Assembly (NCBI RefSeq): GCF_001758225.1
Contig: NZ_MAST01000007.1
Span: 1-64,000 of the forward strand
Direction of reading: 5' to 3'
From: Humibacillus sp. DSM 29435
GTDB lineage: Bacteria; Actinomycetota; Actinomycetes; Actinomycetales; Dermatophilaceae
DNA length: 64,000 nt
The position numbers and the translations under genes are program-made. Shown piece by piece: positions 1 to 64,000 of this stretch. The stretch's first letter is position 1. Each line of letters begins with the position of its first letter. The notes under the pieces are model-generated. The model worked only from the letters and a program-made list of their open reading frames with translations, was not told where the DNA came from and searched no databases.

Positions 1-102
1 ACAAAAAATTGGCATCGATTATCTGACACGCTGTTGAGTTCTCAAAAATCGGACATACACCTCGGCGCCACCGATCCTGTCGGCATCCGCTCCCGGGGCA
101 AC
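1..102 (-). ncRNA. Leader of an rRNA operon (16S lies beyond the left edge)
   Basis: Read on the minus strand, this stretch carries the motif TTTTTGAGAACTCAACAGCGTG (positions 48-27) followed by a GATGCCAATTTTTTG boxA-like tract near the edge. This motif combination is familiar from actinobacterial 16S leaders and spacers, where it takes part in antitermination and RNase III processing of the precursor. The 16S gene itself is not in the window. Placement rests on recognising the motif and on the strong promoter just upstream. Confidence 0.72.
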
Positions 103-108
103 CCTTCA

Positions 109-137
109 AACTTACCCGGCCAGTCTGCGGCGGTCAA
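109..137 (-). promoter_or_regulatory. rRNA operon promoter (proximal)
   Basis: On the minus strand there is a -35 TTGACC (137-132), a 17-base spacer and a -10 TAAGTT (114-109). This is the best sigma-70/HrdB-type promoter in the window. Its start would fall near position 102, just ahead of the rRNA leader motif. Confidence 0.72.
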
Positions 138-324
138 ACCGTCGCCCGGTCGCTGTGCGATCCGTGCTCCTGTTGCCCACCGGCTGCCCGGTCCCGAGCG
201 CTCCCCACGACGAGTCATGGTCGAAGCTGCATCGAGAGTCAGACCCCGGGACCGGCCTACTTCGCTCAGCGTTCTCACGCTGTGGCGGTGGCGTCCGTTC
301 CTCCCTGTCGGGCTGACGAAGAGA

Positions 325-354
325 ACAGTAACCCGACCTTCGCGGCAAACACAA
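325..354 (-). promoter_or_regulatory. Possible distal rRNA operon promoter
   Basis: On the minus strand TTGTGT (354-349), an 18-base spacer and TACTGT (330-325) form a second, weaker promoter-like pair upstream of the strong one. Tandem promoters are common before rRNA operons. The rest of 1-458 holds no gene that I can support and no clear terminator for tyrS. Confidence 0.4.
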
Positions 355-458
355 ATCCGTGACGGCAGCCGGCCCGTTATGGGTGAATCCGCCTGCAGCA
401 CAAGGGGCTTGGCCTCCGCACAGTGGCCTGAGGCAGCCATCAGAGGCTTGGTCTGTGG

Positions 459-1718
459 TCAGGCCCGGCGGGCGGCGGCAAGGTTGCGACGTCCGCGCTT
501 GAGCACGGCCACGGCGCCCCCGAGGAAGTCAGCCTCCGCCAGCACCTGGTCGGGGCCCACCACCCGCACGTTGTTGACCGACGCCCCGCCCTCGGCGATG
601 GCACGTCGCGCGGCGTTGCGGGAGTCGACGAGACCGACCTCGACCAGAGCGTCGACCACCGAGGTCCCCACGGCAACCGGAGCCCCCGGCAGCTCGGCGG
701 TGGCATCGGTGAGCGTGGCTGCGTCGAGCGTGGCCAGGTCGCCCTTGCCGAAGAGCGCCTCTGAGGCGGCCTGTACGGCGGCCGTGGCCAGGGGGCCGTG
801 AACCAGGGTCGTCACGTCGGCCGCCAGGGCGCGTTGGGCGGTTCGGCGGAACGGCTCCTCCGCGACCTGGCGCTCGAGCACGTCGATCTCCTCCCTGGAC
901 CGGTCGGTGAACACCTTGAGCAACGTGACCACCGACGCGTCCTCGACCCCGACCCAGTACTGGAAGAAGGCGTACGGGCTGGTCATCTCCGGGCTCAACC
1001 AGACGGCGTTCCCCTCCGACTTGCCGAACTTGCGGCCGGCGGCGTCGGTCAGCAGCGGCGTCGTGAAGCAGTGCACCGTCGCCCCGTCGGCCCGGTGCAC
1101 CAGGTCGACGCCGGCGGTGAGGTTGCCCCACTGGTCGGCACCCCCCGTCTGGAGCGTGCAGCCGTGCTCCCGGTAGAGCTGGAGGAAGTCGAGCGCCTGC
1201 AGGATCTGGTAGCTGAACTCGGTGTAGGAGATCCCCTCCTGACTCTCGAGCCGAGCCGCCACGGCATCCTTGCGCACCATCTGGTTCACCCTGAAGTGCT
1301 TGCCGATGTCGCGCAGGAAGTCGAGGGCCGAGATCGGCGCGGTCCAGTCGAGGTTGTTGACCAGCACGGCCGCGTTCTCACCCTCGAAGTCGAGGAAGGG
1401 CTGCACCTGGTGCTGGATGCGAGCGACCCAGTCGGCGGTGGTCTCCTTGGTCTTCAGCACCCGCTCCGCCGTCGGTCGCGGGTCTCCGATGAGACCGGTC
1501 GAGCCGCCGACGAGGCAGATCACCCGGTGACCGGCCCGCTGGAAGAGGCGTAGCACGACGAGCTGAACGAGGTTTCCGAAGTGCAGCGACGGCGCCGTCG
1601 GGTCGAAGCCGCAGTAGAGGGTGACCGGTCCGTCCGCGAGGGTCTGACGCAACGCCGCCTCGTCGGTGGACTGCGCCACCAGGCCGCGCCACTGCAGCTC
1701 GTCGAAGATGTCGGTCAC
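459..1718 (-). CDS. tyrS: Tyrosyl-tRNA synthetase
   Basis: Class I enzyme (419 aa) that charges tRNA-Tyr in the cytoplasm. The N-terminal nucleotide-binding fold has the HIGH-type motif in FDPTAPSLHFGN (about residues 38-49). The KMSKS loop appears as KFGKS in the bacterial TyrRS form, and a C-terminal S4 RNA-binding domain (about 355-410) contains the VNNVRV segment. Length is normal for the family. The start is a GTG at 1718 giving MTDIFDELQWRGL; a GAGG lies 13 bases upstream. The gene sits between the rRNA promoters and the glycosylase pair. No T-box structure was recognised in 1719-1885. Confidence 0.95.
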   Translation of the reverse strand: MTDIFDELQWRGLVAQSTDEAALRQTLADGPVTLYCGFDPTAPSLHFGNLVQLVVLRLFQRAGHRVICLVGGSTGLIGDPRPTAERVLKTKETTADWVARIQHQVQPFLDFEGENAAVLVNNLDWTAPISALDFLRDIGKHFRVNQMVRKDAVAARLESQEGISYTEFSYQILQALDFLQLYREHGCTLQTGGADQWGNLTAGVDLVHRADGATVHCFTTPLLTDAAGRKFGKSEGNAVWLSPEMTSPYAFFQYWVGVEDASVVTLLKVFTDRSREEIDVLERQVAEEPFRRTAQRALAADVTTLVHGPLATAAVQAASEALFGKGDLATLDAATLTDATAELPGAPVAVGTSVVDALVEVGLVDSRNAARRAIAEGGASVNNVRVVGPDQVLAEADFLGGAVAVLKRGRRNLAAARRA

Positions 1719-1885
1719 GGGTATCGGTGTCCTCTACTCGGGGGTCTGGGTCTGGGGCTGGGCCTGCACGCAACGTGCCTGCCACAGATTGCCCTACCGG
1801 CAGGCTCGCTGACGAATGACTTCAGGCCGGTCCCGGATGCCGGGCGCTCCCGGTCTCGGTGGGTCGCGGCCGCACGCGTGGCCGC

Positions 1886-2530
1886 CTACCGCCCGGTGCG
1901 CGGGGCCGCCGCGCGGTAGGCAGACACGCTCGGCTCGTCGGCCAACCAGAACCGCCACGGGTAGTCGGTGCCGTCACCGCCGGGTCCCCGCACCCCCACC
2001 CGGGGCCCGGTGCGCACCGCAGCCGCCTCTACCGGATGCCACGGGGCGGTGACCACGGGGCCGGTCGGGTGCCTGACCTCAGTTCGGCAGACGTCGAGGC
2101 CCGAGTGCGACCCGGTCAGCGCCAAGGCCTGCGCGAGACGGCCCGGGCCTCGGCACCAGTCCCGTTCGCGAACGGGGCCCCGGCGCAGCTGCACGTCTGC
2201 CTGGCCGGCGAGCACCTCTCCGGCTCGCAGGAGCACCACGTCTGGCTCCCCCACCTGACCGCTGACGATGCACGCCATCCAGTGGTGTCCGTAGGTGAAG
2301 TAGACGAACAGGTGGCCTGCGGCCCCGAACACCGGCGCGTTGTGCCGGGTCTGGCGGCTCAGCACCCGTGCAGCGGGGTCACGCCCGCCGGCGTAGGCCT
2401 CGGTCTCGGTGATCCGCAACGTCACCCCAGCGTGCGCGAGCTCACAGCCGAGCAGCTCACGGGCCACGTCGAGCACCGGGCGGGCGAAGAACTCACGGCC
2501 CAGCCGGACCGGCTCGGCCTCCTCGGTCAC
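1886..2530 (-). CDS. 3-methyladenine DNA glycosylase (AAG/MPG family), second copy, active-site His replaced
   Basis: Second of two adjacent MPG-fold proteins (214 aa), a family that excises alkylated purines in base-excision repair. It keeps ETEAY with the presumed catalytic Glu44 and Tyr46, the FTYG segment carrying the base-flipping Tyr, and the GPGRLAQAL and GPRVGV signatures. At the position matching human AAG His136, eleven residues after the catalytic Glu, it has Arg55, while its neighbour keeps His. The GTG start at 2530 overlaps the neighbour's TGA (GTGA), so the two are probably translationally coupled. An upstream in-frame codon at 2602 lies inside the neighbour and was rejected. 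Family membership is clear; substrate and activity are open. Confidence 0.85.
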   Translation of the reverse strand: MTEEAEPVRLGREFFARPVLDVARELLGCELAHAGVTLRITETEAYAGGRDPAARVLSRQTRHNAPVFGAAGHLFVYFTYGHHWMACIVSGQVGEPDVVLLRAGEVLAGQADVQLRRGPVRERDWCRGPGRLAQALALTGSHSGLDVCRTEVRHPTGPVVTAPWHPVEAAAVRTGPRVGVRGPGGDGTDYPWRFWLADEPSVSAYRAAAPRTGR

Positions 2531-3174
2531 GGGCGCCGCTCGCGGACGGCCCCGGGGCGGTAGACCGACACGCTGGGCTCGCCGTCGAGCCAGAACCGCC
2601 ACGGGTAGGTGACGCCGTCACCTCCCGGGCCGCTCACCCCGACCCGTGGGCCGGTGCGCACGCGCTGCGGGTCGACCGGATGCCGTGGGGCCGTCACGGT
2701 GAGGTCGATCGGTTCCCCGACCGCGGGCCGGCAGAAGTCGCGACCGGTGTGCTCACGCCCGAGCGCGAGCGCCTGAGCCAGCCGGCCGGGCCCGCGGCCC
2801 CAGTCCCGTTCACGGTCCGTGCCTCTGCGCACGCGCGCGAGGTCGTGGCCGACGACCACTTCCGCGCCTCGCACGAGCACCGACTCGGCGATGCCGTCGT
2901 CTCCTGCCACGAGGCAGAGCATCCAGTGGTTGCCGTAGGTGAAGTAGCAGTAGGTGAAGCCCGCCGGGCCGAACATGGGTCGGGTTCGCGGCGTGATGCC
3001 GCGGTAGGCGTGCGACCCCGGGTCTCGAGCACCGGCGTACGCCTCGGTCTCGGTGATGCGCACGGTGACGCCGGCGTGGGTGAGCTCACACCCGAGCAGC
3101 GCGGGCGCCACGGCGAGCACCGGCCGAGAGAAGAACTCACGGGGCAGCCGGTCGGCGCACGGTGCGGGGGTCAC
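2527..3174 (-). CDS. 3-methyladenine DNA glycosylase (AAG/MPG family), first copy
   Basis: MPG-fold DNA glycosylase of 215 aa that removes alkylated bases. ETEAY gives Glu44 as the likely catalytic base-activator and Tyr46, and DPGSHAYRG supplies His55, equivalent to human AAG His136. YFTYGNHW holds the intercalating Tyr, and VRGAE resembles the conserved Arg region. The GTG start at 3174 lies 3 bases after the argH stop, so the gene is probably read as the tail of the arg transcript. At about half of its positions it is identical or similar to the downstream copy, indicating an old tandem duplication rather than a recent one. Confidence 0.9.
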   Translation of the reverse strand: MTPAPCADRLPREFFSRPVLAVAPALLGCELTHAGVTVRITETEAYAGARDPGSHAYRGITPRTRPMFGPAGFTYCYFTYGNHWMLCLVAGDDGIAESVLVRGAEVVVGHDLARVRRGTDRERDWGRGPGRLAQALALGREHTGRDFCRPAVGEPIDLTVTAPRHPVDPQRVRTGPRVGVSGPGGDGVTYPWRFWLDGEPSVSVYRPGAVRERRP

Positions 3175-3177
3175 TGC

Positions 3178-5217
<2,040 letters not shown>

Positions 5218-5218
<1 letters not shown>

Positions 5219-6402
5219 CAGCGACCCGCCCCCTTAGCCGCCTCGAGGATGGTCGGTAGCGCCGCGAGGAACGACTGTAGCTCGTCGGCCGTGATCACGA
5301 GGGGAGGCGTGAGCCGCAGCGCCGTCGGAGTCACGGCGTTGACGATGAAGCCGGCGTTCCTGGCGGCCTCCATCGCAGCCGGCGCGGGGATGCCGTCGAG
5401 CTCGATGGCGCGCATCAGGCCTCGTCCGCGGGTGGCCGCCACGCCCTCGACGTCGAGGTCGTCGAGCAGCGCGCCGACCGTCACCACGTGCTCGAGCAGG
5501 TCGTCTCTCTCGATGGTGTCGAGCACGGCCAGCCCGGCCGCACAGGCGAGCGGGTTGCCCCCGAAGGTGGTGCCGTGCTGGCCGGCCTCGAGCAGGCCGG
5601 TGACGCGGTCACCGAAGGTGACGAGAGCACCGATCGGCACTCCGCCGCCCAGCCCCTTGGCGAGCGTCATGGCGTCGGGCACCACGCCGGACCGTTGGTG
5701 GGCGAACCAGTCACCGGTCCGGCCGATGCCACACTGGATCTCGTCGACGACGAGTAGTGCGCCCGTGCTGGTGGTCAGCTCACGCGCGAGCCGCAGGTAG
5801 TCGTCGGCGAGCTCGCGCACACCCGCCTCGCCCTGGATCGGCTCGAGGATGACGGCGGCGGTAGTCGTGTCGACGGCGTCGCGCAGCGCCTGCTCGTCTC
5901 CGGCCGGCACGAACACCACGCCCGGCAGCAGCGGTTCGAAGGGCTCGCGGTAGGCCGCCTTGTGGGTCAGCGCCAGCGCACCGGTCGACCGTCCGTGGAA
6001 GGAGCCCTCGAGCGCGACGATCTTCGAGCGGCCGGTGCGTCGCGACAGCTTGAGGGCGGCTTCGATCGCCTCGGTGCCGCTGTTGGTGAAGAACACCCCG
6101 GACCCGGCCGGGGCCGCCGCGATCTGCAGGATCCGCTCCGCGAGCGCGATCGCCGGCTCCGAGGTGAAGAAGTTCGAGAGGTGGATGGCCGCTTCGGCCT
6201 GCTTCGCCACCGCCTGCACGAGCGCCGGGTGGGCGTGGCCGAGGGCGTTCACGGCGATGCCCGAGAGCAGGTCGAGGTAGCGCCGGCCGTCGACGTCGGT
6301 GACCCAGCAGCCGTCACCCGAGGCCAGCACCAGCTGCGGGGTGCCGAACACCGGCACCATCGACCTCGCGTAGCGACCCAGCAGCTCGCTCCCGGCGGTC
6401 AT
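5218..6402 (-). CDS. argD: Acetylornithine aminotransferase
   Basis: PLP-dependent class III transaminase (394 aa) that converts N-acetylglutamate semialdehyde to N-acetylornithine. The PLP lysine lies in [11 protein letters not shown], and the cofactor Asp lies in [15 protein letters not shown]. Length is typical. The start [11 protein letters not shown] at 6402 has an AGGAGG site 4 bases upstream and overlaps the argB stop (ATGA). argR follows directly where many actinobacteria have argF. Confidence 0.96.
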
Positions 6403-7360
6403 GACGCCTCCTCTGTGGTCGAATCGGTGGTCGAGTCGGTGTCGGGCAGCACCATCGTGCCGATGCCTTCGTCGGTGAAGATCTCGAGCAGGATCGAGTG
6501 CGGCTTGCGTCCGTCGACCACGTGAGCCTGGGGCACGCCACCCTCGACGGCCCGGATGCACGCCTCGAGCTTGGGCACCATGCCGTCGTCGACCTGACCC
6601 AGCAGCACCTTCGCCGAGGTCACGTTGATCTCGGACAGCAGCGAGCCTCGGTCGGGCCAGCTCGCGTAGATGCCCTCGACGTCGGTGAGCACCACCAGCT
6701 TCTCGGCTCCCAGGGCCACCGCCAAGGCCCCGGCGGCAGTGTCGGCGTTGACGTTGAGCACCTGCCCGGGTGCGTCGAGGTCGGGTGCGATGGTCGAGAC
6801 GACCGGCACCCGGCCCGCCGCGAGGATGTCGAGCACGGCCGACGGGTTGACGCTCTCGACGTCGCCCACGAGGCCGATGTCGACGGTCTCGCCGTCGACG
6901 ACGGCGCCCCGGCGGCGGGCCCCGAGCAGACCGGCATCCTCGCCCGACAGCCCGACCGCGATGGGGCCGTGCTGGTTCAGCAGCCCGACGAGCTCACGCC
7001 CGACCTGACCGGACAGCACCATGCGCACCACCTCCATCACCTCGGGGGTCGTGACGCGCAGGCCGCCCTTGAACTCGCTCACCAGGCCGAGGCGGGTGAG
7101 CATCGCCCCGATCTGCGGGCCGCCGCCGTGCACGACGACCGGGCGCAACCCGGCGAACCGCATGAAGGCGATGTCCTGCGCGAGCGCCTTCTTGAGGGTG
7201 TCGTCGACCATGGCGTTGCCGCCGTACTTGACCACCACCAGGGCACCGCGGAAACGCTCCAGCCACGGCAGGGCCTCGACCAGGGTCGCCGCCTTGCCCG
7301 CCGCGACCCGGATCGCGGCGGCGTCGATGAGGCCGCGCAGGTGCAAAGAATCCTGTGGGG

Positions 7361-7364
<4 letters not shown>
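6399..7364 (-). CDS. argB: Acetylglutamate kinase
   Basis: Amino-acid kinase family enzyme (321 aa) that phosphorylates N-acetylglutamate and is usually the arginine-inhibited step. Glycine-rich motifs [10 protein letters not shown] and [10 protein letters not shown] bind ATP and substrate. [28 protein letters not shown] is the conserved central region, interrupted here only for citation. The N-terminal helix expected in feedback-sensitive forms seems present before LPWLERF. ATG at 7364 overlaps the argJ stop by four bases. Confidence 0.96.
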
Positions 7365-9604
<2,240 letters not shown>

Positions 9605-9611
9605 TTCTTGC

Positions 9612-9642
9612 CCTCTCGACGACGTTCTTACCGTCGACGAGG
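9612..9642 (-). terminator. Possible terminator after pheT
   Basis: Downstream of the pheT stop the minus-strand transcript can fold CCTCGTCGACG against CGTCGTCGAGAGG around a GUAAGAA loop, with one mismatch and a small bulge. There is no U tract, as is usual for many actinobacterial terminators. It would separate pheST from the argC promoter. Confidence 0.42.
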
Positions 9643-9647
9643 GGTTC

Positions 9648-12215
9648 TCAGCGTTGGACGGCGCCGGTCGCCTCGGCTGCCGCGGCGACAGCAGCGTCAC
9701 GGAAGCCGTTGACCTCCTCGGTCGTGAGGGTGCGGTCGGGCGCCCGGAACGTGAGCCGGTAGGCCAACGAGCGATGGTCAGGCTCGATGCGCTCGCCCTC
9801 GTACACGTCGAAGAGCACGATGCGCTCGAGGGCCTCCCCTGCCCCGGCCCGCAACGCCGCCTCGACGTCGGCCGCCGCCACCGCCCCGGCCACGAGCAGA
9901 GCGACGTCGGTCAGCGCCGGCGGGTAGGTCGAGAACGGCCTCACCTGAACCGGGGCCTCACTCGCGGCCGTGAGCACGTCGAGGTCGAACTCCGCCGCGA
10001 CGGTGCGCGCCGGCAGCTCGAGGGCCGCGAGCGCCTTGGGGTGCAGCTCGCCCGCGTGACCGACCAGCGTGCCGTCGGTCAGGGTGATCCGGGCGCAGCG
10101 CCCGGGGTGCCAGGGGGCGTGATCGGCGTCGCTCTCGACGAGCACCGGCACCGCCAGCGCAGCGGCCACCGTCTGCACGGCCGCGACCATGTCGCTCCAG
10201 TCGGCCGTGCGGCCCGGCCCCCACCACCCCGCCTGCTCGATCTGACCCGACGCGACGACCGCCGCCCGACGGGGCTGGTCGGGCACGGCGGCGTAGAGCT
10301 GCTCGAGGCTGGCGCGGTCCGGTCGCGACGCGACGCCCGGGATCGGCGCTCGCTCGAGCGGCCCGCCCGGTCGGAAGACGAGGCCCACCTCGTAGAGGGC
10401 GACGTCCTTGTGCCCGCGCGCGAGGTTGCGCCGCAGCACGTCGACGAGGCTGCTGAGCACCGTGGTGCGCAGCAGTGGCCGCTCCTCCGACAGCGGGTTC
10501 GCGACCCGCACGGCCAGTCGGCGCTCGTCGTCGGCCGGCAGGCCGAAGTGGTCAGCGATCTCGGCGGCGACGAAGGGGTAGCTGAGCACCTCCGTGTAGC
10601 CGGCCGCCGCCAGGCTGTCGGCGACCAGCCGTCGCGCCTTCTGCCCGTGGGTCAGGCCCCGCCCCTCCGACGGGGTAGGGGTAACCGAGGGGATGCGGTG
10701 GTAGCCGTCGATCCGGGCGACCTCCTCGGCGTAGTCGGGCGCCGGGGAGTCGTTGTCGAGGTCGGGTCGCCAGGACGGCGGAGTGACGAGCACGTGGCGG
10801 TCGTCGCTGCCCTCGCCCGACTCCTCGACGACGCAGCCGAGGTCACGTAGGATGCCGACCACCCGGTCGCGCGGGTAGTCGACCCCGACGATTCGGCTCG
10901 GCTCGGTCACGTCGAGCCGGTAGGCCGAACGCGTCGTGGTGTGGTCGATGTCGGTGACGCCCGGGTCGGGGGTGCCGCCTCCGTGCTCGACGAGCAGGTC
11001 GACGGCCAGCTGGGCGGCAGCCGCGGTGACGCCCGGGTCGACTCCGCGCTCGAAGCGCTTGGACGCCTCCGTCACCAGCCGGTGGCGCCGCGAGCTGCGG
11101 GCGACGGTGGTCGGGTCGAAGTGCGCTGCCTCCACGAGCACGTCGCTCGTCGCCGGGCCGACCTCGGACGAGGCACCGCCCATGACACCGGCGATCGCCA
11201 GCGGGCGCTCACCGGAGTCGGTGATGAGCAGGTCGTCGGGGCGCAGCTTCCGGGCGACGTCGTCGAGCGTCGTCAGCGTCTCCCCGGGCCGGGCGCGGCG
11301 CACGACGATCGGCCCGTCGAGCGTGGCCAGGTCGTAGGCGTGGAGCGGCTGGCCGACGGCGAGCATGACGTAGTTCGTCACGTCGACCGCGAGCGAGATG
11401 GGGCGCATCCCCATCTGGGTCAGGCGCTTCTGCATCCAGGCGGGCGTGGGGCGCCCTGGGTCGATGCCGCGCACGACTCGGGCCACGAAGCGGTCGCAGC
11501 CGGCGTTGCCGGCGATCGGCGCCTCGTCCTCGAGGCGCACCGGGTGACCGCCGCCGTTGCCCGCAGGAACCTCGACCACGGCCGGGTCGCGGTAACCGCC
11601 GGCCGGGCTGCCCTGGGAGTGCCAGTACTCGCGGGCGAGACCGCGCACCGACAGGCAGTAGCCGCGGTCGGGCGTCACGTTCGTCTCGAGGGTCTCGTCG
11701 GCCAGGCCCAGCAGGGCGATCGCGTCGTCGCCCGGCTGCAGGTCGGCCGCCGCCTTGTCGCCGAGCAGCCGCTCGAGCACGATGATGCCGTCGTGGTCGT
11801 GACCGAGGCCGATCTCGTCTTCGGCGCAGATCATCCCGTTCGACATGCGGCCGTAGGTCTTGCGCGCCGAGATCGCGAAGCCACCGGGCAGCACGGCGCC
11901 GGGCAGCACGACGACGACAAGGTCGCCGACCGCGAAGTTCGTTGCGCCGCAGACGATCTCCTGGTGCTTACCCTCGGTGACCTGCTGGCCGTGGTGCCCC
12001 ACGTCGACGACGCAGTAGCGAATCGGCTTGCCGTTCTTCTGCACCGTCTCCTCGACCTCGAGCACCCGGCCCACGACGAGCGGGCCGGTCAGGTCACCGC
12101 CGTGCAGGTCCTCCTCCTCGAGCCCCACGGAGACGAGGCTCGCGGCCACATCGGCGCCGCTCGCCCCTTGGGGCAGGTCGGTGATCTCGGCGAGCCAGCT
12201 CAGCGGCATCCGCAC
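9648..12215 (-). CDS. pheT: Phenylalanyl-tRNA synthetase, beta chain
   Basis: Large subunit (855 aa) of the tetrameric PheRS; it carries tRNA recognition and editing. In order: an N-terminal OB/tRNA-binding domain (about 40-160, GPLVVGRVLEVE), B3/B4 editing core, B5 domain (PRDRVVGILRDLGCVVE), a catalytic-like core (LSEERPLLRTTVLSSLVDVLRRN), and a C-terminal ferredoxin-fold anticodon-binding domain (about 760-855, FSTYPPALTDVALLV). The start chosen is GTG at 12215 (MRMPLSWLAEI), one base after the pheS stop; a second candidate is the ATG two codons on. Confidence 0.95.
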   Translation of the reverse strand: MRMPLSWLAEITDLPQGASGADVAASLVSVGLEEEDLHGGDLTGPLVVGRVLEVEETVQKNGKPIRYCVVDVGHHGQQVTEGKHQEIVCGATNFAVGDLVVVVLPGAVLPGGFAISARKTYGRMSNGMICAEDEIGLGHDHDGIIVLERLLGDKAAADLQPGDDAIALLGLADETLETNVTPDRGYCLSVRGLAREYWHSQGSPAGGYRDPAVVEVPAGNGGGHPVRLEDEAPIAGNAGCDRFVARVVRGIDPGRPTPAWMQKRLTQMGMRPISLAVDVTNYVMLAVGQPLHAYDLATLDGPIVVRRARPGETLTTLDDVARKLRPDDLLITDSGERPLAIAGVMGGASSEVGPATSDVLVEAAHFDPTTVARSSRRHRLVTEASKRFERGVDPGVTAAAAQLAVDLLVEHGGGTPDPGVTDIDHTTTRSAYRLDVTEPSRIVGVDYPRDRVVGILRDLGCVVEESGEGSDDRHVLVTPPSWRPDLDNDSPAPDYAEEVARIDGYHRIPSVTPTPSEGRGLTHGQKARRLVADSLAAAGYTEVLSYPFVAAEIADHFGLPADDERRLAVRVANPLSEERPLLRTTVLSSLVDVLRRNLARGHKDVALYEVGLVFRPGGPLERAPIPGVASRPDRASLEQLYAAVPDQPRRAAVVASGQIEQAGWWGPGRTADWSDMVAAVQTVAAALAVPVLVESDADHAPWHPGRCARITLTDGTLVGHAGELHPKALAALELPARTVAAEFDLDVLTAASEAPVQVRPFSTYPPALTDVALLVAGAVAAADVEAALRAGAGEALERIVLFDVYEGERIEPDHRSLAYRLTFRAPDRTLTTEEVNGFRDAAVAAAAEATGAVQR

Positions 12216-12216
12216 G

Positions 12217-13326
12217 TCAGGCTCCCATTCCGAACTGCTGCGAGAAGCGGATGTCGCCCTCGACCATCTCGTGCATGCCCTGCACACCGTGACGCAACAT
12301 GAGGGCCCGCTCGATGCCGAGCCCGAACGCGAACCCGGAGTAGACGTCGGGGTCGATCCCGCACGTGCGCAGCACCTTGCGGTTGACCATGCCCGAGCCG
12401 CCCAGCTCGATCCACCCGGAGCCACCGCACGTGCGGCACTGCTCGGCGGTGCCCCACGTCTCGGCTCCGTGGCAGACGAAGCAGAGGAAGTCGGTCTCCA
12501 TGCTCGGCTCGGTGAACGGGAAGTAGTTGGCCCGCACGCGGGTGCGGGTGTCGGGGCCGAACATGATGCGCACGAACGCATCGAGGGCCCCGCGCAGGTG
12601 GGCCATCGTGAGGCCCTTGTCGATCGCGAGGCACTCGATCTGGTGGAAGACCGGAGTGTGGGTCGCGTCAAGGTCGTCGGTGCGGTACACCTTGCCCGGC
12701 GCCACGATGTAGATCGGCGGCTCCTGCTCGAGCATGGTGCGGATCTGTACCGGCGAGGTCTGCGTGCGCAGCACGAGACCCGAGTCGACCGGGTCGAGGA
12801 AGAAGGTGTCCTGCATCTGGCGGGCCGGGTGGTCGGGGCCGAGGTTGAGGGCGTCGAAGTTGAGCCACTCGCTCTCGAGCTCAGGGCCCTCGGCGACCTC
12901 CCAGCCCATCCCGACGAAGGCGTCGACGAGCCGCTGGGCGGTCAGCTCGATCGGATGCCGGGCACCGGGGCGCCGACGCAGGGCCGGCACCGAGACGTCG
13001 ACCCGCTCGTCGACGAGGATGCGCTCGTCGCGTTCGGCCTCGAGCACGCTCTGGCGGGCGGCGAAGGCCTGACCGAGCTTTCCCCGAGCCTGTCCGACAC
13101 GCTTGCCGGCCTCCGCCTTGGCGGTCGGGGGCAGAGCGCCGATCTCGCGGTTGGCCAGGGCCAGCGGGCTCTTGTCGCCCTGGTGGGCGATGCGCACGGT
13201 CTTGAGGTCGTCGAGGTCAGTGGCCCCCGCGACGGCCGCGAGAGCGTCAGCGAGCGCGGCGTCGACATTGGCCGGGTCGAGGGCCGACACCTCGACCGGG
13301 TCGTAGTTGCTGTTGGGTGCAGACAT
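12217..13326 (-). CDS. pheS: Phenylalanyl-tRNA synthetase, alpha chain
   Basis: Catalytic subunit (369 aa), class II fold. An N-terminal coiled coil (about 15-95) binds tRNA. Motif 2 appears as KVYRTDDLDATHTPVFHQIE, and motif 3 as FGLGIERALML. A Cys-rich insertion, CFVCHG-to-CRTCGG, looks like a zinc-ribbon seen in actinobacterial PheS. The ATG at 13326 lacks a clear ribosome-binding site; an in-frame codon at 13464 gives an unconserved extension and was rejected. A TAGACT hexamer at 13412-13407 could be the -10 of a promoter giving a leader of about 75 bases. Confidence 0.94.
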   Translation of the reverse strand: MSAPNSNYDPVEVSALDPANVDAALADALAAVAGATDLDDLKTVRIAHQGDKSPLALANREIGALPPTAKAEAGKRVGQARGKLGQAFAARQSVLEAERDERILVDERVDVSVPALRRRPGARHPIELTAQRLVDAFVGMGWEVAEGPELESEWLNFDALNLGPDHPARQMQDTFFLDPVDSGLVLRTQTSPVQIRTMLEQEPPIYIVAPGKVYRTDDLDATHTPVFHQIECLAIDKGLTMAHLRGALDAFVRIMFGPDTRTRVRANYFPFTEPSMETDFLCFVCHGAETWGTAEQCRTCGGSGWIELGGSGMVNRKVLRTCGIDPDVYSGFAFGLGIERALMLRHGVQGMHEMVEGDIRFSQQFGMGA

Positions 13327-13454
13327 CGGGGTGCTGTCGCTGCTCTCGTTGCTCGAGGGGAGGTCTCGTGGAACGCCCGCCCCGGTGGACGGGACGGGCA
13401 GCGCCAAGTCTAAGGGCGAGGGACGAGCGGGTTCGGCCCCGTGCTGGAGGATGG

Positions 13455-13486
13455 CCGTCACCACAGCAGCCCGTCACCACAGCAGC
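13455..13486 (-). repeat. 16-bp tandem duplication between the histidine kinase and pheS
   Basis: Two perfect copies of CCGTCACCACAGCAGC (13455-13470 and 13471-13486) lie just downstream of the histidine-kinase stop codon. I see no Phe-rich leader peptide or attenuator associated with it. Confidence 0.7.
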
Positions 13487-13498
13487 CCGGCAGCCGGC

Positions 13499-14650
13499 TC
13501 AGGGGTCGAGCACGTCGGGCAGGCCCGACGGCAGTCGCACGACGAAGCGGGCTCCCCCGGCCTCGTTCGACAGGGCCACCACCGTGCCCCGGTGGGCCTC
13601 GACCAACCCGCGCACGACGTAGAGCCCCAAGCCCGTGCTGGCACTGGACGGGCCGTGCCAGAACCGGCCGAAGACCTTGTCGCGGTCTTCGGCGGGGATG
13701 CCGTCGCCCTCGTCTTCGACGGTCACGACGATGGCGTCGTCGTCGTGACTGGCGCGCCCGCTCGCCTGCCCATCGGTGGGTTCGTGGCCCGCCCGGTCGA
13801 TGGTGACGGTGACGACTCCGTCACCGTGGAGCAGTCCGTTGTCGATGAGGTTGAAGAACACCTGCTCGAGCCGGTCGGAGTCGGCCCACAGCTCGGGCAG
13901 CCCCTCGGCCTCGGCGCGGACGCCGAGGCGCAGGCGCACCGCGCCCGGGGTGCGCCCCAGCTCGTGGCGCACCGCGTGACGGGTGAGCAGCCCGTGCAGG
14001 TCGACCGGGCCGAGACGCAGGTTGAGACTATGCGAGTCGAGGCGCGAGATGTCGAGCAGCTCGGTGATCAGGCGGGTCAGCCGGGTGGCGTCGGCCTCGA
14101 TCGTCTCGATCATCAGCCGCTTCTGCTCGTCGGTGAAACGGTCCCACCGCCGCAGCAGGCTGCTGGTGAAGCCCGTGACGGAGGTGAGCGGGGCACGCAG
14201 CTCGTGGGCCACCGTCGAGAGCACAGTGGCCTGGTCGCGCTCGGCCCGCTGACGCGCCTCGGCGTCACGTAGACCGAGCAGGATGCGCTTGACGGGGCCA
14301 CCTCGTTCACCGCGCACGTACCGGGCCGTCACCAGCACGTCCTGCCCGGCGGGCCCGACCAGCAGCTTCTCGCGGTGGCCGGTACGCGTGCCGAGACCGT
14401 CCCACGGGTCGGTGTGCGCCCACCAGTCGCGCCCGTACTTGTCGGTCAGCGGCAGGCCTTCAGCGAGGGGTCGACCGACGAGGTCGCCCATCTCGCAGTC
14501 GAGGATGCGCACTGCCTCCTGGTTGGCGAAGCGCACCACCCGGTCGGAGCCGATGACGATGAGCCCGTCGGGCAGGAGGTCACCCATGGTGGACACGAAG
14601 GCGAGCGCCTCGCCCGAGTCGGGCAGCACGCTCGCCTCGCCGTTGGCCAT
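13499..14650 (-). CDS. Orphan PAS-domain sensor histidine kinase
   Basis: Cytoplasmic sensor kinase of 383 aa with no membrane segment. A PAS domain (about 20-130, DGLIVIGSDRVVRFANQEA) is followed by HisKA with the phospho-acceptor His149 in STVAHELRAPLTSV. An HATPase domain has the N box LIDNGLLHG, then DEGDGIP and TGLGLYVV. No response regulator is adjacent, so its partner must be elsewhere. TAGGGT ends 7 bases before the ATG at 14650 and there is no Shine-Dalgarno, suggesting a leaderless mRNA. The signal is unknown; the PAS domain could sense a small molecule or redox state. Confidence 0.85.
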   Translation of the reverse strand: MANGEASVLPDSGEALAFVSTMGDLLPDGLIVIGSDRVVRFANQEAVRILDCEMGDLVGRPLAEGLPLTDKYGRDWWAHTDPWDGLGTRTGHREKLLVGPAGQDVLVTARYVRGERGGPVKRILLGLRDAEARQRAERDQATVLSTVAHELRAPLTSVTGFTSSLLRRWDRFTDEQKRLMIETIEADATRLTRLITELLDISRLDSHSLNLRLGPVDLHGLLTRHAVRHELGRTPGAVRLRLGVRAEAEGLPELWADSDRLEQVFFNLIDNGLLHGDGVVTVTIDRAGHEPTDGQASGRASHDDDAIVVTVEDEGDGIPAEDRDKVFGRFWHGPSSASTGLGLYVVRGLVEAHRGTVVALSNEAGGARFVVRLPSGLPDVLDP

Positions 14651-14657
14651 GCGACAG

Positions 14658-14663
14658 ACCCTA
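14658..14663 (-). promoter_or_regulatory. -10 element of the histidine kinase gene (leaderless type)
   Basis: TAGGGT on the minus strand, then 7 bases, then ATG. Transcription would begin at or next to the start codon. The -35 region is weak. Confidence 0.5.
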
Positions 14664-14700
14664 GCCGCGTCGGGCCATGTCGCGACGAACGGGCGCGTCG

Positions 14701-15564
14701 TCAGTGTGCCGCGTGGAGGGCCTGGGCCGAGGCGTAGAGACAGACCGTGGCTGCCATAGCGAGGTTGAGGGACTCGGCGCGACCGTAGATCGGCACCTGC
14801 ACCACCTCGTCGCAGGCCTCTCGCAGGTCGGCGGGCAGCCCCCATGCCTCGTTGCCCATCACCCACGCGTGGGACGAGGTGAGGTCGACGTCGGGCAGCA
14901 GGCTCGCTCCGGAGCCGTCGGCCGCCAGAAGCCGGACACCCGCTGAGCGAAGGGCGGCCAGGATCGCCGGCACCGGTTCACCGACACAGATCGGCAGGTG
15001 CCAGAGAGAGCCGGCGGTCGAGCGAACGACCTTCGGGTTGTAGACATCGACGCTCGAGTCGCTGACGATGACGAGATCGGCGCCGGCGGCATCCGCTCCC
15101 CGGATGACGGTGCCGGCGTTGCCCGGGTCACGCACGTTGGTCAGCACGCACACGAGGGCTGCGGGGCGCAGGTCAGTCGGACCCACCAAGGCCGCCATCG
15201 CCGCCTCGAGGGTGACGTCGAGGGTGCTGCACACCGCGGCGATCCCTTGCGGCGCCTGCGAGTCGACCATCGCGGCGAGCACCTCAGGGCTCACCTCGTG
15301 CACCCACAGGTCACGATCAAGAGCGTTCTGCACGATGGCCGGATGCCGCGCCGCCGCCTCAGCAGTGACGTACACGTCACGTACGAGGTCGGGCCGGTGG
15401 TTCACCGCCTCACGAACCGCCTGAGGCCCCTCGGCGAGAAACTCACCGGCGCGCGAACGCACCGAGCGCCGAGACAGTGACCGTACCGCCTTCACCCGGT
15501 CTGACCGAGGGTTCGTCAGAGCCTTCTGATGCTCTGAAGGTCCGGCTGGGCGATGGTTCGGCAC
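14701..15564 (-). CDS. SpoU/TrmH-family RNA 2'-O-ribose methyltransferase
   Basis: Methyltransferase of 287 aa with a deep trefoil knot that methylates a ribose, most likely in 23S rRNA. The N-terminal substrate-binding domain (RSRAGEFLAEGPQAVREA) is followed by motif 1 (LTNVRDPGNAGTVIRGA), motif 2 (VMGNEAWGLP) and motif 3 (VPIYGRAESLNLAMA). Location next to rplT in the ribosomal cluster fits an rRNA target. The GTG at 15564 is the only reasonable start and has a weak ribosome-binding site. The exact nucleotide modified cannot be told from sequence. Confidence 0.9.
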   Translation of the reverse strand: MPNHRPAGPSEHQKALTNPRSDRVKAVRSLSRRSVRSRAGEFLAEGPQAVREAVNHRPDLVRDVYVTAEAAARHPAIVQNALDRDLWVHEVSPEVLAAMVDSQAPQGIAAVCSTLDVTLEAAMAALVGPTDLRPAALVCVLTNVRDPGNAGTVIRGADAAGADLVIVSDSSVDVYNPKVVRSTAGSLWHLPICVGEPVPAILAALRSAGVRLLAADGSGASLLPDVDLTSSHAWVMGNEAWGLPADLREACDEVVQVPIYGRAESLNLAMAATVCLYASAQALHAAH

Positions 15565-15614
15565 GGGAGTCCCGGCGCTCGTTCTGCGAGGGTGAACTGG
15601 CTAGACGAAACCGA

Positions 15615-16010
15615 TCAGGCCGCGTCACCGGCAGCAGCGCCACCGGTGTTGGTGGCGGGCACGTGGGCCCGCGAGAGCTCGACGAGGGCAGCGAAGGCCG
15701 GCGCGTCGTTGACGGCGAGATCGGCGAGGATCTTGCGGTCGACCTCGATCTCGGCCAGCTTCAGGCCCTGCATGAACCGGTTGTAGGTCATGCCGTTCGC
15801 GCGAGCGGCGGCGTTGATGCGCTGGATCCAGAGACGACGGAAGTCTCCCTTGCGCGCTCGTCGGTCTCGGTAGGCGTAACCCAGTGAGTGGGTGACCTGC
15901 TCCTTGGCCTTGCGGTAGAGGCGCGAGCGCTGCCCGCGGTAACCGCTGGCGCGTTCGAGAACGACTCGACGTTTCTTGTGGGCGTTGACCGCCCGCTTCA
16001 CGCGTGCCAC
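15615..16010 (-). CDS. rplT: 50S ribosomal protein L20
   Basis: L20 (131 aa) binds 23S rRNA early in 50S assembly and often autoregulates the infC-rpmI-rplT mRNA. The N-terminal basic helix [15 protein letters not shown] and the globular part [21 protein letters not shown] are canonical. A GAAGGAG site lies 7 bases before the ATG. The Ala/Gly-rich last dozen residues are a lineage-specific tail. Confidence 0.98.
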
Positions 16011-16135
16011 GTGAATACTCCTTCTCTGCTTGATGCAGTGCTGGTACTAACGGCTGGTCCTGACGCTGCTGCCGGAGAGACCGGCGTGACCGAGGTGTCC
16101 CGGCTGCTCAGCGAGATGCTGGGTAGGGACTCGGA

Positions 16136-16330
16136 CTACTTGCCGAGGAGCTTCTTGGCCTTCTTCGCGTCGGGCTTGGACAGCTCGACGTCGTTGGCGA
16201 GGGAACGCATCTTCTTGCTCGACTTGTGCTCGAGCAGGTGGCGACCGCCGGCCTGCTCACGCATCACCTTGCCGGTTCCCGTGAGGCGAAAGCGCTTCTT
16301 CGCACCGCTGTGCGTCTTCATCTTCGGCAT
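16136..16330 (-). CDS. rpmI: 50S ribosomal protein L35
   Basis: L35 (64 aa), a small basic protein with the signature MPKMKTHSGAKKRFRLTGTGK and a Lys-rich end. The ATG at 16330 is preceded by AAGGAG. It lies between infC (152 bases upstream) and rplT, the standard order. Confidence 0.98.
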   Translation of the reverse strand: MPKMKTHSGAKKRFRLTGTGKVMREQAGGRHLLEHKSSKKMRSLANDVELSKPDAKKAKKLLGK

Positions 16331-16447
16331 GAGCCGGTCTCCTTCTGTGGTGATACGAGCTCTGAGGTGGTGCTCGTTCTGTGCTGCTACGAGGTCGTGC
16401 TGGGCTGAGCGAGGCGCACGCAGGCGCCCGACTCTGACGGGCGCTCT

Positions 16448-16463
16448 GGCGAGCAGACTCGCC
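16448..16463 (-). other. Small hairpin in the infC-rpmI spacer
   Basis: GGCGAG and CTCGCC pair perfectly around a 4-base loop in the 152-base spacer. It could be part of an L20-responsive structure or a processing site. It is too short to be certain. Confidence 0.3.
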
Positions 16464-16482
16464 GTTCGATCGGGGTGAGGCG

Positions 16483-17154
16483 TCACTCGGCTGCTGCGGT
16501 CGCCTCCGTCTGGGCGGCGGTGGTCTCGCTAGCCTCGGTGGCCTCGGTGGCGGCAGCCGCCTCCGGGTCAGGCGTTCCGGCCGCCCCGTCGGACAGCTCG
16601 GCGCGATGCTCGCGGGAGCGGCGCGCTTCGGCCTTGGCCTCGGCCTTCTTCTTCGTGGGGCCGATCACCATGATCATGTTGCGGCCGTCCTGCTTGGGCG
16701 CCGACTCGACGAAGCCGAGCTCGCCGATGTCATCGGCCAGTCGCTCGAGCAGGCGTCGACCCAGCTCGGGCCGGCTCTGCTCGCGGCCACGGAACATGAT
16801 CGTCACCTTGACCTTGTCGCCCGCCTTGAGGAACCGCTCGACGTGGCCACGCTTCGTGCCGTAGTCGTGCGGGTCGATCTTCGGCCGGAGCTTGATCTCC
16901 TTGATGACCGTGTTGACCTGGTTCTTGCGTGCTTCTCGTGCCTTCAGGGCGGCTTCGTACTTGAACTTGCCGAAGTCCATGAGCTTGGCGACCGGCGGCT
17001 TGGCCATGGGGGCCACCTCGACGAGGTCGAGGTTCGCCTCCTCGGCCAGACGCAGCGCGTCTTCGACGCGCACGATGCCGACCTGCTCACCATTGGGTCC
17101 AACCAAACGCACTTCCGGAACCCGGATGCGCTCGTTGATGCGAGGCTCGCTGAT
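16483..17154 (-). CDS. infC: Translation initiation factor IF-3, with an ATC start codon
   Basis: IF-3 (223 aa) binds the 30S subunit and checks initiator tRNA and start codon. The N domain ([20 protein letters not shown]) and C domain ([30 protein letters not shown]) are typical, with an added Ala/Thr/Glu-rich tail of about 50 residues. No ATG, GTG or TTG fits. AAGGAG ends 6 bases before an ATC at 17154, which opens [10 protein letters not shown] exactly where the family begins. A rare AUU/AUC-type start is the known device by which IF-3 represses its own translation. The upstream in-frame extension to 17253 runs through the leader and was rejected. Confidence 0.88.
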
Positions 17155-17205
17155 GTGGTGCTCCTTAGTTTCAGGTGACGGGCTGTCGTGGCCAACAACG
17201 AGAAA

Positions 17206-17231
17206 GGCTCCTCGCGTGTGCACGAGGAGCC
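17206..17231 (-). terminator. Terminator-like hairpin (attenuator) in the infC leader
   Basis: In the infC transcript GGCTCCTCG and CGAGGAGCC pair perfectly over 9 bases around an 8-base loop, followed by TTTCTCGTTG, a U-rich run. It lies about 50 bases before the infC start and could stop transcription into infC-rpmI-rplT. Leader attenuation controlled by L20 or ribosome status is known for this operon in other bacteria. The region 17232-17399 upstream shows no clear promoter. Confidence 0.6.
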
Positions 17232-17399
17232 CTAGGTGTGGCGCACAACCCACGGTTTCCCGAACGTCGCACGGTTCGACAGGTCACCACCAGGGCGAGC
17301 GCCGAACAGACCTGGAACCCGGCGACACTGGTGCCGACGCGGGTGGAAGCGAGCTTCTCTTTGCACGTTGCTGCTGCTCTTGCGAACGACAACAACTGG

Positions 17400-18746
17400 T
17401 CAGTGCTCGAGAATAGCAGCCGGGACGGCGGAGCCCGAATCGGGCGCGGTCGATGTCTCCTCCCGGGTCTCCTCCCGGCGCCCTCGCCGGGTCACCAGCA
17501 CCCCGAGCACTGCGACCGCCAGGCCGGCCGCCGACACGACGACGAAACCCCACTGCCAGCCCGCATGGTCGATGGCGAAGCCTGCCACCGGTGCTCCCAC
17601 CGCCGACCCACCCGTCATGGCCGAGCCGTGCCATCCCATCATCTCGCCCCGGAACCGCTCTGGAACCACCCGGCTCAGGTGCTCGACCGTGGCCGTGATC
17701 GTCGGGGCGCAGAAGGGCCCGGAGAGCACGAGCAGCACGGCGAAGCTCGGCACCCCGACGGCGAAGGCCACCGGGACGGTGGTCAGTGAGAGGCCGCCTA
17801 GCAGCCAGAAGACCGGGAACGACCGGTGCCAGGCGCCGTAGATGAGGCCACCGATGAGCGACCCACCGCCCCAGAGTGCGAGGATCCAGCCGATCGAGCC
17901 GGTCGCATCGAAGCTGCGCAGGGCAGCAACGATCGCGACGTCGCTGCCGCTGAGCACCAGCGTGGTGCAGAGCGCGGCGAGGTAGACGGCTGCAACGGGG
18001 GCCGTGATGAACCCACGCCAGGCCCGCCGGGGCACCGGCTCCTCGACCGTCAGCGTCTCGTCAGCCGTCCCGTCGATCACGGCCTGGGCCGCACCGTCGC
18101 CCACGGACCTGACCACTGAACCTGCTGGGCCGGCATCCGCGGCGGCCTGGGGGGCGGTGTGCGCGGCACTCTTGATGGCAGGATTTGCCACCCACAGCAC
18201 GCACCCGGCCGCGACGGCGGCCATCTCGCAGGCGAACAGGGCCCAGCCGGTGTTCCACGTCGTGGCCAGCCACACGCCGAGCGCCGGACCGGCCATGAAG
18301 GCGACCTCGGTCGCTGCCGAGTCGAGCGAGAGGGCACTGCGCCGATGGTGCTCGGGCACGGACCGGATGATGACCTGGCGCAGGATCGAGAACGTCGGCA
18401 CGACGAAGAGACCGGCCAGGGCGGCCAGGGCCATGAGGGGCAGGTAGTCGACGAACGGGGCGATCGACCAACAGACGGCCTGGATGACGAGCGACGGGGC
18501 GACGGTGCGGCGCAACCCCAAGCGGTCGAGCAGACGCCCTCGCCACGGGCCCGAGATGGCGATCGCGACCGTGGCGGCGGCGGCCACCAGCCCCGCCTGG
18601 CCGTAGCTGCGCCCGAGGGCGATGACCACGTGCAGGGTGAGCAGCACCGTGCCGGCGAACATGGGCACCCGGATCAGCAGACCGAGCACCAGAGCGTTTC
18701 GGGTGTCGCGGATCGCCAGCGCGTATCGATACTGCCGGACATCCAT
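17400..18746 (-). CDS. Major facilitator superfamily transporter
   Basis: Membrane protein of 448 aa with about twelve hydrophobic helices in two halves, split by a polar loop (about residues 190-245). The cytoplasmic loop after helix 2 reads GRLLDRLGLRR, the MFS signature region; FRGEMMGWHGSAMTGG marks the second half. It probably exports a drug-like or metabolite compound, but the substrate cannot be inferred. ATG at 18746 gives MDVRQYRYALAI; the reading frame extends upstream without conserved sequence. It ends 168 bases before the infC leader hairpin, on the same strand. Confidence 0.82.
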   Translation of the reverse strand: MDVRQYRYALAIRDTRNALVLGLLIRVPMFAGTVLLTLHVVIALGRSYGQAGLVAAAATVAIAISGPWRGRLLDRLGLRRTVAPSLVIQAVCWSIAPFVDYLPLMALAALAGLFVVPTFSILRQVIIRSVPEHHRRSALSLDSAATEVAFMAGPALGVWLATTWNTGWALFACEMAAVAAGCVLWVANPAIKSAAHTAPQAAADAGPAGSVVRSVGDGAAQAVIDGTADETLTVEEPVPRRAWRGFITAPVAAVYLAALCTTLVLSGSDVAIVAALRSFDATGSIGWILALWGGGSLIGGLIYGAWHRSFPVFWLLGGLSLTTVPVAFAVGVPSFAVLLVLSGPFCAPTITATVEHLSRVVPERFRGEMMGWHGSAMTGGSAVGAPVAGFAIDHAGWQWGFVVVSAAGLAVAVLGVLVTRRGRREETREETSTAPDSGSAVPAAILEH

Positions 18747-18850
18747 CCCTAGAGCGTGCCACCTCCGACCGACATCACGCACCTCACTCGGCGTTGGGGG
18801 ATGGCGGTGACAGGGAGGGCAGCTGCGACGGCCGGGCTGGCGACGAGAGC

Positions 18851-18877
18851 CCGCCCACCCTTGTCTCGCGTGGGCGG
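18851..18877 (+). other. Hairpin in the 5' region of the EF-G-like gene
   Basis: CCGCCCAC and GTGGGCGG pair over 8 bases around an 11-base loop, ending 18 bases before the ATG. It may influence translation; this is inference only. Confidence 0.3.
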
Positions 18878-18895
18878 AAGCGGAAGGGTGGGGCA

Positions 18896-20962
18896 ATGGC
18901 CAAGACGCCCGGCAGATCAGAGCCTCCTGCGGCCCCCAACCCCGCATCGCCGCGGGACATCCGCAACGTCGTGCTCGTCGGCCCGGGCGGAGGGGGCAAG
19001 AGTGCCCTCTTCGAGTCGCTGGTGGCCGCCCGGGTGCCCGGTCAGCGCCCCTCGGCCGTCGAGCACGTGCGCACCACGGGCCTTCGCGTCGCGTCGTTCG
19101 ACACCGGGAAGGTCACGCTCAACCTCATCGACACCCCCGGCTACCCCGACTTCGTCGGCGACCTGCGCGCCGGGCTGCGGGCCGCCGACGCAGCGGTCTT
19201 CGTCGTATCGGGAGCCGACGACATCGACCGGCCCGTGTCGTTGCTCTGGCGCGAGTGCGCCGCCGTCGGTATGCCCCGTGCCATCGTGGTCACCCACCTC
19301 GACCAGCCGCGGGCCGAGTTCGCCCAGACGGTCGAGACCTGTCGACGCACCTTCGGCGACGCACGCGCCACTCACTGGCCGGTGATCGAGGGCACCACGG
19401 TGGCCGGAGTGGTCGGGTTGCTCACCGGCGACCCCGAGCCGGTCGGTGAGTCGATGCTCGAAGAGGCCCGCAGCGCGCTCATCGAGTCGATCATCGAGCA
19501 GTCGGAGGATGCCGGGCTGCTCGACCGCTACCTCGAGGGCGAGCCGCTCGACACGGAGGCACTGCTCGGCGACCTGCGCACAGCGATCGCCCAGGGCACC
19601 TTCTTCCCGATCGTGCCCGTGTCGCCGCCGAGCGGGGCGGGCATCGAAGAGCTGCTCGGCATGGTCGAGCGAGCCTTTCCCGACCCGAGCACCCATCCCC
19701 TGCCGGCCGTGACCAGCCCGGTCGGAGGCGCCATCAAGGGCGTCGCCTGCGACCCGTCGCAGCCGCTCGTGGCCGAGGTCGTACGCACCACCACAGACCC
19801 CTACGTGGGTCGGCTCTCACTCGTGCGGGTCTTCTCGGGCACCCTGCGCGTCGATGACACCGTGCATGTGTCGGGCCATCTCGGCGACTTCGTCGGTCAC
19901 GAGGTGGTCGGTCATCCGGCCCACGACGACGACGAACGCGTGGGCCCGCTGGCATCGCCCTTCAGCGACGTGCACCGCCCGCGCGGCACCGTCATCGCCG
20001 GAGACATCGCGCTCGTGTCGAAGCTGGCCCGGGCCGAGACCTCTGACACGCTCTCCTCCCCCGACCGGCCGGCCGTGGTGGCGCCGTGGCTGCTGCCCGA
20101 GCCGCAGCTGCCGGTGGCCATCAGGGCTGCGACCAAGAGCGATGACGACAAGCTGGCGGGTGCCCTCGCCCGCCTGGTGGCCGAAGACGTCACCGTGCGG
20201 ATGGAGCACGCCGCCCAGACCGACCAGATGGTGCTCTGGGCGATGGGCCAGGCCCACGTCGACGACCTGATCGCCAAGCTGGCCGAGCGGTTCGGCGTGA
20301 CGGTCGAGTCGGAGCCCTACCGAACCGCCCTGCGCGAGACCTTCATTCGCCGGTGCACAGCGTCTGGACGCCATGTCAAGCAGTCGGGCGGCCACGGGCA
20401 GTATGCCGTGTGCTCGCTCGAGATCGAGCCGCTCCCCCGCGGCGCCGGTGTCGAGTTCGTCGACAAGGTGACAGGGGGCTCGGTGCCGCGCCAGTTCGTC
20501 CCGTCGATCGAGAAGGGGGTGCGCCACCAGCTGGAGAAGGGCGTGCTCACCGGCCACCCGGTGGTCGACGTGCGCATCACCCTGCTCGATGGCAAGGCGC
20601 ACTCGGTCGACAGCTCTGACGTCGCGTTCCAGACGGCTGCCGCGCAGGCCCTGAAGGATGCGGCCAACGCCTCGACCGTCGCGCTGCTCGAGCCCATCGA
20701 CATCGTGGCCGTCACGACGGCCGACGAGTATCTCGGAGGGGTGATGAGCGACCTTCGCGGGCGCCGTGGCCACGTGGTCGGCACCGAACCCGGGGAGGAT
20801 GCCGGGTGGACCGTGGTGCACGCCGAGGTGCCCCAGTCAGAGCTCGCGCGCTACCCCATCGACCTGCGGTCGGTGTCGCACGGCACCGGCTCGTTCACGC
20901 GCGAGCCGCTACGTCACGACCTGCTTCCCGCCGACCAGGCCAAGACGTTCCTCCCTGGCTGA
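18896..20962 (+). CDS. Elongation factor G-like GTPase (EF-G2 type)
   Basis: EF-G paralogue of 688 aa with the full domain order: GTPase (about 20-275), domain II beta barrel, III, IV and V. The P-loop is GPGGGGKSALF, G3 is DTPGYPDF, and G4 is THLD in place of NKxD. The switch-I G2 region is poorly conserved compared with true EF-G. It stands alone, transcribed away from the MFS gene and far from rpsL-rpsG-tuf, so it is not the housekeeping factor. Such actinobacterial paralogues are of unclear function; ribosome recycling, stress translation or antibiotic protection are possible. Confidence 0.88.
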   Translation: MAKTPGRSEPPAAPNPASPRDIRNVVLVGPGGGGKSALFESLVAARVPGQRPSAVEHVRTTGLRVASFDTGKVTLNLIDTPGYPDFVGDLRAGLRAADAAVFVVSGADDIDRPVSLLWRECAAVGMPRAIVVTHLDQPRAEFAQTVETCRRTFGDARATHWPVIEGTTVAGVVGLLTGDPEPVGESMLEEARSALIESIIEQSEDAGLLDRYLEGEPLDTEALLGDLRTAIAQGTFFPIVPVSPPSGAGIEELLGMVERAFPDPSTHPLPAVTSPVGGAIKGVACDPSQPLVAEVVRTTTDPYVGRLSLVRVFSGTLRVDDTVHVSGHLGDFVGHEVVGHPAHDDDERVGPLASPFSDVHRPRGTVIAGDIALVSKLARAETSDTLSSPDRPAVVAPWLLPEPQLPVAIRAATKSDDDKLAGALARLVAEDVTVRMEHAAQTDQMVLWAMGQAHVDDLIAKLAERFGVTVESEPYRTALRETFIRRCTASGRHVKQSGGHGQYAVCSLEIEPLPRGAGVEFVDKVTGGSVPRQFVPSIEKGVRHQLEKGVLTGHPVVDVRITLLDGKAHSVDSSDVAFQTAAAQALKDAANASTVALLEPIDIVAVTTADEYLGGVMSDLRGRRGHVVGTEPGEDAGWTVVHAEVPQSELARYPIDLRSVSHGTGSFTREPLRHDLLPADQAKTFLPG

Positions 20963-20969
20963 CCAACGA

Positions 20970-21003
20970 GGCCCGCGGGCGACACCAACCCGGGTGCGGG
21001 GCC
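20970..21003. terminator. Possible bidirectional terminator between convergent genes
   Basis: GGCCCGC (20970-20976) can pair with GCGGGGCC (20996-21003), leaving one bulged G, plus an inner GGG/CCC. It lies in the 76-base gap between the EF-G-like gene and the convergent SGNH hydrolase gene. Confidence 0.4.
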
Positions 21004-21038
21004 CTTCGAGCGACGACGAGGGCGAGGTCAGGGCGCCG

Positions 21039-21908
21039 TCAGTAGCCTCGCGGCGGGCAGTGCCGGAGCGATGAGGCGATGGCCGCCGTGTAGGCCCGGT
21101 AGCCGGGGAGGGTCGGGTGGAAGGCGGCGGGGTCGAACGGCCCGAGAATCCACGGGTTGGGAGCGTTCACACCATGCCCCTTGAAGCGGTTCGTGACGTC
21201 GACGAAGGTGAACCCGTGCTTCTGGGCGGCCTTGGCGATGACCCGGTTGAGCACGTTGGCGCCCTCGTTGAGGGCGCGCTGCTCGGGAGTCGAGGCGCCG
21301 AGGTAGGTGCCGTGGAACGGGGAGAACAGGCGCGGGTAGCCCGTGACGACAACCCGGGCGTTCGGGGCGTGCTCGGCCACCTGACGGTAGACGGAGTCGA
21401 GCAGGGCCGGCAGCTTCGTGGTGATGTTGCTCCGGGTCGTGGCCACCGCGGCCGCACAGTCCGGGTCGGTTCCCCCGAGGCAGGCGACCACGGCCGACGA
21501 CCAGCCGATGTCGTTGCCGCCGATCGTGAGCGTCACCAGGTCGGTGTCGGAGTCGAGCGCGTCGAGCTGGCCGCCCGTGACCAGGGTGGTGGTCGTGGCC
21601 ACCGCGCAGGCGACGAAGTTGTCGAGGTGGACCCGCATCCGCCCGTTCAGCTGCTCGGCGTAGGCCGCCTCCGAGCGACCGCACGAGCCGTCGTAGGGAG
21701 GCACGCCGTAGCCGGAGGCGTAGGAGTCGCCGAGCGCGTCGTAGACGACGGCTCCACGCGCCGCTGCCGGTGCCGACGCTGCTGACGGCACCGCCCACGC
21801 AGACGTGGCCGATGTGGCTCCCGTGGCTCCGGCGGCGAACAGGGCAAGGGTGGCGAACGCGGAACCGGTGGCGCGTAGGAGGTTTCTCACGTGCGAAAAC
21901 CTACCCAT
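21039..21908 (-). CDS. Secreted SGNH/GDSL-family hydrolase
   Basis: Predicted secreted esterase or lipase, 289 aa. A signal peptide (about residues 1-40, a basic start then LATLALFAAGATGATSA and an AWA cleavage region) precedes block I GDSYASGYG (nucleophile Ser), block III GGNDIG, and block V DPAAFHP (Asp/His). Several Cys residues probably form disulfides, as in the actinomycete Streptomyces scabies-type esterases. The ATG at 21908 has GAGG upstream; a GTG six codons later is a second possibility. Substrate unknown. Confidence 0.88.
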   Translation of the reverse strand: MGRFSHVRNLLRATGSAFATLALFAAGATGATSATSAWAVPSAASAPAAARGAVVYDALGDSYASGYGVPPYDGSCGRSEAAYAEQLNGRMRVHLDNFVACAVATTTTLVTGGQLDALDSDTDLVTLTIGGNDIGWSSAVVACLGGTDPDCAAAVATTRSNITTKLPALLDSVYRQVAEHAPNARVVVTGYPRLFSPFHGTYLGASTPEQRALNEGANVLNRVIAKAAQKHGFTFVDVTNRFKGHGVNAPNPWILGPFDPAAFHPTLPGYRAYTAAIASSLRHCPPRGY

Positions 21909-21977
21909 TCCGGCCACCTCTGACCAGACCCGGCCACCTCGCATCTGGACGACGTCGCCGGGTCGCCCTGACGTGCC

Positions 21978-22014
21978 GGGCCCGCCGGGGAGAGGCAGAG
22001 CTCTCGGCGGGCCC
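21978..22014 (-). terminator. Terminator after the oxidoreductase gene
   Basis: GGGCCCGCCG (21978-21987) and CGGCGGGCCC (22005-22014) are perfect inverted repeats, with further GAGAG/CTCTC pairing inside. It starts 8 bases past the oxidoreductase stop. There is no U tract. Together with the next gene's start it marks the end of the ohr-oxidoreductase unit. Confidence 0.7.
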
Positions 22015-22022
22015 AGGCTCGG

Positions 22023-23024
22023 TCAGAGGCGCACGATCATCTTCCCGGTGTTGTCTCCGCGCAGCACGCCGAGGAAGCCGTCGACAGCGTGGTCGATGCC
22101 GTCGACGAAGGTCTCGCGCGACTTCAAAGAGCCGTCGGCCAGCCAGCCGGCCGCCTTGATGGCGTACTCGCCGGCGAGGTCGTAGTGGTCACCCACGAGA
22201 AAGCCGTGGATGAGTCCTCGGGTCTGGATCAGCCGGGAGAGGTTGCGCGGGCCGGGCGCCGGTTCGGTGTCGTTGTAGACCGAGATGGCGCCGCAGACGG
22301 CGATCCGACCGCCGAGGTTGAGGGAGCCGACCGCCGCCTCGAGGTGCTCCCCGCCGACGTTGTCGAAGTAGACGTCGATGCCGTCGGGGGCGGCCTCGCG
22401 CAGCAGGTGGGAGACCTTGCCGTCGCGGTAGTTGAAGGCCGCGTCGAACCCGAGGTCGGTCAGCAGGTGCTCGACCTTCTCGGCGGAGCCGGCACTGCCG
22501 ACGACCCGCCCGGCCCCCAGGGCCCGGGCGATCTGTCCGACGGCGCTTCCGACCGCACCCGCTGCTCCGGAGACGAACACCGTGTCACCCGGCTTGAAGG
22601 ACGCGACCCGGGTCAGCCCCGCGTAGGCGGTCAGCCCGGTCATACCGAGCACCCCGAGGTAGGCGGAGGCGGGGGCCAGCGAGGTGTCGACGACCCGCGC
22701 GGCCGATGCGTCGACCACTGCCTCCTCACGCCAGCCGAGGCCGTGGAGCACGTGGTCGCCCACGGTGAAGGCGTCGGCTCGCGACTCGACCACCTCGCCG
22801 ACAGCCCCACCGTTCATGGCCTCTCCGATGGCATAGGGCGCCGCGTACGACTTCGCGTCGCTCATGCGACCGCGCATGTACGGGTCGACCGACATGACGA
22901 CGTTGCGCACGCGGATCTGGCCGTCGGCGAGGTCGGTCTGCGCGCTCGTGGCGAGCTCGAAGTCGTCGGGGGTCGGCCAGCCGACGGGCCGGGTCTTCAG
23001 CTGGACCTCACGGGGTGATGTCAT
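22023..23024 (-). CDS. NADP-dependent oxidoreductase, PTGR/leukotriene B4 dehydrogenase-like
   Basis: Zinc-independent medium-chain dehydrogenase/reductase (333 aa) that typically reduces the double bond of alpha,beta-unsaturated ketones and aldehydes with NADPH. Conserved elements are VMSVDPYMRGRM, the cofactor loop VSGAAGAVGSAVGQIA, IDVYFDNVGGEHLEAA and GRIAVCGAIS. GAGGTAA lies just before the ATG. It follows ohr by 42 bases on the same strand, so the pair may deal with lipid peroxides and their electrophilic products. Confidence 0.9.
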   Translation of the reverse strand: MTSPREVQLKTRPVGWPTPDDFELATSAQTDLADGQIRVRNVVMSVDPYMRGRMSDAKSYAAPYAIGEAMNGGAVGEVVESRADAFTVGDHVLHGLGWREEAVVDASAARVVDTSLAPASAYLGVLGMTGLTAYAGLTRVASFKPGDTVFVSGAAGAVGSAVGQIARALGAGRVVGSAGSAEKVEHLLTDLGFDAAFNYRDGKVSHLLREAAPDGIDVYFDNVGGEHLEAAVGSLNLGGRIAVCGAISVYNDTEPAPGPRNLSRLIQTRGLIHGFLVGDHYDLAGEYAIKAAGWLADGSLKSRETFVDGIDHAVDGFLGVLRGDNTGKMIVRL

Positions 23025-23066
23025 GGGTTACCTCTCACTGTTCGGGTTCGGATGTTGGCGGCGGGG

Positions 23067-23501
<435 letters not shown>

Positions 23502-23703
23502 AAGGCGCTCCTGGTCTTCGACTGAGGTGGGACTGGGATGACAACCACCCGAGGGCCGATTCGATGCCCGACGCGGCGAAGAAGGCAGCGCTCCTGCGCG
23601 GGATGACGGCATCCGGGCTCGGCAGGAGGTTCGAACGCGCTGCCGGTGAGCGAACGCGGCGGTGTGCCGGCGCGTTCGACCTCGAACGAGTCGTTCGGAG
23701 GAA

Positions 23704-23741
23704 GGGGGTGGGGGGAAGGGGGTGGGGGAAAGGGAGGGGGG
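23704..23741 (+). other. G-quadruplex-forming tract
   Basis: Five G runs of five or six plus one of three, separated by T, AA, T, AAA and A, occupy 38 bases and end exactly at the base before the DUF445 stop codon. The G-rich strand is the template for that gene's transcription, so its mRNA continues as a C-rich run. This satisfies the usual G4 rule several times over. Confidence 0.8.
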
Positions 23742-25010
23742 TCAGGAGGGCAGGAGGATGGAGACTGCGTGGATGAGCACGCCGATCAGGCCCCCGACGA
23801 GGGTGCCGTTGATGCGGATGAACTGCAGGTCGCGACCCACCTGCAGCTCGACCCGATCGGCGGTCTCCTTGCCGTCCCACCGGTCGACGGTCTGGCTGAT
23901 CACGGCCGTCAGCTCGGTGCCGTAGCGCGCCACGGCGTACACGGCTGCGTCGCAGATGCGCTGGTCGATGCGGTCGCGCAGCTCACGGTCGGCCAGCAGG
24001 CGCTCGGCGAGCGCGACGACCTCCTCGACGGCACGCGTGCGCAGCGGCCCCTCGATGTCGCGCAGGGCCGCCACCATCACTCCGCGGGCGGAGATCCAGA
24101 GCGACATCGCCGTGACCGACACCTGCGGGTGCGACAGCAGCCGCTCCTTGAGTCGCTCGGCCTTCTCCTGCGTGGCCGGGTCGTGCTGGAGGTTCTCGGC
24201 GAGGTCACGCAGCAGGGTGTCGATCGCGTCGCGCACCTCGTGCTGCGGGTCGCGACGGATGTCGGCGAGCCACTTGAGGGCCTCGGTGTGCACCTTGCGG
24301 GCCACGAGGTCGTTGAGGGCCGTCGGCACCCACGTGGGCGCGCGCCGGGTGATGAGCGACTCGAAGACGTCGGCGTTCTCGGCCAGCCACAGCCCGATCT
24401 CGTCGAGGGCGAGGTCGACGAGGCCGACGTGGGCGTTGTCTTTCACCACCTGGTCGAGCAGCCCGCCGGCCAGCGAGCTGACCGGCTCCTTCATCAGCCG
24501 CGGCAGCACGGCCTGCTCGATGACGGCCTGCACGTCGGCATCCGGGATGCGTTCGAGCGCGTGCGCCGACACGGTGGCCACCTCGTCGACGAGCCGCTTC
24601 GCGTTGGCATCGACCAGCACCCAGTCGGCGACCCGCCGCGTGGGCTCGGCGTCGATGACCCGCTCGCGGATGATGTCCTCGCGCATGAAGTTCTCGCCCA
24701 CGAACTCCTCGAGGCTGCGGCCGAGCATCTCCTTCTTGCGCGGGATGAGCGCCGTGTGCGGGATGGGCAGGCCGAGCGGATGCCGGAAGATCGCCGTGAC
24801 GGCGAACCAGTCGGCGCAGGCGCCCACCATCGACGCCTCGGCGCCGGCGTTGACGAAACCCAACCAGCCGGTGTTCTGCCCACGGGTGAGCAGGTACACG
24901 ACCGCGGCGACCACGAGCAGGCCGGTCGCGAGCATCCGCATCCGGCGCAGGTCGGCTCGCCGCTGGGCGTCGACCGCTGGGTCGACGACGAAGCCGAGCG
25001 CTCCACTCAC
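23742..25010 (-). CDS. DUF445-family membrane protein
   Basis: Protein of 422 aa with a hydrophobic helix near the N-terminus (MLATGLLVVAAVVYLLT), the family signature GACADWFAVTAIFRHPLGLPIPHTA, a long helical soluble middle and a C-terminal membrane helix (GGLIGVLIHAVSIL). DUF445 proteins have no settled function. The GTG start at 25010 has GGAGG 7 bases upstream. It is followed directly by the G-rich tract. Confidence 0.88.
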   Translation of the reverse strand: MSGALGFVVDPAVDAQRRADLRRMRMLATGLLVVAAVVYLLTRGQNTGWLGFVNAGAEASMVGACADWFAVTAIFRHPLGLPIPHTALIPRKKEMLGRSLEEFVGENFMREDIIRERVIDAEPTRRVADWVLVDANAKRLVDEVATVSAHALERIPDADVQAVIEQAVLPRLMKEPVSSLAGGLLDQVVKDNAHVGLVDLALDEIGLWLAENADVFESLITRRAPTWVPTALNDLVARKVHTEALKWLADIRRDPQHEVRDAIDTLLRDLAENLQHDPATQEKAERLKERLLSHPQVSVTAMSLWISARGVMVAALRDIEGPLRTRAVEEVVALAERLLADRELRDRIDQRICDAAVYAVARYGTELTAVISQTVDRWDGKETADRVELQVGRDLQFIRINGTLVGGLIGVLIHAVSILLPS

Positions 25011-25054
25011 GGGGAAACCTCCAGTGCCATGCGACGTAACGGTCGCCCTCGCGG

Positions 25055-25876
25055 TCAGAGGGTCTCGAGCGCGAAGGTCAGGGCGTCGATCCTCGCACGG
25101 GTCTCCCCGTCGGTGGCGATGCGCTCCCCGATGCGGGTGGCGAGCGCGCCCACGGCGTCGGCGTCGAGCCCGGCCGGAAGCTGCAGCACGACGCGCAGCA
25201 CCCCGGCCCCGGGCGGCTCACCGGGCTCGAGGCGGTGGTCGGCCACCGCGCGCTCCGGCCGCACGGCGCTCGCCACCGCCGACGCGACGTGGGCGTCGTG
25301 ATGGCTCGGCGCCCAGGGCCGTTCCTGCGCGAGCGCCCACAGCATGCTCGGCCGAAGCACCGTGGCGTGCTCGGAGCCGATGTCGACGAGCAGCACCGAG
25401 CACTCCTCGCTGATCGCGGCCTGGGCGGCGGCCGCTGCCCGCACCGGCACGGGCCGGGCCGCGGCATCCCACGCGGCCAACGACGCCAGCGAGGTGAACA
25501 TCGGCAGGCCCCGTGACCCGTCAGGGGCAGTCAGGGTGACGGTGGCCATGTCGGTGCGAGTCTCGACCACGTGATCACCACTGTCGTCGACCTCGGCGGC
25601 GACAGCGACGACGGGCACCAGCCATCGCACCCGCGCGACGTGCTCCATCACGGCCTGTTCCGCCTCGGGTGAAGAAAGCTCACCGACCACGCGCAGGGCA
25701 GCCAGCAGAGCGGCATCCGCCTCGCCGCTGTCGCCGGCGAAACCGTGGCTGGGGATCGCCTTGCCCGCCCAGGGCTGACCCGCCGAGTCGGCGGGAGGCG
25801 CCGGTGGCTCAGGGCGCTCTTCAGACGGCTCCGGGCGAGCGTCTGGTCGGTCATCAGGCAAGCGGTCGCCACTCAC
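25055..25876 (-). CDS. SseB-domain protein coupled to priA
   Basis: Protein of 273 aa with a Pro/Glu-rich disordered N-terminal part (about 1-50), then an SseB-like region containing [14 protein letters not shown] and [24 protein letters not shown]. It is found in many actinobacteria beside priA, but its role is unknown. The GTG at 25876 overlaps the priA stop (GTGA), so it should be made in step with the histidine enzyme. No catalytic motif is evident. Confidence 0.72.
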
Positions 25877-26613
25877 AGCGGCGGACGGCCTGCCACGTCG
25901 AGCGCCTCGGAGAGCCGGAAGGCCCCCTGGTAGAGCGCAGAACCGACGATCGCGCCCTCGACGCCGATCTCGACGAGCTCGCGGATGGCCGTCAGGTCGC
26001 GCAGGGTCGAGATGCCACCGGACGCGACGACGGGGCGGTCGGTGCGGTCGCAGACCGAACGCAGCAGGTCGAGGTTCGGACCCTGCATCATGCCGTCGGT
26101 CTTGACGTCGGTGACCACGTAGCGGGCGCAGCCCTCGCGGTCGAGCTGCTCGAGCGTCGGCCAGAGCTCGCCACCCTCACTCGTCCAGCCGCGGGCCGCC
26201 AGAGTCGTACCGCGCACGTCGAGGCCGATCGCGACCCGGTCGCCGTGCTCGGCGATGATCGACGCCGTCCACTCAGGGTTCTCCAGCGCCGCGGTGCCGA
26301 TGGTCACCCGGCGGCACCCGGTGGCCAGGGCCACCTCCAGCGACTCGGCGTCACGGATGCCGCCCGAGAGCTCGACCGAGATGTCGAGCTTTCCGACGAT
26401 GGCGTCGATGACCTCCCGGTTGCTGCCGCCACCGAAGGCGGCATCGAGGTCGACCAGGTGCACCCATTCGGCGCCCTGCTCCTGCCAGGCCATCGCGGCC
26501 GCCAGCGGGTCGCCGTACGAACGGGCGGTGCCGGCGACGCCCTGCACCAGCTGCACCGCCTGCCCACCGGCGATGTCGACGGCGGGGAGCAGCTCGAGTC
26601 GGGGGTGGCTCAT
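25873..26613 (-). CDS. priA: PriA, bifunctional HisA/TrpF isomerase
   Basis: (beta-alpha)8-barrel isomerase of 246 aa. In actinobacteria this enzyme serves both histidine (ProFAR isomerase) and tryptophan (PRA isomerase) synthesis. The first catalytic Asp is in [15 protein letters not shown] and the second in [15 protein letters not shown]; phosphate-binding loops are VELSGGIRD and VVASGGIST. hisF is not next to it and hisH lies 3.5 kb away. Whether a separate trpF exists cannot be told from this window. Confidence 0.93.
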
Positions 26614-26787
26614 CGGCGATGGTCTCCTGCTGGGGGCGATTGGGGTGGTCTTTCGGGAGTCTCCCAGTATGCCGTGCGCCTTCTTCGCGTGCGCGATCGT
26701 GACCCCTCGTGGCGCCGGCCGTCATCGAGACCAGAACCGGACCAGTCCCTGACACGACCCGAACACAACGGCGGCACAGTGAGAGCC

Positions 26788-28098
26788 ATGACCTCGACCA
26801 GCTGGGCGCAGAGCGCCCACCTCGTGCGATCAACCGGGTTCGGCGGCTCCGGCGCCCTGGTCGACGTGGTGGACAAGCAGGGCGCCGCCGCCTGGGTGCA
26901 GCAGTCGCTGCACGCCGATGCGAGCCACGACCCGACCGTGACAGCCACTCCCGCACCGACCTTCGACACACTCCCACCCTTGGGCAAGGGGGCCTCCCGC
27001 GAAGAGCGTCAGAAGCGCCGGCAGGCAGACCGGGAGCAGGTGAACGAGCTGCTCGCCTGGTGGATCCGCCGGATGGCCACCGCGGCCAACCCGATGGTCG
27101 AGAAGCTCACCTTCGGGTGGCACAACCACTTCTCGACCTCCGCGAGCAAGGTGCGGTCGGCCTCGATGCTGCTCGGCCAGAACGAGACGCTGCGAGCGTT
27201 GGGCCGGGGGTCGTTCCTCGACCTGGCCGAAGCCATGGTGAAAGACCCGGCGATGCTCGTGTGGCTCGACGGCCAGAAGAACACCGCCACGGCTCCGAAC
27301 GAGAACCTGGCCCGTGAGTTCATGGAGCTGTTCACGCTGGGCCACGGAGGCGGCTACACGGAGACGGACGTCAAGGAGGGCGCCCGGGCTCTGACCGGCT
27401 GGACCGTGTCACGCCTCGACGGCACCGCGAGGTTCATGGCAAGGCGCCACGACTCGCAGGCCAAGACCCTGCTCGGCACCACGGCCGATCTCGATGCGAC
27501 CGGTTTCGTGCGGGTCGTGCTCGGTCACAACGCCTCGGCCCCGTTCGTGGTGGGTCGCTGGTGGCGCCTGCTGGCCGGACCCGGCGGGCCCCCACCGGAC
27601 GCTCTGGCCCGGATCGTCGCGGCCTATGGGCCCGGTCGTGACCTCCGGGCCATGTTCGGCGCGCTGTTCACCGACCCGGCCTTGGTCTCGGCGGCGGGCA
27701 GCGTGGTGGTGTCACCCGTCGAGTGGGTGGTGGGCAGCATGCGGGCGCTCTCGCTCACGGCCGATGACGCCACCGTGCGCCGGGCCGCCGCGATGATGCG
27801 TTCGCTCGGTCAGGTGCCCCTTCACCCACCCAACGTCAGCGGGTGGCCGTCGGGCCAGGCCTGGCTCTCGACAGCCGCCGCGACGACCCGGGTTCGCGCG
27901 GCCACCACCCTCGTCAGGGCCGCCGACCTGCACGCGGTCGAGGACCAGCCCGCATCCGCTCGAGTCGAGGCGGTCGCGCACCTGCTCGGCATCCCCACCC
28001 TCTCCGGCCGCACCGCTGCCGAGCTGAAGAAGCACGTGGGTCTCCCCCCGCGGCTCGTCGCCACCGCCCTCGTCTGCCCCGAAAACCTGGTGATCTGA
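26788..28098 (+). CDS. DUF1800 family protein without a signal peptide
   Basis: Protein of 436 aa with the DUF1800 features AHLVRSTGFGGSGALVD, KLTFGWHNHFSTS, NENLAREFMELFTLGHGGGYTETDVKEGARALTGW (cited in parts: NENLAREFMELF and ALTGW) and PPNVSGWPSGQAW near the C-terminus. The family is found beside DUF1501 proteins; its activity is not established. The N-terminus starts at once in the domain, with no Sec or Tat signal, while its partner has one. ATG at 26788 is chosen; a GTG three codons earlier is possible. Its stop overlaps the next start (TGATG). Confidence 0.88.
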   Translation: MTSTSWAQSAHLVRSTGFGGSGALVDVVDKQGAAAWVQQSLHADASHDPTVTATPAPTFDTLPPLGKGASREERQKRRQADREQVNELLAWWIRRMATAANPMVEKLTFGWHNHFSTSASKVRSASMLLGQNETLRALGRGSFLDLAEAMVKDPAMLVWLDGQKNTATAPNENLAREFMELFTLGHGGGYTETDVKEGARALTGWTVSRLDGTARFMARRHDSQAKTLLGTTADLDATGFVRVVLGHNASAPFVVGRWWRLLAGPGGPPPDALARIVAAYGPGRDLRAMFGALFTDPALVSAAGSVVVSPVEWVVGSMRALSLTADDATVRRAAAMMRSLGQVPLHPPNVSGWPSGQAWLSTAAATTRVRAATTLVRAADLHAVEDQPASARVEAVAHLLGIPTLSGRTAAELKKHVGLPPRLVATALVCPENLVI

Positions 28099-29357
28099 TG
28101 TCCCTTCCTCCGATCGACCCCAAGAAGCCGATGGACGGGCTCACCCGGCGCTCGCTGCTGCGCGCGTCAGGCGTGGGCGGGGCGGCCGCCCTGCTGGCCG
28201 GCGCCGCCGGCGTCACCTGGCATCAAGTGATGGAGCGCGGGCAGGAGACGCCCCTCGCGTCAAACAGCCCGATCCTCGTGCTGCTGTCGATGTACGGCGG
28301 CAACGATGGGCTCAGCACCGTTGTGCCGTATGCCGATCCGGCCTACCACGAGGCTCGGCCCGAGCTGGCGTACGACCCGGCCGACGTGCTGCATCTCGAC
28401 GACCAGCTCGGCCTCAACCCCGGCATGACGGGCCTGGCGAAGCTGTGGTCTGACCGCAAGCTCGCCATCGTGCGGGGCGTCGGCTACCCCAGGCCCGACC
28501 GCAGTCACTTCCGGTCGATGGACATCTGGCAGACGGGCTCGCCCGAGACCCCCGTACCCACCGGCTGGCTCGGACGCTGGCTCGACACCGCCGGCGACGA
28601 CCCGCTGCTCGCCCTGAACATCGGCGAGGTGCTGCCCCCGCTCGCCGTAGGCACCAAGGCGACCGCGGCCGCCCTCGCGGTCGGCGGCAACGCCAACAAG
28701 ACCACCGGCGCCGATGCGGCGTTGACGGCCTTCGCGGTGCCGGATGCCGCTGACGGCCCGGCGGCGCGCATGGTGGTCGCCTCCTACGCCGCTCGCCAGC
28801 GGTGCGAGCAGACCTTCGGTTCGCTGACCTCCAGCGACGGTGCCGACGCGCCGGGCGACTCCGGCGGCAACGGCAACCGGGCGTCGCTGGCCGCCCAGCT
28901 GGGGTTGGTGGCGCGGTGCATCACCGCGAACGTGCCGACCCGCGTCTACACCGTCTCGGCGTCCGGGTTCGACCTGCACGCCAACGAGAAGGACGCGCAG
29001 ACCGCCCACCTCACCGAGATCGACAAGGCCGTCACCGCGTTCCGGTCAGCCCTGGCCGGCACCGCCCGCGAGCGGGACGTCGTGCTGATGGCCTACTCGG
29101 AGTTCGGGCGACGGGTTCGCGCCAACGCCTCCGAGGGCACCGACCACGGAACGGCCGGGCCGGTTCTGCTCATCGGTGACTCGGTCAAGGCCGGCTTCCA
29201 CGGCGACGAGCCGTCGCTGACCGACCTTGACGACGGCGACCTCAAGACCACCACCGACTTCCGCGCCGTCTACGGCGAGGTGCTCGACCGGATGCTGGGG
29301 GCCGACCCCACCCGGGTGCTCGACAAGGTTCCGGCCGCGGTGGGTCTCTTCGCCTGA
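28098..29357 (+). CDS. DUF1501 family protein with Tat signal
   Basis: Exported protein of 419 aa. The N-terminus has a twin-arginine motif LTRRSLLRASG followed by a hydrophobic stretch to about residue 45. The mature part shows LLSMYGGNDGLSTVVPYADPAY, GVGYPRPDRSHFRSMDIWQTG and YSEFGRRVRANASEGTDHGTAG, the DUF1501 core, which resembles the alkaline phosphatase/sulfatase fold but has no proven activity. It is translated directly after DUF1800, and the pair probably acts outside the membrane. Confidence 0.9.
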   Translation: MSLPPIDPKKPMDGLTRRSLLRASGVGGAAALLAGAAGVTWHQVMERGQETPLASNSPILVLLSMYGGNDGLSTVVPYADPAYHEARPELAYDPADVLHLDDQLGLNPGMTGLAKLWSDRKLAIVRGVGYPRPDRSHFRSMDIWQTGSPETPVPTGWLGRWLDTAGDDPLLALNIGEVLPPLAVGTKATAAALAVGGNANKTTGADAALTAFAVPDAADGPAARMVVASYAARQRCEQTFGSLTSSDGADAPGDSGGNGNRASLAAQLGLVARCITANVPTRVYTVSASGFDLHANEKDAQTAHLTEIDKAVTAFRSALAGTARERDVVLMAYSEFGRRVRANASEGTDHGTAGPVLLIGDSVKAGFHGDEPSLTDLDDGDLKTTTDFRAVYGEVLDRMLGADPTRVLDKVPAAVGLFA

Positions 29358-29444
29358 CGGCGCAGGACTCGAGATGACTCGAGATGACTGGATGGGGCAC
29401 GTCGGCCCGGTGGCAGCTCTCAGGCCGGGCTCATCTTCTCGACG

Positions 29445-29450
29445 TAGGTT
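29445..29450 (+). promoter_or_regulatory. -10 element of a small membrane protein gene (leaderless type)
   Basis: TAGGTT, 7 bases, then ATG at 29458. This spacing matches other leaderless starts in the window and supports the small reading frame as a real gene. Confidence 0.45.
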
Positions 29451-29457
29451 GCGTGAC

Positions 29458-29709
29458 ATGAGCCACTCGTCTGCGGGCCGGGGTCTTTCATCGAACGGCT
29501 CGACGGTGACCCCGCACCGCGAGGGCAGGCGGGTCAGTGGGGTCCTGCTCCTGCAACAGGTGGTGCTGGGTGCTCTGTTGGTGGTGGCCGGGCCGAGGCC
29601 GAGCACTGCACGCGAGGTTGCCTTCTGGCTGACCGTCTACGCAGCGATCTGTGTCTTCGTGCAGATCGTCTCGGTGCGGTACTGGAACCGCCACCCGCGA
29701 CACAGCTGA
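29458..29709 (+). CDS. Small hypothetical membrane protein
   Basis: Unrecognised protein of 83 aa. A polar N-terminus of about 28 residues is followed by two hydrophobic helices (VLLLQQVVLGALLVVAG and FWLTVYAAICVFVQIV) and a short basic end, so both termini may face the cytoplasm. A leaderless-type -10 precedes the ATG. An open frame extends upstream through the DUF1501 end but is not convincing. It converges on the next gene with only 8 bases between; no terminator hairpin was seen there. Confidence 0.55.
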   Translation: MSHSSAGRGLSSNGSTVTPHREGRRVSGVLLLQQVVLGALLVVAGPRPSTAREVAFWLTVYAAICVFVQIVSVRYWNRHPRHS

Positions 29710-29717
29710 CCTCTCGG

Positions 29718-30065
29718 TCACGACTGGTCGGTCGGAGGCCCGTCGTCCGGTGGGATAGTGGGCCGCTCCCCTGCGGCAGTGGCTCCGGCAGCCTCGGCCG
29801 CGATGGTGCGGCGGTTCTTCCACAGCAGATAGCCGAGGCCGACCAGCAGCACCCCGACGATGAGGGCGATCCGCACCGGCCACGACAGGTCGAGCAGGGT
29901 CGTGACGACCAACGCTCCAAGCGCACTGCCGATCGTCGTCGACAGCGCCGGCTTGGGTCGCCTGGTCGTCGTGCGGCGCCGCGTCGTGCTTTTCCTGGCC
30001 GCGGTCTTCCTCGGTGCGGGCTTCGTAGCGGCAGTCTTCTTCGCCGGTGTCTTTCGAGTCGCCAT
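29718..30065 (-). CDS. Lys/Arg-rich-tailed two-helix membrane protein
   Basis: Unrecognised protein of 115 aa. The first 40 residues are rich in Lys, Arg, Ala and Thr (KTPAKKTAATK, RKSTTRRRTTTRR), like a histone H1 tail. Two hydrophobic helices follow (IGSALGALVVTTLL and IALIVGVLLVGLGYLLW) and then a polar end. The basic tail could bind DNA, RNA or acidic phospholipid at the membrane. GGAGG lies 6 bases before the ATG. It lies 80 bases after hisH on the same strand. Confidence 0.65.
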   Translation of the reverse strand: MATRKTPAKKTAATKPAPRKTAARKSTTRRRTTTRRPKPALSTTIGSALGALVVTTLLDLSWPVRIALIVGVLLVGLGYLLWKNRRTIAAEAAGATAAGERPTIPPDDGPPTDQS

Positions 30066-30145
30066 CTCGGCCTCCGTCGGGGTGGTGCCGGGTCAGTCAG
30101 GTCAGGAGCAGCCGCGCATGGGGCGAACAGTACTGTCCACGATCG

Positions 30146-30784
30146 TCACAGCGTGTGGAGCCAGTTCTCGAGCAGGTGCAGGCCGGCATCCCCCGACTTC
30201 TCGGGATGGAACTGGGTGGCACTGAGGGGGCCGTTCTCGACTGCTGCGACGAAGGGGTCGCCGTGACGGGCCCAGGTCACGACGGGCGTCACGACCACGA
30301 ATGCGCCAGTGGGCTTCAGCGTCCACTGCTGGGCGGCGTAGGAGTGCACGAAGTAGAAGCGCTCGTTCTCGACTCCCGCGAAGAGCCGGCTCCGCTCCCC
30401 CGGCTCGACGGTCGACCAGCCCATGTGGGGCACGACATCGGCCGAGAGCCGTTCGACGGTGCCGGGCCACTCGGCCAACCCCTCCAGGGGGGTGTCGGAC
30501 GGCTCGCTCGAACCCTCGAAGAGCACCTGCATCCCGACGCAGACGCCGAGCACCGGGCGAGAACCGCTGAGGCGTCGCCCGATGATGCGCGGGCCGTGGG
30601 CCGCCCGCAGGCCGGTCATGCAGGCGTGGAAGTTGCCGACCCCGGGCACGAAGAGGCCATCGCACTCCAAAGCTTTCGCCGGGTCGGCGGTCAGCGTCAC
30701 GCTGGCGCCGACCCGCTCGAGGGCGCGCACGGCCGAGCGCACGTTGCCGCTCCCGTAGTCGAACACGACGACGTCGGCTGCCAT
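30146..30784 (-). CDS. hisH: Imidazole glycerol phosphate synthase, glutaminase subunit
   Basis: Class I glutamine amidotransferase (212 aa) that feeds ammonia to HisF. The triad is Cys82 in LGVCVGMQ, His193 and Glu195 in QFHPEKSG. The N-terminus [14 protein letters not shown] is typical. It starts 3 bases after hisB. HisF is not encoded in the window. Confidence 0.95.
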
Positions 30785-30787
30785 GGG

Positions 30788-31456
30788 TCAGAGCGCACCC
30801 TTCGCACTCGGGATGCCGACCACTCGGTCGTCACGGGCGATCGCGAAGCGCAGGGCTCGGGCTACCGCCTTGAACTGGGCTTCGACGATGTGGTGCGGGT
30901 CGCGACCGGCGAGCACCCGCACGTGCAGGCAGAGACCGGCGTTGGTGGCGAACGACTCGAACACGTGCCGGGTCATCGAGCCGGTGAAGTGCCCGCCGAT
31001 GAGCACGTACTGCTGCCCCTCCGGCTCTCCCTCATGCACGACGTAGGGCCGGCCCGCGACGTCGACCACCGCGGTCGCGAGCGCCTCGTCGAGCGGCACG
31101 GTGGCGTCGCCGAAGCGTGAGATGCCGCTCTTGTCACCGAGGGCCTGACGCAGGGCCTGGCCGAGCACGATGGCCGTGTCTTCGACCGTGTGGTGCACGT
31201 CGACCTCGATGTCGCCGACCGCTTTGACGGTGAGGTCGATGAGCGAGTGCTTGGCGAGCGACCTCAGCATGTGGTCGTAGAAGGGCACCCCGGTCGACAC
31301 GTCGGCCACACCGGTGCCGTCGAGGGCGAGCCACAGCTCGACCGACGACTCCGACGTGGCCCGACTGATCTTGGCGGTGCGGTGCGGCCGCGCCGGTGCG
31401 CTCGACGCCGACTGCGCTGCAAAGGTATTCGAGGGGGTCGACGGTGACATGCTCAT
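30788..31456 (-). CDS. hisB: Imidazoleglycerol-phosphate dehydratase
   Basis: Monofunctional IGPD (222 aa) that makes imidazole acetol phosphate. Metal-binding motifs are [13 protein letters not shown] and [15 protein letters not shown], with [15 protein letters not shown] at the end. No phosphatase domain is attached, as normal in actinobacteria. The start at 31456 overlaps the hisC stop (ATGA) and gives about 25 extra Ser/Ala residues before the conserved [12 protein letters not shown]; a start nearer the core is possible. Confidence 0.95.
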
Positions 31457-32682
31457 GGCTGATCCTCATTTGAAGTCGTGGGCGTGGCGGGGTTCTGCTG
31501 ACCCGCCGCCGGGCGGACGTGAGTGGGGGCGAGACGCGTCATGGCGTCCAGGAACGCCGTGGTCTCGTCGGGGTTGCCGGCCGTGACCCGCAGGTGGTGT
31601 TCGATACCGACATCGCGCACCAGCACGCCCTGCTCGAGCAGGGCCTGCCAGGTGTGGGCGGCGTCGACGAGGCCGCCGAAGAGCACGAAGTTGCTGTCGC
31701 TCGGCACGGGGCTGGCGCCCAGCTCGGCCAGGCGGACGACGATGCGGTCGCGTTGGCCCTTGATCGCCTCGACCGTGCTGAGCATGACGTCGGCGTGCTC
31801 GAGCGCGACCCGGGCGATCGTCTGCGTGGGGCTGCTGAGGTGGTAGGGCAGTCGCACGAGCCGCAACGCGTCAACGAGCTCGGGCGCGGCGACGAGGTAG
31901 CCGAGGCGACCGCCCGCGAAGGCGAACGCCTTGCTCATCGTGCGGGTGACGACCAGCCGCGGGTGGTCGTCCAGCAGCGTCAACGCACTCGGCGTGCCCG
32001 GCCGGGAGAACTCGGCGTAGGCCTCGTCGACGACGACCACGGCGTTCGGAGCGGCGCGCAGCACCGCCCCGATGACCTCGAACGGCAGGGCGGTTCCGGT
32101 CGGGTTGTTCGGCGAGCAGAGGAAGACGATCGACGGATCGTGCAGCGCTGCCTGCTCGGCCGCTGACTCAGGGGTGAGGCCGAAGGTGTCGCGGTCGCGC
32201 AGGCCGTGCACCCAGGTGGTGCCGTGAGTCTCGGTGATGATCGAGTGCATCGAGTAGCTGGGGGTGAAGCCCAGAGCTGTGCGACCGTGACCACCGAACG
32301 CCTGAACGATGTGCGCGAGCACCTCGTTCGAGCCGTTGCCCGCCCACAGCTGGTCGGCTCCGAAGGCGACGCCCGACTGGCGCTCGACGTAGTCACCGAG
32401 GGCCTTGCGCAGCGTCGTGAAGTCACGGTCGGGGTAGCGGTTGAGCCCCCCGATCTCGGCCTCCAGCGCCGCCATCACGGCACGGACCACCTCCGGCGGA
32501 ACGGGGTAGGAGCTCTCGTTCGTGTTGAGCCGCACCGCGACGTCGAGCTGCGGTGCCCCGTAGGCAGTGCGCCCGCGCAGGTCGGGTCGCAGCAGGCGTT
32601 CGACCTCCTGCGCCGTCGAGGTCGCGGATGCCGGCCGGCCATCCCCTGCCGGCGTGGGGTCGTTCGCAGGTACGCCGGTCAC
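31453..32682 (-). CDS. hisC: Histidinol-phosphate aminotransferase
   Basis: PLP enzyme of the fold-type I aminotransferase class (409 aa). The PLP lysine is in [39 protein letters not shown] and [10 protein letters not shown] are the other hallmarks. A GTG start at 32682 overlaps the hisD stop (GTGA). The C-terminal 20 residues are a variable polar tail. Confidence 0.95.
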
Positions 32683-34040
32683 CGCGGCACCTCGTCACCG
32701 AACCGGGCGGTGACCGCCTCGCCGTGGCCGGGCAGGTCCTCGGACTGGGCCAGCGTGACGACGTGACGGGCGATGTCGCGCAGAGCCGCCTCGTCGTAGT
32801 CGACGACGTGGATGCCGCGCAGGAACGACTGCACCGACAGGCCGCTCGAGTGACACGCGCACCCGGCGGTGGGCAGCACGTGGTTCGACCCGGCGGCGTA
32901 GTCGCCGAGGCTGACCGGTGAGTGGGGGCCGACGAACACGGCCCCGGCGTTGCGCACGCGGGCGGCCACGGCAGCGGCATCCCGGGTCTGGATCTCCAGG
33001 TGTTCGGCGGCGTACGCGTTGACGACGGCGAGGCCGGCGGCCAGGTCGTCGACGAGCACCACCCGTGACTGAGTTCCCGTCAGAGCCACCGTCACGCGCT
33101 CTGAGTGCTTGGTGGCCGGCACGCGAAGGGCGAGCGCCGCCAGCGTGTCGTCGACGAGCTGCTCACTGTCGGTGACGAGCACCGCGGCGGCCAACGGGTC
33201 GTGCTCGGCCTGGCTGACGAGGTCGGCCGCGACGTGGTCAGGGTCGGCGCTGTCGTCGGCGAGGATCGCGATCTCGGTGGGCCCGGCCTCGGCGTCGATG
33301 CCGATGAGGCCCTTGAGCAGACGTTTGGCCGCGACGACCCAGATGTTGCCCGGGCCGGTCACGAGCGAGACGGGCTCGCAGGTGAGGGTCTGGGTCACCC
33401 CGCCCTCCACGACCTGCTCGTCGAAGCCGTAGGCGAACATGGCGACGGCCTGGGCGCCGCCCACCGCGTAGACCTCGTCGACCCCGAGCAGGGCGCAGGT
33501 GGCGAGGATCGTGGGGTTCGGGTAGCCCGTGAAGACGCCGGTGTTCTCTCGCTGCGGCGGCGAGGTGACGGCGAGTGAGGCCACGCCGGCGATCTGCGCC
33601 GGAACGACGTTCATGATGACGCTGCTCGGGTAGACCGCGATGCCACCGGGAACGTAGAGGCCGACGCGGTCGACGGGCACCCAGCGCTCGGTGACCGTGC
33701 CACCAGGCACGACCTGGGTCGTGGTGTCGGTGCGGCGCTGGTCGCTGTGCACGAGACGGGCCCGGCGAATCGACTCCTCCAGGGCCGCCAGCAGGTCGGG
33801 GTCGAGCTGGTCGAGCGCCGCTTGGAGCACGTCGGCCGGCACGCGCAACCGGGGCGGGCGAACACCGTCGAACCGCTCGCCGAGCTCAAGCAGCGCCTGC
33901 GCCCCACGATGACGCACGTCCTCGCAGATCGGCCGCACCTGTTCGAGGGCGGCCGTGACGTCGAACTCGGCACGGGGCAGGGCGCCGCGCAGAAAACGCA
34001 CGTCGAGCGTGCGGCCGCGCAGGTCGAGACGAGACATCAT
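32679..34040 (-). CDS. hisD: Histidinol dehydrogenase
   Basis: Zinc enzyme (453 aa) carrying out the last two oxidations to histidine; first gene of this his transcript. Conserved: [38 protein letters not shown], and [21 protein letters not shown] hexamer 6 bases before the ATG and no ribosome-binding site suggest leaderless translation. Two adjacent ATGs make the start uncertain by one residue. Confidence 0.95.
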
Positions 34041-34046
34041 GAGCCA

Positions 34047-34052
34047 AGTCTA
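34047..34052 (-). promoter_or_regulatory. -10 element of hisD (leaderless type)
   Basis: TAGACT on the minus strand, 6 bases, then ATG. The preceding gene ends only 17 bases upstream, so most of this promoter lies within its 3' end. Confidence 0.5.
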
Positions 34053-34069
34053 GAAGCAGTCGCCGACCC

Positions 34070-35089
34070 CTATCCGGGCAGGCCTCCGATCACCTTCACG
34101 CCGTGCCGAAAGGCGACGTAGGCCTGGTTGGCCTGTGTGTCGATGACCACATCGCCCGGGCTCGGCACAGCAACCCTGCTGGTGATGTGGCGGGTGGCCG
34201 CGTCGATCACGGAGACTCCGGCGGTGCCGCTGACCACCACCGTGCCTCGACCGCCGTCTACAGCCACACCGGTCGCGCCTTCGACGGGGATCGTCGTGGT
34301 GACCGTGTCGCGGTGACCGTCGATGACCGTGACGGCGTCGTTCAGCGCGTCGGCGACGTAGACCGTGTCGGTACGAGAGTCGACCGCCACATCCGAGTAG
34401 CCACCGGTCGAGTGGATGGTGTCGACGATCCTGTTGGTGTGTCCGTCGATGACCGTGACGGTGTCGTTCCAGTGGTCGGCGACGTAGACGCGGGCCGTCG
34501 CCAGGTTCACGCCCACCGCCCCGGGGGCCCCGTTGTCGGGCAGGGTGACCCTCGCCTCGACGGCTAGCGTGCGGCCGTTCAGTACCAACAGCTCGGAGTT
34601 CTCGCTGTCGGTGACGTAGACCGAGTTCAGCCGTCGGTTCACCGCGATGGTCTCGGGTTGCGTCGGCAGCCCGGGACTCGAGACGTAGTGGTGCTCTCGA
34701 CCGTGCGAGGCGAAGACCTCGGCATCATCGACGTTGACCGCGTACAGGGTGTTGGAGCCCTGGTTGACCGCCACCAGGGCCGGTGTCAGGGCGCAACAGT
34801 CGAACGGGCCGAGGTGGGTCACGACCTTCCGGGCGGCTCCGTCGATCACCGCGACCCGGTAGGTGTCCGCGTTCGCGACGTAGACCGTGTCGGTGTCGCT
34901 GTTGACGGCGAGCATGGCAGGTGCTCCCGGCACCGAGATGCTGGCGACCACACGCGGCCCGGTCGCCGCACTGGCGTTGAGAGGCGCCGCGACCGCGGCG
35001 GCACCGACACCGATGCTGGCCGCCGCCAGAGCCGCGACCAGGCGCAGCCGTCGAGACCGGTACAGGAACGGACGGGCTTGAAAGATCAC
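34070..35089 (-). CDS. Secreted YVTN-type beta-propeller protein
   Basis: Exported protein of 339 aa. A basic start and hydrophobic stretch (RLRLVAALAAASIGVGAAAVAA) form a signal peptide ending near ASAA. The mature part is about seven repeats of the form DTVYVAN-VIDG-, for example NSVYVTDSENSELLVLNGR, ARVYVADHWNDTVTVIDGH, DTVYVADALNDAVTVIDGH. Ligand and role are unknown; such proteins act in surface binding or as scaffolds. GTG at 35089 is preceded by GAAGGGAG. 35103-35288 upstream carries no other gene. Confidence 0.85.
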   Translation of the reverse strand: MIFQARPFLYRSRRLRLVAALAAASIGVGAAAVAAPLNASAATGPRVVASISVPGAPAMLAVNSDTDTVYVANADTYRVAVIDGAARKVVTHLGPFDCCALTPALVAVNQGSNTLYAVNVDDAEVFASHGREHHYVSSPGLPTQPETIAVNRRLNSVYVTDSENSELLVLNGRTLAVEARVTLPDNGAPGAVGVNLATARVYVADHWNDTVTVIDGHTNRIVDTIHSTGGYSDVAVDSRTDTVYVADALNDAVTVIDGHRDTVTTTIPVEGATGVAVDGGRGTVVVSGTAGVSVIDAATRHITSRVAVPSPGDVVIDTQANQAYVAFRHGVKVIGGLPG

Positions 35090-35288
35090 GACAGTCTCCC
35101 TTCGGGTGATCTGACCTTCTGACGCTACGCGCCTTCTTTCAGAGCCACGGCCGGATCCTGAGATACACGGCCAGCCGGTTTCGTGACGCCAGCCGAGATG
35201 GGTCGTGCGGATGACGGCGACGCGGCCGGCCCCGACCACTGGAGAGTGACGCGGCGGGGCGAGCGCTGTGACCGTCAGGGCGGGCCGG

Positions 35289-37388
35289 TCAGCCGGTCTG
35301 GTCGATGAGCACAGCTGTCTCCCAGGCCCACTGCCGCCACGTGTCGTAGCGACCGGACTGGCCGCCGTGGCCGCCGGCCATCTCGGTGCGGAAGAGCACC
35401 GGAGCGGCATCCGCATGCCCCTCGGCCTCGTGACGCAGGGCCGCCACCCACTTCGCCGGCTCGGTCGCATAGACCCGGGTGTCGTTGAGACTCGTGGTGA
35501 CCAACAGGCTCGGATAGCGCTGGGCCGTGACGTTCTCGTAGGGCGAGTAGCCCTTCATCAGGGCGTAGGCCGTGGGGTCGTCGAGCGGGTTGCCCCACTC
35601 CTCCCACTCGATGACCGTCAGCGGCATCGACGGGTCGAGGATCGTGGTGAGCGGGTCGACGAACGGCACCGAGGCGTGCACGAACCGGAACCGGTCTGAC
35701 GCCCGGGTCGCCACGGCCCCCATGAGCAGACCCCCGGCCGAGCCACCTTCAGCGGCAAGCCGGTTGGGGTCGACGATGCCGGTGTCACGCAGGTGGTCGG
35801 CGCAGGCGACGAAGTCGTCGAAAGTGGCGGTCTTGCGGTCGAGCTTGCCGTCGTCGTACCACGACCGGCCCATCTCGGAGCCGCCGCGAACGTGCGCGAT
35901 GGCGAAGACCCAGCCCCGGTCGAGCAACGAGAGTCGCAGCACCGAGAACCACGGGTCGATCGGGATGCCGTAGGCACCGTAACCGTGAAGCAGGCCCGGC
36001 GCCGTGCCGTCGGCCACGACGTCGTGACGGTGCACGATCGAGATCGGGATGCGGGTGCCGTCGACCGCGGTGGCCCACTCGCGCCGCTGACGGTACTGCC
36101 CGAGGTCGACGTCGCCGCGCACGTGCTGCTGCTTGAGCAGGGTGAAGGTTCGCGAGCGCACGTCGTAGTCCTCGACGACCCGGGGGGTGACGAGCGACTC
36201 GTGCACGATCTGCAGGCTCGGAGTGCTCGTCTCGGGGTTCGAGGCGACGTGCAGCGTGTGGATCGGTTCGTCGAGCGAGATGTCGTGGCTCTCCCCCAGA
36301 CCGTTCGGCGATGCCGGGTCACGCAGGACGATGCGGACGCCGGTGCCGCCGGAGCGCCGAAGCGTCACTGCGATGAAGTCGTCGAACCCGTCGACGCCTG
36401 TGACGTACTCGTCATCGCTCGTGACCGCCAGCGGCATCCAGTCAGCGTGTGTCGTGCTCGTGATGGGGGCCACGGCGAGCTCGAAGTTGACCCGGACGGC
36501 GTTGTGCACGACGAAGAGCTGGTCGCCGACGGGCTCGATGTCGTACTCCACCCCCGGTCGGCGGGCCGCGACGATGCGCGGCGCCGCCAGCGGGTCGGCC
36601 GCGTCGACCAGCCGGTACTCCGAGGTGGTCTTGCTGCCGATGGCGATGACGATCTGACGGTCGTCGCGCGAGGTGCCCACCCCGACGAAGAACCGCTCGT
36701 CGGGCTCGTCGTGCACGAGCACGTCGGCGCCAGCGGGGGTGCCGATCTCGTGTCGCCACACCTGGTGCGGGCGCCAGGCATCGTCGACCCGGGTGTAGAA
36801 CAGCTGGCGACCGTCGAGGGAGAAGGCCAGCGAGCCACCGGTCTGCTTGACCGCGTCGTCGAGCAGCTCGCCGGTCGCGATGCGCCTGACCCGCACGTCG
36901 TAGCGCTCGTCACCGGCGAGGTCGACGGCGTAGGCCAGCACGTCACCAGCCGGCGACACCTCGCTCGCACCGACGCCGAAGAAGTCGTGGCCCACGGACT
37001 CGGCGTTCTGGTCGAGCAGCACCTCCTCGCCGGAGGGGGCACCGTCGCCGTCGAGGCGGGGGCGATCGGGGTGCTGCTCGGCGAGCACCCGGCCTTCGAC
37101 CGAGTACTGCTGCCCCTCGACGGTGCGGGTGTAGTACCACCACCGATCGTGGCGCACCGGCACCGACAGGTCGGTCTCCTCGATGCGGGAACGGAACTCC
37201 TCGTAGATGGTGTCGGCCAGCGACGTCAGATGTGCGGTCTGCTCGACGGCCCAAGCGTTCTCGAGCGCGAGGTGGTCGACGAACTCGGTGGACTGACGGT
37301 CGGCCATCCAGGCGTACGGGTCATCGAAACGGTCGCCGTGATGCTCCCGAGTGGTCGACGAACGTCGGGCGATGGGGGGTGCGTCCAT
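35289..37388 (-). CDS. ptrB: Oligopeptidase B (S9A family)
   Basis: Cytoplasmic serine peptidase (699 aa) that cuts small peptides after Lys or Arg. An N-terminal seven-bladed propeller (about 75-420) caps an alpha/beta-hydrolase. The nucleophile is Ser550 in AAEGGSAGGLLMG; the Asp lies in TSLNDTRV and the His in AGGHGGQSGR. GYGAYGIPIDPWF and ARVRGG-like HVRGGSEMG are family hallmarks. TAGAGT sits 6 bases before the ATG, without a ribosome-binding site. It is transcribed away from the second S9 peptidase. Confidence 0.93.
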   Translation of the reverse strand: MDAPPIARRSSTTREHHGDRFDDPYAWMADRQSTEFVDHLALENAWAVEQTAHLTSLADTIYEEFRSRIEETDLSVPVRHDRWWYYTRTVEGQQYSVEGRVLAEQHPDRPRLDGDGAPSGEEVLLDQNAESVGHDFFGVGASEVSPAGDVLAYAVDLAGDERYDVRVRRIATGELLDDAVKQTGGSLAFSLDGRQLFYTRVDDAWRPHQVWRHEIGTPAGADVLVHDEPDERFFVGVGTSRDDRQIVIAIGSKTTSEYRLVDAADPLAAPRIVAARRPGVEYDIEPVGDQLFVVHNAVRVNFELAVAPITSTTHADWMPLAVTSDDEYVTGVDGFDDFIAVTLRRSGGTGVRIVLRDPASPNGLGESHDISLDEPIHTLHVASNPETSTPSLQIVHESLVTPRVVEDYDVRSRTFTLLKQQHVRGDVDLGQYRQRREWATAVDGTRIPISIVHRHDVVADGTAPGLLHGYGAYGIPIDPWFSVLRLSLLDRGWVFAIAHVRGGSEMGRSWYDDGKLDRKTATFDDFVACADHLRDTGIVDPNRLAAEGGSAGGLLMGAVATRASDRFRFVHASVPFVDPLTTILDPSMPLTVIEWEEWGNPLDDPTAYALMKGYSPYENVTAQRYPSLLVTTSLNDTRVYATEPAKWVAALRHEAEGHADAAPVLFRTEMAGGHGGQSGRYDTWRQWAWETAVLIDQTG

Positions 37389-37394
37389 CCGTTC

Positions 37395-37400
37395 ACTCTA
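37395..37400 (-). promoter_or_regulatory. -10 element of ptrB (leaderless type)
   Basis: TAGAGT on the minus strand, 6 bases, then ATG. It lies in the 80-base region shared with the divergent S9C gene. Confidence 0.5.
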
Positions 37401-37468
37401 GGTCGGGGCTCCACGACGTCGGCGGCGGTGTGGCCGCCTCTCTCCCCCGGGCGGTGTAGAAACGGGTC

Positions 37469-39370
37469 ATGACCACACGCGCTCCCTACGGATCCTGGAC
37501 CTCGCCCATCACCGCCGAGCTCTTGACGACCGCGGGCCTGGCCCTGTCGGCGGTGGTCGCCGACGGTGACGACCTGTACTGGCTGGAAGGGCGGCCAGTC
37601 GAGAGCGGCCGGGTCGTGCTCGTGAGGCTTCGCGACGGGCAGCGGGCGGATCTGACGCCAGCCCCCCTCAACGTGCGGACGCGGGTGCACGAGTACGGCG
37701 GCGGGGCCTACGACGTGCGCGGTGACATCGTGGTGTTCTCCGACTTCGCCGACGGGCGGTTGCACCTGATCGAGAACGGTGAGACCCGGGCCATCACACC
37801 CGAGGGAAAGCCGTCAGCCCTCCGGTTCGGTGACCTTCAGCTCGACCTGCCTCGCCGGAGGGTGCTGTGCGTGCGCGAGGACCACCGCTCGCCCGGCGAG
37901 GTTCGCAACGAGCTCGTGGCGGTGCCTCTCGACGGCGAGCCGACGGCGGGCGAGGTTCTGGTCACCGGCCACGACTTCGTGGCCGCACCCCGGCTGTCGC
38001 CCGACGGTGAACGGCTCGCCTGGGTCAGCTGGGAGCACCCGAACATGCCGTGGGACGGGACTCGGCTCTGGGTGGGTGATGCCGGCGCCTCGGACGCCCA
38101 GGTGGTCGACGGTGAGGACGGGGTGTCGGTGGGCGACATCGGCTGGTGCCGGGACGGATCGCTGCTCTACATGTCCGACCGGTCGGGCTACTGGAACCTG
38201 ACTCGCGACGGGGCGGCGCTGCATCCGGTCGACCGCGACTGCTCCGACCCGGCGTGGATGCTCGGGGGGCGGTCGTGGCTCGAGCTGCCCGACGGACGCA
38301 TCCTCTTGCGCGAGTGGCGTGACGCATCGGCTCAGCTGATGCTGATGCACCCCGGCGAGCCGGCTCGGGAGGTGCCGGTCGCCCTCGTGACCTCGGCTCG
38401 ACCGTCATGGTGGAACGGACACGTCGTCATGCTGGCCACGCGGGCATCCGAGCCGGCTGGGGTGATCCAGCTCGACCCGGACTCGGCCCGGATCGAGGTG
38501 CTGCGAGCCAGCGCTGACCTGCCGGTCGACCGGGCCTACCTTGCCGAGGCGGAGGCGGTGACCTGGCCCGACCGCGAGGGGCGCGCGGTGCACGGCTTTC
38601 TCTACCGGCCGCGCAATCCCCAGTTCCATGCCCCCGAGGCAGAGCGGCCACCGCTGGTCGTGCAGTCCCACGGAGGGCCCACCAGCCACGTGGTCGGGGC
38701 GCTCGACCTCGGCTACGCCTACTGGACCAGCCGCGGCATCGCCGTGCTCGACGTCAACTACGGCGGCAGCACGAGCTACGGGCGTGACTACCGAGAACGC
38801 CTCAAGGGCCAGTGGGGCATCGTCGACGTCGACGACTGCTGCGACGGAGCACGAGCCATGGCCGACCGGGGCTGGGTCGACCCGGCCCGGTTGGCGATCT
38901 CGGGCGGCAGCGCCGGTGGCTACACCACGCTGGCGTCCCTCGCCTTCCGCGATGTCTTCACCGCTGGGGTGAGCCTGTACGGGGTGGCCGACCTCGAGGC
39001 CCTGGCGCGCGACACCCACAAGTTCGAGTCCCGCTATCTCGACGGTCTGGTCGGGCCCTACCCGGCCGCCCAAGCCGTCTACGTGGAGCGGTCGCCGATC
39101 AACCACCTCGACGCGCTGAGCTGCGCCATGCTGCTGCTGCAGGGCGAGGACGACGAGGTGGTGCCGCCGAACCAGGCCACCGCCATGGCGGATGCCGTGC
39201 GCCGCAAGGGCAAGCCGGTGGCTCTGCGGCTGTTCGCCGGCGAGGGGCACGGGTTTCGCGCCGCCGTGAACCAGCGGGCCGCCCGCGAGGCAGAGCTGTC
39301 GTTCTACGGTCAGGTGTTCGGCTTCGAGCCCGCCGACGACATCCCCAGGCTGGCCATCGACAACCTCTGA
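37469..39370 (+). CDS. S9C-type prolyl oligopeptidase family peptidase
   Basis: Serine peptidase of 633 aa with an N-terminal propeller domain (about 1-370) and an alpha/beta-hydrolase (about 380-633). The nucleophile is Ser481 in AISGGSAGGYTTL, with Asp562 in QGEDDEVVPP and His594 in GEGHGFR. SHGGPTSHV and NYGGSTSYGRDYRERLKGQWG are typical of acylaminoacyl-peptidase/DPP-like members. No signal peptide, so it acts in the cytoplasm. A TAGAAA lies 6 bases before the ATG. It overlaps the next start by one base (TGATG). Confidence 0.9.
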   Translation: MTTRAPYGSWTSPITAELLTTAGLALSAVVADGDDLYWLEGRPVESGRVVLVRLRDGQRADLTPAPLNVRTRVHEYGGGAYDVRGDIVVFSDFADGRLHLIENGETRAITPEGKPSALRFGDLQLDLPRRRVLCVREDHRSPGEVRNELVAVPLDGEPTAGEVLVTGHDFVAAPRLSPDGERLAWVSWEHPNMPWDGTRLWVGDAGASDAQVVDGEDGVSVGDIGWCRDGSLLYMSDRSGYWNLTRDGAALHPVDRDCSDPAWMLGGRSWLELPDGRILLREWRDASAQLMLMHPGEPAREVPVALVTSARPSWWNGHVVMLATRASEPAGVIQLDPDSARIEVLRASADLPVDRAYLAEAEAVTWPDREGRAVHGFLYRPRNPQFHAPEAERPPLVVQSHGGPTSHVVGALDLGYAYWTSRGIAVLDVNYGGSTSYGRDYRERLKGQWGIVDVDDCCDGARAMADRGWVDPARLAISGGSAGGYTTLASLAFRDVFTAGVSLYGVADLEALARDTHKFESRYLDGLVGPYPAAQAVYVERSPINHLDALSCAMLLLQGEDDEVVPPNQATAMADAVRRKGKPVALRLFAGEGHGFRAAVNQRAAREAELSFYGQVFGFEPADDIPRLAIDNL

Positions 39371-40254
39371 TGCCCATCACCGCACCGAGGGACCCTCAGC
39401 TGTCGGCCGAGCAGCAGGCCCAGCTGGAGCGGTGGTTGCCCGACGCTGTGGTCGTGCACGACCACAGCTGGGGGCTGGTCGAGACCCGCGTGCTGGAGGT
39501 GGAGCACGGCGGAGGCCGGTACATCGTCAAGGCGGCCGGCCCGGGCGACGGCCACCTGCGGCGGGAGGTCGAGGCGCACCAGAGCTGGCTCACCCCGTGG
39601 ACTTCGGTCGGGCAGGCCCCCGTGCTGGTGCACCACGACCTCGGGGCGAGCGTCATCGTGACCCAGTTCTTGCCGGGCACTCTCGTACTCGGCTCACTGG
39701 CCGTCCACGACCCGGAGGTGTTCCGCCAGGCCGGTGAGCTGCTCGCGTTGCTGCACGACCAGCCGGGCCAGATCGACGAAGGGTACGAGGCCCGCGAGAA
39801 CGAGAAGTCGCTGCGGTGGCTGCGGCAGCCGCACCGCATTGAGGGCGAGACGGTCGAACGCCTGAGGGTCGAGATCGCGTCGTGGCCGACCCCGCCCGCT
39901 CGGCTCGTGCCGACGCACGGTGACTGGCAACCGCGCAACTGGCTGGTGCACCACGGCGAGGTGCGCATCATCGACTTCGGTCGGGCGGCACTCCGGCCGT
40001 CGATGAGCGACCTGACCCGCCTCGCGGCTCAGGAGTTCCGACGTGACCCACGCCTCGAGGCGGCCTTTCTCGGCGGCTACGGGAGTGACCCCCGCGCCGA
40101 CGAGCGGGGCAGCACGCATGCCTGGTTCCGCACCCGGGTGCGTGAGGCGATCGGCACCGCGGCCTGGGCCCACCAGTTCGGAGACGAGGCCTTCGAGGCC
40201 CAGGGGCAGCGGATGATCGCCGAGGCGCTGGCTGACCCCAGCAGCTCCGGGTGA
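39370..40254 (+). CDS. APH-fold phosphotransferase
   Basis: Protein of 294 aa with the aminoglycoside-phosphotransferase/choline kinase fold. YIVKAAG holds the ATP-binding Lys, THGDWQPRNWL the catalytic Asp and metal-binding Asn, and RIIDFGRA the DFG-like motif. It is translated directly after the S9C peptidase. Nothing indicates an antibiotic substrate; small-metabolite kinases share this fold. Confidence 0.83.
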   Translation: MPITAPRDPQLSAEQQAQLERWLPDAVVVHDHSWGLVETRVLEVEHGGGRYIVKAAGPGDGHLRREVEAHQSWLTPWTSVGQAPVLVHHDLGASVIVTQFLPGTLVLGSLAVHDPEVFRQAGELLALLHDQPGQIDEGYEARENEKSLRWLRQPHRIEGETVERLRVEIASWPTPPARLVPTHGDWQPRNWLVHHGEVRIIDFGRAALRPSMSDLTRLAAQEFRRDPRLEAAFLGGYGSDPRADERGSTHAWFRTRVREAIGTAAWAHQFGDEAFEAQGQRMIAEALADPSSSG

Positions 40255-40255
40255 G

Positions 40256-40327
40256 ATCAAGCGGCGAATCAATCTGCGGTTGCTGCTGTTCTGACGACAG
40301 TGAACGCAGACTGATCCGCCGCTTGAT
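40256..40327. repeat. Large palindromic element between convergent genes
   Basis: A 23-base arm (40256-40278) and its partner (40305-40327) are complementary at 21 positions; the other two are G-T (G-U) pairs on the plus strand. The 26-base loop contains a further CTGT/ACAG stem. It starts one base after the APH-fold gene stop, so it could end transcription. Its length and sequence are unlike the compact GC hairpins elsewhere in the window. Confidence 0.85.
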
Positions 40328-40344
40328 GCGAGTCAGGCGCCAAA

Positions 40345-40368
40345 CGGATCAATCTGCGGATCAATCTG
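40345..40368. repeat. Tandem 12-mers related to the palindrome arms
   Basis: Two perfect copies of CGGATCAATCTG lie side by side, ending one base before the pseudouridine synthase stop codon. The same core ATCAATCTGCG occurs in the left palindrome arm, and ATCAGTCTGCG, inverted, in the right arm, so one motif occurs four times in 113 bases. Confidence 0.85.
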
Positions 40369-40369
40369 C

Positions 40370-41293
40370 TCAGGTCGGCCACGCGGCGAGGGTGCGGCGG
40401 GTCTCGAAGCGGCGAAGGCGGCCGTCGACCGGGTCGTCGAACTCGAGCACGGCCGCCAGCAGCTGCAGTGGGCGGGTGAAATCGTCTGGGGCCACGTCGA
40501 TCTCGCGAGGGTAGAGGGCGTCCCCCTCGATCGGGAGGCCCAGGCCGTTCAGCTGACACCGCAGCTGGTGGGTGCGGCCGGTGCGTGGGGTCAGCCGGTA
40601 CAGCCCCCGGGCGCCGCGTGCCTCGACGAGCTCGACCAGCGTCTCGGCGTTGGGCTCCCCCGCGACCTCTCGGGCCTGGTGCACCCCGTGCTGCTTGACC
40701 AGCTGGGTGCGCCGCACGAGGGGCAGCTCGAGGTCGGGTCGAACCGGAGCGACGGCCAGGTACTGCTTGTGCACGAGGCCTTCGGCGAACAGGGCCTGGT
40801 AGGCGCCGCGCCACCGCTGCTCGGTCGTGAACAGCAGCACCCCGGCGGTGGGCCGGTCGAGGCGATGCGCCGGGGCCAGACCGGGGATGCCGGTGAGCAC
40901 CCTGGCGCGGGCCAGCGCACTGTTGACGACGTGGCCGCCCCTGGGCATGGAGGCCAGGAAGTGCGGTTTGTCGACGACGACGAGCCGCTCGTCGCGGTGC
41001 AGCACCGTGACGTCGAACGGCAGCGGCGCCTCCACCGGGAGGTCGCGGTGGGCCCACACCACCGACCGGGGCACGAACGCTGCGTCGGCCGGCACGGGTT
41101 CCCCTGTGGCGTAGACGAACTCGCCCGCCACCAGCATGGCGTCGACCTGCTCGGCCGTCAGCCCGGCGGCCAGTCGTTCCACGAGGTGGTCGCGCAGCGT
41201 GGCCCACGGCCCGCTCTGCGGCATCCGGAAGCGTTGTGCGTCGACCCCGTGGCGTTGCGGCAGGGGCGAGGCGGGGATGGCGCCGCGGGCCAC
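40370..41293 (-). CDS. RluA-family pseudouridine synthase
   Basis: Protein of 307 aa that isomerises uridine in rRNA or tRNA. The catalytic Asp is in APAHRLDRPTAGVLLF; GRTHQLRCQLNGLGLPIEGDALY is the conserved C-terminal motif (RTHQLR). No clear S4 domain is present. The start chosen is GTG at 41293, one base after the stop of the winged-helix gene; frames further upstream run inside that gene. The target position is not predictable. Confidence 0.88.
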   Translation of the reverse strand: MARGAIPASPLPQRHGVDAQRFRMPQSGPWATLRDHLVERLAAGLTAEQVDAMLVAGEFVYATGEPVPADAAFVPRSVVWAHRDLPVEAPLPFDVTVLHRDERLVVVDKPHFLASMPRGGHVVNSALARARVLTGIPGLAPAHRLDRPTAGVLLFTTEQRWRGAYQALFAEGLVHKQYLAVAPVRPDLELPLVRRTQLVKQHGVHQAREVAGEPNAETLVELVEARGARGLYRLTPRTGRTHQLRCQLNGLGLPIEGDALYPREIDVAPDDFTRPLQLLAAVLEFDDPVDGRLRRFETRRTLAAWPT

Positions 41294-41294
41294 G

Positions 41295-42404
41295 TCAGCC
41301 TGAGCCGACCACGAGGGCGTCGACGTCGCGCCCGAGGTAGCGGCCGTAGGCTGCCACGGCCCGCTCGACCTCTCGCCGCCGGCTCGCACTGAGCGCCGCG
41401 AACGGCTCGACCCCGACGACGACGACGACGCGCGACCGGGCCTCGCGACGCCTCCAGAGGCCCGCCACCTCGCCGTCGATGACGAGGCTGGGTTGGAAGA
41501 CCATGTTGCGGCCGGGCACCACCTTGGCGACGTGCTCGGGGGGCAGCGTCAGCTCGCGCGACTTGTAGCCGAGCAGAAACTCGTCCCACTGGGGCAGCAG
41601 GTGCACCCCGGCCGGCCCAGCGACCGGCGGCGCGTCGACGTGGGTCAGCCAGACCTGGCCGTCGACCTCCTCACGTTCGAGACGTGCCTCGACGAGGGCG
41701 AGCGCCTCGCGCGTGAACCCGAGCGGTTGCAGCAGCCAGCCCGCGACGTCGTTCTCGGTGACCGGCCCGTGGCTGCGCACGTAGCGTTCGACGACGGTCG
41801 CCATCGCCTCCTCGCGGGTGGGGGCGAGCGAGTGCGGCACCCAGTGGTCGATGAGCACGAAGCTGGGTTGCCGGCCGATGAGCGGGCCCTGGCAGAGCAG
41901 GCCGGTCATGCAGTGGTGGCCCACCAGGTGGTAGGCCCGCTGGTCGCTCGGGTCGATGCCGTGCGCCGCGAGCAGGGCAACGACGTCAGGGCGGCTCAGC
42001 GGCGCTTCGAGGTGGGCCTCGAAGAGCTCACCGGCCAGCGCGATGTCGTGTTCGGTGATGCCGAGCTGCCGGTAGCGCCCGGCGAGCGAACGGAGGCGGG
42101 CGGCAGCGAGCAGCTGGCACATCCAGCGGGCGTCGGCCGCGGCCACCCAGTGGATCGTGCCGCGCATCGGCCAGGTGCGCACGATCTCGCGGTCGGTCAC
42201 GGCCTGCTCCACCTGCGCCAGCGTCAACCCTGACCGCACCCCGAGCGACCAGGCTCCCGAGGCGTAGTCCTGAGCCTGCACCGCGCCCAGCGAGCGCACC
42301 ACCGACAGCGCGGATGCCGGCCCCGCCCTGGTACCGAGAGGCGGGCTGAGGCCCAGCGCGGCCAGCCGGGCTCGACGCAACCTGCTGCGATCGCTCGCCT
42401 TCAC
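41295..42404 (-). CDS. Winged-helix protein related to AlkZ/AlkX (YcaQ, HTH_42) DNA glycosylases
   Basis: Protein of 369 aa in the HTH_42 family, whose characterised members unhook interstrand crosslinks or remove bulky alkyl adducts. Near the N-terminus LGAVQAQDYASGAWSLGVR holds the QxQ motif (about residues 43-45) that is catalytic in AlkZ. TWPMRGTIHWV and LLPQWDEFLLGYKSR are also typical. Start is GTG at 42404. It follows dnaE by 63 bases. The fold assignment is firm; glycosylase activity is inference. Confidence 0.78.
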   Translation of the reverse strand: MKASDRSRLRRARLAALGLSPPLGTRAGPASALSVVRSLGAVQAQDYASGAWSLGVRSGLTLAQVEQAVTDREIVRTWPMRGTIHWVAAADARWMCQLLAAARLRSLAGRYRQLGITEHDIALAGELFEAHLEAPLSRPDVVALLAAHGIDPSDQRAYHLVGHHCMTGLLCQGPLIGRQPSFVLIDHWVPHSLAPTREEAMATVVERYVRSHGPVTENDVAGWLLQPLGFTREALALVEARLEREEVDGQVWLTHVDAPPVAGPAGVHLLPQWDEFLLGYKSRELTLPPEHVAKVVPGRNMVFQPSLVIDGEVAGLWRRREARSRVVVVVGVEPFAALSASRRREVERAVAAYGRYLGRDVDALVVGSG

Positions 42405-42467
42405 AGCGAGCGCCGCTCTGCGGCATCCTGGCTCGTCAGGCGCGCCGTCACGACCGTCTCAGCCCGC

Positions 42468-45400
42468 TCAGCCGAGAACGGCAGGGCCGAACTGCGCCTT
42501 GAGGTCGCCGAAGAGGGCCGACGTCGCCGTGACCCGGTGGGTGTCGCCCAACGACATCAGCACCGACCGGCCCGGCTGCACGAGCCTCAGCTGAACCTCG
42601 GTGGCGCCGGGGTGCTCGCGCAGGATGTCCTTGAGGCGCTCGGCTCGCGCCGTGGTGACCTGGGCCAGCGGCAGGGTCAGCACGACCGGCCCGCGCGGGC
42701 CCTCCCTGATGTCGGGGATCGTCAGCTCTTGGGCGAAGATCGAGATCGAGTCGTCGCGGGCGCTGACCCGGCCCTTGACGGCGCAGACGGTGTCTTGGGC
42801 CAGCATCGTCGAGTAGGTCATGTAGGCCGACGGGAAGAAGAGGCACTCGATGGCGCCGTCGAGGTCTTCGACGGTGGCGATGGCCCACAGGTCGCCCTTC
42901 TTCGTGCGCTTCAGCTGCAGGCTGGTGATCAGCCCCGCCACGGTGACCGGGGTGCCGTCGGGCCTGCCCTCCTCGCCCATCAGCGCCGCGATCGGGGTGT
43001 CGGCGTGCGTGGCCAGAATGTGCTCGATGCCGAAGAGCGGGTGGTCAGAGACGTAGAGCCCGAGCATCTCGCGCTCGAAGCTGAGCAAGGTCGTCTTGTC
43101 CCACTCCATGGTCGGCACCGGCGGCAGACCGTCGAAGGTGCCGGGGCCACCCTGCCCACCCGCCGCACCGTCGGCGACGTCGTCGCCCATCAGCGCCCCG
43201 AACAGGCTGTCCTGGCCGATGGCCTCCTGCTTCTTCACCTCGATGAGGGCGTCGATGTAGCGCTCGTGCACCTCGACCTGCCCGCGCCGGCTCTCGCCGA
43301 GGGAGTCGAAGGCGCCGCCCTTGATGAGCGACTCGATGGTGCGCTTGTTGCAGACCACAGCCGGCACCTTCGAGAGGAAGTCCTTGAAGGAGGCGAAGGC
43401 GCCCTTCTCCTCTCGCGAGCGCACGATCGCCTCGACGACGGGCAGGCCGACGTTGCGGATGGCGGCGAGGCCGAACCGGATGTCGGTACCGACCGCCGCG
43501 AAGTTCGCGATCGAGGAGTTGACGTCGGGCGGCAGCACCTTGATGCCCATGTGCCGGCACTCGTTGAGGTAGAGGGCTGACTTGTCCTTGTCATCGCGCA
43601 CGCTCGTCAGCAACGCTGCCATGTACTCGGCCGGGTAGTTCGCCTTGAGGTAGCCGGTCCAGTAGGAGACCAGCCCGTACGCAGCCGTGTGGGCCTTGTT
43701 GAACGCGTAGTCGGAGAAGGGGACCAGCACGCCCCAGAGGGCCGCGATCGACGCCTCGTTGAAGCCCTGGTCCTTCATACCGCCGGCGAAGGTGCCGTAC
43801 TCGGCGTCGAGCACCTCCTTCTTCTTCTTGCCCATGGCCCGGCGGAGCAGGTCGGCGGTGCCCAGGGTGTAGCCGGCCAGCTTCTGCGCGATCTCCATGA
43901 CCTGCTCCTGGTAGATCACCAAGCCGTAGGTCGTGCCGAGGATGGGCTCGAGGGCCTCGATCATCTCGGGCTGCAGCTTGCCCTTGAGCTGCGGGTCGAG
44001 CGGAATGAGCTCCTGCTTGCCGTTCTTGCGCAGGGCGAAGTTCGTGTGGGCGTTGACCCCCATCGGGCCCGGGCGATAGAGCGCGAGCGCGGCCGAGATG
44101 TCCTCGAAGCTGTCGGGCTGCATGAGCCGCAGCAGCGCGCGCATGCCGCCCCCGTCGAGCTGGAAGACGCCGAGGGTGTCACCGCGCCCGAGCAGCTCGA
44201 AGGTGGCCGGGTCGGTCATGTCCTTGGAGAGGGCGTCGAGATCGATGGTCTCGTCGCGGTTGAGCGTGATGTTCTCGATCGCGTCGTCGAGGATCGTCAG
44301 GTTGCGCAGCCCAAGGAAGTCCATCTTGACCAGCCCGAGCGCCTCGCAGCTGGGGTAGTCGAACTGCGTGATGATCTGGCCGTCCTGCAGGCGGCGCATG
44401 ATCGGGATGACGTCGACGAGCGGCTCGCTGCTCATGATGACGCCGGCCGCGTGCACCCCCCACTGACGCTTCAGGCCCTCGAGCCCGAGGGCGGTCGCCA
44501 CGACCTCCTGGGCGGCCGGGTCGCCGTCGTGCACGGCCCGGAAGTCGGCGGCCTCGGCGTAGCGCTTCGCGGTCGGGTCGAAGACGTTGGAGAGCGGCAT
44601 CCCCTTGCCCATCACGTCGGGCGGCATCGCCTTGGTGAGCTTCTCGCCCATCGCGAACGGGTGGCCGAGCACTCGGCTGGCGTCCTTGAGCGCCTGCTTG
44701 GCCTTGATGGTGCCGTAGGTGACGATCTGGGCGACGCGCTCCTCGCCGTACTTCTCGGTGACGTAACGGATCACCTCGCCGCGTCGGCGCTCGTCGAAGT
44801 CGACGTCGAAGTCAGGCAGCGAGGGCCGCTCGGGGTTGAGGAAGCGCTCGAAGATCAGGCCGTGCGGCACCGGGTCGAGGTCGGTGATGCCCATCGCGTA
44901 GGCGCACATCGAGCCGGCGCCCGACCCGCGGCCGGGGCCGACGCGGATGCCGTTCCGCTTGGCCCAGTTGATGAAGTCGGCCACGACAAGGAAGTAGCCG
45001 GCGTAGCCCTTCGAGACGATGACGTCCTGCTCGAAGGCGGCCTGCTGCTGGGCGTAGGCGGGCACCCCGTTCGGGAAGCGGCGCCCCAGGCCGGTCTCGA
45101 CCTCCTTGATGAACCAGGTGGTCTCGCTCTCCCCCTCCGGACAGGGGAAGCGCGGCATGTAGCGTCCCTCGTCCTCGGTGAAGGAGACCTCGCAGCGCTC
45201 GGCGATGAGCAGCGTGTTGTCGCACGCCTCAGGAAGCTCACGCCACACGTGTCGCATCTCGTCGGCCGACTTGAGGTAGAACTCGTCGGCGTCGAACTTG
45301 AACCGGTCCGGATCCATCAGGGTCGAGCCCGACTGCACGCAGAGCAGGGCGGCGTGGGCCTTGGCGTCTTCGGCCCGGGTGTAGTGCAGGTCGTTGGTGG

Positions 45401-46073
45401 CCAGCAGCGGCAGCTTCAGGTCGCGGGCCAGGCGGATGAGGTCTTTCTGCACCCGGCGCTCGATCTCGAGGCCGTGGTCCATCAGCTCGCAGAAGACGTT
45501 CTCCTCGCCGAAGAGGTCACGCAGGTCGGAGGCCGCCTGACGGGCCTCTGCGTACTGGCCGAAGCGCAGCCGGGTCTGGATCTCGCTGCTCGGGCAGCCG
45601 GTCGTGACGATCAGGCCCTTGCCGTAGGTGCTCATCAGCTCGCGGTCGATGCGCGGCCACTTCGTGTAGACCTGATCGAGGGAGGCGATCGAGCTCATGC
45701 GGAAGAGGTTGTGCATGCCCTCGTTGTTCTGGGCGAGCATCGTCATGTGGGTGTAGGAGCCGCTGCCCGAGATGTCGTCGCGGCCGCCGTTGCCCCAGCT
45801 GACCTTGGTGCGGTCGCTGCGGTGCGTTCCCGGCGTGATGTACGCCTCGACCCCGATGATCGGCTTGACCCCGGTGCCCTGCGACTTCTTCCAGAACTCG
45901 TAGGCCCCGAAGACGTACCCGTGGTCGGTGGTCGCGAGCGCCGGCATCCCCATCCGCGCGGCCTCGGCGAAGAGGTCACCGATGCGGGCAGCACCGTCGA
46001 GCATCGAGTACTCCGTATGCACGTGCAGGTGCGCGAAGTTCCGGTGGGCTGGCGGGGCGGGTTGGGTCGACAT
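42468..46073 (-). CDS. dnaE: DNA polymerase III alpha subunit
   Basis: Replicative polymerase (1201 aa). Domains in order: PHP (FAHLHVHTEYSMLDGAARI, TTDHGYVFGAYEF), polymerase palm with LPDFDVDFDERRRGEV, fingers, beta-binding region, and a C-terminal OB domain (GTPVTVAGLITSLQLKRTKKG) plus tail. It is the DnaE1 type rather than PolC. ATG at 46073 starts MSTQPAPPAHRNF; TAGACT lies 8 bases before it and there is no ribosome-binding site. An upstream ATG at 46139 would run through a terminator hairpin and was rejected. Confidence 0.96.
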   Translation of the reverse strand: MSTQPAPPAHRNFAHLHVHTEYSMLDGAARIGDLFAEAARMGMPALATTDHGYVFGAYEFWKKSQGTGVKPIIGVEAYITPGTHRSDRTKVSWGNGGRDDISGSGSYTHMTMLAQNNEGMHNLFRMSSIASLDQVYTKWPRIDRELMSTYGKGLIVTTGCPSSEIQTRLRFGQYAEARQAASDLRDLFGEENVFCELMDHGLEIERRVQKDLIRLARDLKLPLLATNDLHYTRAEDAKAHAALLCVQSGSTLMDPDRFKFDADEFYLKSADEMRHVWRELPEACDNTLLIAERCEVSFTEDEGRYMPRFPCPEGESETTWFIKEVETGLGRRFPNGVPAYAQQQAAFEQDVIVSKGYAGYFLVVADFINWAKRNGIRVGPGRGSGAGSMCAYAMGITDLDPVPHGLIFERFLNPERPSLPDFDVDFDERRRGEVIRYVTEKYGEERVAQIVTYGTIKAKQALKDASRVLGHPFAMGEKLTKAMPPDVMGKGMPLSNVFDPTAKRYAEAADFRAVHDGDPAAQEVVATALGLEGLKRQWGVHAAGVIMSSEPLVDVIPIMRRLQDGQIITQFDYPSCEALGLVKMDFLGLRNLTILDDAIENITLNRDETIDLDALSKDMTDPATFELLGRGDTLGVFQLDGGGMRALLRLMQPDSFEDISAALALYRPGPMGVNAHTNFALRKNGKQELIPLDPQLKGKLQPEMIEALEPILGTTYGLVIYQEQVMEIAQKLAGYTLGTADLLRRAMGKKKKEVLDAEYGTFAGGMKDQGFNEASIAALWGVLVPFSDYAFNKAHTAAYGLVSYWTGYLKANYPAEYMAALLTSVRDDKDKSALYLNECRHMGIKVLPPDVNSSIANFAAVGTDIRFGLAAIRNVGLPVVEAIVRSREEKGAFASFKDFLSKVPAVVCNKRTIESLIKGGAFDSLGESRRGQVEVHERYIDALIEVKKQEAIGQDSLFGALMGDDVADGAAGGQGGPGTFDGLPPVPTMEWDKTTLLSFEREMLGLYVSDHPLFGIEHILATHADTPIAALMGEEGRPDGTPVTVAGLITSLQLKRTKKGDLWAIATVEDLDGAIECLFFPSAYMTYSTMLAQDTVCAVKGRVSARDDSISIFAQELTIPDIREGPRGPVVLTLPLAQVTTARAERLKDILREHPGATEVQLRLVQPGRSVLMSLGDTHRVTATSALFGDLKAQFGPAVLG

Positions 46074-46081
46074 CGTGGACG

Positions 46082-46087
46082 AGTCTA
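46082..46087 (-). promoter_or_regulatory. -10 element of dnaE (leaderless type)
   Basis: TAGACT on the minus strand, 8 bases, then ATG. It sits directly after the terminator of the upstream operon. Confidence 0.48.
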
Positions 46088-46103
46088 AGCCCGCTCGCAG
46101 ACA

Positions 46104-46126
46104 CCCCTCGGCGTGTCGCCGAGGGG
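46104..46126 (-). terminator. Terminator after the lspA-rluD operon
   Basis: CCCCTCGGC and GCCGAGGGG form a perfect 9-base stem with a 5-base loop. It lies 75 bases past the pseudouridine synthase stop and 30 bases before dnaE. No U tract follows. Confidence 0.7.
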
Positions 46127-46200
46127 AGTCGTGCGGCATCCGGCTCGAGGACGCTCCAGCGACGAAACGCGACGCTCAGGCTCTGGTTGAGGCTGAGACC

Positions 46201-47133
46201 TCAGAAGTTCGCGACGATGTCGAGCGCCCGTTGGAGGTCGTCGGGGTAGGGGCTCTCGAAGTGAACGTACTGGCCCGTGCCGGGGTGCTCGAACCCGAGG
46301 CCGACCGCGTGCAGCCACTGTCGGTCGAGCTTCAACCTCGATGCGAGGCTCGGGTCGGCGCCGTACATCGTGTCGCCGCAGCACGGGTGGTGCAGGGCGG
46401 CGAAGTGCACGCGGATCTGGTGGGTGCGACCGGTCTCGAGGTGGATGTTGAGCAGGCTGGAGTGCCGGAAGGCCTCGATCACCTCGTAGTGGGTGACCGA
46501 GGGCTTGCCGCCCTTCATGACGGCGAACTTGTACTCGTGGCCGGGATGACGCCCGATCGGGGCGTCGATGGTGCCGACGACGGGGTCAGGCAGTCCTTGC
46601 ACGAGCGAGTGGTATGTCTTGTCGACCGTACGGCTGCGGAAGGCCTGCTTGAGGCGTGAGTAGGCGACCTCGCTCTTGGCCACCACCATCAGGCCGGAGG
46701 TGCCGACGTCGAGGCGGCTGACGATCCCCTGGCGCTCGGGCGCGCCCGAGGTGGAGATGCGGTAGCCGGCAGCCGCCAACCCCGACACCACGTCGGGGCC
46801 GACCCAGCCGACGCTGGGGTGGGCGGCCACCCCGACCGGCTTGTCGACCACAACAAGATCGTCGTCGTCGTGCACGATCGTCATGCCCGGCACGGGAGAG
46901 GCGACGACCGCGAGGCTGGGGCTCGGGGCGACGCTCGGCAACGACACCTCGAGCATCGAGCCGGCCAGCAGGCGTTCGGACTTGCCGACCGACGCGCCGT
47001 TCTGGATGACGTGGCCCTGCGCGGCCAGGTCGGCCGCCTTGGTGCGGGAGAGCCCGAAGAGACGCGCGACCCCAGCGTCGACCCGTTCGCCCTCGAGGCC
47101 GTCGGGCACCAGCACAGTTCGAACCTCAGACAT
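46201..47133 (-). CDS. rluD: RluD-type pseudouridine synthase
   Basis: Protein of 310 aa with an N-terminal S4 domain ([31 protein letters not shown], cited in part as [13 protein letters not shown]) and the RluA-family core. The catalytic Asp is in [16 protein letters not shown], with Ser in place of the usual His of [17 protein letters not shown] is present. Located after lspA as in most bacteria; likely modifies the 23S helix 69 region. ATG at 47133 overlaps lspA by 8 bases. Confidence 0.92.
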
Positions 47134-47821
47134 CGCTTCTCTCGTTCCGCGCTCGGTCGCCGCTCGCGCTCTCGGCGGCGGCATCGTCAGGGCGTTCGGC
47201 GCGTTCAGAACGGCCGCCGCCGCTGTCACCATCTCGGCGCCCGTCTCGATGCCCATCTCGATACCCATCTCGATGCCCATCGACGCCGATCCCGAGCAGG
47301 GCCAGCAGCACGATGAGACAGGCAGCGCTGACGATCCAGATGTCGGCCACGTTGCCGATGAACCATCGGTTGTAGTCGATGAAGTCGACGACGTGGCCCG
47401 ACCCGCCACCGGGCGGACGGACGAACCGGTCGGTGAGGTTGCCGACCGCGCTGCCGAGCAGGAGCCCGAGTGCGATCGCCCAGGCCCGGGAGCCCAGGCC
47501 CTTGGCCACGAACACGATGGCGACGAGCACCCCCAGGGCGATGGCCGTCATGACCCAGGTGTTGGAGGCGCCCAGGGACAGTGCGGCGCCGGGGTTGCCG
47601 ATCAGCTTGAAGCGGATGAACTCGCCGACGAACGGACGCGGCTGCCCGTCGGCGAGCCGGTCGAGCGCAATGGCCTTGGACACCTGGTCGCTGGTGTAGG
47701 CCAGCACCGCCACCACCACGAGGAGGGCGAAGAGGGCCCGGCGCCGGGAGGCCGGTGCGGCCGGCTCTGCCGTCGACGAAGTGCCGTCGGAGTTCAGTGG
47801 CGATCCTGTTTTGCTTGGCAT
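47126..47821 (-). CDS. lspA: Lipoprotein signal peptidase with a repeat-bearing C-terminal tail
   Basis: Signal peptidase II (231 aa), a four-helix membrane aspartyl protease that cleaves prolipoproteins. The catalytic Asp residues lie in [11 protein letters not shown] and [18 protein letters not shown]. After the last helix (about residue 175) there is an unusual polar tail with RDGH/RDGY units. The start at 47821 overlaps the DksA-like gene by 28 bases and lacks a good ribosome-binding site; a GTG at 47830 is the alternative. Confidence 0.93.
47229..47276 (-). repeat. 12-bp minisatellite in the lspA tail
   Basis: Four 12-base units of the form CCATCTCGATGC with few differences, plus a partial fifth, encode [12 protein letters not shown] tetrapeptides at the cytoplasmic end of LspA. 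Confidence 0.85.
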
Positions 47822-48597
47822 GACATGCACAGGGTCGCACGAGGACGGGCCTGGAGTCGAAGCTTGCCGATCGGGTTGCCGCAGTTCTCGCAGATGCCGT
47901 ACGTTCCGGCGTCGAGCTGCTCGAGGGCGTGCTCGGCCTGGTCGAGCGAGGCCCGAGCGTTGTTGGCCAGCGCGATCTCGTGCACGCGCTCGGCCGTCAT
48001 CGAACCGGCGTCGGCCTGGTCGTCGCCCGCTCCGTCACCCGAGTCGCGCAGCAGGTGGTCGAGCTCCTCCTCGGCCAGCCGCACCTCCTCGCGGTGGTTG
48101 TCGATCTCCTCCACGAGGATGCCGCGCACCTCGGTGATCTCGGCGGGGCTCCACGGGCTCTCGTCGTCCTTGACCCGAAGGCGGTCGGTGAGCTTGCCCA
48201 CCGACGCCTTCGCGCCGGTCGTGGTCTTCGCCGACGGTGACTTCGTCGGCCTGGCCTGCGTCACGGATGCCTTCTTCGCTGCGGCTCTCGCCGCGGTTGT
48301 CGCTACCGGGGGCGTGGTGGCGGTGCTCGCCCTGGCCGTCCTGGTGCGGGTGCTGGTGCTGGTGCTGGCCGGCGCTGCCTTTTTGGCCGGCGCTGCCTTT
48401 TTGGCCGGCGCTGCCTTCTTGGCCGGCGCTGCCTTCTTGGCCGGCGCTGCCTTCTTGGCCGGCGCTGCCTTCTTGGCGGGCGCGGTCTTCGTCCCAGCGG
48501 TGACAGCCTTCCGAGCCGTGACCGAGGAACCACCGCCTCGGGATACGACGGCCTGCTCTGCTACGGCTTTGCCCGCCGCTGTCTTCTTCGCCGCCAT
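47794..48597 (-). CDS. DksA/TraR-like zinc-finger protein with a histone H1-like N-terminal tail
   Basis: Protein of 267 aa. Residues 1 to about 145 are a Lys/Ala/Pro/Thr-rich tail with six perfect APAKKA units, like histone H1 or Hc1 tails. The C-terminal part has a coiled coil (EITEVRGILVEEIDNHREE) and a four-Cys zinc finger (CENCGNPIG to LCMSCQ) as in DksA/TraR/RbpA-adjacent proteins that enter the RNA polymerase secondary channel. The DxxDxA tip motif of DksA is not clearly present. A promoter lies at 48644-48673. The tail suggests nucleic-acid binding. Confidence 0.85.
   Translation of the reverse strand: MAAKKTAAGKAVAEQAVVSRGGGSSVTARKAVTAGTKTAPAKKAAPAKKAAPAKKAAPAKKAAPAKKAAPAKKAAPASTSTSTRTRTARASTATTPPVATTAARAAAKKASVTQARPTKSPSAKTTTGAKASVGKLTDRLRVKDDESPWSPAEITEVRGILVEEIDNHREEVRLAEEELDHLLRDSGDGAGDDQADAGSMTAERVHEIALANNARASLDQAEHALEQLDAGTYGICENCGNPIGKLRLQARPRATLCMSCQAKQDRH
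48367..48474 (-). repeat. 18-bp minisatellite encoding APAKKA units
   Basis: Six consecutive 18-base units (GGCCGGCGCTGCCTTYTT) are nearly identical; only one T/C position varies. Near-identity implies recent expansion or ongoing slippage, with the frame always kept. Confidence 0.92.
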
Positions 48598-48643
48598 CTC
48601 ACCCTCCGTGGCTCATGCCATCGACACCCCACAAGTGGGGCTG

Positions 48644-48673
48644 ACTGTAAGGCCCTGCTGACCAGAGCACCAA
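48644..48673 (-). promoter_or_regulatory. Promoter of the DksA-like gene
   Basis: On the minus strand TTGGTG (48673-48668), 18 bases, TACAGT (48649-48644). A perfect CCCCAC-AA-GTGGGG palindrome (48627-48640) sits at the expected transcription start. The rest of 48598-48811 has no gene. Confidence 0.55.
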
Positions 48674-48811
48674 ACACGACACCAACGTGGCGCGGCGTGG
48701 CGGTGGTGACACGTCGCGGGCCGGCCGCCCGTGCACACGATGAAGGGTCGCCCGAACGTTGTCTGAGCAACCCGTCATCGTTGTGGCGCCGGCGCTGGGT
48801 CGCTGACCGGA

Positions 48812-49981
48812 TCAGCCCTGCTGCGCGCTCTCCGGCGCTGCCTCTGCGTGCTCGGTCGGCGCTGCCTCCGCGTGCTCGGTCGGCGTGGCCGGCTCGTGCT
48901 CGCTCTTGTCGAGGTCGTGCAGCTGGCCCTCGATGTAGGACTTCAGGTTGCTGCGGTAGTTCCTCTCGAAGCCGCGCAGCTCCTCGATGGTGCGGTCGAG
49001 CAGGCTCTTGCGCTCGGCGAGGTCGTCGAGCACGGCGGCCTTCTTCTGCTGGGCTTCGGCCACCATGCCCGTGGCGCGCTCTCGTGACTCCGTGAGCATC
49101 TCGTCGCGCTGGGCCGTGGCGGCGGCGATCATCTCGTCGCGCTGGGCTGTGGCCGCGGCGATCATCGCGTCGCGCTCGGCTGCGGCAGCGGCCGCGAGCT
49201 CCTCCGCCTGGCGGGCGGCCTCGTCGTGTTTGGCCTGGCCGGCTCCGGCAAGCTCGTCGAACGTCGTCTGGCCGGTCGACAACAGCTCGTCGTGGCGCTG
49301 TTGCGCTTCGGCGATGAGGGCGGCATGGCGGCTCTGCGCCTCGGTGATCAGCTCGTCGCGTCGAGCCTCACCGGCCGCGACGTGCTCGTCGTGCAGTCGC
49401 TGGGCGAGCGCGATGACTCCGGACGCGTCGAGTCCGGCGGTCGAGGCCGAGCCCATCCCCGTCGGCGCCGTGACGCCACTGCTGTTCGCGTCGGCCGGCG
49501 CGCTGTTGTCGGGAGAGTCGTGCCCAGAGTCGTGCCCAGAGTCGTCGGCGCTGTCGTCGCCCGACGGGGCTGCGGCGTCGGCACCGTCCACTTGAGCCGT
49601 CGCCCGCTCGATGCGCTCCTTGGCATCGCGCTCTGCGTTCTCGGCATCGGCGCTGGCCTTGGCCGCGCGGTCGGAGGCCGCCTTGAAGGCTCGCTCGGCG
49701 TCTTCGATCCGTGCCGTGATCGAATCGAGCTTGGCCTCGTCGTCGGCGCGCGCAACGTTCAGCTTCGCCGTCGTGGGGTCGGAGCCGCGAACGGCCGGCT
49801 GGTTCTTGCTGGCCCGGCAGTCGTTGAGCTGCTTGAGGTAGTCGTCGCGCTGCTCGATCAGCGAACGCATCTCGGCGACGATCTCGTCGAGGAAGTCATC
49901 GACGTCCTGCTCTGCGTAGCCCTTTCGGAACTGAGTGGGCTGGAAGTGCTTGTTGAGCACCTGCTCGGGCGTTAGGGCCAT
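48812..49981 (-). CDS. divIVA: DivIVA/Wag31-type polar growth protein
   Basis: Coiled-coil protein of 389 aa that marks the poles and directs tip growth in actinobacteria. The N-terminal lipid-binding domain (MALTPEQVLNKHFQPTQFRKGYAEQDVDDFLDE, cited in part as GYAEQDVDDFLDE) is canonical. A long helical region follows, broken by an acidic Asp/Ser segment (about 130-165). The C-terminal half is coiled coil rich in Ala, Arg and Glu with internal repeats, ending in two PTEHAEAA units. ATG at 49981. Confidence 0.94.
   Translation of the reverse strand: MALTPEQVLNKHFQPTQFRKGYAEQDVDDFLDEIVAEMRSLIEQRDDYLKQLNDCRASKNQPAVRGSDPTTAKLNVARADDEAKLDSITARIEDAERAFKAASDRAAKASADAENAERDAKERIERATAQVDGADAAAPSGDDSADDSGHDSGHDSPDNSAPADANSSGVTAPTGMGSASTAGLDASGVIALAQRLHDEHVAAGEARRDELITEAQSRHAALIAEAQQRHDELLSTGQTTFDELAGAGQAKHDEAARQAEELAAAAAAERDAMIAAATAQRDEMIAAATAQRDEMLTESRERATGMVAEAQQKKAAVLDDLAERKSLLDRTIEELRGFERNYRSNLKSYIEGQLHDLDKSEHEPATPTEHAEAAPTEHAEAAPESAQQG
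48834..48881 (-). repeat. 24-bp tandem repeat at the divIVA 3' end
   Basis: Two 24-base copies differing at one base encode PTEHAEAA twice at the DivIVA C-terminus. Confidence 0.85.
49098..49163 (-). repeat. 33-bp tandem repeat in the divIVA coiled coil
   Basis: Two 33-base copies plus a degenerate third encode MIAAATAQRDE units. Eleven residues per unit fits three helical turns and would keep the coiled-coil register. Confidence 0.82.
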
Positions 49982-50014
49982 GGGTCACCTCGGTAGACGA
50001 AATGGATCAGGGTC

Positions 50015-50043
50015 ACGTTATCCAACGTCCGGGCCGGCAACCA
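50015..50043 (-). promoter_or_regulatory. Possible divIVA promoter
   Basis: On the minus strand TGGTTG (50043-50038), 17 bases, TAACGT (50020-50015), giving a short leader of about 30 bases. A small ACCGC/GCGGT hairpin (50043-50055) at the end of yggT overlaps the -35. Confidence 0.45.
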
Positions 50044-50056
50044 CCGCAGAGCGGTC

Positions 50057-50344
50057 TCAGGTCAGGAAGGTGGGAACGTTGAGAGCCACCGAGGTGAGCA
50101 GCATCAGCACCAGGAACGACAGGTCCAGACGCACTCCGCCGAGGTTGGGCGACGGGACGACCTTGCGCAGGGCTCGCAGGGGTGGGTCGGTCACGGTGTA
50201 GACCGCTTCGGCGATGACGAGCACGACGCCGCTCGGCTTCCACGAACGCGCCAGCACCTGTACCCAGTCGATGATGAAACGACCGATGAGGGCGATGAAG
50301 AAGGTGAAGACCACCACCCCGTACACAGTCCAGAACGCGTTCAT
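50057..50344 (-). CDS. YggT family membrane protein
   Basis: Protein of 95 aa with two hydrophobic segments (VYGVVVFTFFIALIGRFIIDWV and LVLMLLTSVALNV) and the family motif VYTVTDPPLRALRKVVPS. YggT proteins lie beside sepF and divIVA and are thought to help division or osmotic tolerance. ATG at 50344 is chosen; the TTG at 50374 is unlikely. Confidence 0.88.
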   Translation of the reverse strand: MNAFWTVYGVVVFTFFIALIGRFIIDWVQVLARSWKPSGVVLVIAEAVYTVTDPPLRALRKVVPSPNLGGVRLDLSFLVLMLLTSVALNVPTFLT

Positions 50345-50416
50345 GTCTCCAGTCTCGCCGATCCGTGCCGACAAGACACCATCGACCCTGCTGACGTGGG
50401 CTCGCCCGAGAGGCGG

Positions 50417-50899
50417 TCAGCTCTGGTTGAAGAAGTTGCGGGTGCTCGCAACGGGAACCTCGGGCTCATCGGCCGAGACCTCGACGTGGGCGGGCGAGAG
50501 CAGGAACACCTTCGAGGTCACCCGCTCGATCGAGCCGTGCAGGCCGAAGACGAGGCCCGCCGCGAAGTCGACGAGCCGCTTGGCGTCGGCGTCGTCCATG
50601 TCGCTGAGGTTCATGATGACCGGCACCTGGTCGCGGAACCACTCACCGATGTTCTTGGCCTCGTTGTAGGTGCGTGGGTGGATGGTCGTGATTCGGCTCA
50701 GACCGCCGACGTCGGAGTCGCGCACCACGGCCGCCACGGGCCGCTTCATGGGTAGCTGGGTGACGGCGGCCGTGTGCTCGCCGGCTTCGGTGCCCTCGTA
50801 GGCCTCGTGGTCGTCGTACCCGTCGTCGTAACGCTGTTGCCGCGGGTCCTCCTCGCTGAGTCCGAGGTACACCATCGTCTTGCGCAGTGCCCCTGCCAT
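50417..50899 (-). CDS. sepF: Cell division protein SepF
   Basis: SepF (160 aa) anchors FtsZ to the membrane in bacteria lacking FtsA. The N-terminal amphipathic helix [14 protein letters not shown] binds lipid, an acidic linker follows, and the core (about 70-150, [45 protein letters not shown]) polymerises. GGGAG lies 6 bases before the ATG at 50899. A TTG two codons earlier was rejected. Confidence 0.95.
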
Positions 50900-50953
50900 G
50901 GCCAACTCCCAAGGAAAAACGTCTGAATCGTCGAACTGCGGTCGCGCATGACG

Positions 50954-51685
50954 TTACAGAAGGGGTGCCCGTGATCCGAGGATTGCGGTTCCGACACGCA
51001 GGTGAGTTGCCCCGGCTGCCACCGCCGGCTCGAGGTCGGCGCTCATCCCGGCCGAGATCCAGCCGGCTTCAGGGTGACTGGCCCGGATGCCGTCGGCGAT
51101 GTCGCGCAGATCGGCGAAGCACAGAGCGGGGTCGGCGCCCACGGGCGCGACGGCCATCACCCCACGCAGGCGGAGCCGGTGGTGGGCGGCGATGCGGTCG
51201 GCGAGCTCGCTCACCTCCTCGCGTCGTGCGCCGCCGCGGGAGGTGTCGCCGTCGAGGCTCACCTGCACCAGCCCGTCGAGCACGCGGTCGGCGGACTCGG
51301 CCCCGCGTGCGAGTGCGTCGATGACCTTGGCCCGGTCGAGGGAGTGCACGGCGTCGGCGTAGCCGGCCACGCGACCCGCCTTGTTCGACTGGAGCTGACC
51401 GATGAAGTGAACGGTGAGCGCGTCGGCAACGCCGCTGCTGTGCTCCCGAAGTGCAGCTCGCACTTCGCCGACCTTCCCGGCCGCCTCCTGGTCGCGGTTC
51501 TCACCGATGTCCCGCACACCGAGCTCATGCAGCGTCAGCACGTCGGATGCCGGAAAATGCTTGGTCACCACGATCAGGTGCACCTCGCCGGGGTCGCTGC
51601 CCACGGCGTCGCAGGCTCGGGCGACTCGCTCGCGAACCGCGGTGAGGTTTCGGGCGAGCTCGTCCCGCCGTGTTGCGCTGGTCAT
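50954..51685 (-). CDS. PLP homeostasis protein (YggS/PLPBP)
   Basis: PLP-binding single-domain barrel protein (243 aa). The PLP lysine is in LIVVTKHFPASDV; FIGQLQSNKAGRV and ISAGMSADLEPAVAAGATHLRVGTAILG (in part SAGMSADLE) are hallmarks. It buffers pyridoxal phosphate and is found in the division cluster of Gram-positive bacteria. ATG overlaps the pgeF stop (ATGA). Confidence 0.93.
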   Translation of the reverse strand: MTSATRRDELARNLTAVRERVARACDAVGSDPGEVHLIVVTKHFPASDVLTLHELGVRDIGENRDQEAAGKVGEVRAALREHSSGVADALTVHFIGQLQSNKAGRVAGYADAVHSLDRAKVIDALARGAESADRVLDGLVQVSLDGDTSRGGARREEVSELADRIAAHHRLRLRGVMAVAPVGADPALCFADLRDIADGIRASHPEAGWISAGMSADLEPAVAAGATHLRVGTAILGSRAPLL

Positions 51686-52440
51686 GTCGATGCTGCCTCT
51701 CGGAGCATCACGACGCCGGCGAACCGGCCCGTGACGTGGTCGCGACGGTAGGAGTAGAGGTCGTCGTGCTCACGCGTGCACCCGGGCACCCACGTGATCG
51801 CAGCACCGGCGCCCACCAGCTGTTCGACCACGCCGGCGGCGACGTCGATCGCGTCGGTGCCGGTCCAGGACCGTGCACGCGAGGACGGCGACACCGCTGC
51901 CGCCCGGTCGGCGAGGTCGCCCGGCACCTCGTAGCACCGACCGCACACGGACGGACCGACGGTCGCGCTGATCTGGCTCGCCCCGAGCTCGCGCATGGCC
52001 CCGATCACCCGCAGCACCACCTGCGAGATGAGGCCCGGTCGCCCGGCGTGTGCCGCACCGATGACCCCTGCGCCCTCGTCGTAGAGCAGCACCGGCACAC
52101 AGTCGGCGACGAGCACCGCGAGAGCGAGCCCGGTCTCGCGGCTCACGACGGCGTCGGCGTTCGGCGCAGCCTCAGTCCAGGGGCCGCGTGCGACGACCAC
52201 GTGGTCGCTGTGCACCTGGTTCAGGAAGAGCAGTCGTTGCCGGGGCACGTCGAAGGCCGCGGCGAGGGCCGCCCGGTTCGACTCGACGTCGACCGCGTCG
52301 TCACCGACGTGTCCGCCGAGGTTGAGGCCGCGGAACGGAGCCGAGCCGGCGCCGGCCGATCGGCCGGTGAAGCCCAGCTCGACCGTTCTCGCGGGGGTGG
52401 TGACGGAGGTGGTCGCTACCGCCGAGCGCCAGAAGAACAC
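51682..52440 (-). CDS. pgeF: Peptidoglycan editing factor / laccase-domain protein (PgeF, YfiH)
   Basis: Protein of 252 aa. LNQVHSDHVV, VADCVPVLLYD and AAHAGRPG hold the His/Cys/His metal site of this family, which has purine-nucleoside and muropeptide-editing activities reported. It is the first gene after ftsZ. The start is GTG at 52440, with TAGGTT 6 bases before it and no ribosome-binding site; the ftsZ terminator lies just upstream, so pgeF-yggS is an independent unit. Confidence 0.9.
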   Translation of the reverse strand: MFFWRSAVATTSVTTPARTVELGFTGRSAGAGSAPFRGLNLGGHVGDDAVDVESNRAALAAAFDVPRQRLLFLNQVHSDHVVVARGPWTEAAPNADAVVSRETGLALAVLVADCVPVLLYDEGAGVIGAAHAGRPGLISQVVLRVIGAMRELGASQISATVGPSVCGRCYEVPGDLADRAAAVSPSSRARSWTGTDAIDVAAGVVEQLVGAGAAITWVPGCTREHDDLYSYRRDHVTGRFAGVVMLREAAST

Positions 52441-52446
52441 CCGGCC

Positions 52447-52452
52447 AACCTA
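52447..52452 (-). promoter_or_regulatory. -10 element of pgeF (leaderless type)
   Basis: TAGGTT on the minus strand, 6 bases, then the GTG start, immediately after the ftsZ terminator. Confidence 0.52.
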
Positions 52453-52474
52453 GCCGGTGGCCGGGTGCGGGGCC

Positions 52475-52511
52475 TGGTCTGGGCTCGGCGAGCGGGGCCG
52501 AGCCCAGACCA
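52475..52511 (-). terminator. Strong terminator after ftsZ
   Basis: TGGTCTGGGCTCGGC (52475-52489) and GCCGAGCCCAGACCA (52497-52511) pair perfectly over 15 bases with a 7-base loop. It lies 17 bases past the ftsZ stop and has no U tract. Confidence 0.85.
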
Positions 52512-52528
52512 GTGCGACGGACGAGCGG

Positions 52529-53731
52529 CTACTTCAGGAAGTCGGGAACGTCGAGGTCGTCACTCTCTTCGAAGCTGACCTGACGCGGTGGCTGCGAGAC
52601 CGGCTGCGCGGCTGGTGCCGCCTCGGCGGGCTCGGGGGTGCGGGCCGGCTGGGTCTGCTGGGTCGTGGCCGGAGTGGCCACCGGGTAGCTCGGGGCAGGA
52701 GTCGACGGGCGCTGCGCGGCCGCGTTGGGCCGGCCTCCCATGACCTGCCCGAGGGCGCGACCGTCTTCGCGTTTGGTCGGCCCGCCTGCGTCGAACCCGG
52801 CCGCGATGACCGTCACGCGCACCTCGTCGCCCAGAGCGTCGTCGATCACGGCACCGAAGATGATGTTGGCCTCGGGGTGGGCGGCCTCCTGAACGAGCCT
52901 CGCCGCCTCGTTGATCTCGAAGAGACCGAGGTCAGACCCGCCCTGAACCGAGAGCAGCACCCCGTGGGCGCCGTCGATCGAGGCCTCGAGCAGGGGCGAG
53001 CTGATGGCCAGCTCGGCCGCCTGCACCGCGCGGTCTTCGCCACGGGCCGAGCCGATGCCCATGAGCGCCGAACCGGCGCCCTTCATGACCGACTTCACGT
53101 CGGCGAAGTCGAGGTTGATCAGGCCGGGGGTGGTGATGAGGTCGGTGATGCCCTGCACGCCGGAGAGAAGAACCTGGTCGGCGGAGCGGAACGCGTCCAT
53201 CATCGAGACGTTCCGGTCGCTGATCGACAGGAGCCGGTCGTTCGGGATGACGATCAGGGTGTCGACCTCCTCGCGGAGGCTGGCGATGCCCGACTCGGCC
53301 TGGTTGGCGCGCCGACGACCCTCGAAGGTGAAGGGCCGGGTCACGACGCCGATAGTCAGGGCGCCGATGTCGCGGGCGATGCGGGCCACGACCGGGGCGC
53401 CGCCGGTGCCGGTGCCGCCGCCCTCCCCTGCGGTCACGAAGACCATGTCGGCGCCGCGAAGCACCTCCTCGATCTCCTCGGCGTGGTCTTCGGCCGCCTT
53501 CTTGCCGACCTCGGGGTCGGCGCCGGCGCCGAGCCCCCGGGTGAGCTCGCGGCCCACGTCGAGCTTCACGTCGGCATCGCTCATGAGCAGCGCCTGGGCG
53601 TCAGTGTTGATGGCGATGAACTCGACGCCCTTGAGGCCGACGTCGATCATCCGGTTGATGGCGTTCACACCGCCACCGCCGATGCCGACGACCTTGATGA
53701 CGGCCAAGTAGTTCTGCGGTGCTGCTGCCAC
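52529..53731 (-). CDS. ftsZ: Cell division GTPase FtsZ
   Basis: Tubulin homologue (400 aa) forming the Z ring. The GTP site is [18 protein letters not shown]; the T7 loop is [21 protein letters not shown] variable linker rich in Pro, Gln and Thr leads to the C-terminal peptide DLDVPDFLK, which binds SepF and other partners. The start is GTG at 53731 ([16 protein letters not shown]) with GAGGAAGG upstream. No ftsA is present. The gene has its own promoter some 225 bases upstream. Confidence 0.97.
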
Positions 53732-53810
53732 GTGAGTGGGCCTTCCTCGGTGATGGTGCACGGTTCTGGGTGGTGCTGAAGAGATCGAAGGGATCGTGGT
53801 GGAATCGCGG

Positions 53811-53888
53811 TGGATCGTGGATCGTGGATCGTGTCGGCGGGTGGGCCGGTGGCCTTCGCCGCCACCGAACCGGAGACCGAACCGGAGA
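53811..53888. repeat. Short tandem repeats in the ftsZ leader
   Basis: Three copies of TGGATCG (53811-53831) and two of CCGAACCGGAGA (53865-53888) lie in the untranslated region. 53732-54149 holds no gene, only this leader and the promoter. Confidence 0.8.
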
Positions 53889-53956
53889 CCGGGACGACGC
53901 ACCCTGACGTTAAAGGTAAGGCTAAAGGTTACAGTTTGGTCACGACGTGTGACCTG

Positions 53957-53985
53957 ACCGTATGACGTGAGACGGGGCCGATCAA
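53957..53985 (-). promoter_or_regulatory. ftsZ promoter
   Basis: On the minus strand TTGATC (53985-53980), a 17-base spacer, TACGGT (53962-53957), about 165 bases past the ftsQ stop. The leader of about 220 bases has a pyrimidine-rich CTTTAGCCTTACCTTTAACG stretch near its start. Extra transcription of ftsZ over the mur genes is usual. Confidence 0.6.
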
Positions 53986-54149
53986 CCCGGGGGTCGGCGT
54001 GTCGGCACCCCACTTCGTCGCCAGTGACCGGTGCGGCGCTCCCGTCGACCCCAACCACACCTTCAGACCCATGCGTAGACCCTCGCCCCAAACCAGACCG
54101 AAGCACGAGTAATGGCCCGCACCGTTGCCGGTGACGGGGTGGGGGCCGG

Positions 54150-54929
54150 TCAGCGAGTGACGGGCGAGCTCGGAACGCTGACGTCAACGGTGGAGCCGGG
54201 CTGCTTGAGCAGGATCACGACGAGCCTGGCCTTGGTGACCGCGTCGCCAGGCCCGCCCCAGACCACCGTCTTGCGCGCACCCTTGACCGTCAAGGTGAAC
54301 TTCACCTGGTCGGCCGCCGAGACGGTGACTCCTGAGACCGTTCTGCGCAGGGCCGGGTCGAGAGCCGAGAGGGCCTGCAGGGCCGCCGTCACCCCCACCC
54401 GGGTCACCACGGTCGTGCCTGCGGTGACCAGCGGCACTCCCTGCGGAGGATCGGCCACCGTGCGGAAGGCGAAGCCCTTTCCGTCGACCACCTCGACCCG
54501 GCCGGAGGAGGTACGCACGGCCAGGGCTGCCTCACGAGGGCGCACCGTGATCGTGACGGTGTGCGGAAGACTTCGCTCAACCGCGATGTCGGCCCATTGG
54601 CGGTCGGCTTCCAAGCGCCGGGTGACCGCCGCCGTGTCGACCCGCAGCACTGGGCCGCCGAGGGGTACGGCGGCGGCTCGGCGAACCTGCGCAGCCTGCG
54701 CCGTCGAGGCGCCCTTGACCACCACGGCGTCGGCCGTGAACACCGGGCTGAACCAGCCGAGCCAGGCCACCAGGCCCATCGCCAGCAACAGAGCCACCGC
54801 GACCGCGGCGATGACTCGGGGCCGGCGCCGGGCGGCTGCGGCGCGCTTCTCGAACCGGATCCGCGCCGACGACAGGCCCTGGTCGGTGTCGCGCTTCGGG
54901 TCGCGCGTCAGCAGACGGGTGATCATCAT
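54150..54929 (-). CDS. ftsQ: Cell division protein FtsQ
   Basis: Bitopic membrane protein (259 aa): a basic cytoplasmic N-terminus, one membrane helix (about 40-60, [20 protein letters not shown]), a POTRA domain ([13 protein letters not shown]) and the FtsQ beta domain. It links early and late divisome proteins. Its ATG-ATG start overlaps the murC stop. Confidence 0.92.
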
Positions 54930-56389
54930 GAGACATCCTCGTGAAGCAGCCGCAGCACCTCGGGCCCGATCATCGTGACATCACCGGCGCCGACGGTCAG
55001 CAGCAGGTCGCCCGGGCGCACCAGCCTCGCGGCCCGAACCGCGACCTCGCTCCACGACGGCACGTAGTGCACCTGCACGCCGGGGCGGGCGAGCGCAACG
55101 GCGTCGGCCACCAGGGCACCCGATACCCCTGGCACGGGGTCTTCGCGAGCGGCGTAGACATCCATCACCAGCACGACATCGGCCGGCGACAAGCCGGCGC
55201 CGAGCTGCTTCGCGAAGTCGCGGGTGCGGCTGTAGAGATGGGGTTGGAACACGACGACGAGTCGGCCGGTGCCTTTGACCAGGCCGGCCGCCGTCTCGAC
55301 CACCGCGGTCACCTTGCCGGCGTTGTGGGCATAGTCGTCGACGACCACGACCCCGCCCGCCTCGCCCTTGGGCTCGAACCGCCGGCGTGTGCCCGTGAAC
55401 GACGCGAGGCCGGCCAGCACCAGGTCGGGGCGTTGCCCCAGCCCGTGGACGGCCGCAGCGTAGGCGGCGGCCGCGTTGAGGGCGTTGTGTCGGCCGGGCA
55501 CAGCGAGACGGAGCTCGAAGGTCTCCCCCGCGTCGGTGAGCCGCACCGTCGAGCTGAGACCGTCGACATGGTCGCTGAGCACCAGGTCGGCCTCGGGAGC
55601 GAAGCCGTAGGTGAAGACCCGGACGCCGGTCGCCCGGGCGCGCCGGGCGAGCTCGACGGCGCCGTCGTCATCAGCACAGGTCACGAGCAGGCCCTGCGGG
55701 CGGATGGTCGAGACGAAGACGTCGTACGCCGCCTGGACAACGTTGAAGTTGAGGTAGAAGTCAAGGTGGTCCGGCTGCACATTGGTGACGATCGCCACCT
55801 CGGGCCGGTAGACGATGAAGGAGCCGTCACTCTCGTCGGCTTCGGCGACGAACACGTCGTCAGAACCGTGGTGGGCGTTGGTGCCGTGCTTGGCCAGCTC
55901 GCCGCCCACCGCGAACGACGGGTCGAGCCCGGCCCCCTGCAGGGCCACCGTGAGCATCGAGGTCGTGGTCGTCTTGCCGTTAGCCCCGGCGACCGCCACC
56001 GCTCGGTGGCCGTTCATCAGAGCGGCCAGGGCCTGCGCCCGGTGCAGCACGGGAACCCCTCGCCCGCGGGCGGCCAGCAGCTCGACGTTCTCGTCGCGGA
56101 TCGACGACGACATCACGACGGTGTCGGCGTTCGACTGGTGGGCGGCGTCGAAGCCCACCCACACCTGCGCCCCTTCTCGTTCGAGGGCGAGCAGTACGGG
56201 CACGTCCTTGGCGTCGGATCCGGACACCGACAGACCTCGACCCAACATGATGCGGGCCACGCCCGACATGCCGGCGCCACCGATCGCAAGGAAGTGCACG
56301 TGCCCGAGGCGGTCGGCCGCCGGCACCGGAGCCGTGAAGTCGAAGCGGGACGCGGCGAAGGGGTCGGTCTCAGACGGTATGCAGGTCAT
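54926..56389 (-). CDS. murC: UDP-N-acetylmuramate-L-alanine ligase
   Basis: Mur ligase (487 aa) that adds L-Ala to UDP-MurNAc. The N-terminal Rossmann motif is FLAIGGAGMSGVARIM, the ATP loop AVAGANGKTTTTSML, and VVDDYAHNAGKVTAV marks the C domain. ATG at 56389 overlaps the murG stop (ATGA); five more upstream codons were rejected. Confidence 0.96.
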   Translation of the reverse strand: MTCIPSETDPFAASRFDFTAPVPAADRLGHVHFLAIGGAGMSGVARIMLGRGLSVSGSDAKDVPVLLALEREGAQVWVGFDAAHQSNADTVVMSSSIRDENVELLAARGRGVPVLHRAQALAALMNGHRAVAVAGANGKTTTTSMLTVALQGAGLDPSFAVGGELAKHGTNAHHGSDDVFVAEADESDGSFIVYRPEVAIVTNVQPDHLDFYLNFNVVQAAYDVFVSTIRPQGLLVTCADDDGAVELARRARATGVRVFTYGFAPEADLVLSDHVDGLSSTVRLTDAGETFELRLAVPGRHNALNAAAAYAAAVHGLGQRPDLVLAGLASFTGTRRRFEPKGEAGGVVVVDDYAHNAGKVTAVVETAAGLVKGTGRLVVVFQPHLYSRTRDFAKQLGAGLSPADVVLVMDVYAAREDPVPGVSGALVADAVALARPGVQVHYVPSWSEVAVRAARLVRPGDLLLTVGAGDVTMIGPEVLRLLHEDVS

Positions 56390-57483
56390 GCGCGGGTGCC
56401 CCATGCCAGCTCGACCAGGTCGGCCAGCTGCTCGTCGGCAGCCGGCTCGCCCAGCGCAGCGCTCGCGCGTGCCATCACCGCGAGCCGGTCACCGTCGGTG
56501 GCCAGGGGGATCAGCTCGGTCTCGACCCAGTGCGGGGTCAGGGCGTCGTCGTCGACGAGCAGACCTCCCCCGGCGGCCACCACGTCGGCCGCGTTCAGGC
56601 GCTGTTCCCCGTTGCCGATCGGCAGGGGCACGTAGACCGCGGGGAGGCCGACCGTCGTGAGCTCGCAGACGGTGTTGGCACCGGAGCGGGCGACGACGAG
56701 GTCGGCGGCGGCGTACGCGAGCTCCATGCGGTCTGCGTACTCCACGACGACGTAGGGGGCCCCCACCGCGGGCACGTCCGGCACGAAGGTCTTGCCCTGC
56801 CCGGTGACGTGCAGCACCTGCACTCCGCCTCGGCTGAGCGCCGCCACAGTAGAGGCGAACGCGTCGTTGAGGCGTTTGGCGCCGAGCGAGCCACCGGTGA
56901 CGAGCACCGTGGGCCACTCGGTGGCGAGGCCGAAGTGGGCGAGCGCCTCGTCACGCAGGGCCGACCGGTCGAGTGTCGCGATCTCGCGGCGCAACGGCAT
57001 CCCGATGCGCCGGGCGTGCGGGAGGTCAGTGGTGCTGAAGGTCGTGGCGACGAACGTGGTGAACCGGGCCCCCACCCGGTTGGCCAGCCCGGGCCGGGCG
57101 TTCTGCTCGTGGATGACGATCGGCACCCTGCGCCGCCGGGCAGCGAGGTAGGCCGGGGTGCTGACGTAGCCACCGAACCCCACGACGACCTCGGCGCCGG
57201 TCTCGTCGATCGCGGCGCCCGCTGCGTCGACCGCGGCCTTGAGACGGCCCGGAAGCTTGAGCAGGTCAGCGCTCGGGCGCCGCGGCAGCGGCACCTTGGG
57301 AACGAACCGTAGCCCAAAGCCTCGCGCCGGGATGAGCCGTGCCTCGAGCCCCTCCTCGGTGCCGAGGGCTGTGACGACCAGGTCGGGGTGTCGCCGGGTC
57401 AGCGTGTCGGCCAGGGCGAGCAGCGGCGAGACGTGACCGGCGCTGCCCCCTCCCGCGAGCAGGACGGAGGTGGGCGAGGACAT
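56386..57483 (-). CDS. murG: Lipid II synthase MurG
   Basis: GT-B glycosyltransferase (365 aa) adding GlcNAc to lipid I at the inner membrane face. Signatures: LLAGGGSAGHVSPLLALA, VVGFGGYVSTPAYLAA, IVIHEQNARPGLANRV, TGGSLGAKRLND and PLPIGNGEQRLNA. ATG at 57483 is used; a GTG three codons earlier overlaps the ftsW stop and would continue the 4-base overlap pattern. Confidence 0.96.
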   Translation of the reverse strand: MSSPTSVLLAGGGSAGHVSPLLALADTLTRRHPDLVVTALGTEEGLEARLIPARGFGLRFVPKVPLPRRPSADLLKLPGRLKAAVDAAGAAIDETGAEVVVGFGGYVSTPAYLAARRRRVPIVIHEQNARPGLANRVGARFTTFVATTFSTTDLPHARRIGMPLRREIATLDRSALRDEALAHFGLATEWPTVLVTGGSLGAKRLNDAFASTVAALSRGGVQVLHVTGQGKTFVPDVPAVGAPYVVVEYADRMELAYAAADLVVARSGANTVCELTTVGLPAVYVPLPIGNGEQRLNAADVVAAGGGLLVDDDALTPHWVETELIPLATDGDRLAVMARASAALGEPAADEQLADLVELAWGTRA

Positions 57484-57488
57484 CGCGA

Positions 57489-58784
57489 TCACCGGCCCCC
57501 GCGCCGGGACGAGAGCGTGGCGCGCGTGGGCAGCACCGCGAACGACCGTTTGATCATGCTCGGTCGGGCCGCCAGCAGGGCCCGGCAGCCGGGTTCGCCC
57601 CGCGCGAAGGACAGCAGGATGCCCAGAGCCACCATCGTGGTCACCAGCGACGAGCCGCCCGCGGAGACGAGTGGAAGGGGCACCCCCACGACAGGGAAGA
57701 GCCCGATGACCGAACCGATGTTGATGATGGCCTGCCCGAGCAGCCACGCCATGATGCCCGCTGCCGCGATGCGCACGAACTTGTCCTGGGTGCGCTTGAC
57801 CAGCCGGTAGGCCGCCCACGCCAGGATGGCGAAGAGGGCCAGGATCATCAAGGTTCCGGGAAGCCCGAGCTCCTCGCCGATGATGGCGAAGATGAAGTCG
57901 TTGTGCGCCTCGGAGAGCCACTCCCACTTCTCCTTCGACGCGCCGAGGCCGACGCCCCACCAGCCGCCGTCGGCCAGGGCGTACATGCCGTGCACCGACT
58001 GGCCGCAGAGGCCGTTCGGGTCGGTCTGGCACTCCGGCGAGAGAAAGCTGGTGATGCGGGTCATGCGGTTGTCACTGGTCAGCACCATGACGGCCACGCC
58101 TGCGAGGCCGAGCATGGCTCCAGCCCCGAAGAGCCACATCGGCGCCCCGGCCACCGCGAGCACGGCAGCGACGATGACCAGCAGCACGATCGCGGTGCCG
58201 AGGTCGTGGCCCGCAAGCACGAGGGCCAGCACGACCGCCGCGACCGGGATGACGTAGGGCAGCAGCACGTGCACCGGTCGGGCCACGAGGGCGCCCTTGT
58301 TGGCGAAGACCATCGCGCCGACGAGCACCAGCGCCAGCTTCGCGAACTCAGAGGGCTGGAACTGCAGCGGCCCGAGGGCCAACCAGTTGCGGTTGCCGTT
58401 CACCGTTCTGCCGAGAGGGGTGACGAGCACGAGGGTCTGCAGGGCCACGGCGAGCAGCAGGGTCGGCACGGCGAGCCGCTTCCACCAGGCCACCTGCAGG
58501 TGCACCGCCACGGCCGCGCCGACCGCACCGATACCGGCGAACATCAGCTGGCGCAGGAAGACCGAGTACGAGGCCTGGTCAGACAGGAGCGCCTCGACGC
58601 TGGAGGCCGAGAAGACCATGATCAGCCCGAACACCACGAGGGTCGTGGTGGCCCCGAGGATCAGGTAGTAGGTGGTGAGCGGCGACTCGAGGCGGCCGAT
58701 GACCGGCAGCGCGCGCGCGGCGCCTGGGGGGTCTTCGGCGGTGCGGGCAGCAGTGACCTTGCGCGGGGTGGTGGTCGTGCTCAC
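57489..58784 (-). CDS. ftsW: SEDS glycosyltransferase FtsW
   Basis: Polytopic protein (431 aa, about ten helices) that polymerises septal peptidoglycan with a partner class B PBP. MVFSASSVEAL, GNRNWLALGPLQFQPSEFAKLALVL (in part QPSEFAKL), AHNDFIFAIIGEELGLPG and VGVPLPLVSAGGSSL are conserved. An extracellular loop with two Cys (SPECQTDPNGLCGQ) is a possible disulfide. GTG at 58784 overlaps the murD stop. Confidence 0.95.
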   Translation of the reverse strand: MSTTTTPRKVTAARTAEDPPGAARALPVIGRLESPLTTYYLILGATTTLVVFGLIMVFSASSVEALLSDQASYSVFLRQLMFAGIGAVGAAVAVHLQVAWWKRLAVPTLLLAVALQTLVLVTPLGRTVNGNRNWLALGPLQFQPSEFAKLALVLVGAMVFANKGALVARPVHVLLPYVIPVAAVVLALVLAGHDLGTAIVLLVIVAAVLAVAGAPMWLFGAGAMLGLAGVAVMVLTSDNRMTRITSFLSPECQTDPNGLCGQSVHGMYALADGGWWGVGLGASKEKWEWLSEAHNDFIFAIIGEELGLPGTLMILALFAILAWAAYRLVKRTQDKFVRIAAAGIMAWLLGQAIINIGSVIGLFPVVGVPLPLVSAGGSSLVTTMVALGILLSFARGEPGCRALLAARPSMIKRSFAVLPTRATLSSRRGGR

Positions 58785-60271
58785 AGCTCACCCACGTCGT
58801 TCTCGGCGTGCCATCGAACCGCCTCCTCGAAGGCATCGCCCCGGGCTCCGTAGTTGGTGAACATGTCCATGGAGGCCGCGGCCGGCGCCAGCAGCACCAC
58901 ATCGCCCGGCTGGGCGAGCCGGGCAGCCTGGGCGACGACGTGACGCATGACCCCAGTGTCGGTCGCGGCCACGTCGACGACGGGGACCTCGGGCGCGTGT
59001 CGGGCCAGTGCTTGCGCGATCTGGTCGCGGTCGGCCCCCACGAGCACGACGCCCCGCAGTCGCGAGGCCATCTCCTCGACGAGGCTGTCGACGTCGGCGC
59101 CCTTCAGCAGGCCCCCGGCGATCCAGACGACGCTGTCGAACGAGCGGATCGCCGCGGCTGCCGCGTGTGGGTTCGTCGCCTTCGAGTCGTTGACGAAGCG
59201 AACGCCTCGCACGGTCGCGATCTCGGCAATGCGGTGTCGGTCGGGCCGGAAGGCGCGTAGGCCGTCACGCACCGCGAGCGGCCCGACCCCGTAAGCCCGC
59301 GCCAGGGCAGCCGCGGCCAGGGCGTTGGCGATGTAGTGGGGTGCCACCGACGGTGCGTCACCGCGCAGGTCGGCGATGGTGCACAGCTCGGCCGCCGAGC
59401 GCTGGCGCTGCTCGACGAACGCCCGGTCGGCCAGCACGTCCTCGACGACGCCCACCATCGACGGCCCGGGGATGCCGGTCGTGAACCCGACGGCCCGGCA
59501 TCCTTCGACGACGTCGGCCTCCATCACCAGCGCTTCGGTCTGGAGGTCACCCACGTTGTAGATGCAGGCCAGGTGGGTGTGGTCGTAGATCTTGCCCTTG
59601 GCCTTGAGGTACTCGGCGTACGACCCGTGCCAGTCGAGGTGGTCGGGTGCCACGTTGAGCACGGCCGACGCCACCGCGGAGATCGACCGCTGCCAGTACA
59701 GCTGGAAGCTCGACAGCTCGACCGCGAGCACGTCGTAGGGCTCGGGGTGCAGCACCGCCTCGAGCAAGGGGGTGCCGACGTTCCCCGCGGCGGTCGCGCG
59801 CAGACCGGCCGCCTGCAGGATCGAGGACAGCATGGTGACGGTGGTGGTCTTGCCGTTGGTGCCGGTCACCGTGAGCCACGGGGCAGCGCCGTCGCGGGCG
59901 CGCATCCGCCAGGCGAGCTCGACCTCACCCCACACGGGGACGTCCGAGGTCGCCGCCGAGAGCATCAGGGGGTCGTGGGGAGGAACCCCTGGTGAGGTGA
60001 CGACCAGGTCGGTGCCGGGAGGCACGTCGGCCAGGTGCTCGGGGCCGAGCCGCACGTCGACGTCGAGGATGGTCAGGATCGTCGCGCGCTGGGAGATCGC
60101 CTCGGTCACATCGCGCGAGACCACCGTGACGTGGGCGCCCCGCTCGGCGAGCGCGTCGGCGGCCGCGAACCCCGACACCCCGAGACCGACGACGAGCACC
60201 CGCAGACCGGCCCAGTCTGCGTCGCGGTGGGTGAGCCCCTCACGGGGCTCGTAGGACGGGTCGAAGCTCAC
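58781..60271 (-). CDS. murD: UDP-N-acetylmuramoylalanine-D-glutamate ligase
   Basis: Mur ligase (496 aa) adding D-Glu. [22 protein letters not shown] (in part [13 protein letters not shown]), [35 protein letters not shown] (in part [10 protein letters not shown]) and [11 protein letters not shown] are typical. GTG at 60271 overlaps the mraY stop (GTGA). Confidence 0.96.
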
Positions 60272-61350
60272 TGCGAGCCCACCACCCACTCGGCGTAGAA
60301 GAGACCCAGCCCCAGGGCCACGAAGAGGCCGGCGATGATCCAGAACCGCACGACCACCGTCACCTCGTTCCAGCCGACCATCTCGAAATGGTGGTGCAGC
60401 GGAGCCATTCGCAGCACCCGTTTGCCCGTCGACTTGAAGGAGGCCACCTGGGCGACCACCGACAGGGTCTCGAGAACGAACATGCCGCCGAGGATGATGA
60501 GCAGGATCTCGGTGCGAGTGGTGATCGCCAGCCCGGCCAGCGCCCCCCCGAGGGCCAGCGAGCCGGTGTCGCCCATGAAGATCTTCGCCGGTGTCGCGTT
60601 CCACCAGAGGAAGCCGAAGCAGGCCCCCATCCCGGCCGCCGCGACCAGGGCCAGGTCGTGGGAGTCGCGCACCTCGTAGCACTTGATACCCGGGTTGGTC
60701 TGACAGTTCTGGTTGTAGGTCCAGATGCTGATGAGCACGTAGGCACCGAAGACCATCGTCGAGACCCCCGTGGCGAGCCCGTCGAGCCCGTCGGTGAGGT
60801 TCACCCCGTTGGTCGTGCCGGCGATCATGAGGTTGGCCCACACCACGAACAGCACGACCCCGAGGATCGTGCCTGCGAAAGCGAGGCTGATGTTGGTGTC
60901 GCGCACGAAGGAGATGAAGGGTGAGGCCGGGGTGCGGTACTGCGCGTTGGGGAACTGCAGCGCCAGCACCGCGAAGATGACACCGACCAACGCCTGGCCG
61001 AGCAGCTTCTCGCGCGAGCGCAGCCCCAGGCTGCGTTGCTTGCTGATCTTGATGAAGTCATCGAGAAAACCCACCACCCCCATGCCCACCATGAGGAAGA
61101 GCACCAGCAGACCACTGGCGGTCGGCGGGGTGAGCGTGAGCAGGTGGGCCACGGCGTAGGCCACGACAGTGGCCGCGATGATGACCGCGCCCCCCATCGT
61201 GGGGGTACCGCGCTTGGTGTGGTGCGAGGTGGGTCCGTCGTCACGGATGAACTGCCCGTATCCGCGCCGCTCGAGAAACTTGATGAAGAGCGGGGTGCCG
61301 AGCAACGAGATGATGAGCGAGAACGTCGCGGCGAGGAGCACACCCTTCAC
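60268..61350 (-). CDS. mraY: Phospho-N-acetylmuramoyl-pentapeptide transferase
   Basis: Integral membrane transferase (360 aa, about ten helices) making lipid I. GTPTMGG, the Asp-rich [31 protein letters not shown] and the PLHHHFE loop are all intact. GTG at 61350 overlaps the murF stop. Confidence 0.97.
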
Positions 61351-62738
61351 TGCGCGACCACCTCTCCTGTCGGCGACGTCGGCGGCGCCGTCTGGGCCAG
61401 CCGGTCCCCGAGCCACCGTAGCCCGCTGTCCCGGCTCGACTTGACCAACACGACGTCGCCGCGCCGAACGGTCGCCTCGATGTGGTCGTAGGCCGCCTCG
61501 ATGTCGGGCACCCAGTGGGGGGCGCCCATCACCCGGGCGCCCGCACCGACGGCCACGATCTCGTCGATACCGAGACCAGCAGCCAGCTGTACGACCGCGC
61601 GGTGCTCGTCGTCGCTCTCGTCGCCGAGCTCGAGCATGCTGCCGAGCACCGCCCACCGCCGGCCGTCGGTGGCGATCGCGGCCAGGGCTTCGAGGGCGGC
61701 CCGCATCGACTCGGGGTTGGCGTTGTAGGCGTCGTTGACGATCACGACACCGTCGGGCCGTTCGGTGACCTCCATGCGCCACCGGCTCCCCGCGATCGCG
61801 GCCGAGAGCCGTTCGGCCACGTCACTGAGCGCCACTCCCAGCTCGAGGGCAGCGGCGGCCACGGCGAGCGAGTTGGCGACGTGGTGCAAACCGCTCTGAC
61901 GCAGGGTGACCTGGCGTCGTCCTGACGCGGTGACGAGGGTGTAGGTAGCCCTCCCTCGGGCGTCGAGCTCCACGTCTTCGGCGCGCACGTCGGCGCTCGG
62001 GGCGCGACCGACGAACACCACCCGCGAGGCCAGGCCGGTCGCCATGGCCGACACGAGGGGGTCGTCGGCGTTGAGGATGCTGAGCCCGCCCGGCCCGACC
62101 GCGCGGGGCAGCTCGGCCTTGGCGATCGCGATGTTCTCGCGAGAGCCGAACTCGCCGAGGTGGGCGCTGCCGACGTTGAGCACGATGGCGACCTCGGGTG
62201 GTGCGATGGAGGTGAGGTAGGCGATGTGCCCGACTCCCCTGGCGCCCATCTCGGCGACGAGGAAGGCGGTCGTGGGGGTGACGCGGCACACGGTCAGCGG
62301 CACCCCGATCTCACCGTTGAGCGAGTTGACCGGGGCCACCGTCTCACCGCTCGGCGCGAGCACCGAGGCAAGCAGGTCCTTGGTGCTCGTCTTGCCCGAC
62401 GAACCGGTGACGGCGACCACGCGCAGGTGCGGGGCCCGGTCGAGCACCGCCCGCGCCAGGAGCCCGAAGGCGAGCTGGACGTCGTCGACGACGACGCACG
62501 GCAGGTCGTCGAGCGGGCGGGAGGTCAGCGCGGCAACCGCCCCGGCGGCAGCGGCGGCAGCCGCGAACGTGTGGCCATCGGCCTGCTCGCCGACGCGGGC
62601 GACGTAGAGCCCGCCGGGGCCGCACTCACGTGAGTCGGTGGTGACGGGACCGTCGACGACGACACTCTCAGGGTCGAGCTCGCCGTGGACCCGGCCCCCC
62701 GTGACGTCGCGGATCTCACTGAGCAGCATCGGGATCAT
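61347..62738 (-). CDS. murF: UDP-MurNAc-tripeptide:D-Ala-D-Ala ligase
   Basis: Mur ligase (463 aa) finishing the stem peptide. [21 protein letters not shown] holds the ATP loop, followed by [27 protein letters not shown] and [21 protein letters not shown] at 62738 overlaps the murE stop (ATGA). Confidence 0.96.
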
Positions 62739-64000
62739 GGGCGCGTCCCCGAGGTCGCGGCCGACAGGGCGGCGAGCACGGCATCCCGGTCGTCGAAGGG
62801 GTGCATGACGCCGTCGATCTCCTGCCCCTTCTCGTGGCCCTTGCCGAGCACGATGACCGTGTCGACGGCGTCGGCCCCACCACGGGTTCTCGTCTCGTCG
62901 ACCCCGATCGATACTGCTCGCGCGATCGCTGCTGCGCGCGCACCGCCGTCGATGAGCTCGGTGGCCATGGCCGACCCGGCCTCGATGAGCTCGCGTGCGC
63001 CGGCCAGCACCGCGGCGCGGATCGCGGCCGGCTGCTCTGACCTCGGGTTGTCATCGGTGACCACGACCACGTCGGCGTGCCGAGCGGCTGCGGCACCCAT
63101 CCGTGGGCGTTTGCCCCGGTCGCGGTCACCTCCGGCGCCGAGCACCACGATGAGCCGCCCACTGGTGGAGGGCCGCAGTGCGGCGAGCGCCGCGTCGACG
63201 GCGTCGGGAGTGTGCGCGAAGTCGACGATGCAGCGCGGCGACCCCGGGCGGTCTGCGGAGCGCGCGGCGCCGGCGGCCACGAGCTGCATTCGCCCCGGCA
63301 CGTCGGGAGGCACCGCCATCGCGGCCTCCACCGCCGCCGGCTCGAGGCCGATCGCGACCAGCGCCAGAGCCGCCAGCGCGGTGTTGGCCACGTTGAACGT
63401 GCCGGCGAGGTGCGAGACGAGCCGCAGCTGCGACCCGTCGCGCGCTTGCAGCGTGAACGTACCGTCGTCGCTCGAGCGAGCGACGACCCAGTCGGCCGAC
63501 GTGTCACTCGTGCTGACGGTGGTGACCGGCACGCTGGCCTCGGCGGCCAGTCGGAGGCCCCACTCGTCGTCGACCCCCACCACGGCCCGCCGTGACCGGG
63601 CGGGGGTGAACAGCGAGGCCTTGGCCTGGTAGTAGTCCTGCATGTCGGCGTGGAAGTCGAGGTGGTCCTGGGAGAGGTTGGTGAACAGCGCCACGTCGTA
63701 GACGACCCCGTCGACCCGGTGCAGCGCGAGCGCGTGGCTCGACACCTCCATGACGCAGGTGTCGAGCCCGCGCTCTCGCATCAGGGCCAGGAGGGCATGC
63801 AGGTCAGTGGTCTCGGGTGTGGTGCGCACGGAGTCGATGACCTCGTCACCGAGCCGGGTCTCGACGGTGCCGATGAGGCCCGTGCGCCGGCCGTGGGCGC
63901 GCAGTGCCGACTCGATCAGGTAGGCCGTCGTGGTCTTGCCGTTCGTGCCCGTCACCCCGATCATTTTCAGATCGGTGGAGGGGTCGCCGTACACCTGGGC
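62735..64000 (-). CDS. murE: UDP-MurNAc-L-Ala-D-Glu:meso-DAP ligase, cut by the window edge
   Basis: The C-terminal 421 or so residues of MurE are present; the N-terminal substrate domain lies beyond position 64000. The ATP loop [48 protein letters not shown] and FAHTPDAVDAAL are typical. The amino-acid-specificity motif reads DDNPRSEQ, where DNPR denotes meso-diaminopimelate rather than lysine. A GTG at 63994 is internal and not the start. Confidence 0.94.
   Translation of the reverse strand, partial: AQVYGDPSTDLKMIGVTGTNGKTTTAYLIESALRAHGRRTGLIGTVETRLGDEVIDSVRTTPETTDLHALLALMRERGLDTCVMEVSSHALALHRVDGVVYDVALFTNLSQDHLDFHADMQDYYQAKASLFTPARSRRAVVGVDDEWGLRLAAEASVPVTTVSTSDTSADWVVARSSDDGTFTLQARDGSQLRLVSHLAGTFNVANTALAALALVAIGLEPAAVEAAMAVPPDVPGRMQLVAAGAARSADRPGSPRCIVDFAHTPDAVDAALAALRPSTSGRLIVVLGAGGDRDRGKRPRMGAAAARHADVVVVTDDNPRSEQPAAIRAAVLAGARELIEAGSAMATELIDGGARAAAIARAVSIGVDETRTRGGADAVDTVIVLGKGHEKGQEIDGVMHPFDDRDAVLAALSAATSGTRP

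Follow-up and report, generated by a model that had tools for sequence, protein, structure and literature searches.

The MPG fold is usually regarded as one enzyme with one broad lesion pocket. Human alkyladenine glycosylase (AAG or MPG) works as a monomer, and Glu125 is its general base and that of the family. Individual pocket residues of AAG have been linked to its choice of base. For example, Asn169 is described as a block on guanine, and the N169S variant raises excision of undamaged guanine 30-fold and of adenine 3-fold and behaves as a mutator in yeast (PMC5363859). The A135T variant excises less hypoxanthine and more ethenoadenine, and a figure legend in the same source names His136 among the residues lining the pocket (PMC9117138). 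Base choice by this fold is also pursued by engineers, who have altered Asn169 and its neighbours to obtain guanine editors (gGBE); these are engineered human proteins in which Asn169 was changed (N169S, later N169G), followed by Cys178, and His136 is not among the mutations listed for active versions (PMC10317176).

The window analyzed here, a stretch of 64,000 nucleotides from Humibacillus sp. DSM 29435, carries two such genes in tandem on the minus strand, where the order is argH, ORF1, ORF2, tyrS. ORF1 (P0001; 2527..3174, minus strand; 215 amino acids) starts with GTG three bases past the stop codon of argH (3178..4845, minus strand; an open frame as read), and ORF2 (P0002; 1886..2530, minus strand; 214 amino acids) is followed in the same direction by tyrS (459..1718, minus strand). 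The GTG start of ORF2 lies over the TGA stop of ORF1, forming a GTGA at 2527..2530 (minus strand). The two proteins are 61% identical across 206 residues and are the only PF02245 matches in the source genome, which is rated 100% complete. Four-base gene overlaps are common in compact GC-rich operons. The overlap suggests translational coupling rather than a product ratio; the preliminary description had gone further and taken coupled translation to suggest a 1:1 ratio, but a four-base overlap by itself implies neither such a ratio nor a complex. Promoter and terminator scanning of positions 1600-3400 found none, a result that is uninformative in a GC-rich actinobacterium.

Both proteins belong to the MPG family. 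They pass the curated PF02245 cut-off of 27 bits (ORF1, 182 bits; ORF2, 167.9 bits) and the NCBIfam cut-offs of NF002003 and TIGR00567, DNA-3-methyladenine glycosylase, ORF1 with 211.4 bits for NF002003 and ORF2 narrowly (188.7 vs. 182 bits); this label does not separate an Arg55 class. The description of two diverged MPG-family paralogues overlapping as GTGA behind argH thus stands. Best E-values to human AAG are 1.2e-20 for ORF1 and 1.9e-21 for ORF2, and the AlphaFold models (pLDDT 91.8 and 90.7, respectively) have the fold of human AAG (PDB 1EWN, 3QI5, 3UBY), with Z scores to 3uby_A, for these predicted models, of 28.9 and 28.5 over 195 residues each. Neither PADLOC nor PHROGs models matched ORF1 or ORF2 at E 0.1.

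The human AAG residue numbers used below are consistent with the AAG alignments and with the residues named in papers. The equivalents of Glu125, Tyr127, Tyr159, Tyr162, and Arg182 are present in both proteins. The AAG alignments agree with the earlier assignment of His136 to His55 in ORF1 (codon CAC, 3010..3012, minus strand) and Arg55 in ORF2 (codon CGG, 2366..2368, minus strand), and they place Glu44 of both proteins on Glu125 (in ORF2, codon 44 at 2399..2401, minus strand). By analogy with human AAG, the histidine missing from ORF2 would be a pocket and phosphate-contact residue and not the catalytic base, because the general base of the family is Glu125. Compared with human AAG, both proteins have Cys in place of Asn169; ORF2 differs further in its 136-149 loop and in having Arg at the position of His136, which ORF1 keeps. 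The preliminary description was silent on this cysteine, present in both copies. ORF1 would be an ordinary MPG/AAG-type glycosylase. ORF2 would be classed as a PF02245 member only and not as an AAG-type alkylpurine enzyme, because His136 is replaced by Arg.

The catalytic positions hardly vary among homologues, and residue 55 separates the second copies from all others. The family alignment comprises 176 rows, kept from 190 rows above 60 bits after 14 partial ones were dropped, the second copy of genome G001 among them; a wider set of 117 rows from 109 loci overlaps it and reaches Chloroflexi, Bacteroidetes, Proteobacteria, and others. In the 176 family rows, Glu44, Tyr46, Tyr77, and Arg102 (AAG Glu125, Tyr127, Tyr159, Arg182) are unvarying; in the wider set the equivalents of Glu125 and Tyr127 are present in 117/117 rows, that of Tyr159 in 115/117 (two Phe), and that of Arg182 in 116/117 (one gap). 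Position 55 is Arg in eight family rows, exactly the second copies, and His in the other 168; the wider set gives the same picture (His in 109, Arg in eight, all eight being second copies), so that the His136 equivalent is constant in every homologue examined that is not a second copy. One of the eight Arg55 rows, from G038, is frameshifted further downstream, and the partial G001 copy, outside the filtered set, has Arg55 as well. Two further positions separate the same groups: position 63 is His in the eight second-copy rows and Arg in the 168 others, and position 67 is Val in the eight and Met or Leu in the rest.

Position 87, equivalent to Asn169 (in ORF2, codon 87 at 2270..2272, minus strand), is distributed differently: of the 176 rows, 159 have Asn and 16 have Cys, and the frameshifted G038 copy is gapped there. 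Cys occurs in seven of the eight second-copy rows, the gap being the eighth, and in nine rows that keep His55. Seven of these nine are single-copy proteins and two are first copies from the source genus, where both copies have Cys. The single-copy mpg genes of Knoellia, Janibacter, and Phycicoccus elongatus (L065, L066, L072, L075) resemble ORF2 in having Cys at the Asn169 position and Met at 85, and argH lies upstream in the two of these loci checked (L065 and L066); unlike the pair, they are single and keep His136 and the ordinary loop. The cysteine of the source genus might have reached ORF1 by gene conversion from ORF2, but these single-copy Knoellia/Janibacter relatives have Cys together with His136; retention of an older Cys would be at least as simple on the more careful of two trees described below, where the deciding branches are weak.

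The replacement of His136 is one part of a larger change. Positions fixed in at least six of seven second copies and under 6% among the 168 other rows are 53, 55-59, 63, 67, 74, 75, 85, 87, 95, 96, 98, and 138; except for 138, which stands apart, they cluster in linear sequence around the pocket and at residues 53-69 (in ORF2, 2324..2374, minus strand), which correspond to a rebuilt lesion-recognition loop. Positions 87 and 98 of ORF2, which align with Asn169 and Cys178, differ naturally from the human residues. In the seven genomes compared, this loop is 94% identical among second copies and 89% among first copies, but 30% identical between the two copies of one genome, where other segments are 58-78% identical; no other segment is as conserved among second copies or as diverged between the two copies. 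Some variation occurs in the loop all the same: the partial G001 copy has Arg and not Ser at 58. In the AlphaFold models, residues 52-57 form a helix in ORF2 and none in ORF1, with lower confidence at these residues in ORF2 (84 vs. 94).

Most relatives manage with one gene. PF02245 matches occur in 175 of 186 genomes of the family, 161 with a single match and 14 with more than one. The search of related genomes that the preliminary description called for found the tandem pair in nine of the 186 genomes, in four genera (G000, G001, G038, G039, G169, G170, G173, G177, G178), and all nine have the GTGA overlap and an Arg55 second copy. Carriers include Terrabacter tumescens, T. aerolatus, Terrabacter sp. 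Root85, Terracoccus sp. 273MFTsu3.1, and two Humibacillus xanthopallidus strains. G001 is the sole congener of the source in the set, and its second copy ends with the contig after 166 residues. A pair unique to one strain, with random substitutions in the second copy, is excluded by the spread over four genera and by the shared loop. A profile of second copies, to which ORF2 itself belongs, gave 374.9 bits for ORF2 and 312.7 bits for the best other protein in 396 genomes of the order, a sample partly drawn from the same family. In a pattern scan of one genome per species (84,980 genomes), 368 relatives were confirmed, and in the best 79 of the 368 loci second copies came only from this group. 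As to gain from viruses or plasmids, one scan of viral contigs confirmed no relative, and matches on plasmids (145 records) were all below 60% identity.

The chromosomal setting is stable. The 15 neighbourhood loci represent eight of the nine pair genomes, one of which appears twice, together with six that lack an intact pair. Upstream of mpg, argH is present in 15/15, and downstream, tyrS is present in 14/15; the exception, L063, stops inside ORF2, and in L065 and L066 tyrS lies 2-3 kb further downstream. The second copy itself is less stable. Among nine genomes of the Terrabacter genus code (g50), four have an intact pair, one has remnants, and four have no second copy (G171, G172, G175, and G174, the last only 74% complete). 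Terrabacter sp. Ter38 (G176) has lost the second copy, leaving remnants of residues 1-48 and 163-209, in pieces. Located between mpg and tyrS (L078, 4609-4888), the remnants have an internal deletion. In Humibacillus xanthopallidus DSM 21776 (G038) the second copy is frameshifted. The second copy is dispensable, because there are remnants in one Terrabacter genome, a frameshift in one Humibacillus, and none in four genomes of the Terrabacter code.

In the more careful tree, built from 58 rows, second copies group in a clade of their own (support 100/100), and so do first copies (99/85). The placement of ORF2 relative to the Knoellia/Janibacter type depends on the tree: an 88-row quick tree groups ORF2 with that type, the 58-row tree groups it with first copies (80/90 as drawn, 73/90 by clade test), and a tree joining ORF2 to the Knoellia/Janibacter type was not rejected by an AU test (p 0.337), so the branching among first copies, second copies, and that type differs between trees. 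A recent independent duplication in the source genus was rejected (AU test, p-AU 0.000393). Pairwise Nei-Gojobori dN/dS values, with G038 left out, several dS values high, and one sequence partial, are 0.19-0.46 for second copies (28 comparisons, eight of the nine pair genomes) and 0.08-0.42 for first copies (28 genome pairs). In Terrabacter the second copy is the faster-evolving one (0.19-0.22 vs. 0.08-0.15 for the first, six pairs). The second copy is thus an old gene, under selection yet dispensable.

We consider ORF2 to be, with a fair degree of confidence, an old duplicate that has turned into a second glycosylase with an altered lesion pocket. The argH-linked mpg gene would have duplicated long ago, giving rise to the pair, and ORF2 would be a monofunctional glycosylase with the AAG fold that turns a purine out of the DNA helix and breaks its glycosidic bond by means of conserved Glu44 (AAG Glu125) and Arg102 (Arg182). 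Its lesion set would be shifted by the rebuilt loop predicted to lie over the flipped base, in which, relative to first copies and in AAG numbering, His136 becomes Arg, the next four residues change, and Arg145 becomes His, Met149 Val, and Tyr157 Phe; the pocket would additionally carry Cys instead of Asn169. ORF2 may read different lesions because the loop over the flipped base is rebuilt, and pocket changes are a plausible route to a new specificity because N169S and A135T alter that of AAG. Since ORF2 appears to keep the chemistry and change the reader, we infer that it is more probably another glycosylase, with a different range of lesions, than a dead subunit; its activity is putative and probably of this kind. 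The alternatives listed in the preliminary description included a heterodimer, a split substrate range, and a regulatory or inactive partner, of which the split substrate range agrees best with the shared His-to-Arg change, the rebuilt loop, and the retained catalytic residues, while the heterodimer found nothing positive in its favour beyond adjacency.

Other explanations of the second copy would account for part of these data. ORF2 could be a weak or dead lesion-binding protein, co-made with ORF1 by coupled translation, that marks or shields lesions or tunes ORF1. The replaced pocket histidine and rebuilt lesion loop would suit such a role, as would the faster evolution of second copies within Terrabacter and the loss of the gene in some relatives; human AAG that is catalytically dead can still act on DNA in cells, since its E125Q variant caused frameshift mutations in yeast (PMC5363859). 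Against an active ORF2, loss of the histidine could matter, as a triple mutant of human MPG, E125A/Y127A/H136A, has served as a dead enzyme, although that mutant also lacks Glu125 (PMC10317176). However, a pure binder would not need Glu44, Tyr46, Tyr77, and Arg102, which are retained in all eight second-copy rows, and we regard this role as unlikely. Still less probable is that ORF2 does much the same job as ORF1, with Arg substituting for His in the phosphate grip and the pair adding dosage. The abasic-site phosphate is held by His136 together with His266 in a structure of AAG on a nucleosome (PMC10281986), a task within the reach of Arg, and the second copy is dispensable; fixation of a new 17-residue loop (94% identical among second copies, 30% to first copies) is not expected from it.

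An obligate heterodimer of ORF1 and ORF2 seems very improbable to us. The genes are adjacent and the GTGA overlap is kept in 9/9 pairs, which is all that speaks positively for it, whereas human AAG is monomeric, 161 of the 175 matching family genomes have a single PF02245 match, and the second-copy signature clusters in linear sequence around the loop and pocket. The idea that ORF2 is a decaying duplicate devoid of function can draw on the remnants in Terrabacter sp. Ter38 and the frameshift in H. xanthopallidus DSM 21776, but it is scarcely credible given dN/dS well below 1 in 28/28 comparisons and a loop nearly unvarying across four genera.

If ORF2 is a second glycosylase with an altered pocket, its substrates can only be guessed at: without the Asn169 clash, and with a positively charged Arg close to the base, neutral or anionic purines of guanine type or deaminated ones might be preferred to cationic 3-methyladenine. 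The latter can be removed by Tag, and the Tag family had one match in each of 13 genomes searched; endonuclease V had none in the same 13, which are those of the 14 genomes of the four pair-carrying genera other than G174. In a search of seven genomes, the source genome had two HhH-GPD matches. These MPG proteins may carry the repair of deaminated purines, because endonuclease V had no match, Tag one, and HhH-GPD two. The absence of endonuclease V does not help to explain why the second copy is kept and singles out no substrate, because strains that have no second copy (G171, G172, and G175) share it.

More tentatively, and less likely than not in our view, ORF2 could represent a new class of the MPG fold in which Arg at the His136 position reads the flipped base directly. 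The targets of such a class would be bases that ordinary AAG excludes, whether guanine-type, deaminated or oxidised purines or a modified purine from foreign DNA, and it would work alongside an ordinary AAG from one coupled message. A conserved natural group with Arg, a rebuilt loop, and an intact catalytic set is a ready-made experiment on how the fold chooses its base. Among the open-access papers listed, none dealt in its title or abstract with MPG proteins that are paired or carry Arg136, which is weak evidence of absence.

In the other five family genomes with more than one match (G012, G046, G108, G118, and G154), the native mpg is fragmented, and G108 and G154 have a second, dissimilar mpg next to it. 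In G046 (L301, G046:C77:5400-12300) and in Serinicoccus chungangensis (G108; L303, G108:C32:6900-15200, also L089), inserts of roughly 6 and 7 kb, with a large serine recombinase (PF00239 and PF07508), break the native gene close to PF02245 profile position 70-73. The G108 insert also carries a full-length dissimilar mpg (PF02245, 209.8 bits). The mpg gene may serve as an integration site, with the element restoring the lost gene by its own copy. Similarly, the native mpg of G154 (L304, G154:C12:220600-224500) ends after about 73 profile positions with the dissimilar mpg directly next to it, possibly a remnant of an element like the G046 and G108 inserts. An insertion bearing an ISL3-type transposase (PF01610) disrupts the native mpg of G012 (L302, G012:C1:1165800-1168100).
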